Assembly (NCBI GenBank): GCA_020060625.1
Contig: JAGUZU010000097.1
Location: 1 to 63,074, forward strand
From: Anaerolineales bacterium
GTDB taxonomy: Bacteria; Chloroflexota; Anaerolineae; Anaerolineales; Villigracilaceae
DNA: 63,074 bases
Reading direction: 5' to 3'
Positions 1 through 63,074 of this stretch are shown here, in pieces. The translations under genes were made by a program, and so were the position numbers. Within the stretch, counting starts at the first letter, position 1; each line of letters begins with the position of its first letter. Under the pieces are notes generated by a model. It was not told where the DNA came from, made no database searches, and saw only the letters and a list, made by a program, of their open reading frames with translations.

Positions 1-97
1 ATAGCGCGGCAAGCCGCAGCCAAAGTAAGTCGGATTGGCAATCCGACCTACGCGCAAAATCTTCGCGGTAGGCGCAGTTTTTACAGAGCAATACTAT
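1..97. repeat. Terminal dispersed repeat, left copy
   Basis: This 97-bp stretch recurs at the right edge of the window in the same orientation, differing only at positions 4 and 75. It contains an 8-bp stem (GTCGGATT / AATCCGAC with a 3-nt loop) set inside GTAAG...CCTAC, and a short GCGGC/GCCGC palindrome near its start. Both window ends lie in it, so it is probably a multi-copy genomic repeat at which assembly ended. The two mismatches argue against a simple circular overlap. Confidence 0.85.
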
Positions 98-123
98 AAC
101 CGCCTCTTTTTTTGCGTCCAATG

Positions 124-139
124 ATAGACAATCATCTAT
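124..139. promoter_or_regulatory. Operator-like palindrome O1 upstream of the Cys-rich peptide
   Basis: A perfect inverted repeat, ATAGA-N6-TCTAT, lies 17 bp before the start codon of the small Cys-rich ORF. The same pattern recurs at 266-281 before arsM. The arrangement resembles binding sites of ArsR/SmtB-type repressors, which often carry ATA...TAT half-sites. No arsR gene is present in this window, so the regulator is inferred. Confidence 0.6.
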
Positions 140-156
140 TTGAAAGGAGAGAAGCC

Positions 157-234
157 ATGAACGAACTTCCCGTCAACCAAGGTACATGCTGTGAAGACGA
201 ATGCTGTGAAACCGGCGTCTGTGATTGCTGCTAA
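157..234 (+). CDS. 25-residue cysteine-rich peptide beside arsM (possible arsenic/metal-binding peptide)
   Basis: This short ORF has a good ribosome binding site (AAAGGAGAG at 143-151) and encodes 25 residues, of which 7 are Cys. They lie in the C-terminal half as CC-x3-CC-x4-C-x-CC and end at the C-terminus. It precedes arsM by 61 bp and sits behind operator O1. ArsM itself carries a related CC-x4-CC cluster near its N-terminus. I do not recognise a family. A metallothionein-like thiol peptide that binds trivalent arsenic or passes it to ArsM is a reasonable inference; translation is likely but unproven. The longest frame for arsM would overlap it, which is one reason to place the arsM start downstream. 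Confidence 0.55.
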   Translation: MNELPVNQGTCCEDECCETGVCDCC

Positions 235-265
235 ATCCGCTCGCAAAAATTTTTTATCAAAATCT

Positions 266-281
266 ATAGACAAATATCTAT
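266..281. promoter_or_regulatory. Operator-like palindrome O2 upstream of arsM
   Basis: A second perfect ATAGA-N6-TCTAT palindrome lies between the Cys-rich peptide gene and arsM, 14 bp before the arsM start and directly before its AAGGAGA ribosome binding site. Bound repressor here could block a second promoter or the transcript reading through from O1. Two copies in about 160 bp suggest one regulator controlling both genes. Confidence 0.6.
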
Positions 282-295
282 ATAAGGAGAACCCG

Positions 296-1090
296 ATGAC
301 CCAATCCCCCACCCCCATCCATGACGTAGTCCGCGAGCATTATGCGGAACGGATCAAAAACTCCGCCTCGTGTTGCGGACCTTCGGATTGCTGCACACCC
401 GAAAACAATCTCTACCCGACAGATCTACTTGCCACCCTCGACGGTGAAGCGCCTGTCAGCTACGGCTGCGGCGACCCGATCACGCTGGCGTCGCTGGAAC
501 CCGGTCAGACCGTGCTGGACCTCGGCTCCGGCGCGGGACTCGACTGCTTCTTTGCCGCGAAAAAAGTCGGCGAGAGCGGAAAAGTCATCGGCGTGGATAT
601 GACCCCGGAGATGATCGAACGCGCCAGGTCCGGCGCGAAGCGGATGAACCTCACGAACGTCGAATTCCGCCAGGGATTCATCGAAGACCTGCCCGTCGAA
701 TCCGGCACGGTGGATGTCATCGTCTCAAACTGCGTCATCAACCTCTCGCCGGATAAATCCAAAGTGTTCAATGAGACCTTCCGCGTATTGAAGCCCGGCG
801 GCAAACTGGCGGTTTCGGATATCGTCACCGACGGCGAACTGCCGGATGAAGTGAAGAAAAGCCTGAGCGCGTGGGCGGGATGCGTGGCAGGCGCGGTGGA
901 AGCGAAGGATTACACCGCCATGATGGAAGCGGCAGGCTTCACCGATATTTCCATCAAGCCGGTTTTCTTCGACAAGCAAACTGTGGACGACGCGCTGGGT
1001 GAAATGGAACTGGACACAAGCAGCTATTCGAAGGAAGATGTTTACAAGGCAGTGTACAGCGCAAAGATCACAGCGTACAGACCCGCATAA
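296..1090 (+). CDS. arsM: Arsenite S-adenosylmethionine methyltransferase
   Basis: The product methylates trivalent arsenic using SAM, a cytoplasmic detoxification step. The protein is 264 residues. SAM motif I reads VLDLGSGAGLDCF at about residues 73-85, and the ArsM signature SNCVINLSPDK follows at 144-154. The three Cys expected for As(III) coordination appear as C58, C146 and C196. An extra CC-x4-CC cluster at residues 26-33 is typical of many ArsM proteins. The frame is open back to 191, but the start at 296 has an AAGGAGA ribosome binding site 5 bp upstream. The longer version would overlap the small peptide gene and translate operator O2. A strong terminator follows. Confidence 0.93.
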   Translation: MTQSPTPIHDVVREHYAERIKNSASCCGPSDCCTPENNLYPTDLLATLDGEAPVSYGCGDPITLASLEPGQTVLDLGSGAGLDCFFAAKKVGESGKVIGVDMTPEMIERARSGAKRMNLTNVEFRQGFIEDLPVESGTVDVIVSNCVINLSPDKSKVFNETFRVLKPGGKLAVSDIVTDGELPDEVKKSLSAWAGCVAGAVEAKDYTAMMEAAGFTDISIKPVFFDKQTVDDALGEMELDTSSYSKEDVYKAVYSAKITAYRPA

Positions 1091-1103
1091 AATCTCTGTT
1101 ATG

Positions 1104-1140
1104 AAAAAAACGGACGGCGATTCTCGCCGTCCGTTTTTTT
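1104..1140 (+). terminator. Rho-independent terminator after arsM
   Basis: A perfect hairpin with arms AACGGACGGCGA and TCGCCGTCCGTT separated by TTC is followed by a run of T. It lies 15-50 bp after the arsM stop and ends the arsenic transcript. Confidence 0.9.
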
Positions 1141-1164
1141 CATCGGTTTGTTATCTTTCCTCCA

Positions 1165-1212
1165 TTGACAGTACAATCGTTCGGGAGTAAAAACAAACCG
1201 ACCAGTCGGTTT
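1165..1212 (+). promoter_or_regulatory. tetR promoter with autoregulatory operator
   Basis: TTGACA (1165-1170) and TAAAAA (1188-1193) are spaced by 17 bp and form a plausible sigma70-type promoter. Immediately downstream, 1195-1212 is a near-perfect palindrome with 8-bp arms AAACCGAC / GTCGGTTT and a 2-bp centre, typical in form of TetR-family operators. It overlaps the expected transcription start, so autorepression of the following tetR gene is likely. Confidence 0.7.
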
Positions 1213-1248
1213 TATTTCTTACTACTGGATAAGAGAAGAAAGTTGAAC

Positions 1249-1833
1249 ATGCAACAACGAAGCGAAGAGACAAGATCGAAGATCATGGAATCCGCCATTC
1301 GGTTGTTTTCCGCGCGAGGCTACAACAAAGCCAGCGTGGATGAAATCTGCGCCGAGGCGGGGATCAGCAAAGGCGCGTTCTACCACCACTTCAAGAGCAA
1401 GCAGGCGCTTTTCCTTGCCCTGCTCGACGGCTGGTTAAAAACCATCGACGATGCAATCGAGGCGTCGAAGGATAAACCCATCCCTGAAACCTTCAAGCAG
1501 ATGACACAAGCCTTCCCCTATCTCTTCGAGAGCGCGGGAGAAAACCTGCCGATATTCCTCGAGTTTTGGCTGCAAGCCAGCCGCGATGAAAAGGTCTGGC
1601 AGGCAAGCATTGCGCCGTACCGCCGCTATCACAAACAATTCAGCGATCTCATCAGGCAGGGTGTGGAGGAAGGCTCTTTCGTGGAAGTAAATCCCGAACT
1701 GACTGCGCGCATGATCATCTCCACAGCGATGGGATTGTTACTGCAAAGCCTGCTCGACCCCAAAGGCGCGAAATGGGAAAAGGTGGCGCGCGAAAGCACG
1801 TCCATGCTGGTGGATGGTTTGTTGAGAAAGTAA
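1249..1833 (+). CDS. TetR/AcrR-family transcriptional repressor
   Basis: The protein is 194 residues, the usual family length. The N-terminal helix-turn-helix spans about residues 10-55 and includes the signature ASVDEICAEAGISKGAFYHH. The C-terminal half is the variable ligand-binding and dimerisation domain; the inducer cannot be predicted. The frame opens further upstream, but that would begin within the promoter and operator, so the ATG at 1249 is preferred. A consensus-like palindromic operator sits just upstream. No efflux pump or enzyme gene is adjacent; the next gene is degV. Confidence 0.88.
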   Translation: MQQRSEETRSKIMESAIRLFSARGYNKASVDEICAEAGISKGAFYHHFKSKQALFLALLDGWLKTIDDAIEASKDKPIPETFKQMTQAFPYLFESAGENLPIFLEFWLQASRDEKVWQASIAPYRRYHKQFSDLIRQGVEEGSFVEVNPELTARMIISTAMGLLLQSLLDPKGAKWEKVARESTSMLVDGLLRK

Positions 1834-1834
1834 T

Positions 1835-1904
1835 GTCGTTGCGAGCGAAGCAATCCACAAGCGCCAAGAAGAGATTGCTTCGGGAAAAACATCCTCGCAA
1901 TGAC
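1835..1904. repeat. GTCATTGCGAG-type imperfect palindromic repeat, copy 1
   Basis: The element begins GTCGTTGCGAG and ends CTCGCAATGAC, with internal GAAGCAATC ... GATTGCTTCG arms. Related copies lie at 9568-9660 and 36613-36695. It starts two bases after the tetR stop and ends 24 bp before degV. The ends and interior are conserved as pairs, suggesting a mobile non-coding (MITE- or REP-like) element. Confidence 0.8.
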
Positions 1905-1928
1905 GTAAAACCAAACAGGAGACATAAA

Positions 1929-2789
1929 ATGAAAATCATAACCGATTGCGCGGCAGACATGCCGAACGAAGAACTTGAACAGTTGGAGATCGTCCAAGCC
2001 CCACTGTTCATCCAATTCCCCGAAGGCGAAGTGAACTCGGCGGATATTTCCGCGGACGATTTCTACAACCGCCTCGAAGCGATGCGCCCGCAAATCCCGA
2101 CCACGGCACAGCCTTCGAGCGGCATCTTCGCGGAGTTGTATCGCAAGGTGGCGGAGAAGAGCAAGGACATTCTCTCGATCCATATTTCGTCCGGCTTGAG
2201 CGGTACGATCAACTCGGCAATGGATGGCGGGGAACAGGTCAAGGGAGAGGCGAACGTCCACTTTTGGGATACGCTCACCCTCTCCGGCGGGGAACGCTTC
2301 CAGGTGATGGCGGCAGCGCTTGCATCCAGGGCGGGTTGGGCAATGCAAGCCATTCAGGAACGCCTTACCCACATCCGTGAGAAGACCGAGGTCATATACA
2401 CGCTCGACACGCTGGAATATCTCGCGCGCGGCGGACGCATCGGACGCGTCAAAGCTCTGGCGGGGGCGCTGCTCAACCTAAAGCCGATCATCCGCGTGGA
2501 TACGGACGGCAAATACAGCACCGTCAAAACCGAGCGGACAATCAACAAGTCCATTGCGTCCATTGCGGAACACATCCGCGAAAAGTATGGGGATACGCCC
2601 CTGTGGGTCACCGTACTTCACGGACGCTTCGCGGAAAAAGCGGATATGCTGACAAAAGAATTTCAGGAGAGACTCAACATTGCCAAATTGGAAGTGATGC
2701 GCATCTCACCGGTACTGGGCGTGCATACCGGTCCGGGCATTGTCGGCGCGGCGGTCGTGCCAATGGAACTGATGGGCGATCTGGTATAG
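1929..2789 (+). CDS. DegV family fatty-acid-binding protein
   Basis: The 286-residue protein matches the two-domain DegV fold, which binds a fatty acid; in Firmicutes, FakB members present the acid to the kinase FakA. The N-terminus MKIITDCAADMP, the segment IPTTAQPSSG at about residues 56-65, the HISSGLSGT loop and the LEYLARGGRIGR motif are characteristic. An AGGAG ribosome binding site precedes the ATG at 1929; upstream codons belong to a palindromic repeat. No fakA kinase is seen nearby, so the partner is unknown. Confidence 0.88.
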   Translation: MKIITDCAADMPNEELEQLEIVQAPLFIQFPEGEVNSADISADDFYNRLEAMRPQIPTTAQPSSGIFAELYRKVAEKSKDILSIHISSGLSGTINSAMDGGEQVKGEANVHFWDTLTLSGGERFQVMAAALASRAGWAMQAIQERLTHIREKTEVIYTLDTLEYLARGGRIGRVKALAGALLNLKPIIRVDTDGKYSTVKTERTINKSIASIAEHIREKYGDTPLWVTVLHGRFAEKADMLTKEFQERLNIAKLEVMRISPVLGVHTGPGIVGAAVVPMELMGDLV

Positions 2790-2821
2790 GAAAACCTGCG
2801 AGAGACGGGTAACAAGAAAGA

Positions 2822-2853
2822 GGACGGGCTTGCATATAACGCAAGCCCGTTTG
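2822..2853. terminator. Bidirectional terminator between degV and the isochorismatase-like gene
   Basis: A perfect 10-bp stem, ACGGGCTTGC / GCAAGCCCGT, with a 7-nt loop lies between two convergent genes. It is followed by TTTGATTT on the plus strand. It probably serves degV and perhaps also the opposing operon. Confidence 0.75.
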
Positions 2854-2876
2854 ATTTATCCAATCGCAAAGGAAAT

Positions 2877-3440
2877 CTATTTTTCCATTTCACCAGCCAA
2901 TAACGCAAGCGCTTCCTCCGACGGCACAACTTGACCGTATGCTTTCAACGCCGCCAAAAACGCCTTGTGGACATACTCCGCCGGGATGACGGTATCGCCG
3001 TATCTCAAATCGCGGGTGGCGCAGGCATCTTCCGCAATGATGACCTTGAATCCAAGATCGGCGGCGGCGCGGGCGGTGGCATCCACGCATAAGTGGGTCA
3101 TCATGCCAGTGATGACGACGCGCTCGATGCCCCACTCTTTGAGTATTTCCAGCAGGTTCGTCTCGCGGAAGGCGTTGGGATAATGCTTGTAAACGATGGG
3201 TTCCCCCACGAAGTGCGCAACCGAATCGTGAATATCCGAGCCTACATCGCCTTTGATGAAGAACGCCGCATCGGGCTTCAGGGAAATGTGCTGGATGTGA
3301 ATGTGATGTCCGCCATGCTCGCGGAAACACTGCAAAAGCATGTAGGCTTTCTTCGCCGCCTCCAATGGATTTACAAGCGGGAATTTCCCGCCGGGGAAAT
3401 AATCCTTCTGAATATCAATGACCAGTAATGCCGTTTTCAT
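2877..3440 (-). CDS. Cysteine hydrolase of the isochorismatase / nicotinamidase superfamily
   Basis: The protein is 187 residues. The catalytic triad of the superfamily is visible: D9 in VIDIQKDY, K85 in YKHYPNAF and C118 in THLCVDAT, with a cis-peptide-like GMMTHLC loop. Members hydrolyse amides or isochorismate; the substrate here cannot be assigned. The ATG follows the stop codon of the RNase H gene with no spacing, so the two are translationally coupled in a minus-strand operon. Confidence 0.88.
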   Translation of the reverse strand: MKTALLVIDIQKDYFPGGKFPLVNPLEAAKKAYMLLQCFREHGGHHIHIQHISLKPDAAFFIKGDVGSDIHDSVAHFVGEPIVYKHYPNAFRETNLLEILKEWGIERVVITGMMTHLCVDATARAAADLGFKVIIAEDACATRDLRYGDTVIPAEYVHKAFLAALKAYGQVVPSEEALALLAGEMEK

Positions 3441-4067
3441 CTATTTTCTCCCAAAATCGGCGGGGTTTTCGCCCCAAAGTTCCGTATTCCACTTTAATAC
3501 TTTGTCTTCGGGGAGTTCGTTTTCCGCCAGCCAGTTCTCCGCGCTGTGGATAATCGCGAACAAAACCGCATTTTTCGGCGAATGTTTCAAACGCGTCTTG
3601 CATTCGCCCGTGCATACCCATGCAATGGCGTTCTCCGAGTCGGAATAGATCGGGATGTGCATGTTATGTTTTGCCTGCCACGTCAACGCATGGACGATTG
3701 CAAGGAACTCCCCCACATTATTCGTTCCCTGGGCATACGGACCGGCGTGAAAAATTTCCTCGCCCGTTTCCGTATTCACGCCGCGATATTCAAGGTTGCC
3801 CGGCGAGCCGCTGCAGGCGGCGTCCACACAGATGGACGGCAGGATCGGTTTGACACTCGCATCCCTCCACCTCCCGCTTGTGGATGACTTTCCCTTGTAA
3901 TCGTCGTAGTCGGCAAGGTATGCGGCGTCCGCCTCGGTTCTGCTCTCGAACGCTTTGAACTGCGCCCCGACAAAGCCTTTCACCTGTTTTTCGCATTCCA
4001 CCCAGGACGTGAAAACACCCGTCCTGCGCCCTTTCCATACGACGTAATACTTCTGCTTTTTCGGCAT
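3441..4067 (-). CDS. Viroplasmin-domain ribonuclease H (type I)
   Basis: The protein is 208 residues. It begins with a viroplasmin / N-terminal RNase HI hybrid-binding domain (about residues 4-50, YYVVWKGRRTGVFTSW). A type I RNase H domain follows, with acidic residues at about D82, E120, D143 and D204. It should cleave the RNA strand of RNA-DNA hybrids. It lies in a minus-strand run with the CBS protein upstream (21-bp gap) and the isochorismatase-like gene immediately downstream. Confidence 0.88.
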   Translation of the reverse strand: MPKKQKYYVVWKGRRTGVFTSWVECEKQVKGFVGAQFKAFESRTEADAAYLADYDDYKGKSSTSGRWRDASVKPILPSICVDAACSGSPGNLEYRGVNTETGEEIFHAGPYAQGTNNVGEFLAIVHALTWQAKHNMHIPIYSDSENAIAWVCTGECKTRLKHSPKNAVLFAIIHSAENWLAENELPEDKVLKWNTELWGENPADFGRK

Positions 4068-4088
4068 GGGTTAATTTTACATCACAAC

Positions 4089-4496
4089 CTATTTCTCCTC
4101 TTCCCAGCCCTGCTCCTCCACCGCCGTGAAAATATCCGTTGCGGAAATCATCCCAATCAGCATGCCGCCTTCATCCGCAATCGGCAGGTGATGGATTTTA
4201 TGCTTTTGCATTACTTGCGAACATTCCATCAGAGTCCATTCGGCGCGCCCGGTAATAATGGGACCGGACATGATCTCGCGCACGGCGGTTTCGGCGGGGT
4301 TGCGCCCTTCGGCAACGATTTTGTCACGAATGTCTGTGGTCGTGACGATCCCATAGGAATTGTCCTTCACGCTGATCTTCACAACCACACTATGTATCTT
4401 TCGGCGGCGCATGAGCGTGGCGGCATACGAAACGCTCGAATCGGGGTCAACGACGACAACGGGGCTGGACATCCAATCACGGACAAGGTGCGGCAT
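4089..4496 (-). CDS. Tandem CBS-domain protein
   Basis: The 135-residue protein consists of two CBS motifs (about residues 8-65 and 73-128) with the usual MSSPVVVV and MSGPIITG starts and TDI endings. Such stand-alone pairs bind adenine nucleotides and act as energy sensors or regulators. The partner is not evident. It lies 29 bp after the Ycf48-like lipoprotein gene and 21 bp before the RNase H gene, so co-transcription is likely. Confidence 0.88.
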   Translation of the reverse strand: MPHLVRDWMSSPVVVVDPDSSVSYAATLMRRRKIHSVVVKISVKDNSYGIVTTTDIRDKIVAEGRNPAETAVREIMSGPIITGRAEWTLMECSQVMQKHKIHHLPIADEGGMLIGMISATDIFTAVEEQGWEEEK

Positions 4497-4525
4497 AATT
4501 CTCTCCTCTGGGTATTTTCGTTATT

Positions 4526-5737
4526 TTAAGGAATAAGCGGAAACCAGGTCTGGCATCCGTCGGTTGTCTTGTAAAGCGTGCGGCGGCCCGTCGGGCTGGC
4601 GGTGATGACCCAGCCCGTTTTTGAATTGACAAAACTCATATCGGTGATGGAATTACCAAATGTAATTTCGGGGACGACGGTATTAAATGTTTTTCCCGCA
4701 TCCTCCGTGACGTGGAACCTGTTTTCCGCATAGACGATGATTTCCCGCGCCGACGGAACCGCAAACCTGCCGATGCCCGGGATGACTTCAGGCAGAAGTT
4801 CCCACGTATTGCCGCCATCATTGGTTGCGTAGAGGATGGTCTGCGGTTTTGCGGAGGTCATGCGCAGGGCAAGAATCCCCTGCTTTGGTGAAAGGAATTT
4901 GACCATTTCAACGCCGAGTTCGCTCGTTTGCGCTTCGTCCGGCAGGATAAGGCTGATATTGAACCATGTCTTTCCGGCGTCGTCCGTGCGGAATAAGTAG
5001 ACTGTGCCGGGCGAGTAGGTCACGCCGCCAACCCATGCAGTTTTCATGTCGAGCGGGACAAGCAGGATTTTCAGCCCGCTCAGAGGAAGGGTTTCACCTG
5101 CATCTCCCAGGTTGGGGTCGTTTGTGTACACGCGGTTCCATGTTTCCCCGCCGTTTTGTGTCTGGAAAACGGAAACCGCCATCGAGCCGGCGCCCACGCC
5201 GAGATCGGCGAGAATCCAGCCGTTGTTTGCATCCAGAAACTCCATATCGCCCGCGCTGAACGGGGTTGCAAACGTCTCCCAATTCAATCCGCCATCGGAT
5301 GTGCGATAGAGCGTGCCGCCGTTTGGATAATTGTTCGGGTCAACCACCTGGATCCAGGCATGGGTTACATCCAAAAACTCCGGGAAGACGGAATATCCGA
5401 CCTCCGTCAAGCCGGGAGGAGTGACGTTGTACCAGGTCGCGCCGCCGTCGTTGGTGCGGATGATGTTCTCTTCCGTCACCCCCCAGCCATAGACTTCATC
5501 CATCATTTCGATGAAGATAATGGATGGAGAGTTAACTTCGGGCGCGGCGATTTCCTCCGGCAATGGCGTGCCTTGCGGGGCAGTGACGGATTGCGTCGCA
5601 GACGTCGCCTCCTCCACAGTCGGCGTGGCGGCGGGCTGTGATTCGGTCGCATCCAAAGCCGTTTCGATTTGCGTCTCCGGCGCGGCGCAGGCAGCGATCA
5701 GTATCACAAGCAATATGGAAAAGAGAATTCTCTTCAT
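4526..5737 (-). CDS. Lipoprotein with Ycf48/BNR-type beta-propeller repeats
   Basis: The 403-residue product starts with a signal peptide and lipobox (LIAAC, lipidated Cys17), followed by a Thr/Pro/Glu-rich linker. The rest carries about seven repeats of the form TxDGGxTW, for example IIRTNDGGATW and LYKTTDGCQTW, the hallmark of Ycf48-like sialidase-type propellers. Ycf48 assists photosystem II assembly in cyanobacteria. In heterotrophs the role of these exported propellers is unknown, and extracellular scaffolding is a guess. Confidence 0.85.
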   Translation of the reverse strand: MKRILFSILLVILIAACAAPETQIETALDATESQPAATPTVEEATSATQSVTAPQGTPLPEEIAAPEVNSPSIIFIEMMDEVYGWGVTEENIIRTNDGGATWYNVTPPGLTEVGYSVFPEFLDVTHAWIQVVDPNNYPNGGTLYRTSDGGLNWETFATPFSAGDMEFLDANNGWILADLGVGAGSMAVSVFQTQNGGETWNRVYTNDPNLGDAGETLPLSGLKILLVPLDMKTAWVGGVTYSPGTVYLFRTDDAGKTWFNISLILPDEAQTSELGVEMVKFLSPKQGILALRMTSAKPQTILYATNDGGNTWELLPEVIPGIGRFAVPSAREIIVYAENRFHVTEDAGKTFNTVVPEITFGNSITDMSFVNSKTGWVITASPTGRRTLYKTTDGCQTWFPLIP

Positions 5738-5748
5738 GGTTCTCCTTT

Positions 5749-5811
5749 GGTTGACGGTTGCAGGTCAAAAGTCGAACAGCAGCCCGACCTTCAACCTTCA
5801 ACTTTCAACCA
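5749..5811. repeat. Imperfect inverted simple repeat (GGTTGA type)
   Basis: The left arm GGTTGACGGTTGCAGGTC is roughly complementary to the right arm GACCTTCAACCTTCAAC plus TTTCAACC. The right end supplies the TGA stop codon of the thiolase gene on the minus strand. It belongs to the class of short repeat-built hairpins seen throughout this window. Confidence 0.6.
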
Positions 5812-7016
5812 AGATATTCAACCACCGTCGCTTCGCCCTGACCGACGCCCACGCAGAGGGTTGCCACGCCGTATTTGACGTTCCCGCGAATTCGCATTTC
5901 ATGCACAAGCGTCGTCATCAGGCGCGCGCCCGAACAGCCGAGCGGATGTCCAATGGCAATCGCGCCGCCGTTGACGTTGACGATCTCAGGGTCGAGCTCG
6001 AGATCTTCCATCACCGCCAGCGACTGCACGGCAAACGCTTCGTTGATCTCGATCAAGCCGATGTCTTTGATCTTCAAACCGGCGCGAGTCAATGCTTTGC
6101 GCGTGGCAGGAACCGGACCGTAGCCCATGACTCTGGGCGGCACGCCAGCCGAGGCGGAAGTCGCGATGCGGACAAGCGGTTTGAGGTTCAGGGCTTTGGC
6201 GCGGTCTGCGCTCATCACCAAAAGCGCGGCGGCTCCATCATTTAATCCGGATGAATTACCGGCGGTGACAGTCCCCCCATCCTTTTTGAAGGCGGGTCTG
6301 AGTTTGGCGAGGCTTTCCATCGAAGTGTCGCGGCGCGGGCGTTCGTCCGTGTCCACGATTTTCGGGTCGCCTTTTTTCTGGGGAATGGAAACAGGCACGA
6401 TCTCCTGCGCGAAGCGTCCCGAGTCAATCGCGGCAATCGCGCGCTGATGACTGCGAAGCGCGAATTCATCCTGCTTCTCGCGCGTGAGGTGCGGGCGCTC
6501 CGCCGCAATGTTTTCGGCGGTTTCACCCATCGAGTCTGTGCCGTGCATTTCCTTCATTTTTGGATTTGGATACCGCCAGCCGAGCGCGGTATCCCACGCG
6601 GTGAGATTGCCGAAGGAAAACCCCGCCTCCGCCTTCGGAACGGAATAGGGCGCGCGGCTCATGGATTCGACGCCGCCCGCAATGTAGATGTCTCCTTCGC
6701 CAGCCCTGATTGCGCGCGCCGCCATGTTGATTGCATTCAACCCTGAAGCGCACAAACGGTTTACGGTGACTCCCGCCACTTCCACAGGAAGCCCTGCAAG
6801 AAGCGCCGCCATGCGGGCTACATTGCGATTGTCCTCGCCCGCCTGGTTCGCGCATCCCATGAAGACTTCTTCGATGAGCGCAGGGTCAATTGGATTTCGT
6901 TCAAGAATCGTTTTTATTACATGCGCCGCCATGTCATCGGGGCGCACGGATGAAAGAACGCCGCCCAACGCCCCAACAGGCGTGCGGATGGCATCTACAA
7001 TTACAACTTCGGTCAT
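5805..7016 (-). CDS. Acetyl-CoA C-acetyltransferase / thiolase
   Basis: The 403-residue enzyme matches thiolase throughout. The nucleophile is C89 ([13 protein letters not shown]). The [16 protein letters not shown] histidine motif and the CVGVGQGEA active-site Cys lie near the C-terminus. It either condenses two acetyl-CoA or cleaves 3-ketoacyl-CoA in beta-oxidation. Four-carbon versus longer specificity cannot be read from sequence alone. The start at 7016 has a GGAGG ribosome binding site; 12 further upstream codons are unlikely to be translated. No hydroxyacyl-CoA dehydrogenase is adjacent. Confidence 0.92.
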
Positions 7017-7148
7017 GGAATCCTCCAAGTGTTGATGCTTTGATTCTACCACCCATAAAACAACGGCAAGGTTTTACAACCCGTTAATCACAATGCTCCG
7101 CAGGTGTGCTATCATTTTCAACGATCAAAAAAATCCGTTGGAGAAATC

Positions 7149-7961
7149 ATGAACAAATCCATTCGCAATCTCGTCATCTTTTCCATTGTCACAATTTCAT
7201 GCGGCTGGTTCGGTGTGTGGGTCAATACCCAAATTCCCAGCCCCAGCCCGCAGCAAAGCCTCGGCATCCTAATCTTTCTCCTTGCCCCCCTGCTGACCGT
7301 CCTGCTCCTGCGCGGATTTGGCGGCGACGGTTGGGCGGATTTCGGTCTGCGCCTCAACCTTAAAGGGAACTTGGTCTGGTACGCCTTTGCATTCCTGATC
7401 TACCCTGTCACGATTGCGCTCACCCTCGGCTTGTCTCTGTTGTTCAGAGCCTCCTCCATCGAACGCCCCCTTTCCGGGTTGTTCCCAATCTTTCTTTTTG
7501 GAATTGCCGCTTCGCTTATGAAAAACATCGGCGAAGAATTCGCCTGGCGCGGATACCTGACTCCGCGCTTCAAAGCCCTTGGTTTGAGCAACTTCAACAA
7601 CCACATGCTGACCGCCCTCATCTGGGGCGTGTGGCACATTCCCTACTGGATATTCTTCCTGGGAAGCGACATCATCAGCGAATACACCTCCATTGGCATG
7701 ACCGGCTTCATCGTCCTCGGCTTGGTCGGGATCTTCCCCACCGCGCTCGTGCTGGGAGAACTGCGCCTCAAAACCGACTCGGTCTGGGCTCCCTACATCG
7801 CGCACAATATCACCAACGCCCTCAGCGCTCAGTTGCTGATCGAAGGTTTCGTCAAATTCAGACCGGGCGCGGAGTTGATCTTCTCCCCCAACACAGATGG
7901 CATCGTCATGATCGTCCTGTTTTTGGCAATCGGCATTTGGATGATAAGAAAAAAGGGATGA
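7149..7961 (+). CDS. CPBP-family intramembrane glutamic endopeptidase
   Basis: The 270-residue protein has about seven to eight hydrophobic segments. The CPBP (Abi/CAAX protease) motifs are present: E129-E130-x3-R134 (EEFAWRGY), a His-bearing segment IWGVWHIPYW, and HNITN. Family members are membrane proteases acting on prenylated or bacteriocin-related substrates. The substrate is unknown. The frame extends to 7104, but the ATG at 7149 after GGAGAAATC fits better. Confidence 0.85.
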   Translation: MNKSIRNLVIFSIVTISCGWFGVWVNTQIPSPSPQQSLGILIFLLAPLLTVLLLRGFGGDGWADFGLRLNLKGNLVWYAFAFLIYPVTIALTLGLSLLFRASSIERPLSGLFPIFLFGIAASLMKNIGEEFAWRGYLTPRFKALGLSNFNNHMLTALIWGVWHIPYWIFFLGSDIISEYTSIGMTGFIVLGLVGIFPTALVLGELRLKTDSVWAPYIAHNITNALSAQLLIEGFVKFRPGAELIFSPNTDGIVMIVLFLAIGIWMIRKKG

Positions 7962-8076
7962 CCTTTGTACACCTCCGTATGTGACGCTTGGCACTACTCG
8001 CCCATGACAGGAAAGGACATAATCAGGGTGGCGGGTTATTCCGCTAAATAATGTCAAACTTCTCTTCATACGTGCG

Positions 8077-8117
8077 GGACACATTCTCTAATGTGTCCGT
8101 TGGCGTTAGAGAACGCC
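8077..8117 (+). promoter_or_regulatory. Two-hairpin leader with complementary loops upstream of korD
   Basis: Hairpin 1 (8077-8098) has a perfect 8-bp stem GGACACAT / ATGTGTCC and loop TCTCTA. Hairpin 2 (8102-8117) has a perfect 6-bp stem GGCGTT / AACGCC and loop AGAG. The loops are complementary, and TTCTCTAA (8084-8091) can alternatively pair with TTAGAGAA (8106-8113), opening parts of both stems. This permits a kissing loop or a two-state switch. No T-run follows, so it is not a terminator. Confidence 0.5.
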
Positions 8118-8148
8118 TTCCACGCGAAGAATATAACAAGGAGACTCA

Positions 8149-8400
8149 ATGGCAGTCAAAGGCTGGATCGAAGTCAGCGACACCTACTGCAAAGGATGCG
8201 AACTTTGCATCAGCGCCTGTCCACAGGGGGTAATGGAACTGGATATGTCCAGATTAACCCCGAAGGGATACCACCCCGCGCACACGTTCAAGGACGGATG
8301 CACGGGGTGTGCTATTTGCGCGGTCATCTGCCCCGATGCGGCAATCACGGTGTACCGCGAAGTGACCAAAGCCGCAACCGTCGCCACCGCCGCGGCGTAA
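8149..8400 (+). CDS. korD: 2-oxoacid:ferredoxin oxidoreductase, delta (2x[4Fe-4S] ferredoxin) subunit
   Basis: The 83-residue protein has two CxxCxxCxxxCP clusters (CKGCELCISACP and CTGCAICAVICP), which bind two [4Fe-4S] centres. It carries electrons from the TPP site of the complex to external ferredoxin. It opens the korDABC operon and has an AAGGAG ribosome binding site. Assignment to the 2-oxoglutarate type rather than branched-chain 2-oxoacid type is tentative. Confidence 0.88.
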   Translation: MAVKGWIEVSDTYCKGCELCISACPQGVMELDMSRLTPKGYHPAHTFKDGCTGCAICAVICPDAAITVYREVTKAATVATAAA

Positions 8401-8406
8401 ACTTTA

Positions 8407-8448
8407 CCCTCACCCCCTGCCCCTCAGGGAGAGGGGTTGGGGTGAGGG
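8407..8448. repeat. CCCTCACCCC-type palindromic repeat, intergenic copy
   Basis: The arms CCCTCACCCC and GGGGTGAGGG enclose an inner CCCCTC...GAGGGG pairing. The element fills the gap between korD and korA and ends just before the korA ribosome binding site. A related element lies inside the prmC coding sequence at 38293-38348. Confidence 0.8.
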
Positions 8449-8459
8449 AGGAGAAACAA

Positions 8460-9566
8460 ATGCCAAAAGAACTATGGAAAGGCAATGAAGCCATTGCAGA
8501 AGCCGCCGTGCGCGCGGGGTTGGAGGCGTATTTCGGCTACCCCATCACCCCGCAGACGGAAGTGCTGGAATATCTCTCGCGCCGCATGCCCGAACTTGGG
8601 CGCGCTTTCGTGCAGGCTGAATCCGAACTCGGCGCGATCAACATGGTTTACGGCGCGGCGTGTACGGGCGTGCGCGTGATGTCGTCCTCTTCGTCGCCGG
8701 GCGTAAGCCTGATGATGGAAGGGCTGTCCTACATCGCCGGAACCGAAATCCCCGCCGTTTTAGTGAACGTCATGCGCGGCGGACCGGGTCTCGGCAACAT
8801 CGCGCCCGCGCAGGGAGATTACTATCAAGCCGTGCGCGGCGGCGGACACGGCGACTATCCGCGCATTGTCCTCGCTCCAGCATCCGTGCAGGAAGCCATT
8901 GACCTGATGGGTCTGTCCTTCGATCTCGCGGAAAAATACCGCATGATCACGATGGTCATTCTTGACGGCTCGGTTGGGCAGATGATGGAACCCGCCGAAA
9001 TGCCGGAAATGATGGAAGTCAAACGTAAGGATTTCGAGTGGGCAACCAACGGCGCGATGAACCGCGAACGAAGAGTCCTGTCGTCCATTTACCTCAACCC
9101 GCTCGACGAAGAAAAAACAAACTTCCGCCTGCTCAAACGCTGGCAGGATGTGCAAGCCAACGAAGTTCGCTACAAGGAATATTTCCTCGACGACGCAAAA
9201 TATGTCGTCGTCGGTTTCGGCACGGCGGGGCGCGTTGCGCTCTCGGCTGTCCGCGAGGCGCGCGCGCAAGGCATTAAGGTCGGGCTTTTAAGACCGATCA
9301 CTGTCAGCCCGTTTCCGTATGAAGCGCTGGACCAGCTCGCGGGTCGGGCGGAGGCGTTTCTCGTCACCGAGATGAACATGGGGCAGATGCTGGATGACGT
9401 CATGCTGGCGGTGCGCGGACGTGTGCCCGTCGAATTTTATGGACGACCCGGCGGCGTGGTGCCGTTCCACGATGAAATTCTGGATGAGATTCACCGCCTC
9501 GCGGCTGGACCTTTGGCTGTTCAATCCAACCCAAGAGATTCCTGGCTGACGAGGATGACTGCTTAA
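8460..9566 (+). CDS. korA: 2-oxoacid:ferredoxin oxidoreductase, alpha subunit
   Basis: The 368-residue subunit shows the N-terminal pyrimidine-binding motif GYPITPQTE (about residues 23-31) and the SSSSPGVSLMMEGLSYIAG segment, followed by the C-terminal domain II. With korB it forms the TPP-dependent catalytic core that oxidatively decarboxylates a 2-oxoacid to acyl-CoA while reducing ferredoxin. A GAGGAG ribosome binding site supports the ATG at 8460. The open frame upstream runs through korD and a repeat and is not real. Confidence 0.9.
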   Translation: MPKELWKGNEAIAEAAVRAGLEAYFGYPITPQTEVLEYLSRRMPELGRAFVQAESELGAINMVYGAACTGVRVMSSSSSPGVSLMMEGLSYIAGTEIPAVLVNVMRGGPGLGNIAPAQGDYYQAVRGGGHGDYPRIVLAPASVQEAIDLMGLSFDLAEKYRMITMVILDGSVGQMMEPAEMPEMMEVKRKDFEWATNGAMNRERRVLSSIYLNPLDEEKTNFRLLKRWQDVQANEVRYKEYFLDDAKYVVVGFGTAGRVALSAVREARAQGIKVGLLRPITVSPFPYEALDQLAGRAEAFLVTEMNMGQMLDDVMLAVRGRVPVEFYGRPGGVVPFHDEILDEIHRLAAGPLAVQSNPRDSWLTRMTA

Positions 9567-9567
9567 T

Positions 9568-9660
9568 GTCATTGCGAGGAGGGCATTAGCCCGACGAAGC
9601 AATCCCCTGTTATGAGGAGGTTGCTTCGTCGCGAAGAACAAGAGCGCTCCTCGCAACGAC
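9568..9660. repeat. GTCATTGCGAG-type imperfect palindromic repeat, copy 2
   Basis: The element starts GTCATTGCGAGGAG one base after the korA stop and ends CTCCTCGCAACGAC. It occupies nearly the entire korA-korB gap and leaves 16 bp for the korB ribosome binding site (GAGGAAAC). It is related to copies at 1835-1904 and 36613-36695. Confidence 0.85.
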
Positions 9661-9676
9661 ATAAAAATGAGGAAAC

Positions 9677-10444
9677 ATGGCAACTGAAAATTTAGTCTAC
9701 GAAAGACCCGAAGCCTTTACCGAAATGCCGACGCATTACTGCCCGGGCTGTACGCACGGCGTTGCGCACAGGCTGGTGGCGGAAGTGCTGGAGGAAATGG
9801 ATGTGATCGGCAAGACCATCGGCGTTGCGCCGGTGGGATGCTCGGTGTTTGCCTATAACTATTTCGATACCGATTTCGTCGAAGCCCCGCATGGACGCGC
9901 GCCCGCCATGGCGACGGGCATCAAGCGCGTATTGCCCGAGCGGGTGGTGTTTACCTATCAGGGCGATGGCGACCTGGCTTCCATTGGCATGGGCGAGATC
10001 GTCCATGCTGCGGCGCGCGGCGAGAACATCACAGTCATTTTCATCAACAACGCCAACTACGGCATGACCGGCGGACAAATGGCGCCAACCACCCTGCCCG
10101 GCATGAAGACCACCTCATCCCCCAACGGGCGCGATGTGGAAACGCAAGGGTATCCCATCAAAGTTGCGGAGATGCTATCGACGCTCGAGGGCGCGGGATA
10201 TGTCGTGCGCCGTTCCTTGCACGACCCGAAGAACATCCGCCTCGCGAAGAAAGCCATCCGTACGGCGTTCGAAACACAGGTGCGCGGACTGGGCTTCTCG
10301 ATGGTCGAACTGCTCTCCACCTGCCCCACCAACTGGGGCATGACGCCTGTCGCTTCATTGAAGTTCGTGGAGGAACACATGGTTCCCGCGTATCCGCTGG
10401 GCGATTACAAAATTAGTGATGCGATCAAGCAGATAAAGATTTAA
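9677..10444 (+). CDS. korB: 2-oxoacid:ferredoxin oxidoreductase, beta subunit
   Basis: The 255-residue subunit carries the TPP/Mg-binding signature [13 protein letters not shown] ... [11 protein letters not shown]. The N-terminal pair C22/C25 (HYCPGCTHG) and VGCSVF are typical of KorB-like beta subunits. It binds TPP at the interface with the alpha subunit. It lies between korA and korC, separated from both by repeat elements. Confidence 0.92.
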
Positions 10445-10445
10445 C

Positions 10446-10503
10446 GATATTCGATAAACCGATATTCGAAAATCAAGTATCGAATTTCGGCTCTCGAATA
10501 CCG
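10446..10503. repeat. Inverted simple repeat (CGATATTCG type) between korB and korC
   Basis: The left half, CGATATTCGATAAACCGATA and beyond, roughly mirrors the right half read in reverse complement, CGGTATTCGAGAGCCGAAAT. It fills most of the 76-bp gap between korB and korC. It could fold in the mRNA without blocking transcription. Confidence 0.55.
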
Positions 10504-10520
10504 AAGGAGCGAAGCGACTT

Positions 10521-11081
10521 ATGCAAAAAGAAATAATCATCGCAGGGTTTGGCGGACAGGGTGTTTTGTTCGGCGGGCAGGTGCTTGCCTACGCCGCCAT
10601 GGACAACGGCAAGGATGTGACGTGGATTCCGTCCTACGGTCCCGAAATGCGAGGCGGCACGGCAAACTGCACTGTGGTCATCGCGGATGCGGAGATCGGC
10701 TCGCCGCTGGTCAAGAATCCGCCGCTGGCGATTGCGCTCAACCTGCCCTCGTTCGATAAATACGAAGAGACGCTCGCCCCCGGCGGGACGTTGATCGTGA
10801 ACAAATCCATGGTGGACCGCGCCGCGAAGCGCGAGGACATTCACGTCATCATGGTTCCATGCAACGAGATCGCCGAAAAGATCGGCGACAAGAAACTGCT
10901 CAACATGGTGGCAGTCGGCGCATTGCTGACGGCATTGCCCGATCTGAAGTTGGAAGACGTGGAGAAAGCGCTGGAAGGTCACCTGCCCGAGCGGCACAAA
11001 CACCTGCTGCCGAAAAACTATGAAGCCTTGAAAAGAGGCTTTGAGCACGCGCAAAAGGAATGGGATAAAGTCCCGGCGTAG
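10521..11081 (+). CDS. korC: 2-oxoacid:ferredoxin oxidoreductase, gamma subunit
   Basis: The 186-residue protein starts with the gamma-subunit motif IIIAGFGGQGVLFGGQVLA and has PSYGPEMRGGTANCTVVIAD, characteristic of domain III of the POR/KOR family. It completes the four-subunit complex. A terminator 20 bp downstream ends the operon. Confidence 0.9.
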   Translation: MQKEIIIAGFGGQGVLFGGQVLAYAAMDNGKDVTWIPSYGPEMRGGTANCTVVIADAEIGSPLVKNPPLAIALNLPSFDKYEETLAPGGTLIVNKSMVDRAAKREDIHVIMVPCNEIAEKIGDKKLLNMVAVGALLTALPDLKLEDVEKALEGHLPERHKHLLPKNYEALKRGFEHAQKEWDKVPA

Positions 11082-11099
11082 TCCGTAAAAATAGAAGAC

Positions 11100-11136
11100 A
11101 AGCCCGTTTCCATGCACGTGGGAAGCGGGCTTTTTG
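11100..11136 (+). terminator. Terminator after korC
   Basis: A 12-bp stem AAGCCCGTTTCC / GGAAGCGGGCTT (one G-T pair) is followed by TTTTTG. It closes the korDABC operon just before the aldo/keto reductase gene. Confidence 0.85.
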
Positions 11137-11149
11137 TTAGAATGGGGGT

Positions 11150-11965
11150 ATGAAATACGACTCCATCCCCGGCTTAACCCTCCCAAAGATCGGATTCGGC
11201 ACGTGGGGCATCGGCGGCGGGACATCCGCCGACCCCGGCAAGGATGCCGTTTCACTGACCGCGCTTCGCACCGCGCTGGAAGTTGGTTACACCCACTTCG
11301 ACACCGCCGAAACCTATGCAGGTGGTCACTCCGAGGAGTTGCTGGGGCGTGCCGTTCGGGAATCAGGAGTGCAGCGCGATGCGTTGTTTATTACAAGCAA
11401 GGTCAAACCGTCTCATTTGAAGTACGAACAGGTATTGAGCGCCTGCGAATCCAGCCTCCAACGTCTGGGGGTGGATTATATTGACCTGTACCTCATCCAC
11501 TGGCCCCAGGCAGGCGCAAAGTATGAAGATGCCTTCCGCGCCTTGAACAAACTGGTTCAGGATGGAAAGGTAAAACATCTTGGCGTAAGCAACTTTAATG
11601 TAAAACTGCTCCGGCAGGCACAGGGACTTTCCGAAACGCCGATTGTCACCAACCAGGTTCCGTACAGTTTGTCAGATCGTTCCTATGTGAAGAACGGCGT
11701 GTTGGAATATTGCCAGAAATACGACATTTTCCTTACCGCCTACTCCCCTGTTGAAGAAGGCAATCTGCGCGCAAATAAAACGCTCGAAATGATCGCAAAG
11801 GCACACCATGCCAGTATTTATCAAATCGCGCTGGCATGGATCATTTCCCAGCCGCGCGTCATCACCATTCCCATGTCGGCAAATCCGCAGCATATTCGCG
11901 AGAATTTCGAAGCGGCGGATATCGAATTGACGCAAAGCGAGACCGAACAGCTCAACAACGCATGA
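11150..11965 (+). CDS. Aldo/keto reductase
   Basis: The 271-residue protein is a TIM-barrel NADPH-dependent reductase. The catalytic tetrad is visible as D51, Y56, K84 and H117 (FDTAETY, ITSKVKP, LIHWPQ). The C-terminal IPMSANPQHIREN segment fits NADPH binding. The substrate is not predictable. Its TGA overlaps the ATG of clpS, so the two are coupled. Confidence 0.9.
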   Translation: MKYDSIPGLTLPKIGFGTWGIGGGTSADPGKDAVSLTALRTALEVGYTHFDTAETYAGGHSEELLGRAVRESGVQRDALFITSKVKPSHLKYEQVLSACESSLQRLGVDYIDLYLIHWPQAGAKYEDAFRALNKLVQDGKVKHLGVSNFNVKLLRQAQGLSETPIVTNQVPYSLSDRSYVKNGVLEYCQKYDIFLTAYSPVEEGNLRANKTLEMIAKAHHASIYQIALAWIISQPRVITIPMSANPQHIRENFEAADIELTQSETEQLNNA

Positions 11966-12267
11966 AGCTCCAAATCCTCCCCGAAATCGAGATCATCGAA
12001 GAGAGTGAAACGGAACTCGAACCGCTCTATCGCGTCATCATCCACAACGACGACATGACGCCGATGGATTTTGTCGTGCATATCCTCAAGACCGTCTTTT
12101 ATCTCGCCAACGACAAAGCCGCGGAGATCATGCTGACCGCGCATGTCCAGGGCGCTGCTTATGTGCAGACCCTTTCCAAAAGCGAAGCGGAGAAGCGAGT
12201 CAACAAGGCGCATTTCGAAGCAGGCAATGCGGGCTATCCGTTGAAGTTTACGATGGAACGCGAATGA
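11962..12267 (+). CDS. clpS: ATP-dependent Clp protease adaptor ClpS
   Basis: The 101-residue protein contains the ClpS core YRVIIHNDDMTPMDFVV at about residues 23-39 and the helix that binds N-degron residues. It delivers substrates with destabilising N-terminal residues to ClpA/ClpC-ClpP. It overlaps both neighbours by ATGA, being placed between aldo/keto reductase and acyltransferase genes. No clpA or clpC gene is in the window. Confidence 0.92.
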   Translation: MKLQILPEIEIIEESETELEPLYRVIIHNDDMTPMDFVVHILKTVFYLANDKAAEIMLTAHVQGAAYVQTLSKSEAEKRVNKAHFEAGNAGYPLKFTMERE

Positions 12268-13163
12268 CCTCCTCCGAACTCAAAACGCTTACGGGAATCA
12301 ATCTCGATGATCTTGTCAGTTCGTTCGGATGGCAGGGTTATCCTTTGCCTGCGTCCGTTCTACGGCGCATTTTTTTGAACCCGGCGCGCAAGTTTGCAGA
12401 TCAAATGGTGAAATTCGATAACGCCGTTGGTGAAAGCAATTTGGCGGAAGCCTCGCGAAGAATCATGCGGGAAAATTACGTGAGCGATGTCCGCGCGCAT
12501 GGGCGCGAGCATGTACCAGCCGAAGGTCCTGTGCTTTTTCTTTCCAACCACCCCGGCATGGCGGATACCATCAGTCTCTTCGCCGCCATCAATCGCCCCG
12601 ATCTCAAGATCATCGCGTTGCATCGTCCGTTTTTGGAGTCGCTCACGAACACAACAAAGCAATTGTTTTTCATTGATGACGACCCCGCCAAACGCATGAA
12701 CGCCGTGCGGCAGGTGACGTCGCATCTGAAGAACGGCGGCGCGGCGCTGACGTTTCCAGCCGGTGAGATCGAACCCGACCCGGATGTGTACGAAGGCGCG
12801 CTGGACTCGCTCGACAACTGGACGGACTCCGCCGGGGTATTCATCCGCTTCGCGCCGGACGCGAGAATTGTTCCCGTTCTCGTAAGCGGAGTCATCTGGG
12901 ACAGGTCTACCCGCCATCCGCTGACGCGGCTCAAGCGCAGCCGCATGGACCGCGAGAAACTCGCCGCCGCCCTGCAATTGCTGGCGATGGTAACGCGCAG
13001 CGCGAAACCGACGACAGTACACGTCCGCTTTGCGAAGCCGATCACGCTGGAGGAAGTTGGTTCGACGGATGCAAAAGCGATCCATCAAGTCGTCGTTCAG
13101 AGAATGAAGGGCTTGATACAGAACCGCCGGAATGACGACGGGGTTTCGGCATTAAGTGAATGA
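12264..13163 (+). CDS. 1-acyl-sn-glycerol-3-phosphate acyltransferase family protein
   Basis: The 299-residue protein has the PlsC-type HX4D motif (NHPGMAD, H96 and D101) and a later FPAGEIEPDP segment equivalent to the glycerophosphate-binding FPEG motif. It probably acylates a glycerolipid or related acceptor. No clear membrane helix is seen, so peripheral membrane association is likely. ATGA overlap with clpS and near overlap with the methyltransferase gene suggest co-translation. Confidence 0.8.
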   Translation: MTSSELKTLTGINLDDLVSSFGWQGYPLPASVLRRIFLNPARKFADQMVKFDNAVGESNLAEASRRIMRENYVSDVRAHGREHVPAEGPVLFLSNHPGMADTISLFAAINRPDLKIIALHRPFLESLTNTTKQLFFIDDDPAKRMNAVRQVTSHLKNGGAALTFPAGEIEPDPDVYEGALDSLDNWTDSAGVFIRFAPDARIVPVLVSGVIWDRSTRHPLTRLKRSRMDREKLAAALQLLAMVTRSAKPTTVHVRFAKPITLEEVGSTDAKAIHQVVVQRMKGLIQNRRNDDGVSALSE

Positions 13164-13170
13164 GACCCAA

Positions 13171-14091
13171 ATGGATTACTCCTTTCCCCGTTATCTGCTC
13201 GCCAAACAAAGCGTGGATGACCGCGCATTGAATAAAGATGTATTCAACGCATTAACAGCGAACCTGCCGCGAGGGCCCATCCGCATCATCGAAGTCGGCG
13301 CGGGGATCGGGACGATGGTAAAACGGCTGGTGAATTGGGATGTCATCCGTCACGCCGAATATGTGCTTGTGGATGAAATGGCGGAGAACGTGGAGTATGC
13401 GTCGGCGTGGATACCGGAATGGGCGGGCAAAGCAGGCTTGAGCGTGGAACGAAGCGCGGAGAATCAACTGCGGGTCTTCGACTCGTCTCGCAATGTCCGC
13501 ATTCAGTCGGAGCGCGCGGACGTCTTCGATTTCATCCAAAAAAATAAAACGCCCGCGGACTTGTTGATCGCGCACGCGTTTTTGGACCTGCTGCCAATGC
13601 CGGAGAGTTTGACGAAGTTACTTGCGCTGACGAACGACCTTGCGTGGCTGACGTTGAACTTCGACGGGATGACGACGTTCGAGCCGGTGATCGATGCGGC
13701 GCTGGATGAAACCATCGAACGGTTGTATCACGGGACGATGGACGCGCGTCCTTCGGGCGGAAGCAGTAAAAGCGGACGGGGGTTGTTCACGCACTTGCGG
13801 AATGCGGGCGCGGAGATTTTGTCGGCGGGCGCGTCGGATTGGGTGGCGCATGGCGCGAACGGAAAGTACCCGCAGGACGAGGCGTATTTTCTACACTTCA
13901 TCCTGCGTTTTTTTGAGGAGTCGTTGAAAGGGTGCGGAGAGTTGAACAAAGATGTTCTTGCCGATTGGCTGCGAAAACGCCATGAACAGATCGAGCGCGG
14001 CGAGTTGACCTACGTGGCGCATCAGCTGGATTTTTTGGCGAAGATAAACCGATATCAAGTTCCCCAGTCGCGGAGGTATAGAAAGTCGTAG
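13171..14091 (+). CDS. Class I SAM-dependent methyltransferase-like protein
   Basis: The 306-residue protein has a SAM-binding motif I, IRIIEVGAGIGTMVKRL at about residues 30-46, and an acidic VDEM motif II. The remainder is not assignable to a known methylation target. A GTG at 13156 that overlaps the acyltransferase stop is an alternative start. The 3' end overlaps nadE on the other strand by 37 bp, with no terminator between them. Confidence 0.65.
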   Translation: MDYSFPRYLLAKQSVDDRALNKDVFNALTANLPRGPIRIIEVGAGIGTMVKRLVNWDVIRHAEYVLVDEMAENVEYASAWIPEWAGKAGLSVERSAENQLRVFDSSRNVRIQSERADVFDFIQKNKTPADLLIAHAFLDLLPMPESLTKLLALTNDLAWLTLNFDGMTTFEPVIDAALDETIERLYHGTMDARPSGGSSKSGRGLFTHLRNAGAEILSAGASDWVAHGANGKYPQDEAYFLHFILRFFEESLKGCGELNKDVLADWLRKRHEQIERGELTYVAHQLDFLAKINRYQVPQSRRYRKS

Positions 14092-14882
14092 CCGACGGTG
14101 CGGTTGCTGAGTTTTGCAATGGGCGGAAGCATCCGTTTGAATTGATGGCGCTGGATGCGCGTGACGACAGCATTGACGAATTTTTCATCGAAGCCCGCTT
14201 CCACCGCCTCACGCGGACTGTAACGCTGGTCAACCAGAAGATAAAGGAGTTTATCCGCTTCTTCATACGTGAAGCCGAGTTCTTTTTCGTCGGTCTGGTC
14301 TGCCCATAGATCGGCGGAGGGCGGCTTGTCGATGATGGGCGCGGGGATGTTCATGGCGAGCGAAAGCTGGCGCACCTGTGTTTTGTACAGGTCGCCTATC
14401 GGGTTGATCGCGCAGGCGGAATCGCCGTAGATGGTGCTGTAGCCAAGCAGGATTTCGGTCTTGTTGCTCGTGCCGATGACCAGCCCTTTGAAGACCTCGC
14501 TCTGGTCAAACAGGACGATCATGCGCTCGCGCGCCATGATGTTGCCCTTGCGCACCTTTGACATGTTGGCATCCAGATCGAAGAGCGGCTCGACCATGCC
14601 GGTGATCTCAATGGTTTTGCCTTGCACGCCAAGCTGGTCAATGAGCAGTTGGGCGTGTTCGAGCGAGTCTTTGCTGGAGGCTTTGTATGGCATCCGCACG
14701 GCGAGGACGTTTTCCGCGCCGAGGGCTTCGGCGGCAAGCGCGCACGAAAGCGCCGAGTCAACGCCGCCCGACAATCCGATGACGGCGCGGGACATGCCGA
14801 TCCGCGTGATCTCGGATCTTATGAAACCGGTAAGAATATCGCGGGCAAGATCGGTGTTGATGGACAAATTATCGTGAGACAT
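14055..14882 (-). CDS. nadE: NAD(+) synthase, ammonia-dependent type
   Basis: The 275-residue protein carries the ATP pyrophosphatase P-loop LSGGVDS (residues 37-43), KTEILLGYSTIYGDSACAINPIGDLYKTQV and KPPSADLW motifs. It converts deamido-NAD to NAD using ATP and ammonia. There is no glutaminase domain, so ammonia or a separate amidase must supply nitrogen. It converges on and overlaps the preceding methyltransferase gene. Confidence 0.93.
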   Translation of the reverse strand: MSHDNLSINTDLARDILTGFIRSEITRIGMSRAVIGLSGGVDSALSCALAAEALGAENVLAVRMPYKASSKDSLEHAQLLIDQLGVQGKTIEITGMVEPLFDLDANMSKVRKGNIMARERMIVLFDQSEVFKGLVIGTSNKTEILLGYSTIYGDSACAINPIGDLYKTQVRQLSLAMNIPAPIIDKPPSADLWADQTDEKELGFTYEEADKLLYLLVDQRYSPREAVEAGFDEKFVNAVVTRIQRHQFKRMLPPIAKLSNRTVGYDFLYLRDWGT

Positions 14883-14958
14883 GAAAATTCCTTCTTTGAA
14901 AGGATTCTACCACCGGGCAAGACTCAAAAATATTATAATGAGCCAGGAAATTTAGATC

Positions 14959-15522
14959 ATGGACATCACCCAAACCCTCTACGCCGCCTCCCGCAAAGAC
15001 TGGCGGAACTGGCTGAAGAAGAATTACAAAACCGAAATCGAGATATGGCTGGTCTATCCCAGAAAAGCAACGGGTAAACCGCGTATCGAGTACAACGACG
15101 CGGTGGAGGAGGCGCTGTGCTTCGGCTGGATCGACTCGATCATCAAGAAACTGGATGACGAGCATACCGTTCAACGCTTCTCACCGCGTAAGGCAAAGAC
15201 CAACTATTCACAGCCCAACATTGAGCGCCTGCGGACTTTGGTCGCGCAAAAGAAGGTCATCAAGGAAGTAGCCGATACGCTGACCGACATCTTGAACGCG
15301 GAGTTCGTTTTCCCGCCCGATATTCTGAAAGCCATTCAAGCGAACAAGGAAGCCTGGAAGAACTATCAAAGGTTCTCGGACCCCTACAAACGGATTCGGA
15401 TCGCTTTCATCGAAACCGCGCGCAAACGCCCCGAAGAGTTCAAAAAGCGACTACGGCATTTCATTGAAATGACCGCCAAGAACAAGCAGATCGGGTTTGG
15501 GGGAATTGAGAAGCATTATTGA
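14959..15522 (+). CDS. YdeI/OmpD-associated family protein
   Basis: The 187-residue protein starts with the typical YAASRKDWRNWLKKNY segment and has EEALCFGWIDS and RFSPRKAKTNYSQPNIER, hallmarks of the YdeI family. The molecular function of the family is not established, though members have been linked to antimicrobial peptide resistance. A truncated fragment resembling the N-terminus of a second member lies at 16472-16549. Confidence 0.82.
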   Translation: MDITQTLYAASRKDWRNWLKKNYKTEIEIWLVYPRKATGKPRIEYNDAVEEALCFGWIDSIIKKLDDEHTVQRFSPRKAKTNYSQPNIERLRTLVAQKKVIKEVADTLTDILNAEFVFPPDILKAIQANKEAWKNYQRFSDPYKRIRIAFIETARKRPEEFKKRLRHFIEMTAKNKQIGFGGIEKHY

Positions 15523-15547
15523 GAATATGCTGGTGTAAAATTACTAT

Positions 15548-16084
15548 ATGGCAACTTTTACACGAAATGAAATCGAAGAGGGGCGGAGGAGGCTTGGCGA
15601 ACTTGCTCAGACCAAAGGGCTTTACATCCAACTGACGCTGGTTGGTGGGGCAGTCATGGTTCTTCGATTTAATGCCCGCCCATCAACAAAAGATATTGAT
15701 GCGGTCATTCTTCAACCGCGTGAAGCTCGATTGGTTCGGGAATTGGCAAAACGCGTTGCAGATGAATTCGAGTGGACAGAAGACTGGCTGAACGACGGCG
15801 CAAAAGGTTATTTGGTTGGCATCAGTGAAGGACAGGTTATTTTCCAAGCTCCAGGCATTGAAGCCCGTTCTCCTTCGTTGGAACAATTGCTTGCAATGAA
15901 ACTTTCCGCATGGCGCGATGACATTGACATTTCAGATGCGCGACGGCTTTTACAAGAAGTTGGGCAGGGACAAAAACGGGATGAGGTCTGGCAAAGTATT
16001 GAACCCTTTCTCGTGAAAGGCGATGAATTGACGGCACAATACGCCTTTTGGGATTTATGGGAGACTTTATATGGAACTGATTGA
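15548..16084 (+). CDS. Nucleotidyltransferase-fold protein (DUF6036-like), possible toxin-antitoxin component
   Basis: The 178-residue protein shows LVGGAVMVLRF followed by STKDIDAVI, the GG...TKDID core of minimal nucleotidyltransferases related to AbiEii/MenT toxins and DUF6036. Its 3' end overlaps the next ORF by 14 bp, as in many two-gene modules. Whether it is toxin or antitoxin cannot be read. Codon and base use are more AT-rich than in the flanking housekeeping genes, consistent with an accessory origin. Confidence 0.65.
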   Translation: MATFTRNEIEEGRRRLGELAQTKGLYIQLTLVGGAVMVLRFNARPSTKDIDAVILQPREARLVRELAKRVADEFEWTEDWLNDGAKGYLVGISEGQVIFQAPGIEARSPSLEQLLAMKLSAWRDDIDISDARRLLQEVGQGQKRDEVWQSIEPFLVKGDELTAQYAFWDLWETLYGTD

Positions 16085-16427
16085 ACAACTCGCCCAAGCC
16101 GCACTGACACGAGATCACCTGACATTACGAAGCCTCGTTCAGGATTTGACGCGCGCCAAAACGGACTTTGGCAAACTTCCCCGCCCCAATACAACTGATA
16201 CGCGCCTGCTGGTCATCAGTGCGGCGTTGACGGAACTACTCGCCCAGCGCAACAACCAAACCCCACCCACATGGACAAAAGAAATCGGCGCATTGAAAGA
16301 GCCATTCTTCCTGCTCGAATCTGCATGGACGATGAAACGCCTGCGAAACCTGTGCGAGACCCAATCCCCCGAACCCATGCGCAAGCGGCTGCTTTATGCA
16401 CCGCCGCATTTCCTTGAATTTGCATAA
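16071..16427 (+). CDS. Partner protein of the nucleotidyltransferase module, unknown family
   Basis: The 118-residue protein begins within the end of the nucleotidyltransferase gene and is probably translationally coupled to it. Visible features are a helical N-terminal half and a C-terminal segment PPTWTKEIGALKEPFFLLES followed by RKRLLYAPPHFLEFA. I recall similar partners beside DUF6036 genes but cannot name a family. A role as the other half of a toxin-antitoxin-like pair is inferred from arrangement only. Confidence 0.55.
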   Translation: MELIEQLAQAALTRDHLTLRSLVQDLTRAKTDFGKLPRPNTTDTRLLVISAALTELLAQRNNQTPPTWTKEIGALKEPFFLLESAWTMKRLRNLCETQSPEPMRKRLLYAPPHFLEFA

Positions 16428-16441
16428 GGTTCCACAAACAG

Positions 16442-16472
16442 GACCTCCGAAGTCTGTGAGACTTCGGAGGTC
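16442..16472. repeat. GACCTCCGA palindrome, copy 1
   Basis: A perfect 14-bp inverted repeat, GACCTCCGAAGTCT / AGACTTCGGAGGTC, has a 3-nt centre. The right arm is followed by TAATTCTTCGC and contributes the first base of the stop codon of a truncated minus-strand YdeI-like fragment. Related palindromes lie at 16568-16584, 17695-17721 and, inside a gene, 50893-50925. Confidence 0.85.
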
Positions 16473-16549
16473 TAATTCTTCGCAAGCCAATCTGCATATT
16501 TCTTCTTGGATTCAAAGGGAAGGATGGGGAGTTCGGTCAGTTTTGGCAT
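16472..16549 (-). pseudogene. Truncated YdeI-like N-terminal fragment
   Basis: A 25-codon frame starts MPKLTELPILPF and ends in YADWLAKN before a stop at the edge of a palindrome. The sequence resembles the first residues of YdeI-family proteins, which occur intact 1 kb upstream. A second, more degraded tail with DWLRKDK lies at about 16580-16610 beside another palindrome. This looks like remains of a gene cut during rearrangement, not a working gene. Confidence 0.4.
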
Positions 16550-16567
16550 AGAGATATTTTACGCTAC

Positions 16568-16584
16568 AAGACCTCCAAGGTCTT
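16568..16584. repeat. GACCTCC palindrome, copy 2
   Basis: AAGACCT / AGGTCTT arms enclose CCA. The element is followed by TCTTTTCGCAGCCAATCT, which resembles the sequence after copy 1. It forms the left boundary of the HEPN-like cassette. Confidence 0.65.
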
Positions 16585-16675
16585 ATCTTTTCGCAGCCAA
16601 TCTATGATTTTTTTTGAATTCAGGTAATAAAATCTAAGAAGATTAAAGCGGTGTAACGTAATTTATGGAGGACTA

Positions 16676-17686
16676 ATGCCCAAATACACAAATCAATTTC
16701 AAAATTTGACAGAAGACGAATTACGCGAGGCATTTATTGAAGCATCTAGAGACAATGCAAGCGGCGAACAATTTTTCAATAGTTTCGCGTACGTGTCTCA
16801 CCTTTTCAATGGAAATTATCATTTATCCTTTGAACAAGGGCGCGACTTGTTAAACAAATGTCAGGCGTTTGACCAAAACGTTTACACATCCATACACAAA
16901 GGTACGCCCTATTATTGGCTCGGAAGCGCAGCCTATCTATTAAACGATTTCGAATCAGTGACATTCTTTTTGGATGCAGCAGTGACAGAAGACATCACAA
17001 AAAATGTTGATCCTCAAAAACATACTCCAGCAATCAAATTCATGTTGCTCGAAGGCGAGTCCAATGAACAAGCTGCCTTCAGGTTGGTGAGAGATGCCCA
17101 AGCAAGAATGCAAAGAAGTATCAACATCTATAATGGGCTTTCTGGGCATAAATCTGGTACGGAAAATCTCACTCTTCCAATCTTACGCGCAAAATTGCTA
17201 GAAAAAATATTTTCATCTGACAAGAAATGGAAATCTATTGTATCAACCATGATTTCGTTTAGTTTGGAATGGGATTATCGAAATCAACTGTTTGATCTCC
17301 GTCCATCGCAAGGCACCAACGAACCTTTTTTCTTGCACCTATTTAAAGGATGCCTACTTTATGAGAGTCTTCTGAAGAATAATCCAACCAAAGAAGTTAG
17401 ATTGTCTCCGAAAGAAACCAACCTCGGAAAAATACAACAATTTCTCCACAAAGAGTTAGACATTCCCCACGACCTTCCTATCAGCAATATAGTCCTTAAG
17501 ACTATTGTCGACAACTTGGCAACGCCCAATGACAAAATGCAAAAAGCAATTCAATTTACTGGATGGCTTAGAAACACTCTTGGTCATGACTTGGGATGGG
17601 ATGTGGCGCTTGATAAATTGCAATATCAGCAATTGTTTGAAAAAGTAGTCGCATCTTGTCTTTATGCCATTGTCTGTCTCTATTAG
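16676..17686 (+). CDS. Unknown protein with C-terminal HEPN-like motif
   Basis: The 336-residue protein has a good GGAGG ribosome binding site 4 bp before the ATG. The body is mostly helical and unrecognised. Near the C-terminus, GWLRNTLGHDLGWD contains an R-x4-H motif (R299, H304), the catalytic signature of HEPN ribonucleases used in abortive infection and toxin systems. The gene is clearly AT-richer than its neighbours and is flanked by the palindromes at 16568 and 17695, suggesting an acquired cassette. A defence RNase is inferred, not shown; a non-enzymatic helical protein remains possible. Confidence 0.5.
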   Translation: MPKYTNQFQNLTEDELREAFIEASRDNASGEQFFNSFAYVSHLFNGNYHLSFEQGRDLLNKCQAFDQNVYTSIHKGTPYYWLGSAAYLLNDFESVTFFLDAAVTEDITKNVDPQKHTPAIKFMLLEGESNEQAAFRLVRDAQARMQRSINIYNGLSGHKSGTENLTLPILRAKLLEKIFSSDKKWKSIVSTMISFSLEWDYRNQLFDLRPSQGTNEPFFLHLFKGCLLYESLLKNNPTKEVRLSPKETNLGKIQQFLHKELDIPHDLPISNIVLKTIVDNLATPNDKMQKAIQFTGWLRNTLGHDLGWDVALDKLQYQQLFEKVVASCLYAIVCLY

Positions 17687-17694
17687 ATTAACAA

Positions 17695-17721
17695 AGACCT
17701 CCGAGATGGGCTCGGAGATCT
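17695..17721. repeat. GACCTCCGA palindrome, copy 3
   Basis: Imperfect arms AGACCTCCGAG / CTCGGAGATCT enclose a 5-nt loop, followed by AATTCGC as at copy 1. It lies 8 bp after the HEPN-like gene and forms the right boundary of that cassette. Confidence 0.75.
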
Positions 17722-17751
17722 AATTCGCTAATCTCCAGTCTCTGAAACTCT

Positions 17752-17787
17752 ACTCCCCCGTCGGCACCCAAATGTTCTGCCCCATCC
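17752..17787 (-). pseudogene. Remnant of an aldehyde dehydrogenase 3' end (distal copy)
   Basis: On the minus strand this stretch reads GQNIWVPTGE and a stop, matching the KNIWVPTGE terminus of the ALDH16 gene at 19739. Homology fades after about 30 bp. It is the most eroded of three copies of this gene end. Confidence 0.65.
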
Positions 17788-17821
17788 CAAGTCGAAAACA
17801 ACCAGAGCTTTTATAGGCGTG

Positions 17822-17827
17822 TATAAT
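17822..17827 (+). promoter_or_regulatory. Possible -10 box of the VapBC-like pair
   Basis: A perfect TATAAT lies 18 bp before the antitoxin start codon. No good -35 hexamer is visible at the usual distance, so the call is weak. Confidence 0.35.
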
Positions 17828-17844
17828 TGAAGCAGAGGTGAACC

Positions 17845-18078
17845 ATGTCCACTTTTGAACAAATCCTACTCCGCGAAGTCGCCACACTGCCAGAATCTCG
17901 TCAGGCAGATGTGTTGGCGTTTATTCGTTTCCTAAAAATCAGCCTGCCAGACAAAGAGAAGATCAGAGCAGATTTCAAAGAAGCCCTGAGAGATGCGCAG
18001 GAAACAGCGAAAAGGCTCAACATTACGCAAGAAGATATTGACGCAGAAATTCGAGCCGTTCGGGACGGGAAGGAATGA
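17845..18078 (+). CDS. Antitoxin of a PIN-type toxin-antitoxin pair
   Basis: The 77-residue protein starts TFEQILLREVATLPESRQADVLAFIRFL, resembling DUF2281/VapB-like small antitoxins. An acidic helical C-terminus follows that would wrap the toxin. Its stop overlaps the start of the PIN toxin (ATGA). Direct autoregulation is expected for such pairs but no operator is evident. Confidence 0.72.
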   Translation: MSTFEQILLREVATLPESRQADVLAFIRFLKISLPDKEKIRADFKEALRDAQETAKRLNITQEDIDAEIRAVRDGKE

Positions 18079-18488
18079 AACGAGTCGTTCTCGATACGAA
18101 CATTATTATTTCCAGCGCGTTGGGTGGCGCGCTGGTTTTAGTTCTGGAGAAATGGGATGCGGGAAAATTTACGGTCATTGTCACAACCGATTTGGTCAGT
18201 GAATACTTTGAAGTCCTGAACCGCCCTAAATTTGGATTGAAACAGGCAACTATAGACAAAATCACAAACTACATTTATCAATTTTCGGAGTTTGTGGTTC
18301 CCGAAGAGAAAATTCAATTTATTGTAGATGACCCAAAAGATGATAAGTTTCTTGAGGCGGCGATTGCAGGAAAAGTTGACTTTATCGTAAGTGGTGATAA
18401 TCACCTTCTTGAACTCAAAAAGTTTCGTTCCATACCAATTATCTCAGGACGTGAATTTCTAGATTGGCTGAAAGAAAATGAACAATAA
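18075..18488 (+). CDS. PIN-domain ribonuclease toxin (COG1569 type)
   Basis: The 137-residue protein has the PIN acidic residues: D7 in VVLDTNIIISS, a central Glu in DLVSEYFEVL, Asp in DDPKDDKFLEAA and D108-like FIVSGDNHLL. These form the Mg-dependent RNase active site of VapC-type toxins. It overlaps its antitoxin and is closed by a strong terminator, so the cassette is self-contained. Confidence 0.85.
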   Translation: MKRVVLDTNIIISSALGGALVLVLEKWDAGKFTVIVTTDLVSEYFEVLNRPKFGLKQATIDKITNYIYQFSEFVVPEEKIQFIVDDPKDDKFLEAAIAGKVDFIVSGDNHLLELKKFRSIPIISGREFLDWLKENEQ

Positions 18489-18490
18489 AG

Positions 18491-18521
18491 AAAAACGTGA
18501 CCATCTAAAGGTCACGTTTTT
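18491..18521 (+). terminator. Terminator after the PIN toxin
   Basis: A 12-bp stem AAAAACGTGACC / GGTCACGTTTTT has a 7-nt loop and a terminal T-run. It ends the toxin-antitoxin cassette 20 bp before the ALDH 3'-end remnant. Confidence 0.9.
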
Positions 18522-18540
18522 GATTCTATATTCTGTTTTC

Positions 18541-18668
18541 ACTCCCCCGTCGGCACCCAGATATTCTTGACTTGAGTCGCCTCGTGCAGGAACTCGTGAC
18601 CTTCGCCCTGCTCACGGGACATCCAATCGCGGGGCAGACCGTAGCCTGTCCATGTGCGTTTCATGTTG
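18541..18668 (-). pseudogene. 128-bp remnant of the ALDH16 3' end (middle copy)
   Basis: This stretch aligns to 19741-19868, the end of the intact ALDH16 gene, at a constant offset of exactly 1200 bp with 9 differences and no gaps. It still encodes the C-terminal residues up to KNIWVPTGE and the stop. No start or upstream part exists. It separates the PIN cassette from the DUF433/DUF5615 cassette. Confidence 0.88.
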
Positions 18669-18675
18669 AGCACAA

Positions 18676-19044
18676 TTACTTGAACTCCTGCAAATACCGA
18701 ACCATGTTCACCATTTCCTCTGCCGAAACGCTTTCCAACAACTTTGTCACCCGCTTTTTCAATTCGCCCTGCGGGATTTCGTTAGAAACCACAATGCCAT
18801 AATGCTCTTTACCCTCTACGGCATATTGAAGAGCAAGCGGGATGAAATGCTTGGTATTAAACGTAACAACGGCCCGATGATTCTCCACTGCTGACTGAAG
18901 GATTTCAGAATCGGGGGTTTGCTCCAGACCCGATTCTAAAACATGGATAACATCGAAACCTTGTTGACGCAAAAGCGTGGCAAGGTACTCCCAAATCTGC
19001 TCATCAAGGAGTAATTTGGGAGGGTTGGGCTGGTCCGTTTTCAT
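18676..19044 (-). CDS. DUF5615-type PIN-like protein, putative toxin
   Basis: The 122-residue protein begins with LLLDEQIWEYLATLLRQQGFDVIHV and includes SGLEQTPDSEILQSAVENHRAVVTFNTKHF. This is the DUF5615 pattern, with Asp residues placed as in PIN/Mut7-C nucleases. Such proteins usually pair with DUF433 antitoxins. Here the pair overlaps by ATGA. Target unknown. Confidence 0.8.
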   Translation of the reverse strand: MKTDQPNPPKLLLDEQIWEYLATLLRQQGFDVIHVLESGLEQTPDSEILQSAVENHRAVVTFNTKHFIPLALQYAVEGKEHYGIVVSNEIPQGELKKRVTKLLESVSAEEMVNMVRYLQEFK

Positions 19045-19436
19045 CCCCCGGTCAGTTTTCGATATTCTTCTTTGCTGAGATTTTTCTGCAAATATTCCCG
19101 CGCGGCTTCTTCCGTGTTCTCGCGGCGTTCATGGTCAATCTGAGCCTTAAAAGCAGAATAATACAGAATCGCGTCACGAATCTGTGCCAAGCTCAAATGT
19201 GGAAGGATATTCTCAACGATTGAGTTCGGTGTCTCTCCCATCAACAGGTAATTGATGATCGTGCTAACCATCACGCGAGTCCCGCGAATAAACGTGGAGA
19301 TACCTCCCGTCGATTTCCTGATCTCGATGTAGGGGAAATTCGTTTGGGTAATGGATACCCTTGAAACATCCACCTCAGAGATCATTTCCTGTGGGGCAAA
19401 GCCAGTGAAAAACTTGGCTGTTCTTTCTTCTAACAT
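19041..19436 (-). CDS. DUF433-type putative antitoxin
   Basis: The 131-residue protein contains the DUF433 core: IRGTRVMVSTIINYLLMGETPNSIVENILPHLSLAQIRDAILYY at about residues 49-92, a helix-turn-helix-like domain. An N-terminal segment and a charged C-terminal tail flank it. The ATG at 19436 has GGAG 6 bp upstream. A TTG four codons further upstream directly abuts the preceding stop and is the alternative start. Confidence 0.78.
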   Translation of the reverse strand: MLEERTAKFFTGFAPQEMISEVDVSRVSITQTNFPYIEIRKSTGGISTFIRGTRVMVSTIINYLLMGETPNSIVENILPHLSLAQIRDAILYYSAFKAQIDHERRENTEEAAREYLQKNLSKEEYRKLTGG

Positions 19437-19448
19437 GTCGGTCTCCAA

Positions 19449-19694
19449 TCATCCGCTGGTGATTACGTCTGTACGATGATTAACGATAAGAAACGGGTCG
19501 CCTTCCACAGTACGGGCAGGCTTATTTTCATTATCCAAAACTTGCAGGATTTTCAAAACGGTTGTCTTGAGTTTGACGACTGTACCGTCAGGAAGCACAT
19601 ACTGACTCCAATCTTCATGCTGGAGTTTGAACTCGACTTCTTGCGCCTTTGCCTGGCTTCCATCGGGCATGGTAATGGTTTTGATTGTGCTCAT
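19449..19694 (-). CDS. Small unknown protein heading the DUF433/DUF5615 operon
   Basis: The 81-residue protein starts MSTIKTITMPDGSQAKAQEV and appears beta-rich, with no recognised domain. It sits 12 bp before the DUF433 gene on the same strand and is likely co-transcribed. The phrases MPDGS and LPDGTVVKLKTTVLKI recall small proteins found with DUF433 pairs, but this is memory of context only. Confidence 0.55.
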   Translation of the reverse strand: MSTIKTITMPDGSQAKAQEVEFKLQHEDWSQYVLPDGTVVKLKTTVLKILQVLDNENKPARTVEGDPFLIVNHRTDVITSG

Positions 19695-19738
19695 AAGAAA
19701 CTCCTGTCCGTTTCGATGACAAAATTATACTCGCTAAA

Positions 19739-22171
19739 TCACTCCCCCGTCGGCACCCAGATATTCTTGACCTGAGTCGCTTCGTGCAGGAACTCGTGAC
19801 CTTCGCCCTGTTCGCGGTCGAGCCAATCGCGGGGCAGACCGTAGCCTGTCCATGTGCGCTTCATGTTGGCAGCGGACTCGTTCTCGACGTGGTAACTGCC
19901 TTCCGCCGAGCCGAAGTACCAGACCGAGTCCACGTCTTCGTGCTGGACGAGGGTTTTGGTCAGGTGGTCGCGGTCGCCTGTTACGATGTTGACCACACCG
20001 CCAGGCACATCGGAGGTATCGAGCACCTGATAGAAGTCCATGGCGGAGAGCGGATATTTCTGGCTAGGAATCATCACCACGCTGTTGCCGCGTGCAATCG
20101 CTGGCGCCATGAGTGAGATAAAGCCAAGCAAAGGATTTTCATCGGGACAGGCAATGCCGATCACACCGACAGGTTCATTGACCGCGACGGTGATTCCGCG
20201 CAGGGTGGTCTCTTGCACGGTGCCGCCGTATTTGTCAGCCCATGCGGCGTAGGTGAATAACCTTTCAACGGACGCGTCCACTTCGGCTTGCGCTGACTTC
20301 TGCGTGCGTCCTGTCATTTCAACAATACGTTTTACGAACTCGGCGTTGCGGGCGTCAAGATTCTCCGCGATGAAATATAAAATCTGCGAACGGTTGTAGC
20401 CGTGGCGCATCGCCCAGCCTGATGTCCGCGCTTTGTGTGCGGCTTCGACTGCATCACGAATGTCCTTGCGGTTGCCATCACCGACCTGCCCGACAATTTT
20501 TCCTTTGGCGTTCAACACCGTCGTGGTGTACGCGCCATCGGGTCGCACCTGCTTGCCGCCGATGTACATCTTTGGCGTGCGATCTATCGGCGGAAGCGAA
20601 TGTCCATTTGCCCGAGCAGTTGTCGGCTGGATCGGAAGCGTGGGCACGTGTTCGCCCCACTTCTTCTTTTCATCCAGTACAAACTCAGGGCGTGGACGAT
20701 CCATCCATGTCGGTCTTAAATATTCAAACAAGCCTTCACGCCCGCCTTCGCGTCCGTAGCCCGACTCGCGATAGCCGCCGAAGCCCGAAGCGCCGTCGAA
20801 TTGATTGGTGCAGTTGACCCACACCGAGCCCGCCTTGATCTTGCTCGCGACATCGAGCGCGAGGTTGATGTTATCGCTCCAGACGCTCGCCGCGAGACCA
20901 TAGCGCGTGTTGTTCGCAAGTTCGATGGCTTCGCTCGGCGTGCGGAACGTGAGCGAGACCAGCACGGGTCCGAAAATTTCTTCCTGAACAGTTGCAGCCG
21001 CGGGGTCGAGACCCGTGATGAGCGTCGGTTTATAAAACAATCCCTTCTCGGGCAGCGCGATATTCGGTTGAAAACATTCGCCGCCTTCGGCAATGCCCGT
21101 CTTCACCCAACCATCGATCGTGTCCCATTGGCTTTGATCCACAATCGCGCCCATGTCAATGGATTTATCAAGCGGGTCGCCCACGCGCATGTGTTCCATG
21201 CGAGCCTTTAATTTTTGGATGAACTTCCCCGCGACATTTTCCTGCACAATGAGCCTTGACCCTGCGCAACAGACCTGACCCTGATTAAACCAAATCGCAT
21301 CGACCACGCCTTCAACGGCTCCATCCAAATCGGCATCGTCAAACACGACAAATGGACTCTTGCCCCCGAGTTCGAGTGAGAGTTTTTTACCCGAGCCAGC
21401 CGTCTGCTTGCGGAGAATGCGCCCGACATCGGTGGAGCCTGTGAAGGCGATCTTATCCACATCGGGATGTTCGACGATCATCGAGCCTGCACTGCTGCTT
21501 CCAGTGATGACATTCACCACACCAGCGGGCAATCCCGCCTCGGCAACGATTTCCGCGAACAGCAATGCTGTGAGTCTGGTGTACGAAGCAGGCTTCAACA
21601 CAACCGTGTTGCCCATCGCAATCGCAGGCGCGATCTTCCACGCCAGCATCAACAACGGGAAGTTCCACGGGATGATCTGCCCGACCACACCGACGGGTTG
21701 ATAGTCACGCAGTTCGGTTTCCATGAGTTGCGCCCAGCCCGCATAATAGTAAAAGTGACGCGCCAGCAATGGCACATCAATATCACGCGACTCGCGGATC
21801 GGCTTGCCGTTGTCCATTGACTCGAGCACCGCCAGCAGGCGATGATGTTTCTGGAGGTTGCGGGCAATGGCATAAAGATAACGGGCGCGAGTCACACCAG
21901 GGGTTTTAGACCAACTTTTAAATGCGATGCGGGCAGCGGCAAGCGCTGCGTCTACGTCCTTTTTCTCGGCTTGGGTTGTCTCGGCTAGTAATTCGCCATT
22001 CGACGGGTTGTACGAAGGATAGAACTTCGCACCCTTCGGCGTCACCCATTCGTTGTTGATGAAGAGACCGAACTTGCGTCCATGCTCGTCCAGCCACGCA
22101 TTGACCGCATCTGGCGCTTCGGGCGCGGGTCCGTATTCCATGGTGTTGAAGATTTCAAGTATTTTCGACAT
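19739..22171 (-). CDS. ALDH16-type aldehyde dehydrogenase with two ALDH domains
   Basis: The 810-residue protein has a complete N-terminal ALDH domain (about residues 30-490) with GSTDVGR coenzyme loop, LELGGKSP glutamate and FNQGQVCCAGSR catalytic Cys. A linker follows, then a second, partial ALDH domain (about 520-800) that lacks a NQGQxC motif and is probably non-catalytic. This layout is that of the ALDH16 family. It oxidises aldehydes to acids with NAD(P). The start at 22171 has a GGAG site. Its 3' end is duplicated in two downstream remnants, making it a site of repeated cassette insertion. Confidence 0.9.
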   Translation of the reverse strand: MSKILEIFNTMEYGPAPEAPDAVNAWLDEHGRKFGLFINNEWVTPKGAKFYPSYNPSNGELLAETTQAEKKDVDAALAAARIAFKSWSKTPGVTRARYLYAIARNLQKHHRLLAVLESMDNGKPIRESRDIDVPLLARHFYYYAGWAQLMETELRDYQPVGVVGQIIPWNFPLLMLAWKIAPAIAMGNTVVLKPASYTRLTALLFAEIVAEAGLPAGVVNVITGSSSAGSMIVEHPDVDKIAFTGSTDVGRILRKQTAGSGKKLSLELGGKSPFVVFDDADLDGAVEGVVDAIWFNQGQVCCAGSRLIVQENVAGKFIQKLKARMEHMRVGDPLDKSIDMGAIVDQSQWDTIDGWVKTGIAEGGECFQPNIALPEKGLFYKPTLITGLDPAAATVQEEIFGPVLVSLTFRTPSEAIELANNTRYGLAASVWSDNINLALDVASKIKAGSVWVNCTNQFDGASGFGGYRESGYGREGGREGLFEYLRPTWMDRPRPEFVLDEKKKWGEHVPTLPIQPTTARANGHSLPPIDRTPKMYIGGKQVRPDGAYTTTVLNAKGKIVGQVGDGNRKDIRDAVEAAHKARTSGWAMRHGYNRSQILYFIAENLDARNAEFVKRIVEMTGRTQKSAQAEVDASVERLFTYAAWADKYGGTVQETTLRGITVAVNEPVGVIGIACPDENPLLGFISLMAPAIARGNSVVMIPSQKYPLSAMDFYQVLDTSDVPGGVVNIVTGDRDHLTKTLVQHEDVDSVWYFGSAEGSYHVENESAANMKRTWTGYGLPRDWLDREQGEGHEFLHEATQVKNIWVPTGE

Positions 22172-22270
22172 ATTAAACTCCAGTTCGATTACCACGAAGC
22201 ACGCTAAGGGTGCTAAGTTTTTTTCTTGGCATTCTTGGCGGTTGCTTCACTCTTGTTAATCATAATCCAA

Positions 22271-23875
22271 TCAGGCAACTTTTTTACCTTTCCTTGCCTC
22301 GCACCCATGCCGCAGCGCTTTGATTGAATCCGCCGCCTCGGGCGCGATGACCGCGGTAATGCGCATGTGCGGATGGAGGCGGGTGTTTGCTTTCGGCACC
22401 CATTCACGCTTCCCATCCGAACAGCGGACGATGATACAGCCCGCGGGCAGTCCCAGCGAGCGGACTTCCCTGCCTGCAAAAGGCGCGCCGCCCTGCACGA
22501 TGAATTCCATCACGGACGGCTCCTTCAGCGCATGGTCATCACCGCCACGCTTCAGGTCGCGCTCCAGCAGGGATTCATAGATCGGGAAGTCCTTCATAAA
22601 TTCTGCCACAGCGTAGGCGCAAAAGCAACTGACCAACAGCGGAAGCATCTGGGCATAATTACCCGTCATCTCCACGATAAGCATGATACCCGTCAACGGC
22701 GCGCGGACAATGGCAGTGAAATACGCCGCCATCCCCACCACCGCAAACACCGCGGGAATCGGTACCACGTCTGGCATCAAGGTATGAGCAAGTTCGCCGA
22801 TACCCAAACCAATCAACGCGCCCAACACGAGAAGCGGAGCGAAGATACCGCCAGGCGCGCCCGTGCTGTAACTGGTCGTCGTCAGCAAAAAGCGGACGAG
22901 GAAAAAGAGCGGGATAACCGCCAACACCAACTCGCCTTTCAATGCAGACTCTGCCAGCGTGTGACCATTGCCGATCAGCAACGGCGAGAACCAGCCGATC
23001 AATCCGATCACGCCGCCGATCAATGCCGCCGCAGGAACAACATACTTTGCAGGCAAACGAGAGTAGGTATTCAACGAGTAAAGCAAACCGCGGTTGAATA
23101 TCACACCAAGAAAGCCTGCCACAATTCCCATCAATGCGAAAATGGCAAGAGAAGGCAACGGCGGAGTCGGGTAGCTCGGGACGATGAAAACAGGAAAAGG
23201 TCCAGCCCCGATGCGGGCGATGATGTCCGCGATGACCGCCGCCACGAACGCCGCACCAAACACAATCGGTTGAAAATCACGGCGCACCTCTTCCAGAACA
23301 AAGACAAGCCCAGAAAGGGGCGCATTGAATGCCGCCGCAAGACCCGCGCCCGCGCCCGCCGAGATGAGCGTCAGCCGTTCGCGCTGTGAGACTTTCAGAA
23401 AACGCGAAACCGCATCGCCAATCGCGCCGCCCATTTGCACGGTGGGACCTTCGCGCCCGAGCGCAAGTCCGCTGCCAATGGCGAGGATGCCGCCAAAGAA
23501 TTTGACGGGCAGAACACGCGACCAATCAAGTTTGCGAAAGCGATGCAACACCGCTTCAAGATGTGGAATGCCGCTTCCGCTTGCTTCGGGTGCGTAACGC
23601 CGAACCATGAAAACGGAAACGCCAGCCCCAGCGGAGGTAAACAAAATCGGAAAGATCCAGCCCCATGCGGGAAGCCCGCGCGCCCAGGCAATCATCAAAT
23701 TTCGCAAAGCATCCATGCCTGTGAGCGCGGCGCGGAACAACAATGCCATCACGCCCGCCGCTGCCCCCACCAATGCCGCGCGCGGAAAAACCCAGCGGCG
23801 TTGTTGGCGCACATCCAAATACTCTTGAATTTCAGAACGAACTGCGTTGTTTACTTTTTGAAAGTCCTTTTTCAT
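22271..23875 (-). CDS. ClC-family chloride channel/antiporter with C-terminal regulatory domain
   Basis: The 534-residue membrane protein has the ClC selectivity motifs GSGIP, GREGP (with the gating Glu) and GGIFAP and about ten or more membrane segments. A cytoplasmic C-terminal domain of about 75 residues (from SVMEFIVQGGAPFAGREV) resembles RCK_C/TrkA_C. A proton-coupled antiporter is more likely than a pure channel because the gating Glu is kept. The start overlaps the upstream stop as TAATG; longer frames are not needed. Confidence 0.88.
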   Translation of the reverse strand: MKKDFQKVNNAVRSEIQEYLDVRQQRRWVFPRAALVGAAAGVMALLFRAALTGMDALRNLMIAWARGLPAWGWIFPILFTSAGAGVSVFMVRRYAPEASGSGIPHLEAVLHRFRKLDWSRVLPVKFFGGILAIGSGLALGREGPTVQMGGAIGDAVSRFLKVSQRERLTLISAGAGAGLAAAFNAPLSGLVFVLEEVRRDFQPIVFGAAFVAAVIADIIARIGAGPFPVFIVPSYPTPPLPSLAIFALMGIVAGFLGVIFNRGLLYSLNTYSRLPAKYVVPAAALIGGVIGLIGWFSPLLIGNGHTLAESALKGELVLAVIPLFFLVRFLLTTTSYSTGAPGGIFAPLLVLGALIGLGIGELAHTLMPDVVPIPAVFAVVGMAAYFTAIVRAPLTGIMLIVEMTGNYAQMLPLLVSCFCAYAVAEFMKDFPIYESLLERDLKRGGDDHALKEPSVMEFIVQGGAPFAGREVRSLGLPAGCIIVRCSDGKREWVPKANTRLHPHMRITAVIAPEAADSIKALRHGCEARKGKKVA

Positions 23876-24357
23876 TATTTCTGCTTCATTGGAAGGAATG
23901 ACACCATCGGCATGGTTTGCACGAACTGAAGGCAATTCTCCCGTGTCGGTTGGATGGTTTCGCCAAGCAGGATTTTCGACAACTCCCTGAATGCAAGCGG
24001 ATGATCGGCTGCGTATCTCGATAGGATGTCCGCCGCCTCATTCTCCGGCACGACGCCTGCCTCTGCTTCGAAGGAACGACTCCCCACTGTGACCTTTACT
24101 TCCGGTTCCTTTTGGATGTTCAGAAACCAGTCCGCTTTGCGCCCAAAACCTGAAACCACATAATACGCGCCAGTCACCTTGTCATGACCGACGACTTCGA
24201 TGACGGTCTGACGAACAACCCCACTCTTTCGACCTGTGTGATTCAGCAGGAGAAACCGCTCACCCAGAAGCCAGCCCAACCGCCAGCGATACAACCAGAT
24301 CGGAAGGCGAAACCCAAAACGCAGTAAACCGCTCGGTTTTCTATTTAACAGTGGCAA
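23875..24357 (-). CDS. Deazaflavin (F420)-dependent nitroreductase-family protein (DUF385)
   Basis: The 160-residue protein carries the DUF385/Ddn split-barrel pattern LLNHTGRKSGVVRQTVIEVV and YYVVSGFGRKADWFLNI. These proteins bind F420H2 or other cofactors and reduce nitro or quinone compounds. It lies 4 bp after deoC and overlaps the ClC gene. F420 use is inferred from the family; no F420 biosynthesis genes are in view. Confidence 0.82.
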   Translation of the reverse strand: MPLLNRKPSGLLRFGFRLPIWLYRWRLGWLLGERFLLLNHTGRKSGVVRQTVIEVVGHDKVTGAYYVVSGFGRKADWFLNIQKEPEVKVTVGSRSFEAEAGVVPENEAADILSRYAADHPLAFRELSKILLGETIQPTRENCLQFVQTMPMVSFLPMKQK

Positions 24358-24361
24358 TAGA

Positions 24362-25321
24362 TTACCCCATCGGCATGTGATGTTTCGCCGCGTAGTGACC
24401 TGTGAGGTAGTGATACAACTGCCGCTCGATGTCGGTCAACAGACTGCTCGCGCCAAAGCGGAACAGGTCATTCTTCAGCCATTCATCACCGAGTTCTTCC
24501 TTCATCAGCGATTGCCAAGCCATCGCCTGCTTCGCGGAACTGATCCCGCCTGCGGGCTTGAAGCCGATCTTGTAGCCATAACGTTCGAGATACTCACGAA
24601 TGGCGCGGGTCATCACGAGACTCACTTCAAGAGTCGCATTGACGGATTCCTTGCCTGTGGACGTCTTGATAAAGTCCGAGCCTGCCATCATTGCCACGAG
24701 GCTGGCTTGATAGACTTGTTTGAGCGTGCCGAGGTCGCCTGTGGCAAGAATCGTCTTCATGTGTGCATCACCGCTGGCTTTGCGAAATTGCTGCAACTCG
24801 TCGTACATCGCCTGCCAATCGCCTGTCAAAACATAATTGCGGGCGATGACCACGTCAATTTCTTTTGCGCCTGCTTCCACGGCTTGCTCGATCTCCTGAA
24901 TGCGCTGTGGCAGGGGAGTCTGTCCCGCAGGAAAACCTGTCGCAACAGAGGCAACTGGAATGTCCGAGCTTTGAAGCGCGTGGACTGCATCCGCGACACG
25001 GTTGGGGTACACGCACACCGCACCGACGGTGATCCGCTCACCGTTAAGTCCGAGGCGTTCCATCATATCGGGGCGAAGCGGTTGTTTCGCTTTGGCACAC
25101 AGACGATGGACTCTGCCGGGCGTATCGTCGCCCGCGAGGGTGGTCAGGTCGATGCAGGTGATGGCGCGTAAAAGCCACGCCGCCTGCCAGTCCTTTTTCA
25201 CGGTGCGGCGTTTCGGCAGGGACGCAGTCCGCCGTTCCACCGCGCTCTTGTTGACATGCGCGCCCATCACCCAATCGAGGTCGAGAGGCGCGCCGGGGTT
25301 ACGAGTGTGATTACTGGTCAT
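24362..25321 (-). CDS. deoC: Deoxyribose-phosphate aldolase
   Basis: The 319-residue enzyme splits 2-deoxyribose-5-phosphate into glyceraldehyde-3-phosphate and acetaldehyde. The Schiff-base Lys is in GSDFIKTSTGK, and the KEIDVVIARN and KPAGGISSAKQA motifs fit. It is longer than the E. coli-type enzyme because of an N-terminal extension seen in one DeoC subfamily. The acetaldehyde product could feed the neighbouring ALDH16, which is an attractive but unproven link. Confidence 0.92.
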   Translation of the reverse strand: MTSNHTRNPGAPLDLDWVMGAHVNKSAVERRTASLPKRRTVKKDWQAAWLLRAITCIDLTTLAGDDTPGRVHRLCAKAKQPLRPDMMERLGLNGERITVGAVCVYPNRVADAVHALQSSDIPVASVATGFPAGQTPLPQRIQEIEQAVEAGAKEIDVVIARNYVLTGDWQAMYDELQQFRKASGDAHMKTILATGDLGTLKQVYQASLVAMMAGSDFIKTSTGKESVNATLEVSLVMTRAIREYLERYGYKIGFKPAGGISSAKQAMAWQSLMKEELGDEWLKNDLFRFGASSLLTDIERQLYHYLTGHYAAKHHMPMG

Positions 25322-25642
25322 GGAAACTCCAAATTTTTTTGAATATCCAAATCAAATATATCACAATCAAAATGAAAAGACATCGAAGCGATGCTATACT
25401 TGCGGAAACGCCAAAGAAAATTGCGCCAAAATAAAGATAATAGATATCTTGCAAAAGTCGTCTGTAGGTCAGGTTTTTAGCCTGGCGCTCTTCTGAAAAT
25501 CGATATATGGCGGGTCGAAAACCCGCCCTACAAATACTTATGCAAGAGGTCTAATCATTCGAAAACCCGCCTTTTGGCTTAAAGGCGGGTTTATATGAAC
25601 ACACCGGCTGCGCATCAAACTTCAACAAATTCAAGGAGCATC
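25322..25642. other. Intergenic region between divergent deoC and ptrB
   Basis: The 321-bp gap holds no recognisable gene. From 25463 to 25530 it contains a GTAG...CTAC repeat with GGTCAGG/CCTGG and GGCGGGTCGAAAACCCGCC pairings. At 25563-25592 a perfect 12-bp stem AAACCCGCCTTT / AAAGGCGGGTTT follows. These are repeat hairpins of the type common in this window and would lie in the ptrB leader if transcription starts upstream. Confidence 0.6.
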
Positions 25643-27712
25643 ATGTCATCACACCCGGTCCCTTCGAAACGGGAATTTACCATCACACAACACGGCGCAA
25701 GCCGTCAGGATGAATATTACTGGATGCGCGAACGCGAAGACCCCGAAGTGATCTCGCATTTGAAAGCCGAAAACGAATATTTGGAAGAAAAGCTGAGACA
25801 TACAAAGTCCTTGCAGGAGGAGCTTTTTCAGGAAATAAAGAGCCGTATCAAGGAGGTGGACAGCAGTGTGCCGGAAAAATACAAGGGCTATTATTATTAC
25901 AGGCGGTATGAAGCGGGCGGGCAATATCCGATCTTTTGCCGCAAAAAAGGTTCGATGGATGCGCCCGAGGAAATCCTGCTGGACCAGAACGCGCTCGCTG
26001 AAGGTCACGAGTTTTGCAGCGTCGGCGCCTTCAACGTCAGCCCGGACGGCACGAAACTAGCCTATTCGGTTGACCTCGAAGGCGCGGAAGTTTATACGAT
26101 CCATGTCAAAGACCTGGTCAGCGGCGAAATGCTCCCAGAAAAGATCGAAAGGGCGTACGGGATGGTATATGTCCACACCGGCGTCGAATGGGCAAACGAC
26201 AGTCAGACATTCTATTACCTGACCCTCGACGACAACCACCGCGCTGACAAATTATTCAGACACCGCCTCAACACGGACCCGGAGCAGGATTCCCTTCTCC
26301 ATCATGAACAAGACGACACCTTTTCCCTCTCCATCGTGAAGTCGCGCAGTGAGAAGTTCATTTTTCTTTATCATTACAACACCGTCTCGCAGGAAATGCA
26401 GTTCCTCCCAGCAGACGACCCAAATGCCGAATTCAGCATGCTCCAGCCGCGGGAGCCAAACCATGAATTCTACGCCGGGCATCACGGCGACTTCTTTTAC
26501 CTGCTCACGAACGACAATGCCTACAACTTCAGGCTCGTACGGACTCCCGTCTCCGCGCCGGGTAGAAACACCTGGCAGGAAGTGATTCCCGAACGAAAGG
26601 ACATCCTGCTGGAAGACATGGACATGTTCGCCGACCACATCGTCTTGCAGGAGCATAGGAACGGCGTAAAACAATTGGAGATCGTTGACGTCCATGATTT
26701 TGGAAACAGGCATTACATCCAATTCCCTGAGCCATCTTATGCGGTTTCCGTGGAGGATAACCCGGAGTTCAACATCGGCATCGTGCGTTTCAAATATTCG
26801 TCCCTTGTCACGCCCAACTCCGTGGTGGACTACAACATGGAGGCGCGCGAGTGGATCATCCAAAAAGAGGACGACATCCCGAACTACGACAAGTCGCAAT
26901 ACGAAACGGCTCTCCTCTTTGCAACCGCGCCGGATGGAAAAAGGATTCCCATTGCCATCGCCCATAAAAAGGGGTTGAATCGGAATGGTCAGAACCCAAC
27001 CCTGTTGTACGGGTACGGCGCGTACGGTTCCCCCAGCGAACCGACTTTCAATCCAGCCGTGGTCAGCCTGCTGGAGCGCGGGTTTATTTTCGCCGTCGCT
27101 CACGTCCGCGGCGGAGGAGAAATGGGACGCGCCTGGTACGACGAGGGCAGGCTGCTGAACAAGAAAAACTCCTTCACAGACTTTATCTCCTGTGCAGAAC
27201 ACTTGATCGAACAGGGATTTACTTCATCCGAAAAACTCGCCACCATCGGCGGCTCGGCAGGCGGGCTTCTGGTGGGCGCAAGCATGGTGATGCGCCCCGA
27301 TCTATTCAAGGCAGTCATTTGCAAAGTCCCATTTCTGGACGTAGTCACCACCATGAGCGACCCAACCATTCCATTGACCGCACTTGAATACGACCAGTGG
27401 GGCAACCCGGCAAACAAGGACGAGTTCGATTACATGCTGTCCTATTCGCCCTACGACAACATCCAGCCAGTCGAATACCCCCACCTGCTTCTGACCACGG
27501 GATTCAACGATCTGCGCGTGGCGTATTGGGAACCCGCCAAATTCCTTGCCAGGTTAAGAGATATAAAGACAGACGATAATCTCGCCGTGATGCAGACCAA
27601 CTTCAGCGCGGGTCACGCCGGCGCCAGCGGACGGTACGATTACCAAAAGGAAAACGCGCTCGACTTCGCCTTTTTGATGGATATTTTGAAAGCAAATCAA
27701 GCCTCCGATTAA
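25643..27712 (+). CDS. ptrB: Oligopeptidase B (S9A prolyl oligopeptidase family)
   Basis: The 689-residue protein has an N-terminal beta-propeller and a C-terminal alpha/beta hydrolase domain. The nucleophile motif is GGSAGG near residue 540. The acid lies in TTGFNDLRV and the His in SAGHAGASG. The DEYYWMREREDPEV start is typical of PtrB. It cleaves peptides after basic residues in the cytoplasm. An AAGGAG site favours the ATG at 25643 over one at 25595 inside the leader repeat. Confidence 0.9.
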   Translation: MSSHPVPSKREFTITQHGASRQDEYYWMREREDPEVISHLKAENEYLEEKLRHTKSLQEELFQEIKSRIKEVDSSVPEKYKGYYYYRRYEAGGQYPIFCRKKGSMDAPEEILLDQNALAEGHEFCSVGAFNVSPDGTKLAYSVDLEGAEVYTIHVKDLVSGEMLPEKIERAYGMVYVHTGVEWANDSQTFYYLTLDDNHRADKLFRHRLNTDPEQDSLLHHEQDDTFSLSIVKSRSEKFIFLYHYNTVSQEMQFLPADDPNAEFSMLQPREPNHEFYAGHHGDFFYLLTNDNAYNFRLVRTPVSAPGRNTWQEVIPERKDILLEDMDMFADHIVLQEHRNGVKQLEIVDVHDFGNRHYIQFPEPSYAVSVEDNPEFNIGIVRFKYSSLVTPNSVVDYNMEAREWIIQKEDDIPNYDKSQYETALLFATAPDGKRIPIAIAHKKGLNRNGQNPTLLYGYGAYGSPSEPTFNPAVVSLLERGFIFAVAHVRGGGEMGRAWYDEGRLLNKKNSFTDFISCAEHLIEQGFTSSEKLATIGGSAGGLLVGASMVMRPDLFKAVICKVPFLDVVTTMSDPTIPLTALEYDQWGNPANKDEFDYMLSYSPYDNIQPVEYPHLLLTTGFNDLRVAYWEPAKFLARLRDIKTDDNLAVMQTNFSAGHAGASGRYDYQKENALDFAFLMDILKANQASD

Positions 27713-27715
27713 TAC

Positions 27716-27758
27716 AAAAACTCCCGAAGCCTTTTTTGACTTCGGGAGTTTGGTTTTT
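27716..27758. terminator. Bidirectional terminator between ptrB and citrate synthase
   Basis: A perfect 12-bp stem AAACTCCCGAAG / CTTCGGGAGTTT encloses a T-rich loop and is followed by GGTTTTTC on the plus strand and by TTTTTG on the minus strand. It serves the two convergent genes. Confidence 0.88.
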
Positions 27759-27761
27759 CGT

Positions 27762-29078
27762 CTATGCCGGCTGTGATGCCCTTGCAACCGCATCTTCCAG
27801 CATCTTCGTCGTCAGGGATTTGGGGCGCTCGATGGGCATTCCAAGCGCGCGTGACCAGACATAATTGGCAGTCACGCCAAGCGCGCGTCCGACGCCGAAC
27901 AGCACCGTATAGAAATCGAATTCACGGACGCCATAGTAATGTTGAAGCGTGCCGCTGATGGCATCCACATTCGGGGCGGGGTTCTTAGCTTTGCCCTGTT
28001 CGCGCAACACCTGCGGAACCACGTCGAAGACCATGTCGGCAAGCCGCACCAGTTCATCTTCGGGGAAGCGCTTCCTGGCAAATTCCATCTGCGCCGTAAA
28101 GCGCGGATCTGGCACGCGCAAAACGGCATGACCATAACCGGGGATGACGTGTCCGCCGTTGAGCGTATCCCACGAGAATTGATACAACTGTTCGCGGGTC
28201 GGCACGCCGCCGAATTTATTCTTCACGTCAATCAACCAGGCGAGACACTCCTGGTTTGCAAGCCCGTGCAACGGACCGGCAAGCGCGTTGAGTCCGGCGG
28301 AAAAGGCGTAGTAAACGTCTGAGAGGGTCGAACCAGCCAGATGCGTGGCGTGAGCCGAAGCGTTTCCAGATTCATGATCCGAATGCAGGATGAAGTACAG
28401 GCGGGCGAGGTCGGCATATCCCTTCTTATCTTCAACCTTCATCATGCGGGCGAAGTTCAAGCCGTAATCCTGTTTGGGATTGAACTTCGGCTTGGACGTC
28501 TCGCCGAAGTATTTCATGCGATAAATAAACGCCGCAATGACAGGAAGCTTCGCGCTCAGATCGAGGCTGTCTTCGAGCGCCGCTTCCCAATATTCGTCCT
28601 TCTTCATGCTGTGATATTTCGCCGCAAACGTCGAGCCGTTCTGCAAAGCAAGTACCGCCTGCGAGAAAAGCGTCATCGGATGCGTTTCCTTCGGCATGGA
28701 CTTGAGCATCTTGAAAACATAATCGGGGACGACAGACCGCTTCGCCCACTCCTCCTCGACTGCCTGCGCTTCCTCTTTGGTTGGAACCTCGCCGACGATC
28801 AGCAGGTAATACAAGCCGCCCACCAAAGGCATCTTGCCGCCTTTTGCCTTGGGCAGAGCCTTCAACACTTCGGGGATGGACATGCCGCGAAAACGAATGC
28901 CTTCCGCGGGGTCCACAAATGAAACATCGGTGAGCAGGGATTTAATATCACGCATCCCGCCGACCACCTGACCGACCGTGACCTTATCCACCACCACATC
29001 GCCGTGTTCCTTTGCAAGCAATTTGATCCGTTCGCGCCAGGCGGGCAACTGCGCAGAAATTTTATCGTGCAAAATCAT
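27762..29078 (-). CDS. gltA: Citrate synthase (eukaryote-like type)
   Basis: The 438-residue enzyme condenses acetyl-CoA with oxaloacetate. Active-site His are in GPLHGLANQE and PGYGHAVL, and the Asp in NVDAISG. The length and the segments LADMVFDVVPQVL and SDHESGNASAHATHL match the mitochondrial-like citrate synthase subfamily more than the E. coli type. Malate dehydrogenase follows upstream on the same strand with a 66-bp gap, so the two may be co-transcribed. Confidence 0.92.
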   Translation of the reverse strand: MILHDKISAQLPAWRERIKLLAKEHGDVVVDKVTVGQVVGGMRDIKSLLTDVSFVDPAEGIRFRGMSIPEVLKALPKAKGGKMPLVGGLYYLLIVGEVPTKEEAQAVEEEWAKRSVVPDYVFKMLKSMPKETHPMTLFSQAVLALQNGSTFAAKYHSMKKDEYWEAALEDSLDLSAKLPVIAAFIYRMKYFGETSKPKFNPKQDYGLNFARMMKVEDKKGYADLARLYFILHSDHESGNASAHATHLAGSTLSDVYYAFSAGLNALAGPLHGLANQECLAWLIDVKNKFGGVPTREQLYQFSWDTLNGGHVIPGYGHAVLRVPDPRFTAQMEFARKRFPEDELVRLADMVFDVVPQVLREQGKAKNPAPNVDAISGTLQHYYGVREFDFYTVLFGVGRALGVTANYVWSRALGMPIERPKSLTTKMLEDAVARASQPA

Positions 29079-29144
29079 GAGAATCTCCTTCGTCGAGTTT
29101 CATAACAAAAGTCGAAGGATTTCACCTTCGACCTTTGGAGTTAA

Positions 29145-30146
<1,002 letters not shown>

Positions 30147-30150
30147 TTAA

Positions 30151-30172
30151 ATAGTATAAAATGTCACATTTT
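30151..30172 (-). promoter_or_regulatory. Possible mdh promoter with palindromic operator
   Basis: On the minus strand TACTAT (30156-30151) could be a -10 box. Immediately upstream, 30158-30172 is a perfect palindrome with arms AAAATGT / ACATTTT and a single central base. It would lie between the -35 and -10 elements, a usual place for repressor binding. No -35 of good quality is seen. Confidence 0.4.
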
Positions 30173-30189
30173 TTGGAATACATACGCCA

Positions 30190-30240
30190 GAATAAGACAA
30201 AAAGAAGGACTCCATTTTACCGATTCGGGAATGGAGTCCT
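30190..30240 (-). terminator. Terminator after trxB
   Basis: An 11-bp stem AGGACTCCATT / AATGGAGTCCT is followed on the minus strand by TCTTTTTGTCTT. It lies about 20 bp downstream of the trxB stop. Confidence 0.82.
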
Positions 30241-30261
30241 CTCTCGCCTCTCTTCGGACCT

Positions 30262-31203
30262 CTAGCCTGATTCCGCTTCGAGGAGCCTTGTCGCCTGTAT
30301 CGCCGCCGCCGCCCCCATCCCCGCGGACGTGATGACCTGCTTGAAATGCGGGTCTGCCGCCTCCCCCGCCGCGTACACACCGCGGACGTTCGTTTCCATC
30401 TTGTCGTTCACCTGGATATAACCAAGTTCGTTCATGTCCAGTTTGCCTTTGAACATCTGCGTGTTCGGCGTATGACCGATGAAAATGAACAAGCCGTCGG
30501 TCTCAAAAATGGACTCTTCACCTGTTTTGACATTCTTCAACTTCAGGGACTCAAGTTTCTCCGAGCCTGCGATTTCAGTCACAACCGTATCCCAGATGAA
30601 ATTGATCTTGGGATGGTTCATGGCGCGCGTCTGCAAAATCGGGCTGGCGCGTAATTCGTCGCGGCGGTGGATAATCGTCACGCTCGAGGCGTAGCGGGTG
30701 ATGAACAGACCCTCTTCGAGAGCCGAATCCCCGCCCCCCACCACAACGACCTTCTTATCCTTGAAGAACCAGCCGTCGCAGGTGGCGCAGTACGAAACGC
30801 CGCGTCCAGTCAACTCCACCTCGCCGGGAATTTGCAGGTGATTTGGGCTTGCGCCTGTGGTGATGATGACCGTATCGGCTGTGTACTCGCCGCTATCGGC
30901 TGTGACTGCGTATGGACGCTTCGAGAAATCCACCTCATGCGCCATGTCAAATTCGACCTTCGCGCCGAAATGCTCCGCCTGCTTCTGGAACAACTCTCCC
31001 AACTGCGCCCCGCCAACGCCTTCGGGAAAACCGGGATAATTCTCGATCAGATGCGTCAGCGCCGCCTGACCGCCCAACTGCATCCCCGTCAGCACCACCG
31101 GAGCCAACTCCGCGCGCGCGGCATACAACGCCGCCGATAGCCCCGCCGGTCCCGCCCCCAGGATCAATACTTTTGCGTGTCTTCCGTTATTGGACATTTT
31201 CAC
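30262..31203 (-). CDS. trxB: Thioredoxin-disulfide reductase
   Basis: The 313-residue flavoprotein has the FAD motif ILGAGPAGLSAALYAAR, the redox-active pair C139-x2-C142 (CATC) and the NADPH motif VVVGGGDSALEEG. The C-terminal GVYAAGEAAD segment also fits. It reduces thioredoxin with NADPH. A second ATG two codons in is an equally possible start. It is a single-gene unit with its own terminator. Confidence 0.93.
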   Translation of the reverse strand: MKMSNNGRHAKVLILGAGPAGLSAALYAARAELAPVVLTGMQLGGQAALTHLIENYPGFPEGVGGAQLGELFQKQAEHFGAKVEFDMAHEVDFSKRPYAVTADSGEYTADTVIITTGASPNHLQIPGEVELTGRGVSYCATCDGWFFKDKKVVVVGGGDSALEEGLFITRYASSVTIIHRRDELRASPILQTRAMNHPKINFIWDTVVTEIAGSEKLESLKLKNVKTGEESIFETDGLFIFIGHTPNTQMFKGKLDMNELGYIQVNDKMETNVRGVYAAGEAADPHFKQVITSAGMGAAAAIQATRLLEAESG

Positions 31204-31440
31204 TTCCTGCCATTATTTTTTTCAACCTTCATTGAGACGTTTCATCCAATCCACAACTTACCGTTTTTCATTTTATCAGATGCTTACAGGCATGAAAAGT
31301 TGCCAGCTCGGAATATATATTTTTCATCAGAATTCATGAGGCTCCCGATTCAATCTCCACAAACTCTGGCGGGATTCTCCATATTTCCTCCACAATGAGT
31401 TGATAAAGTACGGGGCATAAATCAATCACTGGAGGTAAAA

Positions 31441-31887
31441 ATGTTTCGCAACGGTTTCATCTTTTGGCTGATCGGCGTCTTGCTCCTCGCCGGTCTGGTC
31501 GCAGCAGGCGGATTCATGGCGTACAGGGCAGGCGTCGCGCGGGGAATCGTTCAGGCTCCCGAAGTCGCTGTCGCCATCGAGAAAGCCGCCGAGGATGGAG
31601 GGGTCGCTCCGATCCCACCGATATATGGATATGGCTACCCGCACGGTTACCGCTTCGGCCATCCACACTTCTTCAATCCCTTCTTCGCGATTTGCGGATC
31701 CATCCTGTTTCTCTTCTTATTCCTCGGCTTGACGAAAATGCTTTTCTTCCGCCGGATGAGGCATGGCTGGAGCCACCACGGACCTTGGGGAAAAAACTGG
31801 GAAGGTAACGTGCCCCCGATGTTCGATGAATGGCACAAACGTTCCCATGGCGAAAAGCCCGCCGATGCAAAGCGTGACCAGAAGTAA
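31441..31887 (+). CDS. Small His-rich two-helix membrane protein, unknown function
   Basis: The 148-residue protein has an N-terminal membrane helix (about residues 6-28) and a second one at about 77-100. The segment between them is rich in Gly, Tyr, Pro and His (YGYGYPHGYRFGHPHFF), and more His lie after the second helix. A GGAGG site precedes the ATG. It lies directly upstream of a response regulator and histidine kinase pair, so it may be an accessory sensor or a regulated target; metal binding is suggested only by the His content. Confidence 0.65.
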   Translation: MFRNGFIFWLIGVLLLAGLVAAGGFMAYRAGVARGIVQAPEVAVAIEKAAEDGGVAPIPPIYGYGYPHGYRFGHPHFFNPFFAICGSILFLFLFLGLTKMLFFRRMRHGWSHHGPWGKNWEGNVPPMFDEWHKRSHGEKPADAKRDQK

Positions 31888-31899
31888 GATGTTCCAGGC

Positions 31900-31935
31900 A
31901 ACAACGAGGAGGAGCGCCTGCTCTTCCTCGTTGTT
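31900..31935 (+). terminator. Strong hairpin between the His-rich protein and the response regulator
   Basis: A 16-bp stem with one mismatch (AACAACGAGGAGGAGC / GCTCTTCCTCGTTGTT) and a GCCT loop. No clear T-run follows, so it may attenuate or stabilise the 3' end of the upstream message instead of fully terminating. Confidence 0.5.
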
Positions 31936-31939
31936 CGTC

Positions 31940-31983
31940 TCTCAGAAATTCTCACTATCCACTATTCCCCATTCACTATATAC
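31940..31983. repeat. CACTATCCACTATTC simple repeat before the response regulator
   Basis: Tandem CACTATCCACTATTCCCCAT units directly precede the response regulator start. The same simple repeat class occurs at 52583-52612 and 53350-53383. The repeat displaces any clear ribosome binding site. Confidence 0.6.
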
Positions 31984-31991
31984 TTCCGCTC

Positions 31992-32675
31992 ATGCCCGAA
32001 CTCATCCTTGTCGTAGATGACGAACCCAAGGTCTCCCGCCTCGCGCGTGACTATTTGGAGAAGAATGGATTTCGCGTCGTGACAGCATCAGACGGTCAAT
32101 CCGCGCTGACAACTGCCCGGCGCGAAAAACCCGACCTTATCATCCTCGACCTGATGCTCCCCATCATGGATGGACGCGAAGTGTGCAAAACCCTGCGCCG
32201 CGAAAGCGACGTGCCAATCATCATGCTCACGGCTTTAGCCGAAGAAGTGGATCAGGTCACCGGGCTCGAGATCGGCGCGGACGATTACATCACCAAGCCT
32301 TTCTCGACACGCGCGCTGATCGCCCGAGTCCGCGCCTTGCTGCGCCGCGCAAAGGGCGGAGTCAAACCGCCAAAAATTATCCGCGCGGGAGGCTTGGAAG
32401 TGGACCCGGATCGATATTCGGTTACATTCAACGATCAGCCTATCAAGCTCACACCGAACGAATTCAAGCTGCTTCAAGTGCTGGCATCGCGCCCCGGGCA
32501 AACCCTCACCCGCGAGCAATTGCTGGACGAAATGCACGGCATCGCGTCCAGCTTCGACCGCAGCATCGACTCGCACATCAAGAACCTGAGAAAGAAACTC
32601 GAAACCGCGTCCGGCGAATCCATGATCGAAACGGTATACGGAATTGGGTATCGCTTCATTGAAGCGAACAACTAA
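31992..32675 (+). CDS. OmpR/PhoB-family response regulator
   Basis: The 227-residue protein has a receiver domain with acidic pocket D9-D10 and phospho-acceptor D53 (IILDLMLP), a T-loop LTA and the K in YITKPF. A winged-helix DNA-binding domain follows (about residues 130-225, LTPNEFKLLQVLASRPGQ). The kinase gene begins 43 bp downstream. The signal is unknown, but the adjacent His-rich membrane protein suggests an envelope or metal stimulus. Confidence 0.92.
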   Translation: MPELILVVDDEPKVSRLARDYLEKNGFRVVTASDGQSALTTARREKPDLIILDLMLPIMDGREVCKTLRRESDVPIIMLTALAEEVDQVTGLEIGADDYITKPFSTRALIARVRALLRRAKGGVKPPKIIRAGGLEVDPDRYSVTFNDQPIKLTPNEFKLLQVLASRPGQTLTREQLLDEMHGIASSFDRSIDSHIKNLRKKLETASGESMIETVYGIGYRFIEANN

Positions 32676-32718
32676 TAACAATGACCTTCCCTTTCCTTGC
32701 CCCCCGCACAATTTCCCC

Positions 32719-33768
32719 ATGACAAACCGTTCCCACAGGCCCAGGCGCCGCAGCGGTCCTCGATTCGGTCTCTTCTCGATCTTTTTCTTCGCAGTTTTCC
32801 TATGCTTTGTCGGCGGCGCGTCGGCGAGTTTATTCGAGTTATTTACGCACAATTCCGGAGCCCAACGAAGCTGGCTGTTGCTTTGCGGCGCCCCGGTCGG
32901 GGTGGTCGTCCTCCTCTTTATCATCATTTTCAACATGTATACGCGTTTCGGCAAACCCCTGCAGGACATGTTCAACGCCATCGACTCGGTTGCAGAGGGA
33001 AACCTTTCAGCGCGCGTGCCGGAAAACAACTCCGATATGTTCAGCGAATTGTTCAAACGCTTCAACAAAATGGCTGGCGAGCTGGAACGTTCCGATCAAC
33101 AACGCCGCAATCTCACCGCCGACATCGCCCATGAACTGCGCACGCCGCTCCACATCATTCAAGGCAACCTCGAAGGTATTGTGGACGGGGTTTATAAACC
33201 CACGGATGAACACATCAACAACACATTGGACGAAACGAGATTGCTCTCGCGCCTCGTCAACGACCTGCAAACCCTATCCCTTGCCGAAACAGGACAACTC
33301 CCGCTTCATCCCACCCGCTTCCTGCTCGCTGACCTGATGGCTGATCTCACTTCGAGTTTTTCCTCCCAAGCCGCGTCCCTCGGCATTTACATGGAAACAC
33401 GAACCGCGAATCCGCTGCAGGAGATCACCGCCGATTATGACCGGCTCAATCAGGCGTTGTCCAATTTGGTGGGAAACGCTTTACGATACACACCCCAAGG
33501 CGGGAGGATATCCATCGAAACAGAATCAATTTCCGGCGAAGAAAGAAGCGTGCGGATCAAGGTTAAGGATACCGGGGAGGGAATCCCAACCGAAGACTTG
33601 CCCTTCATCTTCGACCGATTCTGGCGTGGCGATAAATCCCGCAGCGGGAGGACTCACAGCGGGCTTGGATTGGCAATCGCCAAACAACTCATCCATGCGC
33701 ACGGCGGGACAATCCAGGCGCAAAGCGAAGTCGGCAAGGGGACGACATTTATCATCGAAATTCCGTAG
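32719..33768 (+). CDS. HAMP-domain sensor histidine kinase
   Basis: The 349-residue protein has two membrane helices (about residues 16-40 and 52-73) with only a very short external loop. A HAMP domain follows, then HisKA with phospho-acceptor H138 (DIAHELRTPL), and an HATPase domain with the N box NLVGNALRYTP, DTGEGIP and GLGLAIAK. The small loop suggests sensing within the membrane or through a partner. It pairs with the regulator upstream. The ATG at 32719 lacks a strong ribosome binding site. Confidence 0.9.
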   Translation: MTNRSHRPRRRSGPRFGLFSIFFFAVFLCFVGGASASLFELFTHNSGAQRSWLLLCGAPVGVVVLLFIIIFNMYTRFGKPLQDMFNAIDSVAEGNLSARVPENNSDMFSELFKRFNKMAGELERSDQQRRNLTADIAHELRTPLHIIQGNLEGIVDGVYKPTDEHINNTLDETRLLSRLVNDLQTLSLAETGQLPLHPTRFLLADLMADLTSSFSSQAASLGIYMETRTANPLQEITADYDRLNQALSNLVGNALRYTPQGGRISIETESISGEERSVRIKVKDTGEGIPTEDLPFIFDRFWRGDKSRSGRTHSGLGLAIAKQLIHAHGGTIQAQSEVGKGTTFIIEIP

Positions 33769-33795
33769 TAGAACAAGTCTATAGACTTGTTCTAC
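33768..33795. repeat. 28-bp perfect palindrome (GTAG...CTAC family)
   Basis: The arms GTAGAACAAGTCTA and TAGACTTGTTCTAC are perfect complements with no loop. It begins in the stop codon of the kinase gene and ends 16 bp before the uvrC ATG. It shares the GTAG...CTAC boundary with the terminal repeats and the element at 25463. Confidence 0.85.
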
Positions 33796-33811
33796 GGTAG
33801 AATTGCCGCCA

Positions 33812-35683
33812 ATGGAAGTTTCGGAAAAACTACAGGGCATTCTTGCCACATTGCCAACCAAGCCGGGTTGTTATCTCTACCGCAACGCCGAAGGGACGAT
33901 CATCTACGTCGGCAAAGCCGTGAATTTAAGGAATCGCGTGCGATCATACTTTCATGCGGATTCAAGTCACGATAACAAGACCCGCCGCCTAGTGCGCGAC
34001 ATCGCAGACATCGAGTGGATCGTCGTCGGGTCGGAGCTCGAGGCGCTCATCCTCGAGATGAACCTCATCAAGAAACACCGCCCGAAATACAACGTGCGGC
34101 TCAAGGATGACAAGCGCTATCCCTACATCAAAATCCACTGGAATGAACCCTTCCCCAAAGTGACCGTCACCCGCCAGATGGCGGAGGATGGCGCGCGCTA
34201 TTTCGGTCCGTACACCTCGGCGTGGGCGGTATACCAGACACTCGAAGTGCTGCGAAAAATATTCCCCTACCTCACCTGTGACCGCGAGATCACAGGTGAT
34301 GACCCGCGCGCGTGCCTGTATTACGACATCAAGCTTTGCACCGCGCCCTGCATCGGCGCGATTTCGAAGGAAGGCTACCGCGCAATGATCTCCGACCTGA
34401 TGGAGTTCCTCGGCGGTCACAGCGAAGCGATCATCGAACGCCTGCAAAACGACATGCAAAAGGCGTCGAATGAGATGCGCTTCGAGAAAGCCGCCGCCCT
34501 ACGGGATCAATTGAAAGCGATGCAGACCATCATCGAGCGGCAGAAGATCATCTTCGGCTCGGATTACGCGGATTCGGATGTCATTGCCATGGCGCGCGCG
34601 GACGGCGAAGCCTGCGTGCAAATCTTTTTCATCCGCGGCGGAAAATTGATCGGGCGCGAGTACTTCATCCTCGAAGGCACGGAAGATACTGCCGACAACG
34701 AAGTGATGGCGGAATTCGTCAAACAGTTCTACACCGAAGCGGCAAGCGTCCCGGAGCAGGTGATGCTTCCGCAGGAGATCGAAGAACGGATCATCATCGC
34801 GCAATGGCTGAGGTCGAGACGCGGCGGCGAGAAAGTGGAGTTGTTCGTGCCGAACGAAGGTCAGCCGCGCGATCTGGTCAGGATGGCGGCGGAGAACGCC
34901 ACTGAAACGTTGCAATCCTTGCGCGCGCAATGGCAGGCGGATACGCACCGCCAGGAGCAGGCGCTCAATGAGTTACAAACGGCGTTGAATCTATCCGCGC
35001 CGCCGAACCGCATCGAATGTTACGATGTCAGCCACACGCAGGGCGTGGCAACCGTCGGCGCGATGGTGGTCTTCGAGCAGGGAGTGCCGTCCAAAAACCT
35101 GTACCGCAAGTTCAACATCGAAAGCACGAGCATCGGCGCGCCGGACGACTTCGCCTCGATGGAGGAAATGCTCACGCGCCGCTTTCGGCGTTGGAAAGGC
35201 TCGCAGGAAACCGAAGCAAACGTCGGCGCGAAGAAAGATGCGTCGTTCTCCATCCTGCCGGACCTCATCATCATAGACGGAGGCAAGGGGCAGCTGAGCC
35301 GCGTTGTCAAAGTGCTCGAGCAGTTTGAGCTGTATGGTAAGGTTCCGGTGGTGGGGCTTGCCAAACAGGAGGAGGAAATTTTCTTCCCGCACAAAAGCGA
35401 GCCGCTGATGCTCCCCCGCCATTCGCAGGGACTCTACCTCGTGCAGCGGATCCGCGACGAAGCGCATCGCTTCGGGATCACCGCGCATCGCAAAAAACGC
35501 TCGAAGCTGGGTCTTGCCTCCCAGCTGGATGCCATTCCGGGAATTGGTCCCGCGAGAAGAAAGGCGCTCTTGAAACATTTCGGTTCTGTGGATAAGATTA
35601 GGGAAGCGACGTTGGAAGAGTTGACCGCAGTACAAGGCATGAACGAGATCGCCGCGCAAAGCGTCAAGACGCATTTGGAGTAA
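33812..35683 (+). CDS. uvrC: UvrABC system protein C (excinuclease)
   Basis: The 623-residue protein contains an N-terminal GIY-YIG nuclease (KPGCYLYRNAEGTIIYVGKA), a UvrB-binding UVR segment at about residues 200-235 and the C-terminal RNase H-like nuclease (IECYDVSHTQG ... IIIDGGKGQL). Tandem helix-hairpin-helix motifs end the protein (IPGIGPARRKALLKHFG). It makes both incisions in nucleotide excision repair. A TTG three codons upstream is an alternative start. Confidence 0.95.
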   Translation: MEVSEKLQGILATLPTKPGCYLYRNAEGTIIYVGKAVNLRNRVRSYFHADSSHDNKTRRLVRDIADIEWIVVGSELEALILEMNLIKKHRPKYNVRLKDDKRYPYIKIHWNEPFPKVTVTRQMAEDGARYFGPYTSAWAVYQTLEVLRKIFPYLTCDREITGDDPRACLYYDIKLCTAPCIGAISKEGYRAMISDLMEFLGGHSEAIIERLQNDMQKASNEMRFEKAAALRDQLKAMQTIIERQKIIFGSDYADSDVIAMARADGEACVQIFFIRGGKLIGREYFILEGTEDTADNEVMAEFVKQFYTEAASVPEQVMLPQEIEERIIIAQWLRSRRGGEKVELFVPNEGQPRDLVRMAAENATETLQSLRAQWQADTHRQEQALNELQTALNLSAPPNRIECYDVSHTQGVATVGAMVVFEQGVPSKNLYRKFNIESTSIGAPDDFASMEEMLTRRFRRWKGSQETEANVGAKKDASFSILPDLIIIDGGKGQLSRVVKVLEQFELYGKVPVVGLAKQEEEIFFPHKSEPLMLPRHSQGLYLVQRIRDEAHRFGITAHRKKRSKLGLASQLDAIPGIGPARRKALLKHFGSVDKIREATLEELTAVQGMNEIAAQSVKTHLE

Positions 35684-35691
35684 GGAGCAAG

Positions 35692-36030
35692 ATGGTTTCA
35701 GAGGCAATTGTCGTTCCAGAGGCGATTTACCCTTATGTAAGAAGAATAACGGGTCAATCGAATTTTCATCTTGCATTGCTGCCCGCGGCAAAAAATACCG
35801 TCCAATCGCGCCTAAAAAAAAACGAGGCGCTTATTACAGGTTTTGAAAACAAATATAAAATGACATTTCCCCAATTCGAGGAAGCCTGCCGCGACGGAAG
35901 GATCAAGAATCCATATTCATACGAAGTGGAAAAAGACGATTGGGAATGGGAAACCGCCATTGAAAACCATAAACTATTGGATGAAATTTACCGCTGGTTA
36001 ATCAGTGTGGAAGAGAATCTATCAACATGA
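35692..36030 (+). CDS. Unknown small protein between uvrC and a receiver gene
   Basis: The 112-residue protein has a good AAGGAG site overlapping the uvrC end and is AT-richer than its neighbours. Visible segments are FENKYKMTFPQFEEACRDG and SYEVEKDDWEWETAIEN, which recall small acidic helical proteins found in toxin-antitoxin-like pairs. No toxin is adjacent. Its stop overlaps the receiver gene start (ATGA). Function unknown. Confidence 0.55.
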   Translation: MVSEAIVVPEAIYPYVRRITGQSNFHLALLPAAKNTVQSRLKKNEALITGFENKYKMTFPQFEEACRDGRIKNPYSYEVEKDDWEWETAIENHKLLDEIYRWLISVEENLST

Positions 36031-36407
36031 AAGAAGTCTGGATCGTTGACGACGATGACGAGATGGGGCATGCAATCGGTTTGATGCTTAAATTGCTGGA
36101 TTACGTCCCCAGGAATTTTTCAAGCCCGCGCCCGGCGGCGCAGGCGCTGCTGGCGGGTCAACGACCCGACTTGTTGATCCTCGACATCAACATGCCCGAA
36201 GTGACCGGGCTGGACATGCTCGAATTCCTCCGCCGCCGGAAGGAGTGGAAGGACCTGCCGATCATCATGCTCACCTCCGAAGCGGCGGACGTGATGGTGG
36301 AAAAAGCCCTGCAGATGGGCGCGGACAGTTACGCGATGAAACCGGTTACAATCGAGGAACTCGAAAAGGCAATGTCGCAGGCGTTTTATAAACATATCGT
36401 AAAGTGA
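36027..36407 (+). CDS. Single-domain response regulator (CheY-like)
   Basis: The 126-residue receiver has the acidic residues at DDDD (8-11), phospho-acceptor D53 (LLILDINMP), T in LTSEAADVM and the K in YAMKPVT. There is no output domain, so it must act by protein contact. No kinase is adjacent. It is coupled to the preceding unknown ORF. Confidence 0.85.
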   Translation: MKEVWIVDDDDEMGHAIGLMLKLLDYVPRNFSSPRPAAQALLAGQRPDLLILDINMPEVTGLDMLEFLRRRKEWKDLPIIMLTSEAADVMVEKALQMGADSYAMKPVTIEELEKAMSQAFYKHIVK

Positions 36408-36411
36408 GTGA

Positions 36412-36546
36412 ATGATGGCTGAAAGAAAAACAAAGAAAAGAAAACAAACCAAGAACAACGGGAACCGGGCGGCGCAGATTTTGTTCGTCCTGTTTGCCGT
36501 GCTAATCATCCTTTCGATGGTGCTTTCCGCAGCCGTAAATTATTAG
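36412..36546 (+). CDS. 44-residue single-pass membrane peptide
   Basis: A short ORF starts with two ATG codons five bases after the receiver stop. It encodes a strongly basic N-terminus (AERKTKKRKQTKNN) followed by one hydrophobic helix (ILFVLFAVLIILSMVLSAAV). This is the layout of a small membrane protein with the N-terminus inside. No family is recognised. The ribosome binding site (GAGTG) is modest, so the call is tentative. Confidence 0.5.
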   Translation: MMAERKTKKRKQTKNNGNRAAQILFVLFAVLIILSMVLSAAVNY

Positions 36547-36574
36547 CGTTCGTCCGAATGGTATAATCCCACCC

Positions 36575-36601
36575 GCGCGGCTTCGCACAGCCGCGCTTTA
36601 T
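36575..36601 (+). terminator. Possible terminator upstream of prfA
   Basis: A perfect 8-bp stem GCGCGGCT / AGCCGCGC with a 6-nt loop is followed by TTTATTA. It lies 29 bp after the small membrane peptide ORF. Confidence 0.5.
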
Positions 36602-36612
36602 TACGTAACAAT

Positions 36613-36695
36613 GTCGTTGCGAGGAGTGCGGCGACGAAGCAATCTCCCATACAAGGGGATTGCTTCGGGCAGAAGATCACTGCCCTCGCAATGAC
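36613..36695. repeat. GTCATTGCGAG-type imperfect palindromic repeat, copy 3
   Basis: The element begins GTCGTTGCGAGGAG and ends CCCTCGCAATGAC with internal GAAGCAATC / GATTGCTTCG. It ends 12 bp before the prfA start, leaving only AAAGGAAAACCC for ribosome binding, much as in copies 1 and 2. Confidence 0.85.
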
Positions 36696-36707
36696 AAAGG
36701 AAAACCC

Positions 36708-37784
36708 ATGCTCGAAAAACTACAAGCCATCGAAGATAAATACGACCAACTCGGCAGCGAACTGCTGGAAGTGGGCAACGACTACAAACGCGCCGCCGAG
36801 ATCAACAAGGAGCGCGTGGATTTGGAACCGCTGGTCGAAAAGGCGCGGGAATACCGTCAGGCGGTGAAAAGCCTGGAGGAAGCCCGGACAATTATCGTAT
36901 CCGAGAATGACGCGGAATTGATCGCCCTCGCCAAAGCGGACGTGGACGATCTCACCCCGAAGATCGAAGAACTCGAAAAAGTCATCAAGGGCATGCTCGT
37001 GCCGAAAGACCCGCGCGACGACAGAAACGTCATCTTTGAAATCCGCGCCGGCGCGGGCGGCGACGAAGCCGCCATCTTCGCCGCGGACCTGTTCCGCATG
37101 TACACGCGCTACGCCGAAGACAAACGCTGGAAGACCGAGATCATGTCCGAAAATGCCATCGGCGTGGGCGGCTACAAGGAAGTTATTTTCGAGGTCAAAG
37201 GCAAGGGCGCGTACTCGAAGTTGAAATACGAATCGGGCGTGCATCGCGTGCAGCGCGTGCCAGCCACCGAATCGCAGGGACGCATTCACACCTCCACCGC
37301 CACTGTCGCTGTCATGGCGGAAGTGGACGAGGTCGAAGTTGACATCCCCGAAAGCGACATCGAAGTCGAGGTCTATCGCTCCTCCGGCGCGGGCGGGCAG
37401 AACGTGCAAAAGAACTCCACGGCGGTTCGCTTGACCCATAAACCGTCGGGCATCGTGATCACCTGCCAGGACGAACGCTCGCAACTGCAAAACAAACTGC
37501 GCGCCCTGAGCATCCTGCGCGCGCGTCTGTACGAGATGGAAGAAGCCAAACGTCAGGCGGAGGAGGAGGCAAACCGCCGTTCGCAGGTCGGCTCAGGTGA
37601 CCGCTCCGAAAAGATCCGCACTTATAACTATCCGCAAAACCGCGTCACCGATCATCGCGTGGGCTTATCCAGTTACAACCTGCCAGCCGTGATGGATGGC
37701 GACATTGACCAGTTCATTGACGAACTCACCACGCGCGATGAAGCGGGAAAACTCGCCGCCAGCGGCGTGGACGACGATGAATGA
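36708..37784 (+). CDS. prfA: Peptide chain release factor 1
   Basis: The 358-residue protein decodes UAA and UAG stop codons. The PxT anticodon motif is PAT at 185-187 and the peptidyl-tRNA hydrolysis motif GGQ lies at 229-231. The GGQ glutamine is the target of the methyltransferase encoded next. The open frame upstream runs into the palindromic repeat, so the ATG at 36708 is chosen. Its stop overlaps the prmC start. Confidence 0.95.
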
Positions 37785-38659
37785 ACGCAGGCGAACTTCT
37801 CGAAACATTTCTTGACACCTACCAAAGTGAATCTGCGGAATTGGATATTCAACTCCTCACCGCGCACGTGATGGGACGTCCGCGTTCGTGGCTGGCTGCC
37901 CATCTCGACGCGCCTCTGACTCCGCCCCAGCTTGATTCTGCCCATCAGGCATTTGCGCGGCTGAAAGCGGGCGAACCGCTCCCCTACATCCTCGGTCATT
38001 GGGAATTCTACGGTCTCGACCTTGATGTCACACCCGACGTGCTGATCCCAAGACCGGAGACCGAATTACTCGTGGAAAAAGCCATCCGCTGGCTGACCAG
38101 CCGTCCCGAAGCGCGAAGCGTGGCGGATATTGGCACAGGCTCAGGCGCGATTGCAGTCGCCATTGCCATGCGCGTCCCCGGCGCCCGCATCCTCGCCACC
38201 GATATTTCCTACAATGCGCTGAAGGTCGCCAAACGCAACGCCGAAAAGTTCCACGTCCATCACTCCATTGACTTCCTGCAATGCGACCTGCTCCCTCACC
38301 CCGCCTTCGGCACCCCTCTCCCTGAAGGAGAGGGGCTGGGGGTGATGGCATTCGATCTCATCTGTGCCAACCTGCCCTACATCCCCACCCAGGCGCTTCA
38401 CGAACTTCCCATCTATGGGCGCGAGCCAACCCTCGCCCTCGACGGCGGCGTGGACGGACTCGACCTCTACCGCCGCCTGCTCCAACTCGCCCCCGACTGG
38501 CTCGCCCCGAACGGCATGATGCTGCTCGAGATCGAAGCATCGCAGGGCGCGCAAGCCTTAAGCCTTGCCTATGACTCATTCGATGAGGTTAAACTGCAAT
38601 TGCATCAGGATATGGCAGGCAGGGACCGCCTATTAATCCTGCGCCCGACGCAAACTTAA
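37781..38659 (+). CDS. prmC: Release factor glutamine methyltransferase
   Basis: The 292-residue protein methylates the GGQ glutamine of release factors. The N-terminal helical domain, the SAM motif [14 protein letters not shown] and the substrate motif NLPYIP (NPPY variant, residues 197-200) are seen. Residues about 171-190 ([16 protein letters not shown]) are encoded by a CCCTCACCCC-type palindromic repeat inserted in frame just before the NPPY strand. Activity is likely retained because the insertion is in a surface loop and the frame is kept, but this is inference. It is coupled to prfA by ATGA. Confidence 0.92.
38293..38348. repeat. CCCTCACCCC-type palindrome inside prmC
   Basis: The arms CCCTCACCCC and GGGGTGATGG surround CCCCTCTCCCT / AGGAGAGGGG. 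The element is translated in frame as about 19 residues of PrmC and is related to the intergenic copy at 8407-8448. Confidence 0.85.
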
Positions 38660-38793
38660 CAATCCCCTTACGCCGCAGATGGAGTCTTTTAAACACCGGG
38701 GAACATGTATAATTGACAAAACGAGTGGTAATTACAAATGATGGTCGTTTCGGGTAAAGCATGGGTGTTGCCTGTTTTTAGAAAAGGTTCCTG

Positions 38794-40986
38794 ATGATCT
38801 CATTCGACCGGCATCCAAGAGCGGCGACCCATAAAATCCGCGTGATCGCGTTTTCCATTTTATTGCTGCTGCTTTCCGCAACGGCAGCCGCCCTTACCTT
38901 TGTCATCCTGGACCGGCAAAGGTACGATATAACGCTGGTGAACATCGCCGGTCGGCAGCGCATGTTAGCCCAGCAGTTGACGCTGGAAGTCATCCTTTTA
39001 CAGGCTCGCCCGCAGTTCGAACATCAACAAAGCCTGGTGTACGACGCCCACCGGCAATTCGACTCGACCTTGCGCGCCCTCGCACACGGCGGCGAAACGA
39101 CCCTGCCTTCGGGCGGGACGTTTATCGTCCAACCCGCATCCAATGCGGAAATTCAGGCGCAATTGCGGGTTATTTACGGAATTTGGGAGGATATGGATCG
39201 AACGCTCGATATTGCCATGAACGAAAGGACGGGGGACGCAAACGCCGCCGTCAACAAAATCGCCCGCACAATCACCCCGCGCATGGTATCCGAACTGGAC
39301 AAACTTATCGCCTTATATGAAGCGGAGTCCAATCGCAGAATTTTCCGGCTTGAAGTCATCCAACTGGGGGTCGTGTCCGCCGCAATCATCGTACTGGCAT
39401 TGACGATTCAGATTGCCGGACGATCCGCTGCTTCGCTGGACAAACTCGAATTGTTGGAAGCCGAAGCCCGGCGCGCGCAGGAATTGGAAACGCTGCAACA
39501 AGTGGGAGCGGTGGTCGCAGCCACCCTGCGGCAGGATGAGTCCATCGAGCGCATCCTGCAACAATTGCTGCGGGTCGTACCGTACGACAGCGCGTCGGTG
39601 ATGCTGCTGAAGGACGGATACCTGGAAATCGTCGGCGGGCACGGCTGGGCGGACGCCGCGACAGTGGTTGGAATGCGGTTTCCAGTGCCATCCGACAACC
39701 CCAACACGGTGGTTCTTGAACGGCGGGAACCGTATCTGCTGGGCAACGCCGCTAAGGTCTATTCCGCCTTCCGCCTGAAACCGCACAATCACATCCGCTC
39801 GTGGATGGGTGTTCCGCTGGTTGTGGGGGAGCGGCTGATCGGCATGTTGGCAGTGGATAGCAGGCAGGAAAACTATTTCACCTCCCATCATGCCCGGCTC
39901 GCATCGGCGTTCGCCAACCAGGTCGCCATCGCCATTGACAATGCGCGTCTGTATTCCGAATCCAGGAAACGCGCCGAACAACTGCGCGCGCTTCACGAGG
40001 CAAGCCGCGCATTGACTTCCGATCTTAATCTCGAGGCTGTCCTGCAAACCCTGACCGAAACCGCCCGTCATCTCATCGACGCCCGCTATGCCGCGCTTGC
40101 CGTACTGGATTCGGAGGAGAAGATGTCCCAGTTCCACACCGCAGGCTTGGGCGAGGAGGAACGGAAGCGGATCGGCAAGCCGCCCCAGGGTCACGGATTG
40201 CTGGGCGCCATCCTGATCGAGGGCAAGCCCATCCGCCTTGCCGACATATCTTCAGATCCGCGCTCTGTCGGTTTTCCGCCCGGACACCCGAAAATGAGCA
40301 CGTTTGTCGGCATTCCAATCATCACGCGCGGAAGGGTGATCGGCAGCCTGTATCTCACTGAAAAGGAAGGCGGACAGGAGTTCGACCAGGACGATGAAGA
40401 GTTCCTGGTCGGGCTGGCAGGAGACGCCGCCATTGCCATCGAAAACGCCCAGTTGTTTCGTAAGGTCGAAAAATTGGCAACCACCGACAGCCTGACAGGT
40501 CTTTACAACAGGCGTCATTTCATGGAACGGGCTGAGAGCGAATTCCAGCGCGCCCGCCGCTATCGCCGTCCATTGTCCCTTATTATGGCGGATATTGACC
40601 GTTTCAAGCGGGTAAACGACACATACGGTCACGGCGCCGGCGACCAGGTTTTAAAATTCGTCGCATCCCTGGCGCGCGCAGAATTAAGGGAAATGGACGT
40701 CATCGGGCGCTACGGCGGGGAAGAATTCATCATCCTCATGCCCGAAACCGGGCTGGAGGGAGCCCGTTCGCTCGCGGAACGCTTCCGCAAACGAATCGAA
40801 GAGACGGTCATAAACGTCGAGCAGGCGGCAATATCCATTACGATCAGTTTGGGCGTTTCTGTTTTGCAGGAAGGGTGCGAAACCTTTACGGCATTAATCG
40901 AAGCCGGAGACAAAGCCCTGTACGAAGCCAAAGCGGCGGGGCGCAACCGCGCGGTATGCGTTGATATGAAAAATGATGAAGACTGA
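38794..40986 (+). CDS. Membrane sensor diguanylate cyclase (PilJ-like N-terminus, two GAF, GGDEF)
   Basis: The 730-residue protein starts with a membrane helix (about residues 11-34). A periplasmic four-helix sensor follows, with NIAGRQRMLAQQ, typical of type IV pili methyl-accepting N-terminal domains, and then a second membrane helix at about 190-210. Two GAF domains follow (about 235-390 and 400-560). The GGDEF domain has GGEEF at 641-645 and an RxxD inhibitory site (REMD, 632-635). It should make cyclic di-GMP. The gene overlaps tsaC by 14 bp. Confidence 0.88.
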   Translation: MISFDRHPRAATHKIRVIAFSILLLLLSATAAALTFVILDRQRYDITLVNIAGRQRMLAQQLTLEVILLQARPQFEHQQSLVYDAHRQFDSTLRALAHGGETTLPSGGTFIVQPASNAEIQAQLRVIYGIWEDMDRTLDIAMNERTGDANAAVNKIARTITPRMVSELDKLIALYEAESNRRIFRLEVIQLGVVSAAIIVLALTIQIAGRSAASLDKLELLEAEARRAQELETLQQVGAVVAATLRQDESIERILQQLLRVVPYDSASVMLLKDGYLEIVGGHGWADAATVVGMRFPVPSDNPNTVVLERREPYLLGNAAKVYSAFRLKPHNHIRSWMGVPLVVGERLIGMLAVDSRQENYFTSHHARLASAFANQVAIAIDNARLYSESRKRAEQLRALHEASRALTSDLNLEAVLQTLTETARHLIDARYAALAVLDSEEKMSQFHTAGLGEEERKRIGKPPQGHGLLGAILIEGKPIRLADISSDPRSVGFPPGHPKMSTFVGIPIITRGRVIGSLYLTEKEGGQEFDQDDEEFLVGLAGDAAIAIENAQLFRKVEKLATTDSLTGLYNRRHFMERAESEFQRARRYRRPLSLIMADIDRFKRVNDTYGHGAGDQVLKFVASLARAELREMDVIGRYGGEEFIILMPETGLEGARSLAERFRKRIEETVINVEQAAISITISLGVSVLQEGCETFTALIEAGDKALYEAKAAGRNRAVCVDMKNDED

Positions 40987-41581
40987 AATCCTCCCCGCCT
41001 CAGAGATCAAAACCGCGCTCCACGTCCTGCAAAGCGGCGGCATCGTCGCCTTCCCCACCGACACCGTCTACGGTCTCGGCGCGCTTGCATTCGACAACGC
41101 CGCCATCGAAAGCATCTATATCGCCAAAGACCGCCCCGTCGAAAAAGCCATTCCCATTTTGATCGGCGGCTTGAGCGACCTCGAAAAAATTGCGGACAAC
41201 ATTCCAGACATGGCTCTCCGTTTCGCCGCCCGCTTCTGGCCCGGACCTCTAACCTGCATCGTCCCCAAAAAGCCGACTCTCCCCCCAGCCGTCTCTGCCA
41301 CTTCCACCGTTGCAGTTCGCATTCCCGATCACGCCAATGCGCTTGCCTTATTACGCGCCGCCGGACCCATGGCGGTCACCTCCGCCAACATCTCCGGGCA
41401 GCCGAGTCCCTCCACCGCGCAAGAAGTGTACGCTCAACTCAACGGACGCATTCCATTAATTCTGGATGGCGGCAAAACGCCCGGCGGAATCCCATCCACG
41501 CTGGTGGATTGCGCCGGAGAAAAACCCATAATTCTGCGTGAAGGTCCCATCTCGCTGGATGAATTATCATCCGCCATTTAA
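40973..41581 (+). CDS. tsaC: Threonylcarbamoyl-AMP synthase (Sua5/YrdC family)
   Basis: The 202-residue enzyme has the YrdC fold signature GGIVAFPTDTVYGLG, the Lys/Arg-rich segment AKDRPVEKAIP and the SANISGQPS motif. It activates threonine and bicarbonate with ATP for tRNA t6A modification. It lies convergent to tsaD, which completes the pathway, on the other side of a shared terminator. Confidence 0.92.
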   Translation: MMKTEILPASEIKTALHVLQSGGIVAFPTDTVYGLGALAFDNAAIESIYIAKDRPVEKAIPILIGGLSDLEKIADNIPDMALRFAARFWPGPLTCIVPKKPTLPPAVSATSTVAVRIPDHANALALLRAAGPMAVTSANISGQPSPSTAQEVYAQLNGRIPLILDGGKTPGGIPSTLVDCAGEKPIILREGPISLDELSSAI

Positions 41582-41662
41582 TAAACTCTTATGCTGTTCT
41601 TAGTTGCTGTTCAGGGTTGATTTAACTCCCCGCATATAATGAAAGTTGCATTCTCCTTATAT

Positions 41663-41706
41663 CAAACCCCCGCCGGCTTGGGCAAGCCTTCGGGGGTTTG
41701 GTTTTA
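41663..41706 (+). terminator. Terminator between tsaC and tsaD
   Basis: Arms CAAACCCCCG / CGGGGGTTTG enclose GGCTT...AAGCC and are followed by GTTTT on the plus strand. It separates the convergent tsaC and tsaD genes. Confidence 0.85.
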
Positions 41707-41707
41707 A

Positions 41708-42736
41708 TCACGAGAGGGGCCAGGTCGGCAGAATATCCATCTCCAACCCGGAGATATGCCCCAGCGCGTAACGATAATATCCCGCCGCGGCGATCATCGC
41801 GGCGTTATCGGTGCAGAGGGAAAGCGGGGGAATATGGACCGGAAATTCCGCCTGTGACTTGAAAACCTGCCGCAGGGGTCGGTTTGCGGAGACACCGCCC
41901 GCCACAAGGATTTCCTTTGCGCCAAACTCACGCGCCGCGTCCATCGTTTTCTTGAACAGCACATCAATCACAGCCTGCTGAAAGGATGCCGCAAGGTCGG
42001 GCGTGGGCAGGGACTTGCTCTTCTTCTGTAATTCACGCACTTCGTACAACACAGAGGTTTTTACTCCGCTGAAGGAAAAATTCCAGGTTCCATCGAGCCA
42101 GGCGCGAGGGAAGTGGAAGCGTTCCGGGTCGCCTTCCTCGGCTGATTTCTGAATGGACGGTCCTCCCGGGTAGGGCAATTCCAACAGCCGCGCAACTTTA
42201 TCGAATGCCTCTCCAGCCGCATCGTCGAGCGTGGAGCCGAGGCGTTGGTAGGTCAAATGATCGGTCATGAGATTCAGTTCGGTGTGTCCGCCTGAGACGA
42301 GCAGCGCCATCAACGGGAATTGCGGTTCGGGCGGGGCATCCTCGCCCGCGTCGCACACCCATGCCGAATACAAGTGACCTTCCAGATGGTTGACGCCAAC
42401 GAGCGGCTTGCCCAACGCCAGCGCCATGCCCTTCGCCATGTTCATCCCAACGATCAACGATCCGGCGAGACCCGGTCCCTGGGTGACGGCAATCGCGTCA
42501 ATATCATTGAGCGTGAGATGCGCCTTGTTGAGCGCCTGTTCGACGACGGGCATGATGCTAAGCACATGTTGGCGCGAAGCGACTTCGGGAAATACGCCGC
42601 CATATCGCGCATGAATATCCATTTGCGAAGCGACAACGGACGAAAGCAGAGCGCGCCCGTTTTCAAGGACGGCGCAGGCAGTTTCATCGCAGGAGGTTTC
42701 AATGGCAAGGATTCGGGCGGGGTTTAGGTCGGTCAT
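41708..42736 (-). CDS. tsaD: tRNA N6-adenosine threonylcarbamoyltransferase
   Basis: The 342-residue protein belongs to the Kae1/YgjD ASKHA family. Metal-binding His are in GVNHLEGHLYSAW, and the nucleotide-binding segments LLVSGGHTEL and VAGGVSANRPLR are present. It transfers the threonylcarbamoyl group made by TsaC to A37 of ANN-decoding tRNAs. TsaB and TsaE are not in the window. It is followed upstream by the M24 peptidase gene with a 6-bp gap. Confidence 0.95.
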   Translation of the reverse strand: MTDLNPARILAIETSCDETACAVLENGRALLSSVVASQMDIHARYGGVFPEVASRQHVLSIMPVVEQALNKAHLTLNDIDAIAVTQGPGLAGSLIVGMNMAKGMALALGKPLVGVNHLEGHLYSAWVCDAGEDAPPEPQFPLMALLVSGGHTELNLMTDHLTYQRLGSTLDDAAGEAFDKVARLLELPYPGGPSIQKSAEEGDPERFHFPRAWLDGTWNFSFSGVKTSVLYEVRELQKKSKSLPTPDLAASFQQAVIDVLFKKTMDAAREFGAKEILVAGGVSANRPLRQVFKSQAEFPVHIPPLSLCTDNAAMIAAAGYYRYALGHISGLEMDILPTWPLS

Positions 42737-42742
42737 CAGCGA

Positions 42743-43999
42743 TCAGTTATCCGGCTTCCACTTCTTCATCGGCAGGACGAAATCATAGGGATAATCCGCG
42801 AGTTTCTCCATCACGCCATCCGGGCGCACCCAGAGCGTATCTTCGATGCGGAAGCCCATTCCCCTTTCGGGGTAGTACAGCCCCGGCTCGGATGTGACCA
42901 CCACGCCCGGCTTGAGCCTGTGATCGTCGCCGACGGTAAATCCGCTGAACGGGCGCTCGTGGATGTTCAACCCCACGCCGTGTCCCAAACTATGGACATA
43001 GCCTTCCACTGGCGCCTTCGTATTGAGCGGGGTCTGGTGTCCCTTCGATTCGAAATACTCGCACGTCATGCGTTGATAGTCCTTGAAAGGCACATTCAAA
43101 TCGAAGTTGTCCATCAAGGTATTGAATATTTCGCGGACCTGGTCATAAAGCACCTGGGCATCGGGAGCAGCATAGCCCAAACTCCACGTGCGGGTGAAAT
43201 CATAATAATACCCACCGCCTGCTTCGGCAGGATAAATGTCGAAGACGATGGTCTGCCCCAGCCGCATCAGGTCAGACGGATTTCCCGAAGAATGCGGCAC
43301 GCCCGCATCGCGCCCGATGGCGAAGATAAAGCCAGAGGGCAGTTCCGCGCCCTGCTCCGAAACCCACAGGCGGATTTTGGAATGCACGTCGCCAACCGTC
43401 AATGGCGAGCCATCCTCTTTCAACAAGACCTCGTCGGCGTTGACATCGCAGGAGGTGAGATATTCACGAACCTTATCCACCACTGTTGTCGTAATCCTCC
43501 CCATGTTGCGAATGCGCTCGATCTCAGCCTCGTCCTTCGTTTCCATTGCCCGCATGAAGATCGAATCCTCGCGCGATTCGCCAATGAATTCGATACCGGG
43601 CATTCGCTTTTGCAATTGTGAGATCATACCGAAAATCGAACCCAGATCATACGTCCCGTAAATGCCAACGCGCCCCGATGTGACGCCGCAATCCTTGAGC
43701 ATCATTTCCATGCGGATGGCAACCGCCAGCAGGGAGTCGCCGTCCGCCTGTTTAAGAAGCGCCTGCAAGTCGTATTTGCTGTAGGATGCCAATTTCAAAC
43801 CGCTCTTAGCGGCTTCATCGCGTTCCATGTCGTTATGAAAAAAGACGGGGTCATCATCGCGTTTTTTTATGATGGTTGCATGGCTGACGTGCCCGCCGCC
43901 CGTCAAATAGTACATCGGCGGGTTATGTTCGGCATTGCCAAACACGATCATCGCATCCATATTGCGGGCTAGCATAATGGTATCAAGGTCTGATTTCAT
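42743..43999 (-). CDS. M24-family Xaa-Pro aminopeptidase-like metallopeptidase
   Basis: The 418-residue protein has an N-terminal creatinase-like domain and a C-terminal pita-bread domain. Metal ligands are visible in DIYPAEAGGGYYYDFTRTW, LGHGVGLNIHERPF and TSEPGLYYPERGMGFRIEDTL. It likely removes N-terminal residues before Pro or acts as a dipeptidase. Its start overlaps the selA 3' end by 17 bp on the same strand. Confidence 0.85.
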   Translation of the reverse strand: MKSDLDTIMLARNMDAMIVFGNAEHNPPMYYLTGGGHVSHATIIKKRDDDPVFFHNDMERDEAAKSGLKLASYSKYDLQALLKQADGDSLLAVAIRMEMMLKDCGVTSGRVGIYGTYDLGSIFGMISQLQKRMPGIEFIGESREDSIFMRAMETKDEAEIERIRNMGRITTTVVDKVREYLTSCDVNADEVLLKEDGSPLTVGDVHSKIRLWVSEQGAELPSGFIFAIGRDAGVPHSSGNPSDLMRLGQTIVFDIYPAEAGGGYYYDFTRTWSLGYAAPDAQVLYDQVREIFNTLMDNFDLNVPFKDYQRMTCEYFESKGHQTPLNTKAPVEGYVHSLGHGVGLNIHERPFSGFTVGDDHRLKPGVVVTSEPGLYYPERGMGFRIEDTLWVRPDGVMEKLADYPYDFVLPMKKWKPDN

Positions 44000-45362
44000 T
44001 TGGTTTCCTTTTCAAAAGATTCTTCAAACCCACCAACAGCGCGCCTTCCTGTTCGGGCAGGACGGTGCGCGGGTCGAGCAACACCTTGTCGTTTTCAGTG
44101 CGCGCAATGATCGGCGGATTATTCTCCCGCAGCGCGCGCAGAAATTTCTGAGCCGATTTGACGCTCAATTCCAATAGAAAAGTTGGGATGGATTCACCGG
44201 GAAGCGAGCCGCCGCCCACCGTGGATTGACCTTCCGCCACATCGCCCTGCCCCAACTCGTCCCGCCACGCCTCCGCCCGACCTCGAACCTGTTTCAACGT
44301 AAGGGACATCATCTTCAAAATGGGGATTTCCCGCTCCGCCTCGTCCTTGAGGTAATGCGTCAGCGTCGCAGACAGCCCCGCGAGACAGGACTTATCCGCG
44401 CGGACGGCTCTCGCTAGCGGATGTTTCCTGATCTTATCGAGAAGAGTCTTTTTACCGATGATGATGCCCGCCTGCGGACCGCCAAGCAGTTTATCGCCCG
44501 AAAATAGAATCACGTCCACGCCTGCCTGCAAGGATTCCTGCACGGTCGGCTCGTGGGAAAAACCGTATTTGGCGGTGTCGTACAATGCGCCGGAACCGAG
44601 ATCATCCACGACGGGAACGCCAACCTGATGAGCCGCATTCACGACGTCTTTCAACTCAGGCTCTTCGGTAAAGCCGACGATCTTGAAGTTGGAACGATGC
44701 GCGCGCATGACGAGCGCGATCGGTTCTTCAAGAGCGGATTCATAATCCGATAGGCGTACCTTGTTGGTGGTACCAACCTCCACGAGTTTCGCGCCGGATT
44801 GTTTCATCACATCCGGCACGCGGAAGCCGCCGCCGATCTCGACAAGCTGTGAGCGGGCAATGACCACGCGCCTGCGGTTCGCCAGCGCGGATAACGTCAG
44901 CAGAACGGCGGAGGCGTTGTTATTGACGACAACCGCGGCTTCCGCGCCGGTCAATTTTTGCAGAAGGGCTTCGGCATGGATCAGCCGCGATCCGCGTTTG
45001 CCGGATTCCAGATCGAACTCGAGGTTGGAGTAGCCGCGCGAGACGGCATCCATAGCGTGAATGGCGGCGGCGCTGAGTGGGGCGCGTCCGAGATTGGTGT
45101 GGAGGATGACCCCGGTGGCGTTGATGACCGGGTGAAGAGTCGGCTTCGTCCATGTGGAGAGGGTGGATTCGGCTTGAGCGAGGATCAAGTCGATAGATGG
45201 CAGCCCAGCCAACATCCCGGATTTGAAGCGCGCGCGGATTTCATCCAATGTCTGGCGGAGCGCATCCAGAGTCAACGGTCTGCCGAAGCGCGCGATCAAA
45301 TGCGCGGCGGTTTCGGTTTTTAGAAGCTGCTCGACGGAGGGGAGGTTACGAAGGGTCGTCAT
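43983..45362 (-). CDS. selA: L-seryl-tRNA(Sec) selenium transferase
   Basis: The 459-residue PLP enzyme converts Ser-tRNA(Sec) to Sec-tRNA(Sec). The PLP Lys is in LFSGDKLLGGPQAG, with ATGVILHTNLGRAPLS and YSNLEFDLESGKRG also diagnostic. The frame is open for 76 more codons, but these run antisense-like through a neighbouring gene. The ATG at 45362 gives the normal length. The gene overlaps both neighbours by 17 bp. selB, selD and selC are not seen here. Confidence 0.92.
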   Translation of the reverse strand: MTTLRNLPSVEQLLKTETAAHLIARFGRPLTLDALRQTLDEIRARFKSGMLAGLPSIDLILAQAESTLSTWTKPTLHPVINATGVILHTNLGRAPLSAAAIHAMDAVSRGYSNLEFDLESGKRGSRLIHAEALLQKLTGAEAAVVVNNNASAVLLTLSALANRRRVVIARSQLVEIGGGFRVPDVMKQSGAKLVEVGTTNKVRLSDYESALEEPIALVMRAHRSNFKIVGFTEEPELKDVVNAAHQVGVPVVDDLGSGALYDTAKYGFSHEPTVQESLQAGVDVILFSGDKLLGGPQAGIIIGKKTLLDKIRKHPLARAVRADKSCLAGLSATLTHYLKDEAEREIPILKMMSLTLKQVRGRAEAWRDELGQGDVAEGQSTVGGGSLPGESIPTFLLELSVKSAQKFLRALRENNPPIIARTENDKVLLDPRTVLPEQEGALLVGLKNLLKRKPNEIRP

Positions 45363-45759
45363 CGTGGATGGTAGGCGGGCGGCGATTGGCTTTCTCGCGA
45401 ATGCGGATGAAGTATTCGGCGGCAATGAGACCGCCTGCAAGACCGAGAATGACGTAGAGTGTGACGAGGCGCCCGAGTTGAAGCCAGGCAAGCGTGGCGC
45501 CGTACACGCCGATCCAGGTCGCCTGACGGATGATGACGTTGGCTTCGACGGGCGGCTCGGTTGGGAAACGCCAGTGAAAATAATAAACAATGGGAAGCGC
45601 CGTGCCGGTGAGCGCCATGAGCAAGAGGGCGAAGAATCCCCAGCGCGACCAGACGAAGGGAAGCGTCATCGTGACGACGAAATACAAGCCGCCCCAGCCA
45701 ATCAGTACGAGGGCAAGCGCGGATAAGCCGAACGGTTTGAACTTGAGAGATTCGTCCAT
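45346..45759 (-). CDS. Four-helix membrane protein, unknown function
   Basis: The 137-residue protein has four predicted membrane segments (about residues 13-32, 40-60, 79-97 and 99-116) and a short charged C-terminal tail ending IHDDDPS. I do not recognise a family. Its 3' end overlaps the start of selA by 17 bp, so expression is probably coupled. Nothing links it to selenium metabolism. Confidence 0.65.
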   Translation of the reverse strand: MDESLKFKPFGLSALALVLIGWGGLYFVVTMTLPFVWSRWGFFALLLMALTGTALPIVYYFHWRFPTEPPVEANVIIRQATWIGVYGATLAWLQLGRLVTLYVILGLAGGLIAAEYFIRIREKANRRPPTIHDDDPS

Positions 45760-45772
45760 TGGGTGAATTATA

Positions 45773-45818
45773 CTTTGGTTGATAGTTGATGGTTGGTAGT
45801 TTTCAGTTGGTGGTTGCC
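45773..45818. repeat. TTGATGGTTGG simple repeat upstream of the nitroreductase
   Basis: Degenerate tandem units such as GTTGATAGTTGATGGTTGG and GTTGGTGGTTG fill the gap between two divergent genes. It is another member of the simple-repeat class seen at gene boundaries in this window. Confidence 0.5.
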
Positions 45819-45832
45819 AGATGGAGGTTTGT

Positions 45833-46348
45833 ATGAATGTTTCTGATGCGATTCGATTGAAGAGAGCGGTGCGGAAGTTTCAGGATAAGCCATTACCCGA
45901 TGATGTGGTTCATGCGATTCTAAACGCGGGGCGACGGTCGCAATCGTCGAAGAATGTACAGGCGTGGCAGTTCATTGCCATTCGAGATAAGTCCATTTTG
46001 AGGGAACTTTCCACCTGCGGGGAATGGGCGGGACATCTCGCTGGCGCGGCGATGGGCGTTGCGATTCTCACGCCCGAACCTACCGCAAAATTCCAAACGA
46101 TGTTCGATGCGGGGCAGGCGGCGGCGTTCATGCAGCTGGCGGCATGGGAGTTGGGAGTCGGCTCCGTGCCCGCTTCGATCTATGAGCCTGAGAAGGCGCG
46201 CGGGATTTTAGGTTTTCCCGCCGAGTGGCATTTGCGCATTGCGCTCTCGTTTGGATATCCGCTGGAGGAAGCGAAGTTATCCGCGCCGCCGAAGAAGGGC
46301 GGACGAGTCGCTTTCGAGGATGTGGCGCATTGGGATAGATGGGTATAG
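45833..46348 (+). CDS. Nitroreductase-family FMN oxidoreductase
   Basis: The 171-residue protein has the nitroreductase start RLKRAVRKFQDKPLPDDVV, FMN contact GRRSQSSKNVQAWQF and the later AAFMQLAAWELGVGS. Substrate unknown. GGAGG lies 5 bp before the ATG at 45833. The C-terminal FEDVAHWDRW is duplicated as a remnant at 46776-46825. Confidence 0.88.
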   Translation: MNVSDAIRLKRAVRKFQDKPLPDDVVHAILNAGRRSQSSKNVQAWQFIAIRDKSILRELSTCGEWAGHLAGAAMGVAILTPEPTAKFQTMFDAGQAAAFMQLAAWELGVGSVPASIYEPEKARGILGFPAEWHLRIALSFGYPLEEAKLSAPPKKGGRVAFEDVAHWDRWV

Positions 46349-46419
46349 TACCTTTGCAGGATGTACTTGAGCATGGGCGGGTCTATAATCCATGAAAATC
46401 ATCTTGACGGAGGCTAGGC

Positions 46420-46680
46420 ATGTCAACGTTGGAAATGCAAGAGATCGCGGCGCTTAAACAGCACATCTTCAAACTGGAAGCGCAGATGGACCAACTCTAT
46501 CGTCATTTAAACCTCACCTTTGTGGAGCGAGCAGAACCGGGTGACGACCCGCGTATCATCGAGGCGCTGCGGAAAAACAACCTCCTCGAAGCCATCAAGG
46601 TGTACCGCGAGATCAGCGGAGTGGGAATGGAAGCAGCCAGGGCAGCCATAGACGAGATTCGCGCGCGGCGGGGAATTTAG
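46420..46680 (+). CDS. Ribosomal L7/L12 C-terminal-domain-like small protein
   Basis: The 86-residue protein has an N-terminal coiled-coil-like helix (ALKQHIFKLEAQMDQLYRHL). Its C-terminal half, IIEALRKNNLLEAIKVYREI followed by SGVGMEAARAAIDEI, resembles the helical part of the L7/L12 C-terminal domain. It is too short and lacks the L7/L12 N-terminal dimerisation domain, so it is not the ribosomal stalk protein. Such stand-alone domains may bind translation factors, but the role is unknown. It lies between the nitroreductase gene and a remnant of its 3' end. Confidence 0.65.
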   Translation: MSTLEMQEIAALKQHIFKLEAQMDQLYRHLNLTFVERAEPGDDPRIIEALRKNNLLEAIKVYREISGVGMEAARAAIDEIRARRGI

Positions 46681-46873
46681 ACCTCGTTCAGTAGAGCATT
46701 TCCAAGTCAGTCCAGCAGATTCGCTGGGCTGTTTTGTTTCAACAAGAATCGCGCAAATACAGTTTGCACATCAAGGACGCACGGGCTGCGCTGGAGGATG
46801 TGGCGCATTGGGATAGGTGGCGATGTGACTTTTATCAATGTGCATCTATCTGTATTAATGGTTTAATCCCCGC
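46681..46873. other. Intergenic region with nitroreductase 3'-end remnant
   Basis: This 193-bp gap has no intact gene. At 46776-46825 it encodes RAALEDVAHWDRW in one frame, matching the nitroreductase C-terminus; the 27 bp GAGGATGTGGCGCATTGGGA and onward are almost identical. The remnant has no stop in the matching place and no upstream body, so it is a gene fragment. Confidence 0.65.
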
Positions 46874-48943
46874 ATGGACACCTCCCTCACCCCCTTCTTC
46901 AACCCAAAAGGCGTCGTCGTCGTCGGCGCATCCACCTCGCCGGAAAAACTCGGCTACGGCGTGGCGCGCAACCTGATTCAAAGCGGATACAAAGGCGCGA
47001 TTCATTTCGCGGCGCAAAAAAGCGGGGAACTATTCGAAAGAAAAATCCACACCAGCCTGCAAGACGTTCCCGACCCCGTTGACCTTGCGATTCTCATCGT
47101 CCCAACGCAAGCCACGCCTCAAGCCATTGAAGATTGCGGCAAGCGCGGCATCAAAGCGGCGGTGATCGTCTCGGCAGGGTTTCGCGAAGTCGGCGAAGAG
47201 GGAGCGGCGCTCGAACAGCATTGCGTGGAGATTGCGCAAACGTACAACGTGCGTTTGCTCGGACCCAACTGCATCGGCACAATAGACACGCATCTCCCGC
47301 TCGACACCACTTTCCTCCAACCGCCCATGCCAACACAAGGCGGCATCGGCTTCATCTCGCATTCCGGCGCGTTCGCCGCCGCCATCGTGGACTGGGCGCG
47401 CGGTCAGGGTTTCGGCTTCTCGCGCATCGTCAGCCTCGGCAACCAAGCCGACGTCAACGAGACCGACATGCTGCCAATGCTCACGGACGACGACGCAACC
47501 AAAGTCATCGTCATATACATGGAAAGCATCTCGAACGGCAGGCGCTTCGTTCAAACTGCAAGCGACGTCGCCAAACGCAAACCTGTCATTGCGTTGAAAG
47601 TCGGACGCTTCGAAGCCGGGCAAAAAGCCGCCGCCTCCCACACGGGCGCGCTCGCCGCATCCGATACCGCCTTCGACGCCGCCTTCGAAAAAGCAGGCGT
47701 GCTCCGCGCCGAAACCGCCGAGCAAATGTTCGACTGGGCGCGGGCGTTGGAGACCTGTCCCCTGCCGAAGGGAAACCGCATTGGGATTTTGACCAACGCA
47801 GGCGGACCCGGCGTCATCGCCGCCGACTCACTCGAACATCACGGCTTGGTCCTTGCCCAATTGAGCGAATCCACGCTGGAGGCTTTATCTGCCATTCTCC
47901 CGCCCGCGGCAAACACCCACAACCCGGTGGATATGCTCGCTTCGGCATCGCCCGAAGTCTACGCCGAATGCCTGGACATCCTGCTGCAAGACCAAAACGT
48001 GGACGGCGTCATGATCATCCTCCCTCCCCCGCCGATGTTCAAAGCGGAAGTGGTTGCAAAAAAATCAGTGGAAGTAATCAACAAGTTCGATAAGCCCGTT
48101 GTCATTGCATTGATGGGTTCGACCCTCATCGAGAATGCGGGGAATGAGTTCCGGGATGCAAGAGTGCCAACATACCCGTTTCCAGAACGGGCGGCATCCG
48201 CGCTGGCGGTGTTGGCAAGGAGGGCGAAGTTCATCGCCGACGATGGACGACAGACGATGGACAATGGTTTTATGGTCAGTCGTCCATCGTCCGGCGTCAG
48301 TTTATCAATGGATGATCTGATGCAAACCTACGACATTCCAACCGCGCCGATCAAACTGGCGCGTGATGAAAATGAAGCCGTCCAAATGGCAAACGAATTC
48401 GGCTACCCTGTGGTGATGAAGATCGCGTCGCCCGATATTCTGCATAAATCGGACGCGGGCGGAGTAATGCTAAACATCAAGGATGCCAAGTCCCTTCAAT
48501 CTGGCTACGCGCAGATGATCAAACAAGTTAAATCCGCAGAGCCGGATGCAAAGATCGAAGGCGTACACATCCAACGACAGATTCCCGAAGGGCAGGAGGT
48601 CATCATCGGCATGGCGCGCGACCCGCAATTTGGGGCGTTGATGATGTTCGGCTCGGGCGGCGTCGAGGTGGAGGGGCTCAAGGATGTGGCATTCTGCCTG
48701 GGTCCATTGAACCAGGCTGAGGCGGAGGGAATGATGCGTAAAACGTGGGCTGGGAGAAAACTCAAAGGCTTTCGCAACATCCCGCCTGTAGATGAGGAAG
48801 CGGTCAGGGATGTCCTCATCAAATTATCGCGCCTTGCCGCAGAGCATGAAGAGATCGAAGAGATCGAGATCAACCCGTTGCGCGTGCTGACAAGGGGCGC
48901 AGTGGCGGTGGACGTTAGAATGAAGCGTGTTGCAATGCCGTAA
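46874..48943 (+). CDS. ADP-forming acyl-CoA (acetyl-CoA) synthetase, fused alpha-beta
   Basis: The 689-residue protein joins a CoA-binding and ligase part (residues 1-450), with the phospho-His loop GFISHSGAFAAAIVDW, to an ATP-grasp domain (about 475-689) with VMKIASPDILHKSDAGGV. It converts acyl-CoA, ADP and phosphate to acid and ATP. Together with KorDABC it could yield ATP from 2-oxoacids. The linker at residues 454-475 is encoded by an inverted GGACGATGG-type repeat. Acetate versus other acids is not resolved. Confidence 0.9.
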   Translation: MDTSLTPFFNPKGVVVVGASTSPEKLGYGVARNLIQSGYKGAIHFAAQKSGELFERKIHTSLQDVPDPVDLAILIVPTQATPQAIEDCGKRGIKAAVIVSAGFREVGEEGAALEQHCVEIAQTYNVRLLGPNCIGTIDTHLPLDTTFLQPPMPTQGGIGFISHSGAFAAAIVDWARGQGFGFSRIVSLGNQADVNETDMLPMLTDDDATKVIVIYMESISNGRRFVQTASDVAKRKPVIALKVGRFEAGQKAAASHTGALAASDTAFDAAFEKAGVLRAETAEQMFDWARALETCPLPKGNRIGILTNAGGPGVIAADSLEHHGLVLAQLSESTLEALSAILPPAANTHNPVDMLASASPEVYAECLDILLQDQNVDGVMIILPPPPMFKAEVVAKKSVEVINKFDKPVVIALMGSTLIENAGNEFRDARVPTYPFPERAASALAVLARRAKFIADDGRQTMDNGFMVSRPSSGVSLSMDDLMQTYDIPTAPIKLARDENEAVQMANEFGYPVVMKIASPDILHKSDAGGVMLNIKDAKSLQSGYAQMIKQVKSAEPDAKIEGVHIQRQIPEGQEVIIGMARDPQFGALMMFGSGGVEVEGLKDVAFCLGPLNQAEAEGMMRKTWAGRKLKGFRNIPPVDEEAVRDVLIKLSRLAAEHEEIEEIEINPLRVLTRGAVAVDVRMKRVAMP
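48235..48296. repeat. In-frame inverted repeat in the acyl-CoA synthetase linker
   Basis: CGCCGACGATGGACGAC (48235-48251) pairs with GTCGTCCATCGTCCGGCG (48279-48296) with one bulged base. It encodes about 21 residues, ADDGRQTMDNGFMVSRPSSG, exactly between the two catalytic halves, where an insertion should be tolerated. Confidence 0.8.
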
Positions 48944-48977
48944 AAAATATCGTATAGTGTTCTAAAAGGAGTGAGCC

Positions 48978-49193
48978 ATGGCAGAGAGCGTTTATAAAGT
49001 AATCGAACTGGTTGGCACCAGCACGGAATCATGGGAAAAAGCGGCGGCGGCGGCAGTGGAGCGGGCGGCGGAATCCCTGCGCGAACTGCGCGTTGCGGAA
49101 GTTGCCGAACTGGACGTGGTCATTGAAAACGGCAAGGTGACGACCTACCGCGCCAAGGTGAAGGTTTCGTTCAAGTACGAGAGCGGCGGGTAG
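48978..49193 (+). CDS. Dodecin
   Basis: The 71-residue protein matches dodecin: YKVIELVGTSTESWEKAAA, a flavin-stacking W19, and the C-terminal YRAKVKVSFKYE strand. Dodecins form hollow dodecamers that store and buffer flavins. An AAAAGGAG site precedes the ATG. It is a stand-alone gene behind the acyl-CoA synthetase. Confidence 0.92.
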   Translation: MAESVYKVIELVGTSTESWEKAAAAAVERAAESLRELRVAEVAELDVVIENGKVTTYRAKVKVSFKYESGG

Positions 49194-49304
49194 CTTTTAC
49201 GATAAGGGGAAGTTTATATCGTCATCCAACCACTCGAAAGAGGGGGCGTGTTGTGGTTATTTTCCGAATGGTCATGATCGCAGTCGTTTGATAGAATTCC
49301 GCGC

Positions 49305-50138
49305 ATGACTCGACTCGAAAATTTCATTTCACAATTTGCAGGCAAGACCGTTTCGACTGCCGTTTACGATCTTCAAACGGGCGATGAAATTCTCATCGGC
49401 GCCGATGTGACGATGCACCCAGCCAGCACAATGAAGGTGCCGGTGATGATGGAAATGTTCCGCCAGGCGGAAGCGGGCCTGCTTTCGCTGGATGAGCGGC
49501 TGACGATCTTCAATTCATTCAAAAGTATTGTGGATGGCAGTGAGTTTTCATTGGAAGAAGCCGACGACTCGGACAAAATTTTATACGCCCGCATCGGCGA
49601 AAGCGAAACCATCCGCAAGTTGAACCGCTTGATGATCATCCGCTCGTCGAACCTTGCCGCGAATTTGCTGATGGAACGAGTCGGCACCTCGCGCGTGGAT
49701 GCCTTCATCAAAGAACTCGGCATCGCAGATATGACAGTCATTCGCGGGCTGGAGGACAAAAAGGCGTATCGTTTGAATATGAACAACTCCGCCAGCGCGC
49801 GCAGTTCCACGCACATGCTGCGCCTCATTGTGGAGGGAAAAGTCGTCTCAAAGGAAGCCTGTGATGAAATGATCCGGGTCATGCTTGGACAGGAATTCAA
49901 CGAGAGCATCCCCGCGCTTCTGCCTGCTGACGTAAAAGTGGCGCACAAAACCGGCTGGTCTAGCGATTTTTTCCACGACATTGGCATTGTCTTTCCGCCC
50001 AGGCGCAAGCCGTATGTCATCTCGTTGTTTACACAGGGTTTCCCCGAAAACGATGAAAGTCAGGCGCATGATTGCATGGCTCAAATTTCAAAGATGATTT
50101 ACGAAGGGCTAACCAAAGAGGGATTGGGATTCGTGTAA
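49305..50138 (+). CDS. Class A beta-lactamase-fold serine hydrolase without signal peptide
   Basis: The 277-residue protein has the penicillin-recognising motifs STMK (catalytic Ser near residue 41), SSN (SDN equivalent) and KTG. The class A Glu of the omega loop (ExxLN) is not found. No signal peptide is visible. It may be a cytoplasmic hydrolase or peptidase of the family, not a true beta-lactamase. A start further upstream that adds a signal is not available in frame. Confidence 0.82.
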   Translation: MTRLENFISQFAGKTVSTAVYDLQTGDEILIGADVTMHPASTMKVPVMMEMFRQAEAGLLSLDERLTIFNSFKSIVDGSEFSLEEADDSDKILYARIGESETIRKLNRLMIIRSSNLAANLLMERVGTSRVDAFIKELGIADMTVIRGLEDKKAYRLNMNNSASARSSTHMLRLIVEGKVVSKEACDEMIRVMLGQEFNESIPALLPADVKVAHKTGWSSDFFHDIGIVFPPRRKPYVISLFTQGFPENDESQAHDCMAQISKMIYEGLTKEGLGFV

Positions 50139-50198
50139 GCGTCATTTCAATGCGGGAAGCAGGAACGAGGTCGGCATGAGCGTGGAGGTCATTCAATA

Positions 50199-50444
50199 AT
50201 GGAACGAATCATCATCGATGTCATCGGCTGGGCTGGCACGATTCTGTATCTCATCGCGTATGGATTGGTCTCTGCAAAAAAGGTTGAAAGCGATTCGTGG
50301 ACGTATCAGGGCATGAACTTCGCCGCAGGGACGATGCTCATCATCAATACGCTGTATTTGGAGGCGTATCCATCGGTTGGATTGAACATCGCCTGGGTGG
50401 GAATTGCAGTGTTGACGCTGGGAAGAAAGATATTACAAAAGTGA
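50199..50444 (+). CDS. CBU_0592-like small membrane protein
   Basis: The 81-residue protein has three short hydrophobic segments and the pattern GWAGTILYLIAYGLVSAKK ... WTYQGMNFAAGTMLIINT ... GLNIAWVGIAVL that I associate with the CBU_0592 family. Function unknown. Its 3' end overlaps the convergent D-cysteine desulfhydrase-like gene by 12 bp. Confidence 0.7.
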   Translation: MERIIIDVIGWAGTILYLIAYGLVSAKKVESDSWTYQGMNFAAGTMLIINTLYLEAYPSVGLNIAWVGIAVLTLGRKILQK

Positions 50445-51440
50445 ATTTGAATACTTATCCGCAAACAGCGCGGGTTGACCGCCTGTATGCCAGAATAAAA
50501 CCGTCTCGTCCTTTTTGAAAAATCCGTTGCGGATGAGGTCGATCATCCCTGCCGCGGCTCTGCCTGTGTAGACGGGGTCAAGCAATAAGCCTTCTTGTTT
50601 GGCAAACAAGCGAATCGCCTCGCGTTCACCCTCGCCAAAAACGCCGTAACCTGCCTGACAGTAATCTTCCGTTGCAAGTACATCGTTGCGCGAGAAGTTA
50701 ATCCGCTCGCCGAGTTTTTCGCTGGCGCGTGAAGCCAGGTCTGAGACGTGTGATTTCAATTCTTCTTCGGGCTCGTCAATGCTGATTCCCAGCACCTTGC
50801 CCTTGTAGCCAAACAAACGCTGACCCAACACCAGCCCGGCATGTGTCCCGCCAGAAGATGTGCCGAAGACGATCCAATCAATTCCCTGTTCCAGACCTCG
50901 GAGGTTTTCAAAACCTCCGAGGTCTCCATTAATTTGCTTCATCAATTCTTCCATCGCAAAGGCGTATCCCATCGCGCCCGCCGGGCTGGAGCCGCCATAC
51001 GGAACGAGATAGGGTTTCTTCCCTGCGGCAACGGCATCGTCAAAAGTCTTTTGTAAAATCTGATCACGGAAGGCACGGTCTTCGACAGTGATGATCTCCG
51101 CGCCGAAGAGTTGATCGAGCAAGAGGTTGGCGGTTGCTTGCTTGGGCTTCTCGCCTGTCAACACTAATTTGCACTCGAAGCCATAACGCGCCGCAGCCGC
51201 AGCCGTTTGACGGCAATGATTGGACTGCATCGCCCCGCCAGAAATGAGCAAATCGGCGCCTTGATCGCGCGCTTCGGCGATGAGGAATTCCAACTTGCGG
51301 GTTTTGTTGCCGCCAAACGCCAACCCGGTCTGGTCATCGCGCTTGACGAGAATGCGCGGTCCGCCGAGGGCATGAGAGAGATTTTGTAACTCTTCAATCG
51401 GCGTAGGCAAATGAGCGAAGTTCAATCTCGAAACAGGCAT
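50433..51440 (-). CDS. D-cysteine desulfhydrase / ACC deaminase family PLP enzyme
   Basis: The 335-residue protein has the PLP Lys K46 in GGNKTRKLEFL, then SNHCRQTAAAAARYG and FGTSSGGTHAGL. The family includes D-cysteine desulfhydrase and 1-aminocyclopropane-1-carboxylate deaminase; specificity is not resolved here. Residues 172-183 (GDLGGFENLRGL) are encoded by a perfect 33-bp palindrome inserted in frame. It is the last gene of the minus-strand envelope operon and abuts femX1 (stop and start share a base). Confidence 0.88.
   Translation of the reverse strand: MPVSRLNFAHLPTPIEELQNLSHALGGPRILVKRDDQTGLAFGGNKTRKLEFLIAEARDQGADLLISGGAMQSNHCRQTAAAAARYGFECKLVLTGEKPKQATANLLLDQLFGAEIITVEDRAFRDQILQKTFDDAVAAGKKPYLVPYGGSSPAGAMGYAFAMEELMKQINGDLGGFENLRGLEQGIDWIVFGTSSGGTHAGLVLGQRLFGYKGKVLGISIDEPEEELKSHVSDLASRASEKLGERINFSRNDVLATEDYCQAGYGVFGEGEREAIRLFAKQEGLLLDPVYTGRAAAGMIDLIRNGFFKKDETVLFWHTGGQPALFADKYSNSLL
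50893..50925. repeat. 33-bp perfect GACCTCGGAGG palindrome inside a coding sequence
   Basis: Arms AGACCTCGGAGGTTTT and AAAACCTCCGAGGTCT surround one base. It is related to the palindromes at 16442, 16568 and 17695, yet here it is translated in frame. Confidence 0.9.
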
Positions 51441-52596
51441 TATGCACCTCCAAGCACTTGCTTTGTTTTTTCTTTTCCACGCGACCTCATGAAATTCAGC
51501 ACGCGCGGCATGACGTCCGAATACATCGCATACCAGAATTTACTGGGTGCGAAGTCATACGCGCCGAGCGTCCGCACTACTTCACCGCCCAAGCCTTCTT
51601 TGAAACGATACACACCCCACATCGAGTCGCTTTCATCGAAGACATCCGGCGCGCCCCACAAGTCGTAGGTCAGGCAGCCGTGCGCCTTGGCGTGTTTCAT
51701 CGCCGCCCACTGCAAAAGATAGGTCGGCATTTTTTCACGATGGACATTGCGCGACATGCCGTACACATAATATCCGCGCCCGGCGAACATGAAGAGAAAG
51801 ATGGCAGCGACGGGTTCGTTATCTACTTCAGCAATCAGGGGGACGGCGGATGGTTGACCGCTGACGGTGGACATGAATAACTTCCACACCGTCATGTAAT
51901 ATTCTTCATCGCGAATCACAAACCCGTCACGCACAGATGTTTCCGCATACATTTTGTACAACATCTCCAAATCCCCTTGCTTGCCTACGCGCACCGTAAC
52001 ACCCTTCTTTTCAGCAAGGCGCACGTTGTATCTCGTCTTCTGCTTCATGCGCATGAGGATTTCTTCTTCGCTGGCAGATAGATCGACCATGACGGTATTG
52101 CGGAACTGAATCTGGTCGGACGACTCAATCCACCCCCTGCGCATCAGATCGGACCTCACAGTCTGTCCGCTGTTTTCTGTAACCTCCCCCACGCTGACAG
52201 GGACTCCGCGTCCCAGCGCCACATCGGGGTCGAGTTTCAGGAAGATCGCGCCTTGTTTCTTCGCAAAGGATTGCAGATCGTCCAGCACCCGTTTGCGAAG
52301 GGGCTCATTCGTCCAATCCATGAGCGGACCTTTGGGGGCGTACAGGACAGAGAGCCTTGCGGCGAATCCACGGTTGAGGATGGTGCGCTTGAGGATGAGG
52401 GCAGCGGCGACAATTGGTGAGTGGAAAGTGGAAAGTGAATTAATGTCGCTTTCCACTTTCCACTTTCCATCTTCAGTCCAAGCGCCGTAATAGGGAACCC
52501 AACCATACTTCGCCTTAACCTGCCCCCATTCGTAGGTTTGCAGGAAGTGCGGGTTGGGCAAATTGGAGATAATTTGATTCCAAGAATTACTATTCA

Positions 52597-52597
<1 letters not shown>
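51440..52597 (-). CDS. FemAB/FemX-family aminoacyltransferase 1
   Basis: The 385-residue protein matches FemX-type transferases (tandem GNAT-like domains), which add amino acids from aminoacyl-tRNA to peptidoglycan precursors. Motifs are RYNVRLAEKKGVTVR, YPTYLLQW-like PTYLLQWAAMKHAKAHGCLTYDLWG and GVYRFKEGLGG. The start is a GTG whose G is the last base of the upstream TAG; both codons come from a simple repeat. Residues 43-61 are encoded by an inverted GGAAAGTGGAAAG repeat. Confidence 0.85.
52416..52468. repeat. In-frame GGAAAGTGGAAAG inverted repeat in femX1
   Basis: GGTGAGTGGAAAGTGGAAAG (52416-52435) pairs with CTTTCCACTTTCCACTTTCC (52449-52468) at 18 of 20 positions. It encodes about GKWKVESDINSLSTFHS in FemX1. 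Confidence 0.85.
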
Positions 52598-53579
<982 letters not shown>

Positions 53580-53583
<4 letters not shown>

Positions 53584-55430
53584 CGTTGCACCGAGCCGGA
53601 GGGTAGAAAATGGTTGATGGTCTGAATCAGGTCGTCGGTCTGGGAATGAAGCGCAAGGTCTGAAAGTTTATCCAATGTTTGAGCGAGCGCGGAGCCGTCC
53701 ACATGTTCCTCTTTCGACATGCGGAAAATTTCCGAGTGCTGCGTTCGTTCAAAGTCCACGCCATCTTCGAGCAGGTCTTCGCGCAGTTTTTCGCCGGGGC
53801 GAATGCCGGTGATTTGAATGTCAATGTCGCGGTAGGGTTCGAGACCGGAGAGGCGAACAAGGTCTTCGGCGAGATCGAGGATGCGAACCTGCTCGCCCAT
53901 GTTGAGCATGAAAACCTCGCCACCCGCGCCCATGGACGCGGCTTGCAGTACGAGATGCACGGCTTCGGGAATAATCATGAAATAACGCCGCATGTCGGGA
54001 TGCGTGATGGTGATGGGTCCGCCGCGCGCGATTTGATTTTTGAAGGTGCGCACGACACTGCCGCGACTGCCAAGCACGTTGCCAAAACGAACGACGGAGT
54101 ACGGCAGGTTATTTCGCTGCGCCGCATCGAGGACAGTTAATTCGGCGAGACGTTTTGTCGCGCCCATCACGCTGGCGGGACGAACGGCTTTATCGGTGGA
54201 GATGAGCACGAGTCTTTCCACCCCGTGCCTGACCGCTGTTTCGACAACGTTCTTCGTGCCGAGCACGTTGTTCGTGACCGCTTCTTCGACATTGGCTTCC
54301 ATGAGCGGAACATGCTTGTGCGCCGCGGCATGAAAGACAACTTGTGGTTTATGTTGGTTAAAAACTTTTTCAATGCGGTTCAGATCACGGACATCGGCAA
54401 TGACGGCTTGAATGTTGAGCGTGGGAAAATCATCTTTGAATTCTTGGAGGACTTCAAAAATACTATTCTCGCCGTGACCAAGCAAAACAAGCTCGGTTGG
54501 ATTCCAACGCGCGAGTTGACGACAAAGTTCACTGCCAATCGAGCCGCCCGCGCCAGTGACAAGGATACGTTTGCCGCCCAACGCTGCACCAATAAGGTGG
54601 TCGTCAATTTTTGCGGGTTCGCGGCGGAGGAGGTCGGTGATGTCCACTTCGCGCAGACGGTTGACGCTGACCTTGCCGCCGAGAAGTTCGTAAAAGCCGG
54701 GGATGATGCGCGAGGTGATTCCGCGTTTGCGACATTCGTCGTTGACAAGGCGGATGATATGCCCCGGCGCAGATGGAATGGCGATGATGACCTCGTCCAC
54801 TTGTTTGGTGTCGAGCGTTTTTGCGAGTTGGTCTATTTTGCCAATGACCGTCACGCCGTAGATGTTGTGATTCTGCTTGGCAGGGTCGTCGTCGAGAAAG
54901 CCAACGGGGATGAGATTGAGCTGGGAGGTCTTCTGCAATTCACGGACGACAAGTGCGCCCGCGTCACCTGCGCCGAGGATGAGGGCATGACGAGTTTTTG
55001 CGTTGGTCTGGGCAGAGGATTGCTCCGCAAGAATGCGCAGAACGAAACGCGAGCCGCCAATCAGAATGAGCGAGATAAGCCAGTCGATGCCGAGGGCGGA
55101 ACGGGGCATGCCCGGCTTGATGAGATCAAAGCCGATGAGCAGGAGCATGACTCCCGAGGTCAGCACCGAGGCGGCAGAGACGGCAAAGGTGATCAGCCGC
55201 AATTCGTTCGTGCTGGCATAGACCCACAGACGGCGATACAGTCCAAAAAAATAATAGGTTGGGATTTTGACAAGAAGCGCCACCGCGCACATCACCAGCG
55301 CGGCAGGAAAGTAATACGGCAATTCGCTCACGTCCAGCCGCAACGCAAAACTGCCCAGCACCGAAACAATGGTGAGGGCAAGGTCGCCGATTAAGACGAA
55401 GCGGTTACGGACGTGGGGACGGGAGGACAT
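53580..55430 (-). CDS. Membrane nucleotide-sugar epimerase/dehydratase (CapD/WbpM-like)
   Basis: The 616-residue protein has four N-terminal membrane helices (within residues 8-130). A first NAD-binding-like domain follows (ALILGAGDAGALVVREL), then a SDR dehydratase domain with GAGGSIGSELCRQL and STDKAVRPASVMGATKR. In WbpM-type enzymes the Lys of this region acts without Tyr. It probably makes a 4-keto-6-deoxy UDP-sugar. The ATG at 55430 is chosen because the 29 upstream codons are read from a simple repeat. Confidence 0.88.
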
Positions 55431-55432
55431 GG

Positions 55433-55556
55433 GGAAGGATGAAGGATGAATTAGGAATGATGAATTTGGAGATTGGTAATTGGTGATTGGTAGGCGCATT
55501 AAAAAACGAATTACCAATCTCTAATCTCTATTTACTACTTACCAATTACGAATTAC
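55433..55556. repeat. Simple inverted repeat between the dehydratase and epimerase genes
   Basis: One half consists of GGATGAAGGATGAA-like and GATTGGTAATTGGTGATTGG units. The other half has ACGAATTACCAATCTCTAAT and ACCAATTACGAATTACG. The halves are roughly complementary. It provides the stop codon of the epimerase and removes any clear ribosome binding site of the dehydratase. Confidence 0.65.
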
Positions 55557-56469
55557 GCATTTCCTCCACCGCTTCTTTCAACCCTTCTGCCAAGGTAACT
55601 TGCGGCTTGAAACCGAGCATATCCATGATTTTCTTCGGTGTGCCGATGGAGCGATAGATATCGCCAGCGCGGGGTTCAGCGTGGACATGTTTGGGGGCGT
55701 TCGGGAAGATTTCGTAGAGGATGTCGAGCAGGTCGAGCAGGCGGGTTTCAACTCCCGTGCAGACGTTGAAGATCTGCCCCGGCGCGGCAGGGTGTTCGGC
55801 GGCAAGCAAATTGGCTTGCACCACATCGCGCACGTTGACCAGGTCGCGGCTCTGACCGCCATCGCCGAAGATGGTGATGGGCTTGTTATCCAACATGCGG
55901 CGGATGAAGATCGGTACGGCGGCAGCATACATGGAATCAGGTCGTTGGCGCGGACCGTAGACGTTGAAATAGCGCAACGCGACCACTTCAAAGTTGAAAG
56001 ATGAAGTATAAAGTTGACCGTACAGTTCGTCCACGCGCTTGGAGGTGGCGTAGGGCGATAACTGGCGCAGTGGCGTATCTTCCGAAAGCGGATACGCTTC
56101 CGAGTCGCCGTACACGGCAGCGCTGGTAGCGAAGACTGCGCGCTTCACGCCTGCCTTGCGGGCGGCTTCGAACAAAATGGAAGTTCCCGTCACGTTGACA
56201 TCGAGACATTCCTGCGGCTTTTCCATTGACTCTGGAACAGAGACAAATGCCGCTTCGTGAAAGATGATATCCATGCCTTTGACGGCTTTCGCAACGGCGT
56301 CAGCATCGCGCAGGTCGCCTTCGATGATCTCCACATCCAAGCCTTTGAGGTTCTCGCGCTTGCCCGAAGAAAAGTTGTCAAAGACACGGACGGAATGTCC
56401 AAGTTCGAGAAAAGAGCGGGAAATGTGCGAGCCGATAAAGCCCGCGCCGCCGGTAACCAGATATTTCAT
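55546..56469 (-). CDS. NAD-dependent sugar epimerase (extended SDR, UDP-glucose 4-epimerase-like)
   Basis: The 307-residue enzyme has GGAGFIGSH, HEAAFVSVPES, catalytic Y140-x3-K144 (SPYATSKR) and RYFNVYGPRQ. It interconverts UDP-sugars for polysaccharide synthesis; exact substrate open. Residues 152-161 (QLYTSSFNFE) coincide with a TTCAACTTTATACTTCATC-type simple repeat. It is separated by one base from the priming transferase downstream of the promoter end. Confidence 0.88.
   Translation of the reverse strand: MKYLVTGGAGFIGSHISRSFLELGHSVRVFDNFSSGKRENLKGLDVEIIEGDLRDADAVAKAVKGMDIIFHEAAFVSVPESMEKPQECLDVNVTGTSILFEAARKAGVKRAVFATSAAVYGDSEAYPLSEDTPLRQLSPYATSKRVDELYGQLYTSSFNFEVVALRYFNVYGPRQRPDSMYAAAVPIFIRRMLDNKPITIFGDGGQSRDLVNVRDVVQANLLAAEHPAAPGQIFNVCTGVETRLLDLLDILYEIFPNAPKHVHAEPRAGDIYRSIGTPKKIMDMLGFKPQVTLAEGLKEAVEEMRNS
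55985..56018. repeat. In-frame simple repeat in the epimerase gene
   Basis: ACTTCAAAGTTGAAAGATGA and the following AGTATAAAGTTGACC resemble the TTGAAAGTTGAAGG repeat at 5749-5811. It is translated as about LYTSSFNFE. Confidence 0.5.
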
Positions 56470-57912
56470 TTATCTACCTGTCCTTCTCAAGACCGTTCCA
56501 ATCGTTCTCAGCACAATGCTAAAGTCCATGCCGAGGGTGCGGTGTTTGATGTAATACAGGTCATACTCAAGTTTCACGATAGTCTCTTTAACAGTGGCAA
56601 CATAGCCATAATTGATCTGCGCCCAACCTGTGAGACCGGGCTTCACCAGCAATCGCGCGCGGTAAAACGGGATTTGTTTCTGGTATTCCGCCACCAATTC
56701 GGGTCGCTCGGCGCGCGGACCTACGAGACTCATCTCTCCATGCAGCACCGTCAGAAACTGCGGCAGTTCATCCAGGCGGGTCTTGCGCAGGAAGTTGCCG
56801 ACTTTGGTCACTCGCGGATCATTTTCTTCTGCAATCTTAGGCAGACCATCCGCCTCGGCGTTTTGTTTCATCGTGCGGAATTTCAGGATGTTGAACGACT
56901 TGGCGCCCTTCCCAAAACGCGGCTGGGAATAAAAAACAGGAGACCCTGTTTCGAGAATAATGGCAAGCGCAATGAAGGGAAAAGCCAGCAGGAAGAACAT
57001 TGTCCCCGCAACCCCGCCCAAAATATCCATGATGCGCTTGGACAGTTCGTACATCCCGCTGACTCGCACCTGGTCCACAAACGAGCGGATGACCCAGTCC
57101 GTTTCGAGATGCTCGATGGGCACACGCTGGGTCAATTCTTCATAGAGGATGGGCATGCGGGTCACTTCCACGCCTCGTTCCTGGACGTCGAGAATGGTCT
57201 GGAAGGTCTCGCCTTTGATCTCGCCCGTAATGGCGATGACCACATCCGAAATGCGGTAATCCTCCACCAGGTCGAGCAGATGCTCGCTGTCGCCCAGCAC
57301 CGCAAAGCCCTGGTAGGATTTAGCCCGTTTGGCGGGGTCGTCGTCAATGAAGCCAATGATGAGGAAGGGCGGCGGGTTCAACCTGCGATAGGCTTCCACG
57401 AGCGTGAGTCCCGCCTTGCCCGCGCCCACGACCAGCACGCGGCGCATCAAACCGGATGAGGTGTAGAGTCGGATATAGATGGCGCGCCAGCCCAAAGTCA
57501 GGAGAGAGGCGAGGATGAGAAACGCGCCCACCGCAATACGCGGCAGGGAATTCGGCTCGACGTAGAACGTGAAAACCAGCGAGTATCCAAGCAGCCCCAC
57601 CAGCGGCGCGACGGCGATCCCGCGCAATGTCCTGCGCCAATTTGCGGCGGCATGCAAATCATACGATTCCACCATCAACAACAGCCATACAAAAGGCAGG
57701 AGGTAAAACCAGAACGGGACGTCGATCTGGATCAGGCGCTCGGCTCTGCCCGGCGTCAAACCGCTTTCGATCAAACGATACAGGGAATATTGATACCAAA
57801 AGAAGATCGACCCCGCAATGGCGGCGGCGGATGCAATGAAATCGCCCAACAGCAAAATAAAACGCTGCTCGCCGGGTCTTAATCGCAGGGACGGTCTATA
57901 TATATCAGCCAT
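56470..57912 (-). CDS. Undecaprenyl-phosphate sugar phosphotransferase (WcaJ/WbaP-like)
   Basis: The 480-residue protein has four N-terminal membrane helices and a CoA-binding-like domain (VLVVGAGKAGLTLVEA). The C-terminal bacterial sugar transferase domain carries FNILKFRTM, LRKTRLDELPQ, MSLVGPRAERPE and KPGLTGWAQI. It primes exopolysaccharide repeat units by transferring sugar-1-phosphate to undecaprenyl phosphate. The start at 57912 overlaps the glycosyltransferase stop by 8 bp; the long upstream frame is spurious. Confidence 0.92.
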   Translation of the reverse strand: MADIYRPSLRLRPGEQRFILLLGDFIASAAAIAGSIFFWYQYSLYRLIESGLTPGRAERLIQIDVPFWFYLLPFVWLLLMVESYDLHAAANWRRTLRGIAVAPLVGLLGYSLVFTFYVEPNSLPRIAVGAFLILASLLTLGWRAIYIRLYTSSGLMRRVLVVGAGKAGLTLVEAYRRLNPPPFLIIGFIDDDPAKRAKSYQGFAVLGDSEHLLDLVEDYRISDVVIAITGEIKGETFQTILDVQERGVEVTRMPILYEELTQRVPIEHLETDWVIRSFVDQVRVSGMYELSKRIMDILGGVAGTMFFLLAFPFIALAIILETGSPVFYSQPRFGKGAKSFNILKFRTMKQNAEADGLPKIAEENDPRVTKVGNFLRKTRLDELPQFLTVLHGEMSLVGPRAERPELVAEYQKQIPFYRARLLVKPGLTGWAQINYGYVATVKETIVKLEYDLYYIKHRTLGMDFSIVLRTIGTVLRRTGR

Positions 57913-58915
57913 GTTTCCAGAACAAACCTGAAACGGCGCTCCACAAAAACCCGGAACCCCACGCAATGTGCATGGTTGAAATTGCCAGCGGCATCCCCAA
58001 AGCCAGGTACGCTTTCCTCTTCGTCGTTGCAAGGCGCAAACCTGCCAGACCCAGAATGAGGTAATAAAAAAACAATTGGGCAAAAAGCAGGAAACGGGCG
58101 AACGCCCACCACAAGGATAACACAATCAATGTCAGGAGACTTAGCGCAAAAACCGGCGGCAGCGCCTGCCGCCAGCGCAGCGTATGCGGATAACGCTGAA
58201 GCATTTTGAACTTCCAAAAGCCATAGCGCCAGTATTGAACAGCGAGTCTGCCGAGCGTATCGCGTGAAAAATAAACGGAACGAATCGAAGGATCGAGCCA
58301 GACCACGCCGCCTGATTCGCGCGCGCGCGCATTAAACTCATAATCCTCGTTCGCCAACAACGTTTCGTCGAACGCGCCGATCTTCTCGAAAAATTCCCGG
58401 CGGAACGAACCGAACGGGACGGTATCCACAGCCCCCGGCTTGGCATTGAGGCGGTACATCGCATCCCCCACCCCAAGCGGGTGCGCCGCCGCAAACGAAA
58501 TGGACTCGGCGATCCAAGTATCCGCGCCGGGGCGAATCTCCCAAACGCCGCCCACGTTATCGCCCCTGCCGGATCGATGCGCCGCCACGCACCGCTCCAC
58601 GTATTCGGGGATGGGCATGGAGTGGGCATCCAATCGGACGATGATCTCGCCTCGCGACTCCCGAACAGCCTGATTCACACCAGACGGAATCGTCCTCGCC
58701 CGATTTTCCACCACGCGAACGGACAAATCCGCATGTTCCTTCTGAAACGATGCGATCTCCTCCCGCGTCCCATCCGTGGACATGCCGTCCGAGATCACCA
58801 CTTCCATCTCCGCCAGCGGATAGGTCTGCGCGCGCAGAGCATCCAATAGTTTGCGGATGGTGGCTTGTTCGTTATAACAAGGAATGACGATGGAAACAAA
58901 AGGTAAATCAGACAT
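57905..58915 (-). CDS. Family 2 glycosyltransferase with C-terminal membrane helices
   Basis: The 336-residue protein has a GT-A domain (FVSIVIPCYNEQATI at 5-19, DGMSTDGT, RLDAHSMP and NEDYEFNAR) and two to three C-terminal hydrophobic helices. It likely builds the exopolysaccharide unit primed by the adjacent transferase. Starts at 58915 or 58930 are possible. The first operon gene by position, behind a weak terminator-like hairpin. Confidence 0.87.
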   Translation of the reverse strand: MSDLPFVSIVIPCYNEQATIRKLLDALRAQTYPLAEMEVVISDGMSTDGTREEIASFQKEHADLSVRVVENRARTIPSGVNQAVRESRGEIIVRLDAHSMPIPEYVERCVAAHRSGRGDNVGGVWEIRPGADTWIAESISFAAAHPLGVGDAMYRLNAKPGAVDTVPFGSFRREFFEKIGAFDETLLANEDYEFNARARESGGVVWLDPSIRSVYFSRDTLGRLAVQYWRYGFWKFKMLQRYPHTLRWRQALPPVFALSLLTLIVLSLWWAFARFLLFAQLFFYYLILGLAGLRLATTKRKAYLALGMPLAISTMHIAWGSGFLWSAVSGLFWKHG

Positions 58916-58934
58916 GCTCTTCCGTAACATAAAT

Positions 58935-58962
58935 TCTCGCCGCCAGTCCAACTGCGGCGAGA
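58935..58962 (-). terminator. Hairpin between ridA and the glycosyltransferase gene
   Basis: A perfect 9-bp stem TCTCGCCGC / GCGGCGAGA with a 10-nt loop is followed on the minus strand by ATTTATG. The short T-run makes partial termination or attenuation more likely than full termination. Confidence 0.5.
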
Positions 58963-58989
58963 CCATGTGAAAAACAGGCGGAACGAAAT

Positions 58990-59373
58990 CTATGCAACCA
59001 GTGCAATCGCTTCGATCTCCACCAACCCGCCCTTGGGTAAAGCGGCAACTGCAACCGTGCTGCGGGCGGGCGGGTTTTCGCCAAAATATTCGGCGTACAC
59101 CGCGTTCATTTTCGGAAAATCTCCCATTTCCTGAAGAAACACCGTAGTCTTTACCACATGTTCCAAACTGGAACCCGCCGCTTCCAGCACATTACGGAGA
59201 TTGTTCAACACCTGGCGCGTTTGTTCCTCTACGCCTCCAGCGATCAACTCGCCTGTTACAGGGTCGAGGGCAATTTGCCCGGCGGTAAAAACCATCTTAT
59301 CCGTGCCGATCGCCTGCGAGTAGGGACCGATCGCTTTCGGGGCTTTATCTGTCTGAACGACTTTTTTATTCAT
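58990..59373 (-). CDS. ridA: RidA-family enamine/imine deaminase
   Basis: The 127-residue protein has the RidA signature: AIGPYSQAI near residue 14, Gly-rich LIAGGVEEQTRQVLNNL and the active-site Arg in PPARSTVAV near residue 104. It hydrolyses reactive 2-aminoacrylate and related imines made by PLP enzymes. Confidence 0.93.
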   Translation of the reverse strand: MNKKVVQTDKAPKAIGPYSQAIGTDKMVFTAGQIALDPVTGELIAGGVEEQTRQVLNNLRNVLEAAGSSLEHVVKTTVFLQEMGDFPKMNAVYAEYFGENPPARSTVAVAALPKGGLVEIEAIALVA

Positions 59374-59508
59374 AACTACCTCTCTTGAAATTAAGGTGAC
59401 AGCCGCATTTTCGACGGATTCCCGGCAAAAACACCGCCCAACATGACTGTTCCCATATCTGTGAATTTATGAGCAATGTATTTTAATACAAAAACAGCAA
59501 AACGGGCT

Positions 59509-61176
59509 TTACGGCTGCGGCAGCGCAATTGGCGTGAGAGTCACCGTCGGTTGTGGGACGGGGGTTGGAGATAAGTCCACCCACCCGCTGTAGGCAAAAT
59601 ACTCCAAGAGGAATTGCGCGCGCTCGCGTTCGTTCATCGGGCGCGGACGGGAGTAATCCTCCAGCATGGCGGTCAGCAGTTCCACGCCGAGATATTTTCC
59701 ATCGTAAAAAACATGCCGGTCAATGAACTCGCGGCGGGTTTCGTCAATGACCTTGCCGCCGTCCAGTTCGTAGGTCATCTGGTCGAAGAACAAGTTACCC
59801 AAGCCGAAATGAATGAACGAGTCGACGCGGAACTCCATCAGGTGCGGGTAATGCGCCTGGCTTCCGCTTACCACCGTCGCGCCCGCATCGGCAACAGCGT
59901 GGAATCCATCCTCATGCTTGTAGCACGGACCCGGATGGTAACACTCCTCGTGCTGGAAGGTGAAAATCACCATATAGCCCTGCGCCGTCACATCCTGAAT
60001 TTGTTTGGCAAAGAACGTGTAATCGCAATCCGCCGCGCCGGGTTTCACATCCGTCGCCTTGACGAAATCATACGAGAGTTTTCCGTTGCAACCCATGAAA
60101 GCGATCTTGTTGCCGTTCACTTCCATCGACACAGGCTTGCGCGCTTCTTCTTCGTTTGCGCCGCCGCCGTAATATGGGATGTTGTTCTGTTTGTACATCT
60201 CAAGCGTATCGAGCATGGCTTGCGTGCCGCGGTCGGCGAAGTGATCGCCGGTCAACTCCACGATGTCTGTTCCCACGTATTCGAGCAGTTCAAAGTATTT
60301 CGGGTCGCTGCACAGGATAAAATTTTTATGCCCCGGCTGGGGGAACGGACAATCCGGGTCGAACGGCACTTCGTTGCTGATGTGCGCCACGTCCGCGTTA
60401 TACAGCCAGTCATGGATCAATTCGCCGGGACGTGTTACGCCTTTCAATTCCATTGTGAACGCCGTCGCGCGCACCAGCGCGGTGACGCCCGTCAACACCA
60501 CTGTCGCCAGTTTCGATTCATCGCGGTTGGATGCGGGCAATTCAAACGACGCGCCGGTCAATCCAAACGTCACCTTCAGCGGATAAACATCCGCATCAAA
60601 ATCCTTGCGAAGCGGCGATTGACCGTCCACGCTCAAAACCTTCCACTTTGGCTGGATTTCCTCGAACGGGATGACCGCCCAAGCGGACATGTCTTTCCAC
60701 GCCGCATCCAACAACCGGTCTGACGAAACGCTTCGCACCACGCCGGAAGCGGGTTCGCCCCAGAGAGCAGTCAACGCCTTCAGCGTGGACTCCGCCATGA
60801 GGAGTGGGCGCCCGTTCAAGGTCCCGTTTGAGGCGCCCTGCCAAGCGGAGAGCAAATCTTCGGAGGTTACGTCATCGGTCACCGTTGGGAACGGCGCGAC
60901 GAGGGCATAGATCCAAAGCGAGCCTGAATCCGCCACATCCAATGTTTGCGTCGCGGACTCAACATCTTCAACAACGGGGATGTTCCATGAGGCTGCCAAC
61001 TCGCGCAAATCATCCGGCACGGCAGGGCTCACCCACAGCGCATCCGCGGCTGGTTTTTGCGTGGGGGTTGGCTGCGTCGTCGGCACATTCGTCGGGGCAT
61101 CGGGTTTTTCAGTCACAGGCGCGCCGCAGGCGGAAAGTAAAAATGTAAAAACCAAAAACAGTGAAATTTTCTTCAT
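59509..61176 (-). CDS. CapA-family (poly-gamma-glutamate synthesis-like) lipoprotein
   Basis: The 555-residue protein has a signal peptide with lipobox LLSAC (Cys17) and a Thr/Pro-rich linker. An N-terminal domain recalls a periplasmic binding-like fold, and a C-terminal CapA/PGA_cap metallophosphatase-like domain carries VELTGDHFADRG, FMGCNGKL, FTFQHEECYHPGP and VSGSQAHYPHLMEF. It is probably anchored outside the membrane and involved in envelope polymer handling. The exact reaction is unknown. Confidence 0.85.
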   Translation of the reverse strand: MKKISLFLVFTFLLSACGAPVTEKPDAPTNVPTTQPTPTQKPAADALWVSPAVPDDLRELAASWNIPVVEDVESATQTLDVADSGSLWIYALVAPFPTVTDDVTSEDLLSAWQGASNGTLNGRPLLMAESTLKALTALWGEPASGVVRSVSSDRLLDAAWKDMSAWAVIPFEEIQPKWKVLSVDGQSPLRKDFDADVYPLKVTFGLTGASFELPASNRDESKLATVVLTGVTALVRATAFTMELKGVTRPGELIHDWLYNADVAHISNEVPFDPDCPFPQPGHKNFILCSDPKYFELLEYVGTDIVELTGDHFADRGTQAMLDTLEMYKQNNIPYYGGGANEEEARKPVSMEVNGNKIAFMGCNGKLSYDFVKATDVKPGAADCDYTFFAKQIQDVTAQGYMVIFTFQHEECYHPGPCYKHEDGFHAVADAGATVVSGSQAHYPHLMEFRVDSFIHFGLGNLFFDQMTYELDGGKVIDETRREFIDRHVFYDGKYLGVELLTAMLEDYSRPRPMNERERAQFLLEYFAYSGWVDLSPTPVPQPTVTLTPIALPQP

Positions 61177-61259
61177 TTGAATTCCATGAGTGAAAATAAA
61201 AATACGAAGCGATGACCGCCTCGCACTTATAAATGAACTTGCTTAAACAGGCATGAACG

Positions 61260-62366
61260 TTAGTTTACTATCACTTTCGCCAGCGTGTAGGATTTTAATG
61301 CTTCATCATCCATCGTCACACCCAAACCCGCGCCAGCGGGAACGTCAATTGTCGAATCAGCGTCGAGGACAAAACGCTCGTTCGTGATGTCTCGTTTGTA
61401 GTAGCGGTCTGAAGCGGAGATGTCGCCGGGTAAAGTGAAGTTCGGCAAAGAAGCCAGAGCCAGGTTCGAGGCGCGCCCAATGCCCGTTTCCAACATGCCG
61501 CCGCACCAAACGGGCATGTTGTGCTGCCGGCACAGGTCATGCGTCATCACCGCCTGACTCAACCCGCCGAGCCTGCCCGCCTTGATGTTGATGATCTTGC
61601 ACGCCTGCATTTCGATGGCGTACCGCGCATGGCGCGGCGAGACGATGCTCTCATCGAGACAAACCGGCGTTGTGAATTTCTTTTGAAATTTGCGATGGTC
61701 CCAAATATCATCTTCAAACAGCGGCTGTTCGATGAGCAGGAGATTCAAATCGTCCAGCGGTTTGAGGCGGTCGGCATCATCCATCGAGTAGGCGGAATTT
61801 GCATCCACCTGCAAGCGCAGGTTTGGAAATTCTTTGCGAACGGCGGACGCATCTTCGACGTCCCTGCCCGGTTTGATCTTGATCTTCACCCGCGCATATC
61901 CCTGACTCACATACTCCGCCGCGCTTCGCGCCAGACTTTGGGCTGATTCTTGAATCCCAATCGAAACTCCCACCTCCACCTTTTCCCGCACGCCGCCGAG
62001 CAACTCGCGCAGGGATTTTCCTTCGCGCTTGCCAAGCAAATCCCATAGCGCCATCTCCGCGCCTGCCTTGGCGAGTTGATGCCCGCGAATGCCGGAAACG
62101 CGCTGTTGAAAATCCAGCACATTCTTCACATTCTGCCTGATAATCAGCGGGGCGATAAAGTCCCTGAGAATGTGCATGGACGTGCCGGTGGTCTCGTAGT
62201 TGTAGCCGGGGTCGCGCGTGGCGACGCACTCGCCATAGCCGATTAACCCTTCCGAATGGATTTCGACGATAACGCATTGGCGGTCTGTTTCGCGCCCAAA
62301 GGAGGTTTCAAACGGCGAGACGAGCGGCATGGAGATATGATGGAGTGTGATGGATTCGATTTTCAT
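61260..62366 (-). CDS. menC: o-Succinylbenzoate synthase-like enolase superfamily enzyme
   Basis: The 368-residue protein has the MenC/N-succinylamino acid racemase pattern: YARVKIKIKPG (KxK general base), LRLQVDANSAY and LLIEQPLFEDD metal ligands, CLDESIVSP, and CKIINIKAGRLGG with the second Lys. It fits menaquinone synthesis, but some relatives are N-acylamino acid racemases, and no other men gene is here to decide. Confidence 0.83.
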   Translation of the reverse strand: MKIESITLHHISMPLVSPFETSFGRETDRQCVIVEIHSEGLIGYGECVATRDPGYNYETTGTSMHILRDFIAPLIIRQNVKNVLDFQQRVSGIRGHQLAKAGAEMALWDLLGKREGKSLRELLGGVREKVEVGVSIGIQESAQSLARSAAEYVSQGYARVKIKIKPGRDVEDASAVRKEFPNLRLQVDANSAYSMDDADRLKPLDDLNLLLIEQPLFEDDIWDHRKFQKKFTTPVCLDESIVSPRHARYAIEMQACKIINIKAGRLGGLSQAVMTHDLCRQHNMPVWCGGMLETGIGRASNLALASLPNFTLPGDISASDRYYKRDITNERFVLDADSTIDVPAGAGLGVTMDDEALKSYTLAKVIVN

Positions 62367-62431
62367 GGGATTGGCAAACCGCAGATTCCAAAGATTCTTT
62401 CGATGTACTTATCTGCGAATTCTGTGATGTC

Positions 62432-62947
62432 CTATTGGGTCGGTGTTTCCCCTGGTTCTTCTTTTATGCCTCGCAGAGCGTCATCGAGGCTGGTGGATTC
62501 GAGCCTCATGCCGGGGGCGGGCGCGCCGCAATACGGGCAGATATTCCACGGGAGTTCCATCAATTTCGAACAGTTATGACAAGTCTTCTTCAACTTGGTA
62601 TGACAGTTCGGACAGATTTGCCAATCTTCCTTCACGCGGCGTTCACAGCCAGGGCAGAGCGGAAGGTCTTCCAACGCTTGAAGCAGCGCTTCCTCCTCCA
62701 ACGTGCGCTGATATTCCTCTTCCAATGTCCGCGGCGGGCGCAGGATGAGATAAACCAGCACGCCGGGCAGGTTCAACACTGCCACGAGCAATGCCGCGAG
62801 GGTTTGGATCAACGGGTCGCGCGCGCGTGAGCGAATGTCGCGATACGTCCACACTACGAGGCTGATCCACAAGGCGACGACAAACGCGCCCGCAAAGGCT
62901 GTCAATACGAGGGTGAGACTGCTGAGAAAAACGGGATCAAAGGTCAT
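62432..62947 (-). CDS. Membrane protein with two zinc ribbons
   Basis: The 171-residue protein has an N-terminal membrane helix (about residues 10-34), a second hydrophobic stretch (about 44-66), and two C-terminal zinc ribbons (CPGCERR...CPNC and CHNCSKL...CPYC). Double zinc-ribbon proteins with membrane anchors are common but mostly uncharacterised. The gene lies 31 bp from the terminal repeat. Confidence 0.75.
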   Translation of the reverse strand: MTFDPVFLSSLTLVLTAFAGAFVVALWISLVVWTYRDIRSRARDPLIQTLAALLVAVLNLPGVLVYLILRPPRTLEEEYQRTLEEEALLQALEDLPLCPGCERRVKEDWQICPNCHTKLKKTCHNCSKLMELPWNICPYCGAPAPGMRLESTSLDDALRGIKEEPGETPTQ

Positions 62948-62977
62948 GAGAACTCCGGGATGGGTTCATTTTAATGC

Positions 62978-63074
62978 ATAACGCGGCAAGCCGCAGCCAA
63001 AGTAAGTCGGATTGGCAATCCGACCTACGCGCAAAATCTTCGCGGTAGGCGTAGTTTTTACAGAGCAATACTAT
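62978..63074. repeat. Terminal dispersed repeat, right copy
   Basis: It is the second copy of the 97-bp repeat at 1-97, in the same orientation, with two substitutions. It ends exactly where the left copy ends (ATACTAT), so the whole repeat is inside the window at each side. Confidence 0.85.

Follow-up and report, generated by a model that had tools for sequence, protein, structure and literature searches.

Bacterial metallothioneins of the SmtA/BmtA type are Cys-rich metal stores about 50 residues long; they have His ligands and a fold resembling a zinc finger, and their genes lie beside that of an ArsR/SmtB-family repressor. ArsD, a metallochaperone of about 120 residues with a thioredoxin-like fold, binds As(III) via Cys pairs and serves ArsA, and phytochelatins are acidic, Cys/Gly-rich arsenite chelators made enzymatically from glutathione. 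The metallothioneins of Neurospora crassa and Agaricus bisporus have ~25 residues and CxC spacing. According to one paper, two small fungal copper metallothioneins have seven cysteines, and such seven-Cys proteins bind about six Cu(I) (PMC13107397). For the ars operon, the abstract of another reports that no specific sequestration genes were found within it (PMC12093948).

A short Cys-rich gene before arsM

The window (the whole 63,074-nucleotide stretch analyzed, from an Anaerolineales bacterium) contains, at 157-234 on the forward strand, an ORF of 25 codons plus TAA whose product, MNELPVNQGTCCEDECCETGVCDCC, has 25 residues and seven Cys arranged as CC-x3-CC-x4-C-x-CC. The ORF was read from the sequence and is supported by a family alignment and by coding selection. 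A strong ribosome-binding site, AAAGGAG (143-149, forward strand, read from the sequence), stands 7 nt before the ATG, and similar sites precede the peptide in relatives. ORFs with at least six Cys and at least 22% Cys number one in the window vs. 0.04 per dinucleotide shuffle, and 100 such shuffles of the window gave no Cys-rich ORF with a ribosome-binding site.

From the peptide's stop codon to the start of arsM the gap is 61 bp. The latter gene, encoding As(III) S-adenosylmethionine methyltransferase, occupies 296-1090 on the forward strand (NF008823, 319.8 bits vs. a cut-off of 263) and is followed by a probable intrinsic terminator (1110-1140, forward strand), an inverted repeat and T run recognized by eye and unscored. 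Motif searches of the window and genome placed one ars operator before the peptide (ATAGACAATCATCTAT, 124-139, forward strand) and a second before arsM (ATAGACAAATATCTAT, 266-281, forward strand). The core ATAGACAANNNTCTAT, with up to two mismatches allowed, occurs in the window at these positions only (four strand-wise matches, equal to two sites, vs. 0.40 expected). The exact operator ATAGACAAHHHTCTAT has two copies in the 3,668,499-base genome, both at this locus; the genome-wide count took exact matches, and the search with up to two mismatches covered the window. A one-mismatch copy stands before arsR on contig C54 of the same genome (L039:1420-1435).

Because the contig (C37) begins where the window begins, arsR is invisible in it except for the stop codon (2-4, forward strand), the gene body lying at the end of C54 (G000:C54); the final 98 bases of C54 match window positions 1-98 exactly. 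The C54 arsR encodes the protein MKFDPVLFAKAIADETRQKIMSECCCCWLSVNE..., and in the ArsR sequences inspected a run of 2-4 Cys lies near the N-terminus. Gene order in relatives supports the join, which is very probably genuine on a comparison of overlaps that covered the C54 end only. As in relatives, the arrangement would then very probably read operator - arsR - operator - peptide - operator - arsM. Within the shared 98 bases lies an inverted repeat, GTCGGATTGGCAATCCGAC, a possible cause of the break in the assembly.

Conservation and coding selection in relatives

A nine-row peptide profile gave matches in 45 of the 152 genomes of the bacterial family at E<=1, and the peptide was verified in 26 of them, the window's own included; these have a best match of E<=0.025 and all carry the motif. 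The figure of 26/152 is a lower bound, with weaker matches, two of them full-length (G497, G498), left outside the count. A single-peptide search of 396 genomes of the class also returned 26 genomes at E<=1, but with much noise: true relatives, at E 0.08-0.41, were interspersed with presumed chance matches and partly ranked below them, and G320, G027 and the peptides downstream of arsM were missed. Three weak matches from the same genus start with M-x-ELP-[VI], are Cys-rich, and all lie between arsR and arsM. Our first ORF filter missed G320, where the peptide sits inside a longer frame, and was then changed; a profile (A3) missed the true G298 peptide, so absences based on profiles are not firm. 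Matches beyond the family, in further classes and phyla too (G019, G026, G150, G247, G553, G704; E 0.017-0.09) were treated as probable chance, and a plasmid search with one member gave no match.

Among the best 80 of 346 confirmed ArsM loci in named genomes, the peptide is present in 27, before arsM in 23 and after it in four (L138, L145, L153, L166); it is likewise downstream of arsM in G404. All 27 belong to the 63 loci with an ArsM identity of at least 67%, and no peptide was found in the remaining 17, where identity is below 67%. Since the peptide was not found in 53 of the 80 loci, arsR-arsM works without it. The 80 loci (612,871 bases, both strands) hold 33 ORFs with at least six Cys and 22% Cys, 27 of which are members of the peptide family, all on the arsM strand. 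On an ArsM tree of 64 rows, whose bootstrap has not settled, the peptide appears in both large branches, with gaps; the rows with the peptide upstream need six changes vs. 8.2 in shuffles (26/500 as low), and the four with the peptide downstream, including the divergent L166, form one fork (90/77). We read this distribution as that of an old gene probably lost repeatedly, with exchange possible.

The usual position of the peptide is between arsR and arsM. An arsR gene adjoins arsM or the peptide in 26 of the 27 peptide loci, the exception (L166) being truncated by the end of its contig; among the 26 peptide genomes it does so in 24, L096 and the window being truncated too (the window's arsR is on C54). 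Where the peptide precedes arsM (23 loci), the arsR-arsM gap is about 240-390 bp, and longer where genes are inserted (L109, L121); without the peptide it is usually 55-97 bp and in some loci 130-230 bp, five of the latter holding other small ORFs. A permease that we take to be of the ArsP type separates the peptide from arsM in L097 and L109. In L121, two inserted genes, by eye flavodoxin-like and cytochrome-like, lie between two copies of the peptide plus hairpin (2170-2304 and 3775-3950), the second peptide copy being decayed.

Other small ORFs occupy the arsR-arsM slot. One kind encodes a hydrophobic stretch followed by CxxCxCK (e.g., MEKGILYLLTNGVSLCGFCKCKRSQGRSK; L150:3867-3992, L151:3846-4004, L159:3903-4004, and L061) and overlaps the arsM start in L151 and L159. 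Another, a probable membrane peptide of 43 residues (MYAEILLIIGIPAILFGLARSTEKVLDIRQ...), is found in L105 and L106 (3821-3982 in both), which are among the three ArsM loci that most resemble the window. An ORF of ~105 residues with a CC motif (e.g., ...IAEFIGRENVCCSFLRFQLEVE...) lies just before arsR in L091 (811-1122, reverse strand of the locus) and recurs upstream of arsR in L048, L051 and L065. Two genomes have an additional ArsM-like gene containing a single in-frame TGA (G392:C50:602-1150, G478:C17:2785-3270); the products are perhaps selenoproteins of the NCBIfam ArsM-UU families.

In three genomes (G474, G477, G479) the peptide follows arsR and is succeeded by an inverted repeat, with no arsM in the flank examined. 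ArsM was not found in these genomes at E<=1e-40, nor was ACR3, the pump that the search there covered, at E<=0.001; at 95-96% completeness, true absence is likely. ACR3 was present in eight of 14 genomes searched, one of the eight (G061) giving a partial match below the cut-off, and lies at C63 in the window's own genome; among the genomes with arsM, G306, G340 and G298 likewise gave no ACR3 match.

Of the 23 loci where the peptide is upstream of arsM, 19 have an operator-like site ahead of the peptide; between arsR and arsM, 14 of the 23 have two such sites and nine have one. With an ars operator directly upstream of the peptide in the window as well as in those 19, the peptide is predicted to be under ArsR control, ArsR binding itself being a prediction from the operators.

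Beginning 7-19 nt past the peptide's stop codon, a stem, CTCTGTTC...GAACAGAG, is present in 23/23 upstream-type loci of the named set (L104-L163); the hairpin has 11 bp and an A/T-rich tail, and L057 holds a variant. A model built from 12 of the 24 upstream-type loci finds all 24, though L136 (E 0.17) and L057 (E 0.08) score low, and has no match in the 53 peptide-less loci, the four loci with the peptide after arsM, L091, L096, L098, L099, or the window, where comparison with relatives shows an A/T-rich spacer without the hairpin (235-265, forward strand). In a 12-sequence alignment, four of 11 pairs changed on both sides; eight of the 33 matches are the same hairpins on the other strand, so covariation counts are inflated. 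The distance from hairpin to T run is unlike that of a standard terminator, and Rfam gave no match in the five hairpin loci searched. A possible role of the hairpin is to determine the amount of peptide message relative to that of arsM.

The 32 distinct members are 22-29 residues long and vary in length and Cys spacing. Seven Cys occur in 25 members, six in five and eight in two; the variance of this number is 0.22 vs. 5.1 for a binomial, a figure whose weight is lowered by shared descent. A terminal CC is found in 31/32, and equally many fit M-x-[EDTR]-L-x-[VIM], x being optional. Overall composition is 26.5% C, 15.9% G and ~20% D+E; K, R or H occur in only three members (His is 0.1% of residues) and aromatics in six. 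This is metallothionein-like composition: short, 20-30% Cys, few aromatics or His, and a near-constant Cys number (6-8 in 32/32). The conserved N-terminus, M-x-[ED]-L-x-V, contains no thiols; chelation does not explain it, and it hints at a partner.

In ten hand-picked pairs of near relatives, synonymous changes made up 0.45 of all changed codons vs. a mean of 0.14 under random change, a value reached in 0/2000 simulations (the null being uniform base changes). Differences at the three codon positions numbered 30, 34 and 64, third positions thus contributing 64/128, and pooling 23 overlapping pairs gave a pN/pS of 0.31. The pair of the window and L104 alone has no third-position excess (6, 7, 5), and L107 and L119 differ by two changes, both at first positions; therefore, the coding signal comes from the family and not from the window's nearest relative.

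No NCBIfam or Pfam model matched the window peptide at E<=1, and none of the 32 members matched a metallothionein model (Pfam, E<=1; none in NCBIfam) or the ArsD domain of Pfam. The sole Pfam family touched, Conotoxin_I2 (4/32 members, best E 0.045), was taken as a chance match of Cys. A search of PDB chains with the family profile gave nothing at E<=1. In the literature on arsM and ars operons, on metallothioneins, and on Villigracilis and arsenic, no such peptide appeared in titles or the openings of abstracts, subscription papers and preprints being outside this scope. At this size the peptide gene escapes ordinary gene callers and may be overlooked in routine annotation.

We conclude that the ORF is a genuine, conserved gene, present in a group of Chloroflexota, and that it belongs to a new, previously unannotated small-peptide family. 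A first-pass annotation of this DNA had described the ORF, its Cys pattern, ribosome-binding site and 61-bp distance from arsM exactly as we find them, and had reported identical operators before the peptide and arsM, both of which are there. It had also let its reading hang on whether relatives sharing the arsM locus keep the ORF and its Cys, which they do, ars context included, and had proposed comparing synonymous with nonsynonymous change, which reveals clear coding selection across the family.

A proposed arsenite sink and its alternatives

We propose, with a probability of roughly 0.6, that the peptide is a miniature, metallothionein-like arsenite sink controlled by ArsR, with As(III) as its presumed ligand. 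ArsR would occupy the operator at 124-139 and be released once As(III) binds it, as the operator copies and the known behavior of ArsR suggest. The cell would then make an acidic peptide whose seven thiols chelate As(III) in trigonal AsS3 units; each peptide would probably carry two, six thiolates being enough for two such sites. Pending methylation by ArsM or export through an efflux pump, free arsenite would thereby be buffered, and in genomes without ArsM or a pump the peptide may itself be the response. We infer sequestration of As(III) because the peptide is rich in thiols, sits among ars genes, and persists beside arsR where no arsM was found. A more specific form of this proposal, to which we give about even odds, is a dedicated arsenic metallothionein of the ars operon, 22-29 residues long, with seven thiols, ArsR-induced and binding two As(III), possibly the sole ArsR output where ArsM and ACR3 are missing, and a gene-encoded counterpart of phytochelatins.

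That the peptide instead serves ArsM alone, as a carrier presenting As(III) or as a thiol co-substrate in catalysis (an encoded stand-in for glutathione), is unlikely. Its place before arsM in 23 of the 80 loci (two with genes between) or behind it in four would suit such a role, as would the failure to find a PF04262-type glutamate-cysteine ligase in 31/31 genomes, a weak test that covered one ligase type and was positive in 2/14 controls. However, G474, G477 and G479 keep arsR-peptide with no ArsM found, which argues against an obligate partner, and no peptide was found in 53 of the 80 ArsM loci. The first-pass annotation had suggested either a metallothionein-like store or a hand-off to ArsM: the store is the better-supported half, though inferred, and the hand-off is weakened by these same three genomes. 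It had also likened the peptide to the CC-x4-CC cluster of ArsM; the cluster (CCGPSDCC) is present at the ArsM N-terminus, but the likeness is uninformative and was dropped, since the ArsMs from loci of G271, G213 and G223, where no peptide was found, carry a comparable double CC.

Arsenic is the favored ligand, copper or another soft metal a less likely one. A peptide binding Cu(I), Zn, Hg or Sb, with the ars context reflecting shared control, seems rather improbable. The seven-Cys fungal metallothioneins bind about six Cu(I) (PMC13107397), so Cys number alone cannot choose arsenic over copper. Nevertheless, the recurring neighbors are arsR and arsM, plus the presumed ArsP-type permease in L097 and L109, and an unsystematic look by eye at the nine loci with listed ORFs noticed no copper, zinc or mercury genes.

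Regulation of arsM by attenuation, with the ORF as a leader peptide read through its run of Cys codons, was considered seriously for those codons and for the conserved hairpin that follows the small ORF before arsM in 24/24 upstream-type loci; we rejected it on position and consider it very improbable. The ORF is downstream of arsM in L138, L145, L153, L166 and G404, no arsM follows it in three genomes, the window has no hairpin, and the protein is conserved while synonymous sites drift. The downstream positions, along with arsR-peptide in genomes without ArsM or ACR3 found, speak against a leader peptide as well as against obligate partnership with ArsM; they favor an ArsR-controlled sink.

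A modified natural product, with the ribosomal peptide as precursor, MNELPV as leader and a Cys-rich core, has a slighter chance still: the N-terminal stretch is conserved and the Cys/Gly core variable, and a protein that looks radical-SAM-like by eye lies about 1.6 kb upstream in L123, but no such enzyme was noticed by eye in the other eight listed loci and the leader is just 6-10 residues. A chance ORF is refuted by conservation in relatives, shuffle counts, coding selection, and the clustering of such ORFs in the family.

Relation to known metal-binding peptides

If the peptide binds As(III), as the sink reading holds, the gap left by the lack of sequestration genes in the ars operon (PMC12093948) would be filled by a micro-gene. 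It would be a very small, genetically encoded arsenite chelator that is easily synthesized and tested, and it would give reason to seek similar micro-genes in other metal operons. Compared with SmtA/BmtA-type metallothioneins, the peptide is shorter (22-29 residues), has almost no His, and matches no metallothionein model. Like ArsD, it is encoded in ars operons, but it has no match to the ArsD model; unlike phytochelatins, it is gene-encoded. It shares seven Cys with the fungal copper metallothioneins of Neurospora crassa and Agaricus bisporus (PMC13107397), whereas the peptide has vicinal CC pairs and a CC end, and the fungal proteins are eukaryotic and bind Cu(I).
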